Source of the DNA: an uncultured bacterium | GTDB taxonomy: Bacteria > Patescibacteriota > Minisyncoccia > Phycocordibacterales > UBA5272 | NCBI GenBank assembly: GCA_903875555.1 | Contig: CAIQWN010000031.1 | Coordinates: 1-35,028 of the forward strand | Length of the DNA: 35,028 nucleotides | Direction: 5' to 3' | Shown: positions 1 through 35,028 of the stretch, in pieces | Position numbering within the stretch: position 1 is the first letter of the stretch | How the letters are laid out: each line of letters starts with the position of its first letter | Position numbers and translations under genes: made by a program | The notes under the pieces: model-generated | Database searches by the model: none | What the model saw: only the letters and a program-made list of their open reading frames with translations | Told to the model about the DNA's origin: nothing

Positions 1-93
1 ACAACGAAGTTGTCGCTCACACTTCTTCTACCACAGATTTCTCTTTTTTCAAGTCTAGTAAATACTCGTTGTAATTGTTAAAATAACAAGATT

Positions 94-717
94 ATGGAAT
101 TACTAGCAAAACTGCTCGGCGGAATAGAAAGGGTAAAGATAATGCGTTTCTTTTTACATAACACAGAAAATACTTTTTCTTTAAATCACATTTGTGAAAA
201 AACAAAAGTAAAAAGTGCTATTTGTAGAAAAGAAATGGCCACACTCGTGTCTATTGGTTTTATCGAAAGAAAAAAATATACGACAACCATTTTAGGAAAA
301 ACTAAAAAAGATACAAAAGTAAAAGAAACTATATCTTACAAATTAAATCAAAATTTCCCACACAATCAAGCTTTATCTGATTTACTTTTTGATTTTGAAT
401 TATTAGATAAAAGGGAATTAGCTAGTCGTTTTAAAAATATCGGACGCATTAAATTATTTTTAGTTTCAGGTGTTTTTATTAATAATCCAAAATCACGAGT
501 AGATGTTTTAATAGTTGGTGAAGCAATAAATAAAGCAAAAGCAGATAAAATATTCGACATTCTTTCTTCTGAACTTGGTCGCGAAGTTATTTATTCTATG
601 ATGGATATAGAAGAGTTTGAATACCGTTACAAGATGTATGATAAATTTGTGAGAGATATATTAGACACTCCACATGAAAGTGTGATTGATAAAATCTCTG
701 CAAAACACTTATTCTAA
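94..717 (+). CDS. HTH (winged-helix) protein with a C-terminal degenerate nucleotidyltransferase-like segment
   Basis: 207-aa ORF. N-terminal wHTH-like pattern (LNHICEKTKVKSAICRKEMATLVSIGFIERKK). C-terminal VSGVFINNPKSRVDVLIVGE resembles the NTase G-S...D-x-D region. Confidence 0.6.
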   Translation: MELLAKLLGGIERVKIMRFFLHNTENTFSLNHICEKTKVKSAICRKEMATLVSIGFIERKKYTTTILGKTKKDTKVKETISYKLNQNFPHNQALSDLLFDFELLDKRELASRFKNIGRIKLFLVSGVFINNPKSRVDVLIVGEAINKAKADKIFDILSSELGREVIYSMMDIEEFEYRYKMYDKFVRDILDTPHESVIDKISAKHLF

Positions 718-722
718 GGATT

Positions 723-743
723 TTTACAGGCCGGGCCTGTAAA
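723..743. repeat. REP-like palindrome TTTACAGGCC-G-GGCCTGTAAA
   Basis: Perfect 10+1+10 palindrome, same family as the palindromes around the Y1 transposase at 27 kb. Confidence 0.85.
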
Positions 744-865
744 TCTTAAAAGATACACTTGTGGATAAGTAAACTTCAAATTATCTAAACATTGCTATAC
801 TATATATAGCCTTATATATTTTATATATAAGAGTGTATACACACTTATTAATTAAATAATCATTT

Positions 866-1534
866 ATGTTAGCAAATAATCCAGTAAATATCTTAGGAGA
901 AGCTTTAACACAAACAGGTGGTCAAATATTATCATTTTTGCCAAATGTTATTATTGCTGTAATCCTTTTCGTTTTAGGTTGGGTTCTAGGAATATTCTTA
1001 GGACGTGCAGTAACACACGTTATTCACGTGCTTCGTATTGACCATGCTTTAAACAAAGCTGGCATGTCAGTTATTTCAGAAAGAGCAGGGGTTAAGGTTT
1101 CTGTAGCAGGATTCCTTGGCTTCATTGTAAAATGGACAGTTATTGTTTCATTTACAATCGCTTCAACAGAAATACTTAATCTAAACAATGTTTCTAAAGT
1201 ATTAAGTGACATCGTTGCATACATTCCTTCAGTTATCGTAGCTTCTATTATTTTGATAATAGCTACCCTAGTTGCCGATTTTGTTTCTCGTATAGTTGAA
1301 TCATCATTAAGAGCAACAAATATCAAAGCTGATTTCGCAGCAAAGGTGGCAAGATGGGCAATCCTAATAGTAGGAGGTATTTTCCCAGCCTTATCACAAC
1401 TTGGTATTGCACCTCAAATTGTAGAAATATTATTTACAGGTGTTATTTTTGCTATCTCACTAGCTCTTGGACTTTCATTTGGTCTAGGTGGTCGTGATGC
1501 AGCTTCAAAAGCAATCGACAGAATGAAAAATTAA
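866..1534 (+). CDS. Multi-TM membrane protein, MscS/TM-helix-repeat-like, lacking a recognisable C-terminal MscS domain
   Basis: 222 aa with several hydrophobic helices; FLPNVIIAVILFVLGWVLGIFLGR and LGLSFGLGGRDAASKAIDRMK are typical of TM-helix repeat / MscS-like proteins. Confidence 0.6.
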   Translation: MLANNPVNILGEALTQTGGQILSFLPNVIIAVILFVLGWVLGIFLGRAVTHVIHVLRIDHALNKAGMSVISERAGVKVSVAGFLGFIVKWTVIVSFTIASTEILNLNNVSKVLSDIVAYIPSVIVASIILIIATLVADFVSRIVESSLRATNIKADFAAKVARWAILIVGGIFPALSQLGIAPQIVEILFTGVIFAISLALGLSFGLGGRDAASKAIDRMKN

Positions 1535-1550
1535 TTTTTTTAATTAATTT

Positions 1551-1594
1551 TTAAAGAGAAAAAATCCCCAGTTTTGGGGATTTTTTCTCTTTAA
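1551..1594. terminator. Intrinsic terminator, 20-bp arms
   Basis: TTAAAGAGAAAAAATCCCCA-GTTT-TGGGGATTTTTTCTCTTTAA. Confidence 0.85.
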
Positions 1595-1624
1595 AAAAAA
1601 GCTATTTCGTGCTATAATTTGTAC

Positions 1625-4111
1625 ATGTCAAAAAAGTCTAAAGAGGAGATTGTTCCAGAAGAAAAGCCTGTGCATGTGGGTATAAATAAGGTAAGTATCT
1701 CAAATGAGATGCGTACAGCATACCTTGATTATGCTATGTCAGTTATTACTGCCCGTGCTCTTCCTGATGCCCGTGATGGACTTAAGCCTGTACATCGTCG
1801 TATTTTATTTGCGATGAATAATATTGGTTTAACCCCAGGAGCAAAGTTTCGTAAGTCAGCCGCGGTGGTTGGAGAGGTACTTGGTAATTATCACCCACAT
1901 GGTGACGCTTCTGTTTATGATGCCATGGTAAAGTCTGCACAAGATTTTTCATATCGTTATCCTTTAGTTATGGGTCAAGGTAACTTTGGTTCTCTTGATG
2001 GTGATGGAGCTGCTGCTATGCGTTATACAGAAGCTAAGATGTCAAAGTTTTCTATGGAGATGATGAATGATATAGAAAAGGATACAGTAAACATGTCTCC
2101 TAATTATGATGGTACAAAAAAAGAACCAACAGTTCTTCCAACTCGTGTACCAAGCCTTCTTCTAAATGGAACTTTGGGTATTGCTGTTGGTATGGCAACA
2201 AATATTCCACCACACAATCTTGGAGAAGTTATTGATGCTACTACTCATTTGATTGATAATGGAAATGCAACCAACGAAGATCTTTGTGAGTTTGTGAAAG
2301 GTCCAGATTTTCCAGTTGGCGGTATTGCTTTTGGTCAATCAGATATTCGTCAGGCGTATGCAACAGGGCGTGGTGGTGTTGTGTGTCGTGGAGAAGCTGA
2401 AATCACAGAAACAAAAAATGGAATGTTTCAAATTATTATTACATCAATACCATTTCGTGTTGTAAAAAGTAATTTGATAGAAAATATTGCCGATCTTGTT
2501 CGCGAAAAGAAGATTGACGGCATCAAAGGTCTTCGTGATGAATCAACAAAAGATATTCGCGTGGTTATTGATCTAAAGAGTGGAGCACAACCTCAAAAAG
2601 TTTTAAATTATTTATATAAACACACAGAATTAGAATCAACTTTCCATTTTAATGTGGTGGCTCTTGTTGATGGTATACCACAAACTCTTTCACTTAAAGA
2701 CTCACTTTCAGAATTTATAAAACATAGAGTAGAAGTTGTTCGTCGTCGTACAGAATTTGAATTGAAGCGTGCTCTTGAGAAAGAACACATTTTACTTGGT
2801 CTTAAGAAAGCACTTGATCATATTGATGAAATTATTCAGACAATTAAAAAATCAAAAGATACACCAGATGCCCACGCACAACTTGTGAAGAAATTTAAAT
2901 TTTCTGATATTCAAGCAACTGCAATTCTTGAAATGAAATTACAGAGACTGGCTGGTCTTGAAAGAAAGAAAATTGAAGATGATTTGAAGGCTGTGCAGGC
3001 GCTTATTGCGGATCTTAAATCAATCTTGGCAAGCAAAGTAAAGATGATGAAGATTATCAAAGATGAACTTGTTGATATTAAAAATCGCTTTGGTGACGAA
3101 AGACGTACAAAAATTGTAAAACATAAAGCCAAAGAATTTAATCCAGAAGACTTAATTGCTGAAAAAGAAGAAGTTCTTGTTTACACTTCAGGTGGTTATG
3201 TAAAAAGAACTGACCCTTCAGAATTTAGAACTCAAAAACGTGGAGGTGTTGGAGTGGTTGATTTAAATACTAAAGAGGAAGATTTCGTAACGATGTCACT
3301 TACTACTTCATCACATTCAGACTTATTATTCTTTACTGATAAAGGAAAAGCGTATCAAATAAAAATGTATGATCTTCCAGAAGGTAAACGTGCAACTCGT
3401 GGTAAGAGTATTGTTAATTTCTTGCAATTAAGTGATAAAGAAAAAGTCACAAGTATTTTGCCGATGCCGAAAGAAATAAAGAATGCGAAAAAAGGTGAAG
3501 GAGAAAAAGTTTCATTGATGATGATTACAAAAAATGGAACAGTAAAGAAATCTTCAGCAGAAAGTTTCAAGGATGTTCGTCGTAGTGGTCTAATTGCAAT
3601 TAAACTCGAAGAGGGAGACGAACTTCTTTCGACATTATTTGTTTCTGGAGATGATAGTGTTATTTTAACTACACAAGACGGACAATCAATTAGATTTGAT
3701 CATAATGATGTTCGCGAAATGGGACGTACAGCAACTGGTGTGATTGGTATGAAATTAGATAAGGGTGATATTATTGTGGCTGCTGATAAAATATTAGGTG
3801 GTTCAAAAGGTGCTGAACTTTTAATTATGACAGCGAATGGTTATGGAAAGAAAACAAAACTTTCTGAATACAAAATACAAAAGCGTGGTGGCAGTGGAAT
3901 GAAAACTGTAAAAGTTACAGAAAAAACTGGAAAATTAATGGTGGCACGTGTGGTAACTGGAGATATTGAAGAGTTGCTTGCAGTTTCAAGAGATTCTCAA
4001 GTTATCAAAACAGAATTATCATCAATACCAACACTGGGGCGTGATACTCAAGGTGTAAGAATTATGAAATTAAGAGAAGGAGATTCATTAGCAACATTTA
4101 ATTTACTATAA
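1625..4111 (+). CDS. gyrA: DNA gyrase subunit A
   Basis: [31 protein letters not shown], active-site [15 protein letters not shown] motifs. ATG at 1625 preferred over the TTG at 1619 because TATAAT lies at 1613-1618. Confidence 0.97.
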
Positions 4112-4115
4112 ATTT

Positions 4116-4397
4116 ATGAATGAAAGCGAACCTAAAATAAATAACAACGAAGAATTTTCTCGTTTTAATGGAATGACTAAAGAAGAAATAAAAAAAATTG
4201 CAGACACAGAAAAAGTTGGTGGTATTGATTTACCAATAGAATATAATATTGATGATTTAAAAAGACTGGGAGAGGTGATTGCTTTACAAAAGGATAATTC
4301 GATTCTTGAACCAAAAGATAGAATGAAATATCTATATGATATTGTTCCAAGAATACGAGAAGTTTTAGACGCGCGAGAATTTTTGAAAAGGGATTAG
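4116..4397 (+). CDS. Small protein of unknown function, paralogous to the next ORF
   Basis: 93 aa; shares EEIKKIADTEKVG with the next ORF (QEVEKIANTESVG). Confidence 0.6.
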   Translation: MNESEPKINNNEEFSRFNGMTKEEIKKIADTEKVGGIDLPIEYNIDDLKRLGEVIALQKDNSILEPKDRMKYLYDIVPRIREVLDAREFLKRD

Positions 4398-4428
4398 TTA
4401 AAAATATTTAATTTGCTATAATAAAAAT

Positions 4429-4716
4429 ATGGAAAACTTAAATGAAGTAAACAAAGAAAAGGAATTAGATTTTACAAACTTAACAGACGTAAGCAGAGAG
4501 TTTATTCCTGGTTTTGGTGGTTTAGATCGTCAAGAAGTTGAGAAGATTGCAAACACTGAGAGTGTTGGACCTTGGGTAGTCGATAAATTTACAACAGACG
4601 AAGTTGATTTAATGATCGCCGGTGCTTATAAAGGAAGAGAAGATGAGATTCCAAGAAGAGATGAATTATTTACTATTGCAAAAATTTTAAGAGCAAGAAA
4701 AGCCATTGAACAATAA
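4429..4716 (+). CDS. Small protein of unknown function
   Basis: 95 aa; -10-like TATAAT at 4417-4422; followed by a strong terminator. Confidence 0.6.
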   Translation: MENLNEVNKEKELDFTNLTDVSREFIPGFGGLDRQEVEKIANTESVGPWVVDKFTTDEVDLMIAGAYKGREDEIPRRDELFTIAKILRARKAIEQ

Positions 4717-4753
4717 AAACTTAAAGCGCGCCGTAAGGCGCGCTTTAAGTTTT
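4716..4753. terminator. Intrinsic terminator
   Basis: AAAACTTAAAGCGCGCC-GTAA-GGCGCGCTTTAAGTTTT, 17-bp perfect arms. Confidence 0.85.
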
Positions 4754-4794
4754 CCACTAGTCCCCAGTCCCTAAAACCTGTAAACTAGTCTTGT

Positions 4795-5313
4795 ATGTTT
4801 CTAACACCTGAACACTTAATAAAAGAATTAAATTTGAAAGCTGGGGATAAAGTTTTGGAAGTTGGGTCAGGGAGTGGAGCCTTCACTATTTCACTTGCCC
4901 GCGAAGTTGGATCTATTGGACAAGTTTATGCACTCGATATTCATCGAGATATGTTGCATACTTTAGCAGACACACTTTTAAAATTTAATTTATTAAATGT
5001 TGATATTATTTGGGCAGACATAGAAAAAGAAACGAAAATCGACGCATACAGTTTGGATGCTGTGGTTATATCTAATGTTTTGTTTCAGCTTACAAACATA
5101 GATAAAGCTTTAAAAAATATTTTAAATGTTTTGAAACCGGAAGGTGTTATTTTGGTTGTTGATTGGTCGGCATCGTTTGGTGGTATTGGACCAAAACCTG
5201 ACTATGTTATTGATGAAGAAACGGCAGAAAAACTTTTAATTAAAAATAATTTTAGAATAGTAAAGAGGTTACCAGCAGGAAAGTATCATTATGCCATAAT
5301 GGCGAGAGCGTAG
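4795..5313 (+). CDS. Class I SAM-dependent methyltransferase
   Basis: GDKVLEVGSGSGAFTISLA motif I, DAVVISNVLFQ, LNVLKPEGVILVVD. Confidence 0.85.
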   Translation: MFLTPEHLIKELNLKAGDKVLEVGSGSGAFTISLAREVGSIGQVYALDIHRDMLHTLADTLLKFNLLNVDIIWADIEKETKIDAYSLDAVVISNVLFQLTNIDKALKNILNVLKPEGVILVVDWSASFGGIGPKPDYVIDEETAEKLLIKNNFRIVKRLPAGKYHYAIMARA

Positions 5314-5350
5314 GAATAGTAATTAGTAACTAGGGTATAGTCAATAGTTT

Positions 5351-5387
5351 AATGCGGGAATTTTTGCGAAGCAAAAATTCCCGCATT
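5351..5387. terminator. Hairpin, probable terminator, nested in an outer inverted repeat
   Basis: AATGCGGGAATTTTTGC-GAA-GCAAAAATTCCCGCATT; outer perfect repeat ACTAGGGTATAG (5329-5340) / CTATACCCTAGT (5407-5418). Confidence 0.75.
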
Positions 5388-5450
5388 TAAACTAAACCTC
5401 TATTAGCTATACCCTAGTGGCTAAAACCTAGCTCATGTTATACTATTTTT

Positions 5451-6755
5451 ATGTTTAAAAATGTCATTATTGGTATAGGTATTGCTGCGGCGATTTTTAC
5501 CGTTATAATTTTTTCAGGAAATACTTCTATTGGTAAAAGTGGTACAAATGCTGCAACTGGTGAAGTTACAATTTGGGGGACTATTCCAGAAGGTAAGATT
5601 TATTCTTTTCTCCAAACTTACAATCCAGCGGTGAAAACATATAGAGTTAATTATAAAGAAATAAAAGAGGAAGAATTTGTTCCTAGTTTACTTGATGCTT
5701 TAGCGAGTGGTGGTGGGCCTGACTTAATTCTTGCACCATACCAAACGATTATTTCTCAAGTATCAAAGATACAACCCTTTCCAATAACTGCTATGCCAGA
5801 AAAATCATACAAAGACACCTTTGTTGATGGTACAAGTGTATTTTGGACTCCTTATGGAGCGATGGCACTTCCTGTTTCTATTGAACCTCTAATGCTTTTT
5901 TATAATAGATCTACACTTTCTAAAAATGGTATAGCAAATCCACCAGTTTACTGGGGTGATGTTGAACAATTAATACCAAAGTTGACGACTTTTGATAAAA
6001 AAGGAAATATTGATGAAGTAGCTATACCACTGGGTACATTTGATAATGTTCCTTATGCTAAAGATATAGTAATGAATATGGTTTATCAATTAACACAAGT
6101 TCCTGTTATTGTAAATTGGACAGACCAGGGCCCAAGTTATAATGTTTCAATTGATGATGTTATTATTTTTAATAACACAGAGATAAAACCACTAACTACC
6201 GCTGTTCATTTTTGGACGGAGTTTGCGAATAAAGATAAAACAACATATACATGGAATTCTTTTATGCAAAATCCATTAAGTTTATTTTTGGGAGAAAAAT
6301 TGGCTATGTATATCGGTTATTCTTCTGAATATAATCAAATTAAACAAGAGAATCAAAAAATTGATTTTGGAATGGCCCCAATACCTCAAGCAAAAGATTA
6401 TAAAACTTTTTCAACTGGTATGCGTTTGTACGGTATTGCTACACTTAAAACAAGTAAAAATATAAACACCGCAGTTGAGGCACAATCTTCTTTTGCTGGA
6501 ACTTACTCTAAAGACGTTTCTAATCTTATTGGTGGTGTTTCTCCAATTAAAGCAAATCTTATGAATAATAATTTAGATGAAGGTTTGGTAAAAAGTACAC
6601 TTAACGCTCGCGGATTTTATGATCTTTATCAAAGTAAATCAACAAATCTCTTTTCTGCAATGATAAACGATATTATAACAGGCAGAGCTCTTGTGGTTGA
6701 TTCTGTTGTGAATTTTGTTAATAAATTTGCTAGGTTATATAACGTTTCGAAATAA
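5451..6755 (+). CDS. Extracellular solute-binding protein, family 1-like, membrane-anchored
   Basis: N-terminal hydrophobic anchor; GEVTIWGTIPE, GGGPDLILAPY, PLMLFYNRSTLSKNGI, GEKLAMYIGYSSE. Confidence 0.8.
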   Translation: MFKNVIIGIGIAAAIFTVIIFSGNTSIGKSGTNAATGEVTIWGTIPEGKIYSFLQTYNPAVKTYRVNYKEIKEEEFVPSLLDALASGGGPDLILAPYQTIISQVSKIQPFPITAMPEKSYKDTFVDGTSVFWTPYGAMALPVSIEPLMLFYNRSTLSKNGIANPPVYWGDVEQLIPKLTTFDKKGNIDEVAIPLGTFDNVPYAKDIVMNMVYQLTQVPVIVNWTDQGPSYNVSIDDVIIFNNTEIKPLTTAVHFWTEFANKDKTTYTWNSFMQNPLSLFLGEKLAMYIGYSSEYNQIKQENQKIDFGMAPIPQAKDYKTFSTGMRLYGIATLKTSKNINTAVEAQSSFAGTYSKDVSNLIGGVSPIKANLMNNNLDEGLVKSTLNARGFYDLYQSKSTNLFSAMINDIITGRALVVDSVVNFVNKFARLYNVSK

Positions 6756-6756
6756 A

Positions 6757-7602
6757 ATGAAAAAAATATTTTCTTTAATCTTCTGCTTATCTCTTTTAAT
6801 ACCGAACGCTTTTGTGTTTGCTGTCGCTGGCGACAATACTCTAGACCCTTATTTGTTAGGACAGACTTATACATCAGTCGTTACTAATAATTTATCTCCA
6901 AAACCAACACAAGCAGAATTAAATAATGTCGGTAGTGGTTTAGGCGGGGGCCTTGCTACTAATTGTGATAAAAATCCAGGAGATTCGCAGCATGGACCAG
7001 GTTGTAATTTATATTCTGATCTTAAACCTATATTTAAAAATGTGATAGAAATAGTTGTAACTCTTTCTGTTTTTGCTGTTATTATTATGGTTGCTGTTGC
7101 TATTATTAGAATTATGTTTCTTCGTGAAGCACAAAGATCAACAGAACTTAAAGAAGCTAAAGAAAAATTTTTGTATGCCATATTTGGTTTTATTATAATT
7201 GTAGCTGTTGGGTCTGGTTTAGTTATTGCTATATATCAAACAATAGGTGTTAAGAATGATTTTATTCAAGCAATAAAAAATATTTTATCTTATTCTTTTA
7301 TAGATACTGCTTACGCAGGGACAGATGCAAATTTACTTTTACCTAGCCCAACAAACATAACAAATCTTTATGATTTTCTTCTTGTTATCTTTCAAGCTGT
7401 TGTTCGTTGGTTTATTTTTCCAGCAATAATATTTGCATGGTTTTATGTTGGCGCTGCCTTTGTTTACGCTAAAGGTAGTCCAGATAAATTAAAGGAAGCT
7501 CGCAAAAATTTATTGTATGTTTTTGCTGGGACTGTTATAATTATGATGTTACAAGGAATGCTCATAGCCTTACAAGAAACTATAAAAAATATTTTTGCTT
7601 AA
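6757..7602 (+). CDS. Multi-TM secreted/membrane protein, VirB2/pilin-like (CPR type)
   Basis: Signal peptide; paired hydrophobic helices in two halves (VIEIVVTLSVFAVIIMVAVAIIRIMF and WFIFPAIIFAWFYVGAAFVYAKGSPDKLKEARKNLLYVFAG). Confidence 0.55.
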   Translation: MKKIFSLIFCLSLLIPNAFVFAVAGDNTLDPYLLGQTYTSVVTNNLSPKPTQAELNNVGSGLGGGLATNCDKNPGDSQHGPGCNLYSDLKPIFKNVIEIVVTLSVFAVIIMVAVAIIRIMFLREAQRSTELKEAKEKFLYAIFGFIIIVAVGSGLVIAIYQTIGVKNDFIQAIKNILSYSFIDTAYAGTDANLLLPSPTNITNLYDFLLVIFQAVVRWFIFPAIIFAWFYVGAAFVYAKGSPDKLKEARKNLLYVFAGTVIIMMLQGMLIALQETIKNIFA

Positions 7603-7606
7603 CAAT

Positions 7607-8155
7607 ATGAAAAAAATAATTCTAGCCTCTATTTTAATTACAAGTTTATTTAATACTTATGCGGTAGCTGGTTTTGGTTCAGGTATTAAATATTTTATAG
7701 ATGATATTACAACTAATATAGTTGCTACCGTTGGTTATTTATTTATGACTGTTTCAGTGGTTGTTTTTTTGTTTGGTATGGTGGAATTTGTTTTAGCACA
7801 AAGAGAAGGTAAAGACGCTGGAATTAAAGCAGGAAAAAATATGATGACATGGGGCATACTTGCACTTTTTGTAATATTCTCTGTTCCTGGAATAATTAAT
7901 TTTATGCAGAGGACTCTGTCTCAGGGTACTAGTACTGATTTTTCACAAAGAAATATTAATGTTCCAAGGTTTCAGTTTGGTGGTTCTGATCCTTCAATAA
8001 CTCCGCAAGCTGTACAAACTGGAAATATGGGAATAACAAATACTTCTGGGCTTGGTGGTAGTGGTTCTGGAACAACCCCTTGCGCATCAGGGGGGACTTA
8101 TTGTCCAAATGGTCTTAGCTGTTCAAATACTAACGGTACATTTTCTTGTCAGTAA
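7607..8155 (+). CDS. VirB2/TrbC-like small membrane protein with Cys-rich C-terminal tail
   Basis: Signal peptide, two TM helices (VATVGYLFMTVSVVVFLFGMVEFVL; AGKNMMTWGILALFVIFSVPGIINF), tail CASGGTYCPNGLSCSNTNGTFSCQ. Confidence 0.6.
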   Translation: MKKIILASILITSLFNTYAVAGFGSGIKYFIDDITTNIVATVGYLFMTVSVVVFLFGMVEFVLAQREGKDAGIKAGKNMMTWGILALFVIFSVPGIINFMQRTLSQGTSTDFSQRNINVPRFQFGGSDPSITPQAVQTGNMGITNTSGLGGSGSGTTPCASGGTYCPNGLSCSNTNGTFSCQ

Positions 8156-8228
8156 CTGTGCATTACTTCCTTGCTATATATTCTTGATGTGCGGTATAAT
8201 ATAAGTATTAAATAAATAATTTAAAAAT

Positions 8229-8621
8229 ATGAAAAAGATTTTAATAGGAATTTCAAGTGTAGTGTTTGGCGTAAATGTTGCTCTGGCGCAGATTAACGTG
8301 ACTGTTGGAACAGCAAATAATAATGTTGGAGGAAGTCTTCACTCCTTGATTGCTGTGATTCAAGGTTTAGTTAATCAATTAAGTGTTCTTGCTTATGGTG
8401 TAGCTACTCTTGCTTTCTTTTGGTTTTTGATACAACTTATTGCTCATAGGGGTGATCCAACAAAAACAGCAAATGCTTGGAAAGGTATAGGGTGGTCAGT
8501 TGGTTCTCTTTTCTTAATGTATGCAATATTTGGAGTTATAGGATTTATTAGTTCTATTGTTGGTGTTGGTGTTGGTGGATCAATTCCTGTACCATCTATT
8601 CCTACAGGTCCTACACAATAA
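8229..8621 (+). CDS. VirB2/TrbC-like small membrane protein
   Basis: 130 aa; signal peptide plus two TM helices with KTANAWKGIGWSVGSLFLMYAIFGVIGFI, same plan as the preceding ORF. Confidence 0.6.
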   Translation: MKKILIGISSVVFGVNVALAQINVTVGTANNNVGGSLHSLIAVIQGLVNQLSVLAYGVATLAFFWFLIQLIAHRGDPTKTANAWKGIGWSVGSLFLMYAIFGVIGFISSIVGVGVGGSIPVPSIPTGPTQ

Positions 8622-8641
8622 TTTTTTCTTTTTCAAAATTT

Positions 8642-8682
8642 AAAATACAAAAATCGCATCATTGATGCGATTTTTGTATTTT
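8642..8682. terminator. Intrinsic terminator
   Basis: AAAATACAAAAATCGCATC...GATGCGATTTTTGTATTTT. Confidence 0.85.
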
Positions 8683-8732
8683 TTAAATTAAATGTTAGGA
8701 TGTTATAAACTCTTTATAAGGAGAAGTACGAA

Positions 8733-8828
8733 ATGAATACAATTCTTTGGATTTGGTTTTTTGGGTGTTTTGTCCTTTTGGTTTCTTACCGTTGTTCATA
8801 TGCCATGTTTCTTTTGGTGTGTATATGA
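8733..8828 (+). CDS. Possible 31-aa hydrophobic microprotein
   Basis: SD-like AAGGAG at 8719 region; MNTILWIWFFGCFVLLVSYRCSYAMFLLVCI; stop overlaps another ATG (ATGA). Confidence 0.3.
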   Translation: MNTILWIWFFGCFVLLVSYRCSYAMFLLVCI

Positions 8829-9036
8829 AGCAGAGGGGTCATACTCTGATTTTACAGAGAGAAGAGATGCGTTTTGTGTGTCTTTTCAGATTACAAGATT
8901 GGTGATAGTACGGCAATGGCTGATAATTATTTTGTGGCCATTAGTGTTAGTCTTAGTGATTCTCTTCATTATTATTTTGATATATTTGTTACAGAGGGAG
9001 GACTATAGCGAGATACATTGATGTTGTATTGGGAAT

Positions 9037-9064
9037 ATGGCGCGCTGTTTTTACAGCGCGCCAT
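9037..9064. terminator. Intrinsic terminator-like hairpin
   Basis: ATGGCGCGCTGT-TTTT-ACAGCGCGCCAT. Confidence 0.75.
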
Positions 9065-9168
9065 CATTGTTTTCAAAATCAAAAAAATATGCTAATATAT
9101 CATCTATTGGTTTTAGTAGTTTTGGGTTTATCTATTGGCTATACCCTAGTCCCTAAAACCTAGTTTCC

Positions 9169-9241
9169 GCCGCTTTAGCTCAGTTGGTAGAGCAACGGTT
9201 TTGTAAACCGTAGGTCGTCAGTTCGAATCTGACAAGCGGCT
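9169..9241 (+). tRNA. tRNA-Thr (anticodon TGT)
   Basis: Acceptor GCCGCTT/AAGCGGC, D-arm TAGCTCAGTTGGTAGAGC, anticodon loop TTTGTAA, T-arm GTTCGAATC; no encoded CCA. Confidence 0.93.
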
Positions 9242-9335
9242 CCCTAAAAAATTTCGTAGAAATTTTCGGGCGAATAATTTTTGCTCCATTGCATTTTGCA
9301 AAAATTATTTTAGCCAAAAAGAATAACAGAATTAG

Positions 9336-10868
9336 ATGAATAAAAAACTTTCTCCCTACTTAAAAATCGGTCGTGCAACAGAACTGTCAGGTTCTGATTA
9401 TGTTATTTATCGTGCTTTAGAAATACTTCCTGGTTCTCTTGCTTGGATTACTTTATTTTTAGTTTTTTATTCATCATATTTTTATCCAGTCTATACTTCT
9501 TATTTTATTATTACGTTTTCTGTTTATTGGATATTAAAAACTATTTATCTATCAGTTCATCTTCGTCATAATTTCAAAAGAGTAAAAACAAATCTTTCTA
9601 TAAACTGGAAAGAAAGAATTGAGCATATGAAGTATGATCATATAAGACATTTAGTTTTACTTCCTTATTTTAATGAAAGTGAAGAAGTTGTAGAAAAAAG
9701 TTTGACAGCACTTCTTGATGCACACTATGATCCTAAAAAATTATTTGTAGTTTTGGCTAGTGAAGAAAAAGCAGGAAAGGAAGCAAGTGATATAGGAAAA
9801 AAAATGGAAGAAAAATATAAAGATATTTTTGGAGCTTTTCTACTTACTGTTCACCCAAAAAATATTTTAGGAGAAATGCCAGGCAAGGGATCAAATATTG
9901 CGTATGCTGCTGAAGAGGCGAGACTTAAAATATTAAATAAATTATCTATTAAGTATGAAGATGTTATAGTGAGTGCTTTTGATATCGATTCTGTTGCGTA
10001 TAAAGATTATTTTAACTGTTTAACTTGGAATTTTTTAATTCATCCTACACCACTAAAAGTTTCTTTTCAGCCTGTACCATTTTATAATAATAATATTTGG
10101 GATGCTCCTGCGCTTTCTCGTGTAGCAGCAACCTCTTCTACGTTTTGGCAAATGATACAACAAGAACGTCCAGAGAAGCTCGCAACTTTTTCTTCCCACG
10201 CAATGTCATTTAAAGCTCTTTACGATATTAATTATTGGCAAGTGAATATGGTATCAGAAGATTCTCGTATTTATTGGAATTTGTTTATTGCTAATGATGG
10301 TAATTATGAAGTTGTACCGATATCGTATCCAGTTTCTATGGACGCGAATTTGGATGTAAGTATTTTGAAGACGCTTGTAAATATTTATAAACAACATCGT
10401 CGCTGGGGTTATGGTTGCGAAAACATTCCATATATTATTTTTAATTTTATTAAAAATAAAAATATTCCATTTGGAAAAAAGTTATCAGCAACATTTGTAC
10501 AAGTAGAAGGATTCTGGTCTTTGTCTACTAATCCATTAATTATTTTTCTTTTAGGTTGGCTTCCTGTTATTATCGGCGGAACACATTTTAATACATCAGT
10601 ACTTTCTTATAATCTTCCATTCGTAACACGCGATCTTATGCTTATGGCTATGCTTGGACTTATTTTTTCTGCGTGGATTACACTTTCATTTTTACCACCA
10701 AGACCTAATGGTTACAAAAAACATAGAACAGCTTTTATGGTTTTACAATGGCTTCTTTTCCCAATCAATGTTATTATTTTTAGTGCGATACCAGGACTAG
10801 AATCACAAACAAGGTTGATGCTCGGTAAGTATATGGGGTTCTGGGTCACACCTAAACATCGTAAATAA
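9336..10868 (+). CDS. Membrane glycosyltransferase family 2 (cellulose synthase-like)
   Basis: LLPYFNESEEVVEKSL, FDIDS, SEDSRIYW, QHRRWGYG motifs and flanking TM helices. Confidence 0.85.
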   Translation: MNKKLSPYLKIGRATELSGSDYVIYRALEILPGSLAWITLFLVFYSSYFYPVYTSYFIITFSVYWILKTIYLSVHLRHNFKRVKTNLSINWKERIEHMKYDHIRHLVLLPYFNESEEVVEKSLTALLDAHYDPKKLFVVLASEEKAGKEASDIGKKMEEKYKDIFGAFLLTVHPKNILGEMPGKGSNIAYAAEEARLKILNKLSIKYEDVIVSAFDIDSVAYKDYFNCLTWNFLIHPTPLKVSFQPVPFYNNNIWDAPALSRVAATSSTFWQMIQQERPEKLATFSSHAMSFKALYDINYWQVNMVSEDSRIYWNLFIANDGNYEVVPISYPVSMDANLDVSILKTLVNIYKQHRRWGYGCENIPYIIFNFIKNKNIPFGKKLSATFVQVEGFWSLSTNPLIIFLLGWLPVIIGGTHFNTSVLSYNLPFVTRDLMLMAMLGLIFSAWITLSFLPPRPNGYKKHRTAFMVLQWLLFPINVIIFSAIPGLESQTRLMLGKYMGFWVTPKHRK

Positions 10869-10877
10869 TTTTATATT

Positions 10878-11792
10878 ATGGAATCAAAACCTTTATCAAA
10901 AAGAAAAAGATATTTTTACCTTTCTGTTTGTGTGATTGCTTTTTTTATTCTTTCACCAATTGTTGCTATGTATGCCACAGGGTATCGTTTTGGTGATAAA
11001 TATGAAGTAATGAAGACTGGTGGAATGTATATTGTTACCCAAGCAAAAGATTTTAATGTTTTAGTTGATAATGTACCACAGAAATCTTCAAGTATATTTC
11101 GTCGTAATTTTTTGGTGCAAGATATTAAACCAAATACTTATGATGTAAAAGTAACAAAAGATGGTTTTATGTCATGGACAAAAAAAGTTGTAGTTTATCC
11201 AGAAAAAGTAAATGAAATGTATCCATTTAATTTACCAGAGACTATTGATATGATAGAAATTCCAAAGACTGTCATGTCTCCGGTATTTAGTAATGGAACA
11301 ACAACCCTAAAGAAAAAGGAAACCGAAAATAAAGAATTTGTTTATGTAAAAAATCTTTTCTTTGCGACAACAACTAAAGATGTTTTAATTAAAAACAAAA
11401 TAAGCAATACTACATCTACTTTAGATCAAGCAACAAGTACAGTAAGTCGTAAAAAAATAGCAATAGAAAATATAGCTAATGAAATTTTTGTTGAATGGTT
11501 TGGAGATGAAGATTCTATTCCTCTTTATTTTTGTGATTTAGATAAATGTTTAAAAAGAATGAGTATTTACAAAGGAGAAAATATTAACAGGTCAGAATTA
11601 TTTTTAGATAGAAATGATTTAGTTATTTTTTCTACAAAAGATGGTATTTATGTAACAGAGACTGATGGGAGAGGAGGAAGAAACATACAACCAATAGTAA
11701 TGGGTGATTATGATTTTCGTATTGATGAAGACGGAACATTATATCTTAAAAAAGATGATAAGACTTTTTATAGAGTAGATTTGAAGAGTTAG
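10878..11792 (+). CDS. PEGA-domain-like membrane protein
   Basis: N-terminal TM then VLVDNVPQKSSSIFRRNFLVQDIKPNTYDVKVTKDGFMSWTKKVVVYP. Confidence 0.65.
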   Translation: MESKPLSKRKRYFYLSVCVIAFFILSPIVAMYATGYRFGDKYEVMKTGGMYIVTQAKDFNVLVDNVPQKSSSIFRRNFLVQDIKPNTYDVKVTKDGFMSWTKKVVVYPEKVNEMYPFNLPETIDMIEIPKTVMSPVFSNGTTTLKKKETENKEFVYVKNLFFATTTKDVLIKNKISNTTSTLDQATSTVSRKKIAIENIANEIFVEWFGDEDSIPLYFCDLDKCLKRMSIYKGENINRSELFLDRNDLVIFSTKDGIYVTETDGRGGRNIQPIVMGDYDFRIDEDGTLYLKKDDKTFYRVDLKS

Positions 11793-11827
11793 TGGCTAGT
11801 GTCTAGTTTTTTTGTTAAAATGATGTG

Positions 11828-12694
11828 ATGCAAGGTCACTCTCATCCTATTACAATCTTAACTGACGAAATCACTCGTATTTTTACTGAGATTGGTTTTG
11901 ATGTGGCAGATGGTCCAGAACTTGAAAATGAATGGAATAATTTTGATGCGTTAAATGTTCCGCGTGATCATCCTTCACGCGATATGCAGGACACTTTCTT
12001 TATTCGTGATTACACGAATAAAGCGCAGACAAACGCAGAACAAACGCAGATCAACGCGGAAGGAATACAAAGAAATGCTATTGATAAATTAGGCAGACCG
12101 ATGAGTTTTGTTTTGCGAACACACACTTCATCTGTGCAAATTCGCGAAATGGAAAAGTGGGCGAAACTTTCTGATAAGGAAAAGAAAAAAAATCCTCTCG
12201 CCATAGTTGTCCCAGGAAAAGTTTTTCGTAATGAGGCAACCGACGCCACTCACGAAGCGCAATTTCATCAAGTAGAAGGATTGCTTGTCGGAGAAAATGT
12301 AACACTTGCACAAATGAAAGGAACACTACAACACTTCTTTACAAAATTTTTTGGTAAAGAAATAAATGTTCGTCTTCGCTCCTCTTTTTTTCCGTTCGTA
12401 GAACCAGGATGTGAGTTTGATGTCGAGTGTTTTAAATGTGAAGGAAAAGGTATACATGAAGTATCTTCTGAAAGATTTATTGCTTGTTCATTGTGTAAGG
12501 GGACTGGCTGGATAGAAATCGGTGGAGCAGGAATGGTTCATCCTCGTGTGCTAGAAAATTGTGGAATTGATAATCGCAAGTATCAAGGCTTTGCTTTTGG
12601 TTGCGGTATGGATAGAATCGCAATGTTGAAATGGGGAATGGATGATGTGCGTTTGTTATACAATGGTGATCTAAGAGTGGTTAATCAATTTTAA
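11828..12694 (+). CDS. pheS: Phenylalanine--tRNA ligase alpha subunit
   Basis: GHSHPITILTDEITRIFTEIGF, DALNVPRDHPSRDMQDTFFI, RTHTSSVQIR, EPGCEFDV, GTGWIEIGGAGMVHP, FAFGCGMDRIAML. Confidence 0.96.
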   Translation: MQGHSHPITILTDEITRIFTEIGFDVADGPELENEWNNFDALNVPRDHPSRDMQDTFFIRDYTNKAQTNAEQTQINAEGIQRNAIDKLGRPMSFVLRTHTSSVQIREMEKWAKLSDKEKKKNPLAIVVPGKVFRNEATDATHEAQFHQVEGLLVGENVTLAQMKGTLQHFFTKFFGKEINVRLRSSFFPFVEPGCEFDVECFKCEGKGIHEVSSERFIACSLCKGTGWIEIGGAGMVHPRVLENCGIDNRKYQGFAFGCGMDRIAMLKWGMDDVRLLYNGDLRVVNQF

Positions 12695-12696
12695 TT

Positions 12697-15162
12697 ATGA
12701 AATTCTCACTTAAATGGTTACAAGAACATATAAAGGAAACTATTCATAAAAATGAATATGTTGTTGGAGAAACATCTTGGACGGATATCCCTGAAATGTT
12801 ATCAAAAAAATTCTTAGAGGTTGAAGGGTTTGAGGAGGTAAATGGAGATGTTATATATGATATAAAAGTTTTGCCACATAGACAGCATGATTGTTTTTCT
12901 CATCGAGGTATAGCCCGCGAAATTGCCACTCTATTTTCACTTAAAAGAGAAGAAAGAAAAATTATTCGTCCTTCAATTGATCAAAACATAAAAATAAAAG
13001 TTGTTGTAGAAGACAGTAAACTTTGTTCTCGCTACATCGGTGTTCGTGTTGATAATATAAAAGTTGAAAGCTCTGTTGTGTGGAAAGAAAAATTAGAAAG
13101 TATTGGTCAACGCTCAATTTCCGCGATTGTTGATATTACAAATTTTGTGATGAACGATATCGGTCAGCCTATGCATGCTTTTGATGCGGATAAAGTTATT
13201 GGTGGAATAACTGTGCGTCTCGCAAAAGAAGGTGAGACAATGACAACTCTTGATGGTAAGGAATTAACCATGAAAGGCACAGAAACTGTTATTGCAGATG
13301 ATGAAGGTGTGCTTGCTCTCGCAGGTGTGAAAGGTGGCACAAAAGCTATTGTTGATGAAAATACAAAGTCTATTATTTTTGAATCAGCAAATTTTAATGC
13401 AACCGCAACACGCAAGTCATCTGATTTACATAATATTCGTACCGATGCTTCTAAAAGATATGAAGCACAAATGACGAGTGAATTTGCAGGTGAGGCAATG
13501 GATTATGCATTACAACTCATTAAAGAAATTTATCCAGAATGTATTATCGGAGAAGTTGTTGATGTGTATCCTCGCACAGATAAAATATTTAAAATCGGAA
13601 TCGGTACTCACGAAGTAAATAAATTACTTGGCACAAATTATTCTGATGAAATAATTGAAAAAACTTTAAAGCAATTAAATTTTTCATTTGAAAAAATAAT
13701 TCCAGAGCAAAAGTTAAAAGAAATTATTCCTCAAACACTTGATAAACCATACGACCGTTTAGCAAGCACGCTTCACGATGCTCCAAATAAATTTTCTTGC
13801 GGCTCGCTCGTGAATTGGTTTTATAAAGAATGTGGTTATCCAAGTCCTCGTGTGGCGCTTGATATGTATATCTATTGCAAAAATGTTGATCACGAAGATC
13901 TCCGTTTTGGTGATTTCGTTTTTACAAATACAAAAATAGAAAAACCAAAAGATGTGATGATATATTCACAAGTTTTAGGTAAAGAAATTCCAGATGCTCC
14001 AAAATATACACAGACAGTTGAGTATATGCCAGGAATAGAATTTGCTCCAGGGATTGATCATGTTGGAATGTATATTGGTGATGGAAAAGTTTTACACACA
14101 GGAAGTGGTATAGGAAAAACTGTGATTGAAGAATTAAAGACTAGCGAATATTTTAAAAATGAATGTTGGTATGGAAGAATGGTTGAAGATTTATCGGTGG
14201 AACAATTTGTTATCTCTGTTCCATTTGAAAGATTAGATGTTCGTATCAAAGCCGATGTGATTGAAGAAATTGCTCGTGTTATTGGTTATGATTCTATTGC
14301 AAGTGAACTTCCAAAATTAAACCGCACAGGTTTACCACATAAGCGTCTATATTACGAAACAAAAATAAAAAATATTTTAATCAAGAATGGGTTTTCTGAA
14401 ATTTATACTTATACTTTTGGTGATAAAGGTGAGGTGGAGATTGTGAAAGGATTGGCGCATGACAAAGAAAAACTTCGAACGAATTTGGGTGATGGAGTTT
14501 TGGGTGCGGTCAAAATGAATTTACACAACGCGCCACTTCTTGGAGAAAAAGTAATTAAAGTTTTTGAATTTGGAAATGTTTTTAGTAAAGAAGTAGAAGA
14601 GAGACATTTATCATATGGTTTTGCATGTTCTACAAAAAAAGATAGAGAAGAACTTGTTATTTTATTAGACGCTGTATACAAACTTATATTTAAGAGTTTA
14701 AAATTAAACGAATCTGATTATCAAGAACCAAATATGTATATTAGTAGTGATTTACATCATAAAGAAACAATGATGACTGCTGAGATTAATTTTGATAAAC
14801 TAATAGAAAGTTTACCTGAACCAAAAGATTATGAACCTCTACTACAAAATAAAATTGATGTTTCTTACAAATCCGTCTCTGCTTACCCGTTTATCGTTCG
14901 TGATATTGCTTGTTTTACTCCTGCTGACACAACATGGGAGGATGTCCTTGCTATCATTAACAAAAACGATAATCCTCTCATCGTTCGTCGTTCTTTATTT
15001 GATACATTTAAGAAAACATTCGAAGACAGCACAATAAAAATGTCTTATGCTTTTCGTTTAGTAATTCAATCATTCGAAAAAACTTTAACAGATGATGAGG
15101 CGAATGAAATTGCTAACAAGACCTACAATGATCTTAAAGAGAAAGGTTGGGAGATAAGATAA
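12697..15162 (+). CDS. pheT: Phenylalanine--tRNA ligase beta subunit with an in-frame inserted NlpC/P60-like domain
   Basis: MKFSLKWLQEHI start, B3/B4 (SISAIVDITNFVMNDIGQPMHAFDADK), split B5 (HEVNKLLGTNYSDEIIEKTLKQLNFSFE ... VISVPFERLDVRIKADVIEEIARVIGYD), FDX-ACB C-terminus. Insert contains FSCGSLVNWFYKECG and DHVGMYIGDGKVLHTGS. Confidence 0.95.
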   Translation: MKFSLKWLQEHIKETIHKNEYVVGETSWTDIPEMLSKKFLEVEGFEEVNGDVIYDIKVLPHRQHDCFSHRGIAREIATLFSLKREERKIIRPSIDQNIKIKVVVEDSKLCSRYIGVRVDNIKVESSVVWKEKLESIGQRSISAIVDITNFVMNDIGQPMHAFDADKVIGGITVRLAKEGETMTTLDGKELTMKGTETVIADDEGVLALAGVKGGTKAIVDENTKSIIFESANFNATATRKSSDLHNIRTDASKRYEAQMTSEFAGEAMDYALQLIKEIYPECIIGEVVDVYPRTDKIFKIGIGTHEVNKLLGTNYSDEIIEKTLKQLNFSFEKIIPEQKLKEIIPQTLDKPYDRLASTLHDAPNKFSCGSLVNWFYKECGYPSPRVALDMYIYCKNVDHEDLRFGDFVFTNTKIEKPKDVMIYSQVLGKEIPDAPKYTQTVEYMPGIEFAPGIDHVGMYIGDGKVLHTGSGIGKTVIEELKTSEYFKNECWYGRMVEDLSVEQFVISVPFERLDVRIKADVIEEIARVIGYDSIASELPKLNRTGLPHKRLYYETKIKNILIKNGFSEIYTYTFGDKGEVEIVKGLAHDKEKLRTNLGDGVLGAVKMNLHNAPLLGEKVIKVFEFGNVFSKEVEERHLSYGFACSTKKDREELVILLDAVYKLIFKSLKLNESDYQEPNMYISSDLHHKETMMTAEINFDKLIESLPEPKDYEPLLQNKIDVSYKSVSAYPFIVRDIACFTPADTTWEDVLAIINKNDNPLIVRRSLFDTFKKTFEDSTIKMSYAFRLVIQSFEKTLTDDEANEIANKTYNDLKEKGWEIR

Positions 15163-15164
15163 TT

Positions 15165-15713
15165 ATGAAACTAGAAGTACCATACTACTCACAATATTTA
15201 GAAGTAAAAGATTCGGAGTGGAATATTCGTTCTTGTTCTGGTTCGTGTGTGGCGATGGCGATGGAATTTTTAACTGGGAAGAAAATTGATATTTTGGAAT
15301 ATATGAAAGAGGCGGAGAGAGATGGTGGTTATGATAAATTAAACGGTGCCAGTCACGATTATATTATTTCTTGTTTTGAGAAAGTCGGACTGAAATCTTG
15401 GCGATATAAAAACACGGAAACTAAAGACGTGAACAATGACATCGCTCCACTGATTGAAAGTTTAGAAAATGGTTTTCCTGTTATTGTTTCCATAAATAAA
15501 ATTATTTTAGAACAAAAAAAGTTTCATTTAGTTTTACTTGTCGGTTTAGAGAAAAATGAAAAAGGAGAAGTAACACATTTTTATTATCACGAACCAGAAG
15601 CAACAGTCACAAGCGTAGAAAACAACCCTGCTGTCGGTGGCGCATTTAGAAAGTGTGAAGTAGAAATTTTTAAGAATTTTTACCGCGGTCGTGCTATATT
15701 TGTAAGTAAATAA
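15165..15713 (+). CDS. Peptidase C39-like (papain-fold) protein
   Basis: VPYYSQ...SCSGSCVAMAMEF (Cys region), KFHLVLLVGLE (His region), FYYHEPE. Confidence 0.7.
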   Translation: MKLEVPYYSQYLEVKDSEWNIRSCSGSCVAMAMEFLTGKKIDILEYMKEAERDGGYDKLNGASHDYIISCFEKVGLKSWRYKNTETKDVNNDIAPLIESLENGFPVIVSINKIILEQKKFHLVLLVGLEKNEKGEVTHFYYHEPEATVTSVENNPAVGGAFRKCEVEIFKNFYRGRAIFVSK

Positions 15714-15715
15714 TT

Positions 15716-17062
15716 ATGAAAATTTTTTGTATCGGAATTGGAGGGATTGGACTATCGGCGCTAGCGAGATATTATAAATCACAGGGACATACTGTGAGTG
15801 GATCTGATATGTCTGAAACAGAATTAACGAAGACACTTCAAGACGAAGGAATAGAAATCTTTATTGGTACAGATATGTATCATATTACAGATAATATAGA
15901 TGAAGTAGTTTATACAATTGCGATTCCAGAAAGTCATCCAGAGTTTTTACAGGCTAAAAAATTTGGAATAGTTTGTAAGACTTATGCAGAGGCGCTTGGC
16001 GAAGTGACTAAAGAAAAGAAAACTATAGCTGTATCTGGTACGCATGGTAAAACTACAACTACCGCCATGATGTATCACGCAATGAAAGAGTGCGGAATAA
16101 ACCCGACTGTTATTATTGGAAGTCTAATTGGTGGAACCGGAACAAATTTTATTCATGGAGATTCTGAATATATGATTGTTGAGGCTTGTGAATATCGTCG
16201 TTCATTTTTGAATTTATTTCCAGAATATCTTATTGTTACAAATGTTGATGCTGACCATCTTGATTATTACAAAGATCTGTATGATATAAAAAGTGCCTTT
16301 CAGTCTTTTGCAGAAAAAATTCCTGCGAGTGGATTTCTTGTTACTCATAAAGATCTTTCGTTTGAAACAGTTTGTAAAAAAATTAATGCTGACAGTATTA
16401 ATGCAGACGAGATCGAGTTATCTGTTCTTGGAAAACATAATCAGTCAAATGCACAACTCGTACTCGCAGTGATAAATGCATTAGGATTAGATGAGGTAAA
16501 GGCACGTGCTGGTTTAAGAAAATTCAAAGGAACATGGCGCAGGCTTGAATATAAAGGAGAATATAAAGGTGCTAGTTTTTATGATGACTATGGACATCAT
16601 CCTACAGAAATAAAAGCAACACTAGAAGCGATTAGAGAAAAATATCCAGATGGACTAAACGCGACCGGGAAAAATGTCGCGTCGTCTGACCACCCAAAGG
16701 GTGGTTTAAGAAAGTTTAAATTAGTTGTTGTGTTCCAACCACATCTTTATTCAAGAACAAGATTACTATTTAATGATTTTATAAATTCATTTACTCTTGC
16801 TGATAAAATTTTGATCCTTCCAATTTATGCGGCTCGTGAAGATTTTGATAGTAAAATTTCATCTCATGATTTGGTTGAGAATATTAATAATTCTATTTAT
16901 ATGCAAGATTTAGAAGAAGTAAAAAAATATATTGATGATAAGTGTCATTCTGGTTCGGTGGTAATCACAATTGGCGCAGGAGATGTTTATAAACTTCATA
17001 ATCTTTTTGAAAAAGAAAGTGTTTTGAATTTGGGTGTCATTCCCGTGAAAACGGGAATCTAG
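15716..17062 (+). CDS. murC: UDP-N-acetylmuramate--L-alanine ligase
   Basis: GIGGIGLSALARYYKSQGHTVSGSD, SGTHGKTTTTAMM, YDDYGHHPTEIKATLEA, VVFQPHLYSRT. Confidence 0.96.
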   Translation: MKIFCIGIGGIGLSALARYYKSQGHTVSGSDMSETELTKTLQDEGIEIFIGTDMYHITDNIDEVVYTIAIPESHPEFLQAKKFGIVCKTYAEALGEVTKEKKTIAVSGTHGKTTTTAMMYHAMKECGINPTVIIGSLIGGTGTNFIHGDSEYMIVEACEYRRSFLNLFPEYLIVTNVDADHLDYYKDLYDIKSAFQSFAEKIPASGFLVTHKDLSFETVCKKINADSINADEIELSVLGKHNQSNAQLVLAVINALGLDEVKARAGLRKFKGTWRRLEYKGEYKGASFYDDYGHHPTEIKATLEAIREKYPDGLNATGKNVASSDHPKGGLRKFKLVVVFQPHLYSRTRLLFNDFINSFTLADKILILPIYAAREDFDSKISSHDLVENINNSIYMQDLEEVKKYIDDKCHSGSVVITIGAGDVYKLHNLFEKESVLNLGVIPVKTGI

Positions 17063-17107
17063 GTTTGAATTTTTAGACACTGGATTCCAGATCAAGTCTG
17101 GAATGAC
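17036..17107. mobile_element. MITE-like pair of inverted dRS3-like units (17036-17064 and 17079-17107)
   Basis: gtcATTCCCgtgaaaacGGGAATctaggt ... actggATTCCAGAtcaagTCTGGAATgac; opposed 29-nt units 14 bp apart. Confidence 0.7.
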
Positions 17108-17176
17108 AATACAAATACAATCTGTTACACTTTTGCTGACGACTAACGAATAACTTCCTAACGACTAACTATATCT

Positions 17177-18502
17177 ATGATTAAAGAAATTTATTTACCA
17201 TATTTCAAAAATAAAAAAGTCACCATGATGGGGCTTGGGTTACTTGGTCGTGGGATAGGTGATGCAAAATTTTTAGCAGAAAATGACACAGAACTTTTAG
17301 TCACAGATAAAAAAAGCAAAGAAGAACTCGCAAGTTCGACTAAACAATTAAAAGATTTTCAAAATATAAATTATGTTTTAGGTGAACACCGACTTGAAGA
17401 TTTTAGAGATAGAGATTTTATTTTAAAGTCCGCTGGTGTGCCGATTGATAGTGAATTTATAAATGAAGCTAAGAAAAATAATATCCCTGTTTATATGTCG
17501 GCAGCGTTGGTGTGTGACATTGTTATGAAAGAATTGCCTGAGGTGGTGATAATTGGCGTGACAGGTACTCGTGGTAAATCTACAACAACAGAACTCATTG
17601 CTCATATTTTACGTGAGAACGGTAGTCGTGTACATATTGGTGGAAATATTCGTGGTGTGGCCAATCTTCCAATTCTTAATGTTATTGAAGACGGAGATTT
17701 TTTAGTGCTCGAACTCGACTCGTGGCAACTGCAAGGCTTTGGTGATTTAAAAATTTCTCCACATATCGCAGTGTTTACATCTTTCTTGGATGATCATCTA
17801 AATTATTACAAGAATGATAAAGAATTATATTTTAATGATAAAGCAAATATTTATCGTCATCAAAAAGATGGTGATGTTTTAATTGCGAGTCCTCAAGCTA
17901 GTAGCGAAATTATTATGAGGGGTGAGAGGGTTGCGATTGATGTTCCAGAGGATGTTAAATTTGAAATGAATTTAATTGGTGAGCATAACCAGATGAGTGC
18001 GAGACTTGCTTATGAAGTTGCTCTGCAGTGTGGTCTTGATGATGAAAGTATAAAAAATGCGATTAAAAATTTTAAGGCGATTGAAGGAAGGCTTCAAGAT
18101 ATGGGAATGGTTTGCGGTGTTAGAGTTTTTAATGATAATAACGGCACGACAGAAGATGCGACAGTGATGGCGATAAATTCTATTGTGGAAAAGTTTAGTA
18201 AGAAACCAGTTTTGATTGTTGGTGGTGCAGATAAATTTTTACTGATAAATAAATTAGAAGATGCGATAAAAGAAAATGTGAAAGAAGTCGTGTATCTTTC
18301 AGGAACCGGAACAGACAGAATTAATCTTCCAAAAAAATATGAATTTGAAAAATTAGAAGACTGTGTGAACAAAGCTTTTGAGATAGCAGAAGAAGGCGAT
18401 ATAATTCTTTTTTCTCCCTCCTTTGCTTCATTTTCAAAATATTTTAATAATGAATATGAGAGGAATGACTTATTTGTAAAAATAGTTGAAAGTAAAAAAT
18501 AA
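17177..18502 (+). CDS. murD: UDP-N-acetylmuramoylalanine--D-glutamate ligase
   Basis: MMGLGLLGRGIGDAKFLAE, GVTGTRGKSTTTELIAHIL, FTSFLDDHLNYYK, NDNNGTTEDATVMAI, LFSPSFASFSKYFNNEYERNDLF. Confidence 0.9.
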   Translation: MIKEIYLPYFKNKKVTMMGLGLLGRGIGDAKFLAENDTELLVTDKKSKEELASSTKQLKDFQNINYVLGEHRLEDFRDRDFILKSAGVPIDSEFINEAKKNNIPVYMSAALVCDIVMKELPEVVIIGVTGTRGKSTTTELIAHILRENGSRVHIGGNIRGVANLPILNVIEDGDFLVLELDSWQLQGFGDLKISPHIAVFTSFLDDHLNYYKNDKELYFNDKANIYRHQKDGDVLIASPQASSEIIMRGERVAIDVPEDVKFEMNLIGEHNQMSARLAYEVALQCGLDDESIKNAIKNFKAIEGRLQDMGMVCGVRVFNDNNGTTEDATVMAINSIVEKFSKKPVLIVGGADKFLLINKLEDAIKENVKEVVYLSGTGTDRINLPKKYEFEKLEDCVNKAFEIAEEGDIILFSPSFASFSKYFNNEYERNDLFVKIVESKK

Positions 18503-18503
18503 A

Positions 18504-18525
18504 CCCCCGCTAATTTTAGCGGGGG
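18504..18525 (-). terminator. Terminator hairpin, U-tract on the minus-strand side
   Basis: CCCCCGCTAA-TT-TTAGCGGGGG; A-rich 5' flank on + gives a T-tract on -. Confidence 0.65.
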
Positions 18526-18545
18526 GCGAAGTTGTTTCCGTGTAG

Positions 18546-18842
18546 TTACACTTTTCCTATTGGTGGATTTTTGATGGTGAATGCTTCCAGCCATTCAAAC
18601 ACCCCTTCATTTGCCATACTACGTATTTCGATTTTTATGCCGTCGGGTTTTTTGACCACACGTATGGCATCTGTGCCACCATCCGTTCCTCGGATCATGT
18701 GTAGTATCCCGTCAGTCTTTGGGGTGCAACTATTCCATATCTTTGACGCGAGACGTTCGTTTTTGCAAAGATCAATCAGAGTTACTTGTTGCCAGGTTGT
18801 TAAAAACCTTAATGTATTTTGATCGATGGTTTCTGCACTCAT
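18546..18842 (-). CDS. Small protein of unknown function
   Basis: 98 aa with a good SD (AGGAGAGATAAAG-ATG on the minus strand) and a terminator immediately downstream. Confidence 0.6.
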   Translation of the reverse strand: MSAETIDQNTLRFLTTWQQVTLIDLCKNERLASKIWNSCTPKTDGILHMIRGTDGGTDAIRVVKKPDGIKIEIRSMANEGVFEWLEAFTIKNPPIGKV

Positions 18843-19002
18843 CTTTATCTCTCCTAACTTATGATGATGCTTACTATACTAACACAACATATAAAATATG
18901 TAAAGGATAGTAGTTAAGTTTTAGTTTGGTTTTTGAAAATAAATAGCCGTCGTAAAAATCTTACGAACGGCCATATTGCGAAGAAAATAACGTTGAAGTA
19001 AT

Positions 19003-19260
19003 TCATTGTATGAAATACCAAGTTATCCATTCGCTGTCTATTTTTTTTAGAATGGTGTGACCATTGACTTTCAGTGTCTCTTTTTCTCCATCTTCGAAAA
19101 ACATTGTTATTGATCCATCGCAGTAACTGGGCATATATTGTACCCATTTTGACGTATCAATTTTTTTTCCGAACGGATCAATCAGTTTCAGACTTTTGTC
19201 TCGCCACTGTTTCAGAAAGTTTTCTGTAGCTTCATTTAAAACTAATGTACAAGTATTCAT
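19003..19260 (-). CDS. Small protein of unknown function
   Basis: 85 aa preceded by SD-like GGGAGAATGTAA-ATG on the minus strand. Confidence 0.55.
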   Translation of the reverse strand: MNTCTLVLNEATENFLKQWRDKSLKLIDPFGKKIDTSKWVQYMPSYCDGSITMFFEDGEKETLKVNGHTILKKIDSEWITWYFIQ

Positions 19261-19434
19261 TTACATTCTCCCGAATTATTTGAATGTTGTAATATTAACA
19301 ATTATTTTTTGATAAGTAAACACTAAAATTTAAAATTGGGATAATTATTTCAAATTTTAATTTTAAGACTTTTTCTTAAAATTATTTAACAGGATGAACT
19401 AGCGAAAATGTTTGAAAAATGATATAATTTATAG

Positions 19435-21549
<2,115 letters not shown>

Positions 21550-21550
21550 C

Positions 21551-21678
21551 ATCTAAGTCAAAAAATATTTCATCTTTTAATTTTTGGAGCCTCTCACGCT
21601 CAGTCAATGTACTATTCGTACACCTCCTTCGTGTGTTTCTCCAAAAAATTAAAATCTAAAACATTTTTTGACTTAGAT
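21551..21678. repeat. Long imperfect inverted repeat (about 39-nt arms)
   Basis: ATCTAAGTCAAAAAATATTTCATCTTTTAATTTTTGGAG (21551-21589) versus the complement of 21639-21678. Confidence 0.7.
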
Positions 21679-21890
21679 AAAAATTGTTCATCTTCGTTGT
21701 CGCTACGAAATTTTTCTATCGCAAGTGTCGCGTTTCAATGGACACTACGCGACGTGATTTTGCAAAATCAACTCTCGTACATCTCAAGGAAGCGAAGAGC
21801 GACGAAGATGTCCGAGTTAGTAAACGAGGACTCATCAATTTCTGACCTAAATATTTCTGCTGTCTGAGTTTTAAAGTATTTTTGTGAATT

Positions 21891-22246
21891 GTCATTCCCG
21901 CGAAAGCGGGAATCCAGGTTAGAATTGAATTATGAAAACATACTATATCTATTTACTTACAAGTGAAAGAAATGGAACACTGTATATCGGAGTTACAAAT
22001 GATTTGAAAAGAAGGATACATGAACACAAACAAAAATTAATAAAAGGATTCACAGAAAAATACAATGTAAGTAATTTGGTTTGGTATGAACAAACCGAAG
22101 ACATAAACTCAGCAATCAAAAGAGAAAAAGAAATTAAAAAATGGAATCGTGATTGGAAAGTTAAACTGATAGAAGAAAATAATTTTGAATGGAAGGATTT
22201 ATATGATGATTTGTAAGACCTGGATTCCCGCTTTCGCGGGAATGAC
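21891..22246 (+). mobile_element. GIY-YIG ORF bounded by perfect 29-bp inverted repeats
   Basis: GTCATTCCCGCGAAAGCGGGAATCCAGGT at 21891-21919 and its exact reverse complement at 22218-22246. Confidence 0.75.
21932..22216 (+). CDS. Single-domain GIY-YIG endonuclease (UPF0213/YhbQ-like)
   Basis: YYIYLLTSERNGTLYIGVTNDLKRRIHEHK ... AIKREKEIKKWNRDWKVKLIEENN. Confidence 0.9.
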   Translation: MKTYYIYLLTSERNGTLYIGVTNDLKRRIHEHKQKLIKGFTEKYNVSNLVWYEQTEDINSAIKREKEIKKWNRDWKVKLIEENNFEWKDLYDDL

Positions 22247-22281
22247 AGAGAAGGGTTTGAATTTAATTAATTACTGACTAA

Positions 22282-24030
22282 TTATTTTTTATTCTTAATC
22301 TCACTTACCAATCTCTCGACTACATCTTCAGTTTTCATTTGTCCTAATTGCCCAGCGTTTCTTCCTTCAAGTGTTACCATTCCTGCTTCAATGTCTTTGT
22401 CACCAATCACGACCCAATATGGAGTTCTCATTTCGCGAACAGACTTTATTTTTTTACCTAATCCTTCTTTTGAGTCATCAAGCTTTACTCTAATATTTTC
22501 ATTTTCTAATTTTGCGACAACTTCTTTTGCGTACTCGTGATGTTTATCAGAAATAGGAAGCACAGCAACTTGAGTAGGTGATAACCAAAGTGGAAATGCT
22601 CCAGCGAAATGCTCAATCATTATTCCCATAAATCTTTCTAGTGATCCAGTGATAGCACGATGTATCACAACAGGTCTTTCTTTTTTACCTTCATTATTTA
22701 TAAAAAATAATTCAAATCTCTCTGGAAGGTTGAAGTCACATTGAATTGTGGCGAGTTGCCATTCGCGCCCGATTGCATCTTTGAACATAAAGTCTAATTT
22801 TGGTCCGTAAAAAGCAGCTTCACCTTCGACTCTTTTATAATTAATTTTATTTTCTTTAGCGGCATCTTCTAGAGATTTTTCGGCAATATTCCACACCTCA
22901 GGTGTTCCTAAATATTTACTCATATCGTTACCACGAACAGAAAGTGATACCCAATATCCCTCCATCATTCCCATAGTTGTATAGAATTCTTTTATAAATC
23001 CAACAACAGTAGAAACTTCTTCGTTTATTTGTGCTTGTGTACAGAAAAGGTGTCCATCATCTTGTGTGATTGAACGCACGCGAGTTAATCCACCTAGCTG
23101 TCCTGATTTTTCATCACGATAAACAGTTGCAGGTTCGAAATATCTAATCGGCATATCTTTGTAAGAGAATTGATTGTCGGCAAAGAGTTGCATATGATGA
23201 GGACAATTCATTGGCTTCAAAATAAATTTGTCTTCTTTACCTTGAACACGAAAAAGTTCATCGCCAAATTTTGCTGCGTGACCTGATGTTTCGTAAAGTG
23301 CTTCTTTGGCAATATGTGGAGTCCAAACGCGAGAGTAACCTTTTTTTGAATGTAGTGACCAAAGATAATCTTCGATTTCTTTTCTGATTATCATTCCATT
23401 TGGTTGCATAAGTGGAAGACCAGCGCCGACAAGAGGAGATGTAGTAAATAATTTTAATTGAGCACCTAGTACACGATGGTCTCTTTTCTTCGCTTCGGCT
23501 TGTTGTGTTGTATAAGCGACAAGTTCTTCTTTGTCATTAAAGGCGATACCATAAATACGGGTGAGCATTGCATTCTTTTCATCTCCTCTCCAATATGCGC
23601 CTGCAATTTTGTCTAATATAAAACCATTTCTATCAATTTCTTTTGTATTATCAACATGAGGTCCTTCGCAAAGATCAAAGAAGTCATCTCCTGTGTAATA
23701 AAGAGTAACTTCTTTACTGAGATCATTTATTATTTCTGTTTTATATTTATTCATTTTAAACAAAGCAAGAGCTTGTGCTTTTGAAACTTTTTCTTTTCTA
23801 AAAGCAAGATGTTGCGAAATAATTTCACGCATAGTTTTTTCTATTTTTGGTAAATCATCTAATGTAGGCTTCTCCCCACCAGTAAAATCGATATCGTAAT
23901 AAAAGCCAGTATCAATAACAGGCCCGATTGTAGCTAGAGAGTGAGGGTAATGATGCTTAATTGACATCAATAAAATGTGTGATAATGAATGTCTCTTTTT
24001 AAATAAAGTATCGCTGTTTTTATCTTGCAT
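22282..24030 (-). CDS. thrS: Threonine--tRNA ligase lacking the N-terminal TGS domain
   Basis: KRHSLSHILLMSIKHHYPHSLATIGPVIDTGFYYD, MNCPHHMQLF, FYGPKLDF, HRAITGSLERFMGIMIEHFAGAFPLWLSPTQV. Start M8 (24030) chosen because TATAAT lies within the longer ORF. Confidence 0.95.
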   Translation of the reverse strand: MQDKNSDTLFKKRHSLSHILLMSIKHHYPHSLATIGPVIDTGFYYDIDFTGGEKPTLDDLPKIEKTMREIISQHLAFRKEKVSKAQALALFKMNKYKTEIINDLSKEVTLYYTGDDFFDLCEGPHVDNTKEIDRNGFILDKIAGAYWRGDEKNAMLTRIYGIAFNDKEELVAYTTQQAEAKKRDHRVLGAQLKLFTTSPLVGAGLPLMQPNGMIIRKEIEDYLWSLHSKKGYSRVWTPHIAKEALYETSGHAAKFGDELFRVQGKEDKFILKPMNCPHHMQLFADNQFSYKDMPIRYFEPATVYRDEKSGQLGGLTRVRSITQDDGHLFCTQAQINEEVSTVVGFIKEFYTTMGMMEGYWVSLSVRGNDMSKYLGTPEVWNIAEKSLEDAAKENKINYKRVEGEAAFYGPKLDFMFKDAIGREWQLATIQCDFNLPERFELFFINNEGKKERPVVIHRAITGSLERFMGIMIEHFAGAFPLWLSPTQVAVLPISDKHHEYAKEVVAKLENENIRVKLDDSKEGLGKKIKSVREMRTPYWVVIGDKDIEAGMVTLEGRNAGQLGQMKTEDVVERLVSEIKNKK

Positions 24031-24154
24031 AATTTGTTTATTATAACACAAACGATTGATAAATATGAATAATTTGATAACTTCATTGACTTCTTGTCCT
24101 TATCTTGTAGTATTAATATACAAGTCGGTTTATAAGGTTTAATTAAAAATTTTT

Positions 24155-24703
24155 ATGACTATTCTATATATTATTATTGCTATTGTACTTTTGTATGTAA
24201 TCTTTGCTTACAACTCACTTGTAACATTAGTTAATCGTGGAAAAGAGGCGCTGGCAGATATTGATGTGCAACTTAAACGTCGCTATGATCTTATTCCTAA
24301 TTTGGTAAATACAGTAAAAGGCGCCGCAAACTTCGAAACATCAACTCTTGAAAAAGTTACACAAGCAAGAGCGATTGCAATGAGTGACGGAAAAACATTA
24401 AAAGAAAAAGCAGAAAATGAAAATCAGATTTCTTCTGCGCTTAAATCTATTTTTGCACTTTCAGAAAATTATCCAGAACTTCACGCAAATCAAAATTTTC
24501 TTTCTCTTCAGTCAGAACTTTCTGATACTGAAAATAAAATTCAATCAGCGCGAAGATTTTATAATGGCAATGTTCGTGATCTTAATACTGCAATTCAATC
24601 TTTCCCAAAAAATATAATTGCAAAATTATTTGGTTTTGGAGAAATGGAACTTTTCGAGTTAGAAGAGTCTGCTGCTAAAAATCCAGTTGAAGTTAAGTTT
24701 TAA
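24155..24703 (+). CDS. lemA: LemA family protein
   Basis: YNSLVTLVNRGKEALADIDVQLKRRYDLIPNLVNTVKG...ARRFYNGNVRDLNTAIQSFP. Confidence 0.95.
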   Translation: MTILYIIIAIVLLYVIFAYNSLVTLVNRGKEALADIDVQLKRRYDLIPNLVNTVKGAANFETSTLEKVTQARAIAMSDGKTLKEKAENENQISSALKSIFALSENYPELHANQNFLSLQSELSDTENKIQSARRFYNGNVRDLNTAIQSFPKNIIAKLFGFGEMELFELEESAAKNPVEVKF

Positions 24704-24771
24704 TTTTTGTTTTTTAATTTAGTATTTTTGTATTTACTATAAACTATTAACTACAAACTAATAACTATCTT

Positions 24772-25689
24772 ATGACCCTATATACTCATCAAGCATCAAA
24801 TACACGAAAGACAATTGTTTTAATGACAGTGTTTTTGGTTTTGATTATTTTGATTGGGTTTTTGTTTTCATATATTTATCAATCACCAAATATTTTGTAT
24901 ATGGCTGTGATATTTTCTTTGTTGATGAATTTTTTTTCTTATTTTTATTCTGATAAGATTGTTTTAGCACAAGCAGGAGCAAGAGAGATAAAAGATAGAG
25001 CTGAATTTCCTGACCTTTGGAATATTGTAGAAAATTTATCTATTACTGCTGGATTACCAATGCCAAGACTTTTTGTAATTGATGATCCAGCACCAAATGC
25101 TTTTGCAACAGGAAGAAATAAAGAACATGCCGTGATTGCTGTGACTACTGGGATTCTTCCACTTCTAAATAAATCAGAGCTTGAAGGTGTGATCGCTCAT
25201 GAATTATCGCATATTGGAAACAAAGATATTTTAATTCAAACTGTTGTGGTGATTTTTGCTGGTGCGATTTCTATTCTTGCAGATATGTTTTTGAGAATGT
25301 CTATGTTTGGTGGAGGGGACAGAGAAAATAAAAATGGAATGATGATGTTTTTGGCAATTGGGGCTGCGATACTTGCACCGATTGCCGCAACAATTATTCA
25401 ACTTGCTATTTCAAGAAAGAGAGAATTTTTGGCAGATGCTGACGGAGCGTTGCTTACTAGATATCCAGAAGGATTGGCGAGTGCACTTCAAAAAATTTCT
25501 ACATTTCCAAAACAATTAGAGAGAGTAAACAAAGCAACAGCTCATTTGTATATTGTTGATCCAATGGTAGCAGGACTTGCCAGTGAAGAAACAGAAGCGG
25601 AAGAAAAAGTTTCTTGGTTTGCTAAACTCTTCATGACTCATCCGCCAGTCCGCGAACGTATCGTTGCACTTCTCGGTGAAAAGTCATAA
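24772..25689 (+). CDS. htpX: M48 family zinc metalloprotease HtpX
   Basis: PAPNAFATGRNKEHAVIAVTTGIL, HELSHIGNKD, REFLADADGA, THPPVRERI. Confidence 0.95.
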   Translation: MTLYTHQASNTRKTIVLMTVFLVLIILIGFLFSYIYQSPNILYMAVIFSLLMNFFSYFYSDKIVLAQAGAREIKDRAEFPDLWNIVENLSITAGLPMPRLFVIDDPAPNAFATGRNKEHAVIAVTTGILPLLNKSELEGVIAHELSHIGNKDILIQTVVVIFAGAISILADMFLRMSMFGGGDRENKNGMMMFLAIGAAILAPIAATIIQLAISRKREFLADADGALLTRYPEGLASALQKISTFPKQLERVNKATAHLYIVDPMVAGLASEETEAEEKVSWFAKLFMTHPPVRERIVALLGEKS

Positions 25690-25793
25690 ATCATTTCATC
25701 GTATCTCGAGGAAGCGAAGAGCGACGAAGATGTCGGAGCCAGCAGGCGATGACTAAACAATTTCTGACTTTTATAGATTTCTTGGGTTCGGGT

Positions 25794-25822
25794 GTCATTC
25801 CTGCGAAGGCAGGAATCCAGTG
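25794..25822. repeat. Solo dRS3-like unit
   Basis: GTCATTCCTGCGAAGGCAGGAATCCAGTG, 21 bp before tRNA-Ser. Confidence 0.75.
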
Positions 25823-25843
25823 TGTTAGAATAGTTTTTAAATT

Positions 25844-25928
25844 GGAGACGTCGCATAGAGGTCTAGTGCAATCGCTTGGAAAGCGATCGAGGGTTAAACC
25901 TCCGGAAGTTCGAATCTTCTCGTCTCCG
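25844..25928 (+). tRNA. tRNA-Ser (anticodon GGA)
   Basis: Acceptor GGAGACG/CGTCTCC, anticodon stem-loop ATCGC-TTGGAAA-GCGAT, long variable arm, T-loop TTCGAAT. Confidence 0.92.
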
Positions 25929-25931
25929 CTT

Positions 25932-26411
25932 ATGAAAATAGTAATTTTAGATAATCTTAGAAGTGTTCATAATGTTGGATCTATTTTTCGGACTGCCAAT
26001 GCGTGCGGGATTGAAAAAATATTTTTATGTGGCATAACACCGACACCTCTTGATAAAAAAGGAAATAAAAGAAGTGACTTTGCAAAGGTGGCTCTTGGAG
26101 CGGAGGAGTCTATTGAGTGGGAATATGTGGAAGACACTTTAACGCTCGTTAAAAAATTAAAAGAAGAAGGATGTTATGTAATCGCAATCGAGCAAGATGA
26201 AAAGGCGATTGATTACAAAGAAATAAATCTGTCTAGGACTTTCCTAGACAGAGGGACTGTTTTTATTCTTGGCCCAGAAGTTGATGGAATAAAAAAAGAA
26301 ATTTTAGATGAGTGTGATATGATCGCTGAAATACCAATGCTTGGCACAAAAGAATCTTTAAATGTGACTATCGCTTTTGGGATTGCTTTGTATAGAATTT
26401 TAGGTATATAA
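25932..26411 (+). CDS. SpoU/TrmH-family RNA 2'-O-methyltransferase
   Basis: LDNLRSVHNVGSIFRTANACG, VFILGPEVDGI, IPMLGTKESLNVTIAFGIALY; start trimmed to the ATG after the tRNA-Ser. Confidence 0.92.
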   Translation: MKIVILDNLRSVHNVGSIFRTANACGIEKIFLCGITPTPLDKKGNKRSDFAKVALGAEESIEWEYVEDTLTLVKKLKEEGCYVIAIEQDEKAIDYKEINLSRTFLDRGTVFILGPEVDGIKKEILDECDMIAEIPMLGTKESLNVTIAFGIALYRILGI

Positions 26412-26476
26412 AAAAAGAAAATGCCTGCGGGATATAAATTCTGCAGGCAGTCATCTAAACTCTTGTGAGTATTTCA

Positions 26477-26797
26477 TCACAAGTAAGATAAAAATTCGCC
26501 ACATCCGACACAGAATATGCCTTTTTTGTTTTTTATTTCTGTTTCGGCGGTTTCAGTGTTGTCTTGTGCGCAAAATTCACAGAAAGGAGTTCTTGGTCCA
26601 ACACGCAAAGTGTTTGTCGGATTATTTTCCTTTCTTAACTTCATGAATTTATCTATTATTTTTTCGTCTTGGATAATTTTCCCGTCGTTGTCACGTATTG
26701 GAGAGTATCTCGTCGCTCTTTCTGACACGAACTGTCTACATTTTCCACCATTATCATCACCGAGTGATGTATTGTTAGTGCTTAAACCAGTATCCAT
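26477..26797 (-). CDS. Small zinc-ribbon-like protein of unknown function
   Basis: SD-like AGGGGAA before ATG (minus strand); CEFCAQ...CVGC paired CxxC motifs. Confidence 0.55.
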   Translation of the reverse strand: MDTGLSTNNTSLGDDNGGKCRQFVSERATRYSPIRDNDGKIIQDEKIIDKFMKLRKENNPTNTLRVGPRTPFCEFCAQDNTETAETEIKNKKGIFCVGCGEFLSYL

Positions 26798-26960
26798 TTT
26801 ATTTCCCCTAAAGATCAAAATTAAAAAACAAAATTACAAATTTAATTTGCATTATTGCTAAAAATCTATCAAAATAATTCGTAAACTATGAAAATTATTT
26901 CGACTACCTTACGAGTGTATCAATTTTAAAATCACTGTCAATTTTTAATCTTACAGAGTC

Positions 26961-26994
26961 TTACAGGCCGGGCCTGTTACCTAGGTCCGGCCTG
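26961..26994. repeat. REP-like palindrome plus half-site upstream of the Y1 transposase
   Basis: ttACAGGCCGGGCCTGTtacctaggtccGGCCTGT. Confidence 0.8.
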
Positions 26995-27040
26995 TTAATA
27001 ACTCATGAAGAATAATTTTAAAAAGATTTATAATGTAATT

Positions 27041-27685
27041 ATGCCACACAGATCACATCAACTTGTAACTGGAGAGTATTATCATATTTATAATCGTGGT
27101 AATAGCAAGAAACAAATTTTTCATGATAGTTATGATTATGAATATTTTCTCACTCTATTAAATTTGATGAACACAACAGAGAGAAGAAAAACAGTTTTTA
27201 TTAAATCTTATAATGATCCTAAAAAAGAAAAAGAACTTATTGTTTCTATCGGTGCTTATGTTTTAATGCCGAATCATTTTCATATTTTAATAAAACAAGA
27301 GCATGAAGAAGGAATTACTTCGTTTGTGCAAAAATTGTTAACGGCCTACGTAATGCATTACAATAAGAAATATAAACACACAGGCAGTCTATTCGAAGGT
27401 AGATTTAAATCAAAGTATGTTGGCGAGGATAGATATTTGAAATATTTATTTGCATATATACATTTAAATTGTTTAAAAATTTTAGACAGCGAGTGGAAAA
27501 AGAAAGCAACGATCTCAACGAAAGAAAAAATTAATTTTCTTATTAATTATAAATGGTCTAGTTTTAATGAGTATTATAAAGATAAAGAGATCGTAATAAA
27601 TAGAAAAGCATTTCCAAAATATTTCCCTAGTAGTAAAGATTTTATGAAGGAGATATTTAGTTGGATTATATTTGATGATTTTTAA
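27041..27685 (+). CDS. Y1 HUH transposase, REP-associated tyrosine transposase (RAYT) type
   Basis: MPHRSHQLVTGEYYHIYNRGN, YVLMPNHFHILIKQ (HUH: HFH), GSLFEGRFKSKYV, YLFAYIHLNCLK. Confidence 0.92.
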   Translation: MPHRSHQLVTGEYYHIYNRGNSKKQIFHDSYDYEYFLTLLNLMNTTERRKTVFIKSYNDPKKEKELIVSIGAYVLMPNHFHILIKQEHEEGITSFVQKLLTAYVMHYNKKYKHTGSLFEGRFKSKYVGEDRYLKYLFAYIHLNCLKILDSEWKKKATISTKEKINFLINYKWSSFNEYYKDKEIVINRKAFPKYFPSSKDFMKEIFSWIIFDDF

Positions 27686-27711
27686 TAATAGGGAAATATT
27701 TTTATAGATCC

Positions 27712-27734
27712 TTTTACAGGCCCGGCCTGTAAAA
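27712..27734. repeat. REP-like palindrome TTTTACAGGCC-C-GGCCTGTAAAA
   Basis: Perfect 11+1+11 palindrome 26 bp after the transposase stop. Confidence 0.85.
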
Positions 27735-27865
27735 TTTAAAAGAAGTATTGGATACTCAACTCTTAAATTTTGTGGATAACATATCACGTCTTTAATTTTT
27801 ACCATGATATAATTTAGTAAGTTAAATTGTTTGTTGTTTCGTTAATGAATTAAGAGGTTGTTAAA

Positions 27866-27898
27866 CTTTTACAGGCCCGGCCTGTCGGCCTGTAAAAG
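27866..27898. repeat. REP-like palindrome with duplicated half-site
   Basis: cttttACAGGCCCGGCCTGTCGGCCTGTaaaag; CGGCCTGT occurs twice in tandem. Confidence 0.8.
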
Positions 27899-27967
27899 TA
27901 GGTTTGATTATTAAAAAAAATATTAAAAAAATTGAGAGGTGTTGTGATGGGTTTAATTATTAAATAA

Positions 27968-30900
27968 ATGAAAATAAAAAGAGGGAATAAACTATATAAA
28001 TATATGAAATTTTTACAAAAAATATTAGATACAAATTATGATACGCAAACAGGTGGTGTTATTCATAAAAAGGTAAAACATTTACTTCTAGATATATTTG
28101 TAATTGGTGCAGTTTTGTTTGGTATAATTTCTTCTTTTTATGTAGCGAGTGCGGCGACGTTTACTTGGGTGCAAAATGATTGGTCAGGAGGAATTTCTAC
28201 GGCGACATCAACTGACCCAACAAACAGAACTGGATGGACGAAATATTCAGCAACATCATCAACTTCAGTTCTTGCGAGCGCAAGCGGAGTGAGTTTAGCG
28301 GCGACAAGTAAATCAATTACAAAATTAAATGGAGGGACACTTCTTGTTCCACTTGCTACTCCAACCGTCTCAGGTGGAAGTGGTGGCATTGCTGTATCTA
28401 ATGTTGGTGTTTCCTCAGTGTATGCGGTAAGTAATACGCTTCTTTATATGTTTTCTCGCGATACAAGTACAGGGGCTCTTACCGCCCTCGCTACACCGAC
28501 CATCGGTATAGGAAACTCCTCGGAAGCTATTGATATTTCCCCAGATGGTAAACATGTTTATGTAGCTGCTTATTCTTCCGGCTACATAAACATGTTTTCT
28601 CGCGATACAAGTACAGGGGCTCTTACCGCCCTCCCTACACCGACTATCACTTCAGCTACTCCACGTGGAATAGTCGTTTCTCCAGATGGTAAGCATGTCT
28701 ATACAACCAATTCAGTAAATGGCACTGTTTCTATGTATTCTCGCAATACAACCACAGGTGCTCTTACCGCCCTAGCTACACCGACTATTGCAGCAGGAAC
28801 GTATCCTTTTGGTTTAGCTATTTCCCCAGATGGTTCTTCTGTGTATGCGGCAAATAATACTTCAGGCACTGTTTCTATGTATTCTCGCAATACAACCACA
28901 GGTGCTCTTACCGCCCTCGCTACACCGACTATTGCAGTTGGGGGTAATGCTAATCAGGTAACAGTATCTCCAGATAGTAATTATGTGTATGTGTCCAATA
29001 ATGTTAATAATACTATTGCTATGTTTTCTCGCGATACAAGTACAGGGGCTCTTACCGCCCTCGCTACACCGACTATAAATGGAGTAGGATTAGTAAGTGG
29101 TTTGAAAATTTCTCCAGATGGTACTTCAATGTATGTCACAACTAACACTAACGGTATTTTAATGTATGAACGTAATATATCAACTGGTTTACTTACTGCT
29201 TTTACTCCAGCAACTATCTCCGCAGGTACAGGGCCTTATAGAGTGGCTATTTCCCCAGATGGTGCTTTTGTATATGTAGCAAATAATACTTCAAATAATG
29301 TATCTATGTATAGGCGTGGCGGTTTTGAAGCTGGTACGAATTCATCGACAGTGGTGACAGGGAGTGGGATTGGGGCGAGTGTGGCTTTGATACCAAATTC
29401 TTTGGCGACAGGTGGTGCAACAACGACATCTGGTGCGTATATGATTCATACTTTTACAAGCACAAGTACAACAAGTTCTTTTATACCAAGTCAGACTATT
29501 TCTAATCTAGATTATCTTATAGTTGGTGGAGGTGGAGCAGGCGGTGGAGCATCGGCCGGTACATATTCTTCAGCTGGTGGTGGAGGTGGTGGAATGGCTA
29601 CAGGAACAATAAGTTCTTTATCTTCGGGTACTTATACTATTACAGTTGGTGCGGGTGGTTTAGGTGTGGTTAATGGTTCCGGAAACAGAGGAGCAACAAG
29701 TAGTATTTCTGGACCTTCAACACTTATTGAGGCTCCTGGCGGAGGAGGAGGAGGAGGAACAAATATGGCTGGTGGTAATGGTGCTTCTGGTGGAGGTAGT
29801 TCGGGTACTAATGCTACCTATGGTGTTGCTTATACTTTAACTCCAATGCAGGGTAGAAATGGCGGAGCAGGTAACTCAACTACATGTAGTAATGGTGGAG
29901 GTGGAGGTGGGGCTGGTGGTGTTGGCGCTGCTGGTGCCTGTCTTGTTTGGGTTAATACGACTACCGGTGGTTACGGTGGACCAGGTTTATCGTCTTCAAT
30001 TTCTGGGTCTGCTATGTTTTATTCTGCTGGAGGAGGAGGAATGTCATCTAGCAGTGGTTATTCTGGTGGTTCTAGTATTGGTGGAGGTAGAAACGGTGTA
30101 CAAGCTACTAATTATACAGGAGCTGGTGGTGGTGGTCTTGGTGGAGCTTCTGCGATTGCTGGTGGTTACGGTGGTTCTGGTATAGTAATTGTGAGATATC
30201 CTTCGTATACTTCCGGCGTATTTTCTTCAGCGGTTATTAACCTTGGTGGTAAATCAGGTTTTTCTGGTAAGAATCTTAATTTCACTTCGGTTACAACAGG
30301 TGCACAAAGTTCTTGTGCTTCTGGGACAGGTGTAGGGTGTGCGATAAGAATACAAATTGCGACGTCGACAAGTGTTAGTGGTCCGTGGAATTATTTTGGA
30401 ACTGATGGAACAAGTGGTTCATATTTTACAGCGAGCGGAGATGCAATTCCATCAGCTGCTAATGGTGCCCAGTATATTAGATATCAAGCATATTTACACT
30501 CTGACTCTCCAACTGTTACTCCAACATTAAATGATATCACCATTAATTACGCACAATATGTAGCAAGTGGCGATCTTACATCATCAGTATACGATTCTGG
30601 TTCTGCTTCAAATCTAATTAATGATATTTGGTGGACTGCGACAGGTGTCGATGGTGTATATCCTGTTGCTGACGAAGGGGTAGGGTTTCAAATTCGTTCA
30701 TCTCCAGATGGTGCTACTTGGAGTAATTGGTGTGGGTCTGCAGACACAGGTTCTACTTGTACTGGAACAAATTACTTTACCGCAAGTGGTGGAACTGGCG
30801 GACTACCTACAACCCACCCACTTCGTTCGGGTGGTAACGACAGATATTTCCAATATAAAGCTTTTCTAACTTCCGGTGGAGATATAACACCAACGATTAC

Positions 30901-33900
30901 TAATGTGACTGTGCAGTATGTAGTGAATGCTAATCCAGTGTTTGATACAAGTTATGGAACAGGTGGAGTAAGTGTAGCTGAGGCAACAACAACTCAAGCA
31001 AACACCGGCAAAGTAGTGTTTAGTTATTCTGTGAAAGATCCAGACACAACCTCAGGAACAGTTATCAATGGGTATATAAAACCAAGTTTCAAGTACTCTT
31101 TAGATGGGACAACTAATTGGACAGCGATAGATCCTACAAAAATTACATATTCACCAACAGTAACGAATACAACAGGTGGAACACAAGCATCTTGTGGTAG
31201 TAACTGTTTTGGGACATATCAAGGAAATGTTACTAATGCAGTAGATAATAGTATATCGAGAACTTATACAATGTTTTGGGATGCAAAAGGTCAACTTGGG
31301 TCTGCGATAGACGTACCATCAGCAAAAATTGCTTTGACTATCGACGATTTGGAAGCGGCGAATAATCAAGCGGTCGCTACAAGTACTTCATTTATTTTGG
31401 ATACTACGCCACCTCTTGTTTCTTTCAAATTAGACGATTCAGATGATGAGATTACATTTAACGCTACAGACACACAACAGATTTATTCTTATAATATTTC
31501 AAACAATTCTGATTTTTCAACTCCAACAAGTGGGTCACCAGTAGGTAACGTAATATCACTTGTAGATTTTCCATGGACAACATTTGTTTATGGGACAAAT
31601 TCAATAGTTGCGTATTCTAGGGTACAAGATATTTTTGGAAATAATTCTACAACAACATCGGCCGCACCTTACTTCATTTCAGCAGGATCGATGTCTATAA
31701 CTGACTTGTCAAATTCAAAAACAAATCAGTACAGAGAGTTCCTTGCTTGGCCTTTGTTTACGGAAGATACAGGTGTAAGTTTTTCTGGTGGAGCAGGTGG
31801 TAAATATGAATTATGGCGTTCAACAGATGGTATAACTTATACTTTGCAAACAACAATAACTAATTCAACAACAAACTATTATACTGATTCGTCAGTTGTT
31901 AAAGGAACAACTTATTATTATAAAATGCGTATGGTGGATTCTAATGGAGATATTTCGAATTGGTCTAATATAGTTAATGATGTGGCTGATGGTCAAGGAG
32001 GAACTGATACCATACCACCAACAATCTCAAATGTGCAGGCAACAAGTAGTAATAATACACAAGAAACTATTACATTTGATACGGATGAATTATCAAGTTC
32101 AGGAGTGGTTTATGGAAAAGACACAAATTATGGAAGCAGTGTTCCGAATCAGTCATATGTGAAGTCTGGTGTTAATGGACACTCTGTAACTATTGGAACT
32201 ATCACAGCACTTGAACCAAATACAACATACCATTATAAAGTTTCCGCAACTGACGTTATGGGTAACACAGGAACAAGTGGTGATTATACATTCACAACAC
32301 TCGGTGGTCCAATTGTTTCAAATGTATCAAGTGACACCACAGATCCTTCCGGAACAGTTGCTTTGGTTACTTGGAATACAAACACACTCTCGAACTCTAT
32401 CGTTAAATATGGACAAGATTCGACACTGGCAGTTTATGCACAAGCAACAGGAATTGATACTTCGACTACATCACACAGTGTTTTGATAACAGGACTTAAC
32501 ACAAACACAAAATACTTTTTCTCAGTATCTTCTTCTGATGCACAAAATAATATAACAGTGAGTGATAATCTAGGAGGAAATAAATATTCTTTCCAAACAG
32601 GGTCTGATGCAAATCCTCCAATTATTTCTAGTGCTACTTCTTCAGTGGTGGCTCCAACTTTTGCAATTATCACTTGGGTTACTGATAAGGTTGCAGATTC
32701 TGAAGTGAGATATGGAACAACTCCAGGTGTGTATACAAAAACTTATACAAAAGGCACACCAACCATATTACATAGTTTGCTTTTGTCAGAAGATACACTT
32801 AGTTCAGGTGGTTCAAGTAATGCTCTGGCAACTTCAACTCAATATTATTATGTGGTTAAATCAACATCTGCTAATAATCTTTCTACAACAACAAATGAAT
32901 TAACATTCAAAACACCGAATGATTCAACGGCTGCATTACAAGGTCAAATTGCTGATTTGCAAGCACAAGCTGCGGCAGGTTCAGGTTCTCTATTAAAGCA
33001 GATAGGAAGTTTGTCGAGTCTTCTTTCAGGTAGTGGAAACGGAAATGGAAATGGAAACAGTAATGATTTTCTTGATAAAACAAAGCCAATAATTAGTGAT
33101 ATTAAAGTTGACAAAATAACATCTTACGGAGCAGAAATATCATTTACTACAAGCAAGGATACAAGAGGACTTGTAGAGTATGGAACAGATAGTAAATATG
33201 GTGTAAATACAGGGGATAAAATATTTACTAAAACACACACGATTGTTCTTAAAGGTTTAATACTCGGAACAGAATATCATTTTGCAGTTGATGTTATAGA
33301 CAATTCAGGAAATATTACAAATTCTGAAGATCAAACATTTAAAACAACATTCATCGCAGAAGATTTAGGGGCTCTTGCTAGTCTTGGAAACACATTTAAT
33401 TCCGTTCAAGATAAACTTGAGAGTTTGATTACCTCAGCTCTTCCATCACTTAATCCACCATTTATTTCTAAACCAGAAATAATTAACGCAGAACAAACTA
33501 CAGCCGAAGTTGATTTTACAACAAATGTGAAAGCTTATGGCAGTGTTCAATACGCAACTGAAGAAGAATGGAGTAAAGAACAAAAGTATACAGGAGAAAT
33601 GGCAGATACAGATAACAAAGTTACTGATCATAAATTTAATTTAACTAATTTGAAAGCTGGAAGTAAATATCATTACTCTGTGCATTCATATGTATTTAAT
33701 CAAGCTTTAGCAAAAACAGACGACGCAACATTCTTAACAAAAGCAGGAGATGTAGAAGCAAGAATATCTGAAAGAAAGAAGGATTCATTTAGAGTTGTTT
33801 GGACAACAGATAAACCAACTTCATCAATTGTGGAATATAAAAAATCAGGAGGAACTTCTGCAGAAAGAAAAACTGACTTAACATTAAATACTTACCATGA

Positions 33901-34408
33901 TGTATTGGTTGATAAAGTTACACCAAACACAACTTATTTAGTGAAAGCTTATGGTGATGATGCAAATGAGAATAGAATTTCTGCTAAGACTGAACTTACA
34001 GTAACAACAAGTCAAGATGTAACACCACCAACAATTTCTAACTTCAAAATTGAAAGTACACTTGTTCCAGGAAGAGCAGACAAAATTCAAACTCTAATTT
34101 CTTGGAAAACAGATGAACCAGCAACGACTGCTGTTTACTACGGAGAAGGTTCAGGATCATCAAAAGATGTTCTCCCAAATAAACAAGAGGATACTTCAAC
34201 ACTAACAACAAATCACACAATGATTATTACTAACTTGAAACCTGGCGCCATCTATCGTTTACAAGTTGCTTCAAAAGATGATGCAGAAAATGAAGCTAAG
34301 ACACCAATGAGAACGATTATTACTCCAAAGCAAAGTGAGTCAATCGTAGATGTGATATTCTCGAACTTTGATTCTACTTTCCAGTTTATGAATAACATCA
34401 AACGATAA
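27968..34408 (+). CDS. Giant mosaic surface protein: TM/signal, lactonase-like beta-propeller, glycine-rich domain, multiple FN3/PAP-like domains
   Basis: 2146 aa; repeated ISPDGKHVYVA...MFSRDTSTGALTALATPTI; GGGGAGGGASAG...IVIVRYP; repeated ITGLNTNTKYFFSVSSSDAQNN-type FN3 ends. Confidence 0.9.
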   Translation: MKIKRGNKLYKYMKFLQKILDTNYDTQTGGVIHKKVKHLLLDIFVIGAVLFGIISSFYVASAATFTWVQNDWSGGISTATSTDPTNRTGWTKYSATSSTSVLASASGVSLAATSKSITKLNGGTLLVPLATPTVSGGSGGIAVSNVGVSSVYAVSNTLLYMFSRDTSTGALTALATPTIGIGNSSEAIDISPDGKHVYVAAYSSGYINMFSRDTSTGALTALPTPTITSATPRGIVVSPDGKHVYTTNSVNGTVSMYSRNTTTGALTALATPTIAAGTYPFGLAISPDGSSVYAANNTSGTVSMYSRNTTTGALTALATPTIAVGGNANQVTVSPDSNYVYVSNNVNNTIAMFSRDTSTGALTALATPTINGVGLVSGLKISPDGTSMYVTTNTNGILMYERNISTGLLTAFTPATISAGTGPYRVAISPDGAFVYVANNTSNNVSMYRRGGFEAGTNSSTVVTGSGIGASVALIPNSLATGGATTTSGAYMIHTFTSTSTTSSFIPSQTISNLDYLIVGGGGAGGGASAGTYSSAGGGGGGMATGTISSLSSGTYTITVGAGGLGVVNGSGNRGATSSISGPSTLIEAPGGGGGGGTNMAGGNGASGGGSSGTNATYGVAYTLTPMQGRNGGAGNSTTCSNGGGGGGAGGVGAAGACLVWVNTTTGGYGGPGLSSSISGSAMFYSAGGGGMSSSSGYSGGSSIGGGRNGVQATNYTGAGGGGLGGASAIAGGYGGSGIVIVRYPSYTSGVFSSAVINLGGKSGFSGKNLNFTSVTTGAQSSCASGTGVGCAIRIQIATSTSVSGPWNYFGTDGTSGSYFTASGDAIPSAANGAQYIRYQAYLHSDSPTVTPTLNDITINYAQYVASGDLTSSVYDSGSASNLINDIWWTATGVDGVYPVADEGVGFQIRSSPDGATWSNWCGSADTGSTCTGTNYFTASGGTGGLPTTHPLRSGGNDRYFQYKAFLTSGGDITPTITNVTVQYVVNANPVFDTSYGTGGVSVAEATTTQANTGKVVFSYSVKDPDTTSGTVINGYIKPSFKYSLDGTTNWTAIDPTKITYSPTVTNTTGGTQASCGSNCFGTYQGNVTNAVDNSISRTYTMFWDAKGQLGSAIDVPSAKIALTIDDLEAANNQAVATSTSFILDTTPPLVSFKLDDSDDEITFNATDTQQIYSYNISNNSDFSTPTSGSPVGNVISLVDFPWTTFVYGTNSIVAYSRVQDIFGNNSTTTSAAPYFISAGSMSITDLSNSKTNQYREFLAWPLFTEDTGVSFSGGAGGKYELWRSTDGITYTLQTTITNSTTNYYTDSSVVKGTTYYYKMRMVDSNGDISNWSNIVNDVADGQGGTDTIPPTISNVQATSSNNTQETITFDTDELSSSGVVYGKDTNYGSSVPNQSYVKSGVNGHSVTIGTITALEPNTTYHYKVSATDVMGNTGTSGDYTFTTLGGPIVSNVSSDTTDPSGTVALVTWNTNTLSNSIVKYGQDSTLAVYAQATGIDTSTTSHSVLITGLNTNTKYFFSVSSSDAQNNITVSDNLGGNKYSFQTGSDANPPIISSATSSVVAPTFAIITWVTDKVADSEVRYGTTPGVYTKTYTKGTPTILHSLLLSEDTLSSGGSSNALATSTQYYYVVKSTSANNLSTTTNELTFKTPNDSTAALQGQIADLQAQAAAGSGSLLKQIGSLSSLLSGSGNGNGNGNSNDFLDKTKPIISDIKVDKITSYGAEISFTTSKDTRGLVEYGTDSKYGVNTGDKIFTKTHTIVLKGLILGTEYHFAVDVIDNSGNITNSEDQTFKTTFIAEDLGALASLGNTFNSVQDKLESLITSALPSLNPPFISKPEIINAEQTTAEVDFTTNVKAYGSVQYATEEEWSKEQKYTGEMADTDNKVTDHKFNLTNLKAGSKYHYSVHSYVFNQALAKTDDATFLTKAGDVEARISERKKDSFRVVWTTDKPTSSIVEYKKSGGTSAERKTDLTLNTYHDVLVDKVTPNTTYLVKAYGDDANENRISAKTELTVTTSQDVTPPTISNFKIESTLVPGRADKIQTLISWKTDEPATTAVYYGEGSGSSKDVLPNKQEDTSTLTTNHTMIITNLKPGAIYRLQVASKDDAENEAKTPMRTIITPKQSESIVDVIFSNFDSTFQFMNNIKR

Positions 34409-34528
34409 ATCATAAATTGCGAAATTACTTCGTCGCTACAAAATTTTACTCTGTCGAAGTAGTGTTATCTACATCTCTCTCGTAAAATTTTTAGGCTCCT
34501 TGTACTTTCATCAATTTCTGATTTAACG

Positions 34529-34603
34529 AGATAAAAATTTTATTTCATACTTACAGTACTGCAATTTCAAAAGATTGATTACAATCTAAGAAATTGGGAG
34601 TCT
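34529..34603. repeat. 75-bp direct repeat, copy 1
   Basis: Identical to 34714-34788. Confidence 0.9.
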
Positions 34604-34713
34604 ACTGCGTTACAGAAAATTTTTCTCCAGCGAAGTACTATTCGTACGTCTTGGTCAAAAAATTTCTATACTCCTAGTATCTAAAACAAAATTTGTTATC
34701 TTTTAAAAACGTT

Positions 34714-34788
34714 AGATAAAAATTTTATTTCATACTTACAGTACTGCAATTTCAAAAGATTGATTACAATCTAAGAAATTGGGAGTCT
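34714..34788. repeat. 75-bp direct repeat, copy 2
   Basis: Identical to 34529-34603 (offset 185 bp). Confidence 0.9.
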
Positions 34789-34801
34789 GCTTCGTTAGAA
34801 A

Positions 34802-34842
34802 ACAAAAATATAGGTTCCGCTTTGCGGAACCTATATTTTTGT
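34802..34842. terminator. Intrinsic terminator, 19-bp arms
   Basis: ACAAAAATATAGGTTCCGC-TTT-GCGGAACCTATATTTTTGT. Confidence 0.85.
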
Positions 34843-34892
34843 GATTTTATTTTGCGTTAAACTACAATATATGTCATTCCAGTTTCTCTTTT

Positions 34893-34921
34893 GTCATTCC
34901 CGCGTAGGCGGGAATCCAGGT
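34893..34921. repeat. dRS3-like inverted repeat unit
   Basis: GTCATTCCCGCGTAGGCGGGAATCCAGGT, the same family as 21891-21919. Confidence 0.85.
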
Positions 34922-34922
34922 C

Positions 34923-35028
34923 TTACAATTCATCATACAAATCTTTCCACTCGTAATTATCTTTCTCTATTAACTCTATTTTCCAGTTACGATTCCACTT
35001 TTTTATTTCTTTTTCTTTTTGAATTGCT
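34923..35028 (-). CDS. Second GIY-YIG endonuclease (partial; 5' end beyond window)
   Basis: Minus-strand translation AIQKEKEIKKWNRNWKIELIEKDNYEWKDLYDEL* closely matches the C-terminus of the ORF at 21932-22216. Confidence 0.88.
   Translation of the reverse strand, partial: AIQKEKEIKKWNRNWKIELIEKDNYEWKDLYDEL

Follow-up and report, generated by a model that had tools for sequence, protein, structure and literature searches.

The window, a stretch of 35,028 nucleotides within a 714-kb CPR (Patescibacteria) genome that is 96% complete, carries a pheT gene in which the B5 hairpin of the encoded beta subunit of the aminoacyl-tRNA synthetase PheRS is interrupted by a canonical NlpC/P60 cysteine-hydrolase domain. 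Comparison across genomes demonstrated that this B5-NlpC piece is a portable module, which mostly lies inside PheT, stands elsewhere as a gene of its own beside a single-chain PheRS and has been swapped between PheTs. An essential, universally conserved synthetase here bears a second enzyme, itself intact, whose class is familiar from the degradation of cell walls. Searches of the open-access literature, with subscription papers and preprints outside their scope, turned up no account of PheRS carrying an NlpC/P60 domain. The features of the locus are given below, with residue numbers referring to PheT.

11825 to 12694, + strand: pheS, alpha subunit of PheRS, ending 2 nt before pheT (ORF, its own sequence and its place beside pheT)
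12697 to 15162, + strand: pheT with the NlpC/P60 insert, 821 aa, without a B2/EMAP domain (ORF, Pfam, TIGR00472)
13024 to 13530, + strand: B3/B4 editing domain, residues 110-278 (Pfam B3_4, alignment)
13585 to 13695, + strand: N-terminal half of B5, residues 297-333 (alignment with empty sites)
13696 to 14199, + strand: NlpC/P60 (C40) domain, residues 334-501, inserted at the B5 hairpin tip (Pfam, conservation, alignments)
13798 to 13800, + strand: codon of Cys368, the predicted nucleophile
14059 to 14061, + strand: codon of His455, the predicted catalytic base
14095 to 14097, + strand: codon of His467, the third polar residue
14200 to 14292, + strand: C-terminal half of B5, residues 502-532 (Pfam, alignment)
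14878 to 15159, + strand: FDX-ACB anticodon-binding domain, residues 728-821 (Pfam)
15147 to 15713, + strand: papain-like gene of the C39_2 family, its ORF running over the 3' end of pheT, with ATG 15165 as the probable start (PF13529, 48.3 bits)

Inspection of pheT reveals a single open frame from 12697 to 15162, as had been claimed in a sequence-only reading of this DNA. The window shares with bacterial PheT (TIGR00472) the B3/B4, B5, core and FDX-ACB domains and the pheS-pheT gene order, but its B5 is broken by an enzyme domain and B2/EMAP is absent. Pfam accordingly reports B5 in two pieces, the second at residues 500-531, and the TIGR00472 score of 392.8 bits falls slightly below the cut-off of 402.65, a shortfall probably due to the missing B2 and the split B5. 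Before the B1/B3 region there are 42 residues, versus 155 in the PheTs of other classes; loss of B2 in many CPR PheTs is already known (PMC5370408). Alignment indicates that the editing residues of B3/B4 are kept in the window (H160, G213, E229, T249 and A251; H265, G318, E334, T354 and A356 in E. coli numbering).

The domain inside B5 was recognized by NLPC_P60 both in the whole protein (43.3 bits, E 3.8e-11) and in the insert alone (PF00877, 49.3 bits, E 5.4e-13), each against a cut-off of 23, and PF00877 matched 60 of 60 aligned members of the insert family. Its borders were set by comparison with empty B5 sites in genomes of the same genus (G003, G004 and G016). In the window, NFSFE precedes the first border, K opens the NlpC stretch and EQFVISVPFERLD follows the second border, versus LLFPFSESENIYTVEVPSERLD at the empty site of the insert-less PheTs. 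The domain identity and the position within B5 given by the sequence-only reading were thereby borne out, at about residues 334-501. The three proposed catalytic residues are likewise in place: across the 76 insert-bearing PheTs of the order, Cys368 and His455 are found in 76/76 and His467 in 73/76, the remainder having Glu or Asp, and Gly380, Pro384, Gly405 and Asp406 are also invariant. In alignments to solved NlpC/P60 structures Cys368 falls on the region of their catalytic Cys, and the sequence profile of the insert family aligns with solved C40 hydrolases over the whole domain, including that of 7cfl (E 1e-27). Profile comparison places peptide-cleaving wall hydrolases and dipeptidyl-peptidase VI as the closest structural relatives, with weak matches to LRAT acyl-transferases from 5 of 60 members. 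AlphaFold prediction of B5-NlpC from two sequences only (the window and L004) gave a pLDDT of 34, too low for a useful model. The GC and GC3 of the insert are the same as those of the rest of pheT.

With the NlpC/P60 peptidoglycan endopeptidases (C40, PF00877; 7cfl, MepS/Spr, RipA/RipB) the insert shares the fold family as inferred from sequence profiles, the Cys-His-His/polar triad and the motifs G-D-L-V-F and H-V-G-x-Y-x-G. In contrast to these enzymes, the window-type domain lies within a cytosolic synthetase or is fused to B5 halves, is genetically linked to PheRS, and lacks a signal peptide, an SH3b domain and any wall-binding domain. The PheT insert is the sole NlpC/P60 match in eight of the nine insert-bearing genomes of the same genus. 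The window's own genome has one more, a weak NlpC/LRAT-like ORF of 214 aa (L002:1147-1791, G000:C2).

A survey of lineages was then used to describe where the insert occurs. Within the family it is present in 15 of 21 genomes, always in PheT-sized frames of 781-832 aa. A profile built from 60 members detected the domain in 95 of 398 sampled genomes of the order, about 72 of them within PheT, at an identical site; the others are free-standing genes of 146-257 aa, a count that hangs on this single profile, and neither these counts nor the others given here are phylogenetically independent. Insert-less PheTs of the order are mostly about 600-690 aa long. In 384 sampled genomes of the phylum, eight full-length PheTs from other classes (929-970 aa, with B2) also have NlpC inside B5, and their inserts form a separate, well-supported clade in the NlpC tree. 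Recurrence of the same architecture in many other assemblies excludes the misassembly that had been named as a possible refutation. Among close relatives, the low Nei-Gojobori dN/dS of the PheT core is matched by that of the insert, with one example pair having dN 0.086 at dS 0.56 in the insert and dN 0.062 at dS 0.55 in the core. Judged by these alignments and rates, strong purifying selection maintains the putative catalytic residues, which supports the earlier inference that activity is selected.

The insert has a history of its own, and phylogenetic evidence indicates that it moved between PheT genes. On the tree of PheT cores, presence and absence can be explained with 18 changes, of which at least 13 are forced by well-supported branches. 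The core of the window PheT is sister to that of G008 (64% identity, with 45% for the insert), whereas its insert is sister to that of a distant PheT, G013, whose locus is L004 (72% for the insert, 47% for the core). AU tests rejected the pairing of the window with G013 on core data (p 6e-7) and with G008 on insert data (p 2e-5), and the surplus identity between the window and G013 begins and ends at about the insert borders. G007 and G009 form another discordant pair, with core identity of 72% and insert identity of 35%. The C39_2 gene of the window tracks the history of the core, at 70% identity to G008 and 36% to G013.

Some genomes of the order lack PheT and encode a single-chain PheRS of about 380 aa, composed of a PF01409 core and FDX-ACB. 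This mitochondrial-type enzyme replaces PheS/PheT in about 66 order genomes (for example L061:6804-7958, L063:7238-8386 and L066:4549-5697). The bacterial single-chain form may itself be little known, given that a 2010 review (PMC3275996) lists monomeric PheRS solely from mitochondria. The single-chain synthetase found beside the free-standing module shares the layout of the monomeric mitochondrial enzyme, a PheS core with FDX-ACB, but is bacterial and is co-encoded with B5-NlpC and often with C39_2. An NlpC gene directly adjoins the single-chain PheRS in 10 PheT-less genomes; seven of these pairs lie on the same strand with a 1-4 nt overlap or a 3-nt gap (stop-start coupled), and three are divergent with short spacing.

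Most of these free-standing NlpC proteins have B5 halves at both ends. When the two flanks were joined and scored with a B5 profile made solely from insert-less PheTs, 10 free-standing proteins (eight single-chain-linked, together with G156 and G197) reached 15-27 bits (E 2e-5 to 6e-9); none of 1050 shuffles exceeded 8.3 bits. In the NlpC tree, the free-standing proteins with B5 halves are scattered at several points among the PheT inserts. The simplest reading of this pattern is that the B5-NlpC piece would have been retained while the remainder of PheT was lost. Family f50 contains PheT with the insert (G139, G251), single-chain PheRS with the free-standing gene (G069, G184, G274, G385) and single-chain PheRS without the module. 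An adjoining module is absent in about 56 of the roughly 66 single-chain PheRS genomes, which indicates that it is non-essential even where B3/B4 is lacking. In G156 and G197 the free-standing B5-NlpC gene (L067:5963-6622, L069:5910-6674) has a mraY-like gene a few genes away, and both genomes retain an insert-less PheT elsewhere. A second clade of free-standing NlpC proteins, termed type B, occurs across CPR classes; its members (L073-L076, L227-L228, L237-L243) are about 200-235 aa long, have N-termini such as YRAVGNRCAVDF, and none lies beside PheRS. Among those that could be scored, B5 scores were 5 bits or less and did not exceed shuffles, and the group is kept merely as relatives, not as B5 carriers.

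The gene that overlaps the end of pheT in the window is a recurrent partner of the insert. Of 70 insert-bearing PheTs with sufficient flanking sequence, 45 have a C39_2 gene immediately or shortly downstream, versus 1 of 42 insert-less PheTs (Fisher p 5e-12, with shared ancestry ignored and with just 350-600 nt of downstream sequence at some insert-less loci), and the gene takes the same place after 6 of the 10 single-chain-linked NlpC genes. Residues Q16, C30 and H127 are invariant in 55/55 C39_2 proteins, and almost all insert-less genomes tested lack C39_2 genome-wide. The partner is not obligatory, as about one third of insert carriers have no adjoining copy. No C39_2 neighbour was found at the inserts of other classes or at type B proteins, so the partner belongs to the clade of the order.

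That lineages losing PheT kept precisely B5-NlpC beside the single-chain PheRS makes a specific, testable function in aminoacylation likely. Most likely the insert is an active cytosolic acyl-hydrolase or transferase that works on something handled by PheRS; our leading guess, held with somewhat less than even confidence, is that it serves in proofreading or salvage deacylation of aminoacyl-tRNA. Substrate and catalysis are inferred, with no evidence on the substrate, and the cytosolic location is inferred from residence within PheT and from free-standing forms in which no signal-peptide-like start was found. The module would act on an ester- or amide-linked acyl group made or bound by PheRS, to which its attachment to the synthetase would deliver it. 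The target may be tRNA-Phe with a wrong or blocked acyl group left uncleared by B3/B4; Cys368 would attack the carbonyl with His455 as base, the B5 half-domain would keep the module on or near PheRS or the tRNA, and the same pathway would include the C39_2 protein as an optional further enzyme. This proofreading reading is favoured by conservation across the 76 PheTs, by dN/dS, by the PheRS-adjacent module and its kept B5 halves, by the link to C39_2, by the lack of a signal peptide and by the insert being the sole NlpC/P60 protein in most carriers of the genus. It is weakened by the lack of substrate evidence, by the intact B3/B4 residues, which give no hint of editing having been handed over, by the many single-chain PheRS genes without an adjoining module, and by the swift swapping, which is unusual for a housekeeping fidelity domain.

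Replacement of B3/B4 editing by the insert was ruled out, since PheTs that carry it and PheTs that lack it retain the editing residues alike; the insert would add to editing. The D-aminoacyl-tRNA deacylase DTD (PF02580) was found in 0 of 80 order genomes, carriers and non-carriers alike, with 8 of 14 controls positive, so no trade-off with the insert is visible. Of the three roles first offered from the sequence, a tRNA- or aminoacyl-directed hydrolase remains the best, its activity being untested. A moonlighting wall enzyme is disfavoured by the cytosolic host protein and the free forms without a signal-like start, and a tolerated graft by dN/dS and by the module kept beside single-chain PheRS. 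The free-standing forms, the C39_2 partner and the horizontal exchange had no place in that first reading. Known appended or trans editing domains (ProXp-ala, AlaX, B3/B4) are likewise accessory hydrolase domains in cis or as separate proteins, but the PheRS-linked domain is of the papain-like cysteine type, and we know of no papain-like cysteine enzyme among them. If the domain does act on aminoacyl-tRNA, it would be, to our knowledge, the first papain-like editing or transfer domain of a synthetase, and would show minimal parasitic bacteria adding translational quality control or resistance. More speculatively, B5-NlpC and C39_2 could form a two-enzyme module that is attached to PheRS in cis or in trans, performs new cysteine-based chemistry on Phe-tRNA, and is exchanged among CPR like a resistance or quality-control cassette.

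Several carriers and element types were considered and set aside. Phage or plasmid matches were just 26-33% identical, the annotated ones being ordinary NlpC or cell-wall hydrolases, and viral contigs gave none. No PADLOC profile match marked it as a defence system, and a Pfam scan found no Hint, endonuclease or intein domain as expected of an intein or homing element.

Neither a resistance function nor a Phe-tRNA-dependent transferase can be excluded. The former, which we consider unlikely, has the domain hydrolysing PheRS inhibitors of the Trojan-horse type, whether Phe-containing amides or adenylate mimics, and so shielding the target in place. The patchy distribution, with its many gains and losses and exchange between PheT genes, is the kind of turnover typical of resistance genes, and the partner is a second papain-like hydrolase; against this, no inhibitor or producer link is known, PADLOC gave no match, and the low dN/dS leaves no adaptive substitution visible between close relatives. 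Less probable again is an acyl-transferase whose papain-like Cys moves Phe from Phe-tRNA to a protein, lipid or wall precursor. Synthetase-transferase fusions are known (LysX, built on LysRS, and the AspRS-based ergosteryl-aspartate synthase), and the weak LRAT matches, the C39_2 partner and the murC gene that follows in the window would suit such an enzyme, but the insert sequence is that of a canonical hydrolytic C40 domain, and murC is no general neighbour at other loci. We regard as doubtful a cytosolic peptidase that, in an auxotroph, supplies PheRS on the spot by freeing Phe or recycling murein peptides: the top structural relatives cleave peptides, but exclusive attachment to PheRS and the kept B5 halves of the free-standing gene would be left unexplained. 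Least credible is a selfish or neutral insertion, spread by recombination in a tolerant hairpin without host function, which would account for a patchy, exchanged insert at one site but not for the conserved catalytic residues, the low dN/dS, the excised module retained in the PheRS operon or the C39_2 partner, and which is not helped by the lack of an endonuclease or intein domain.

Apart from the insert, pheT and the neighbouring ATP synthase a-subunit gene of L209 (G237), and also of G264 and G364, contain in-frame TGA codons. At least one of these stands at an expected Trp, which suggests recoding of UGA to Trp in part of family f86.
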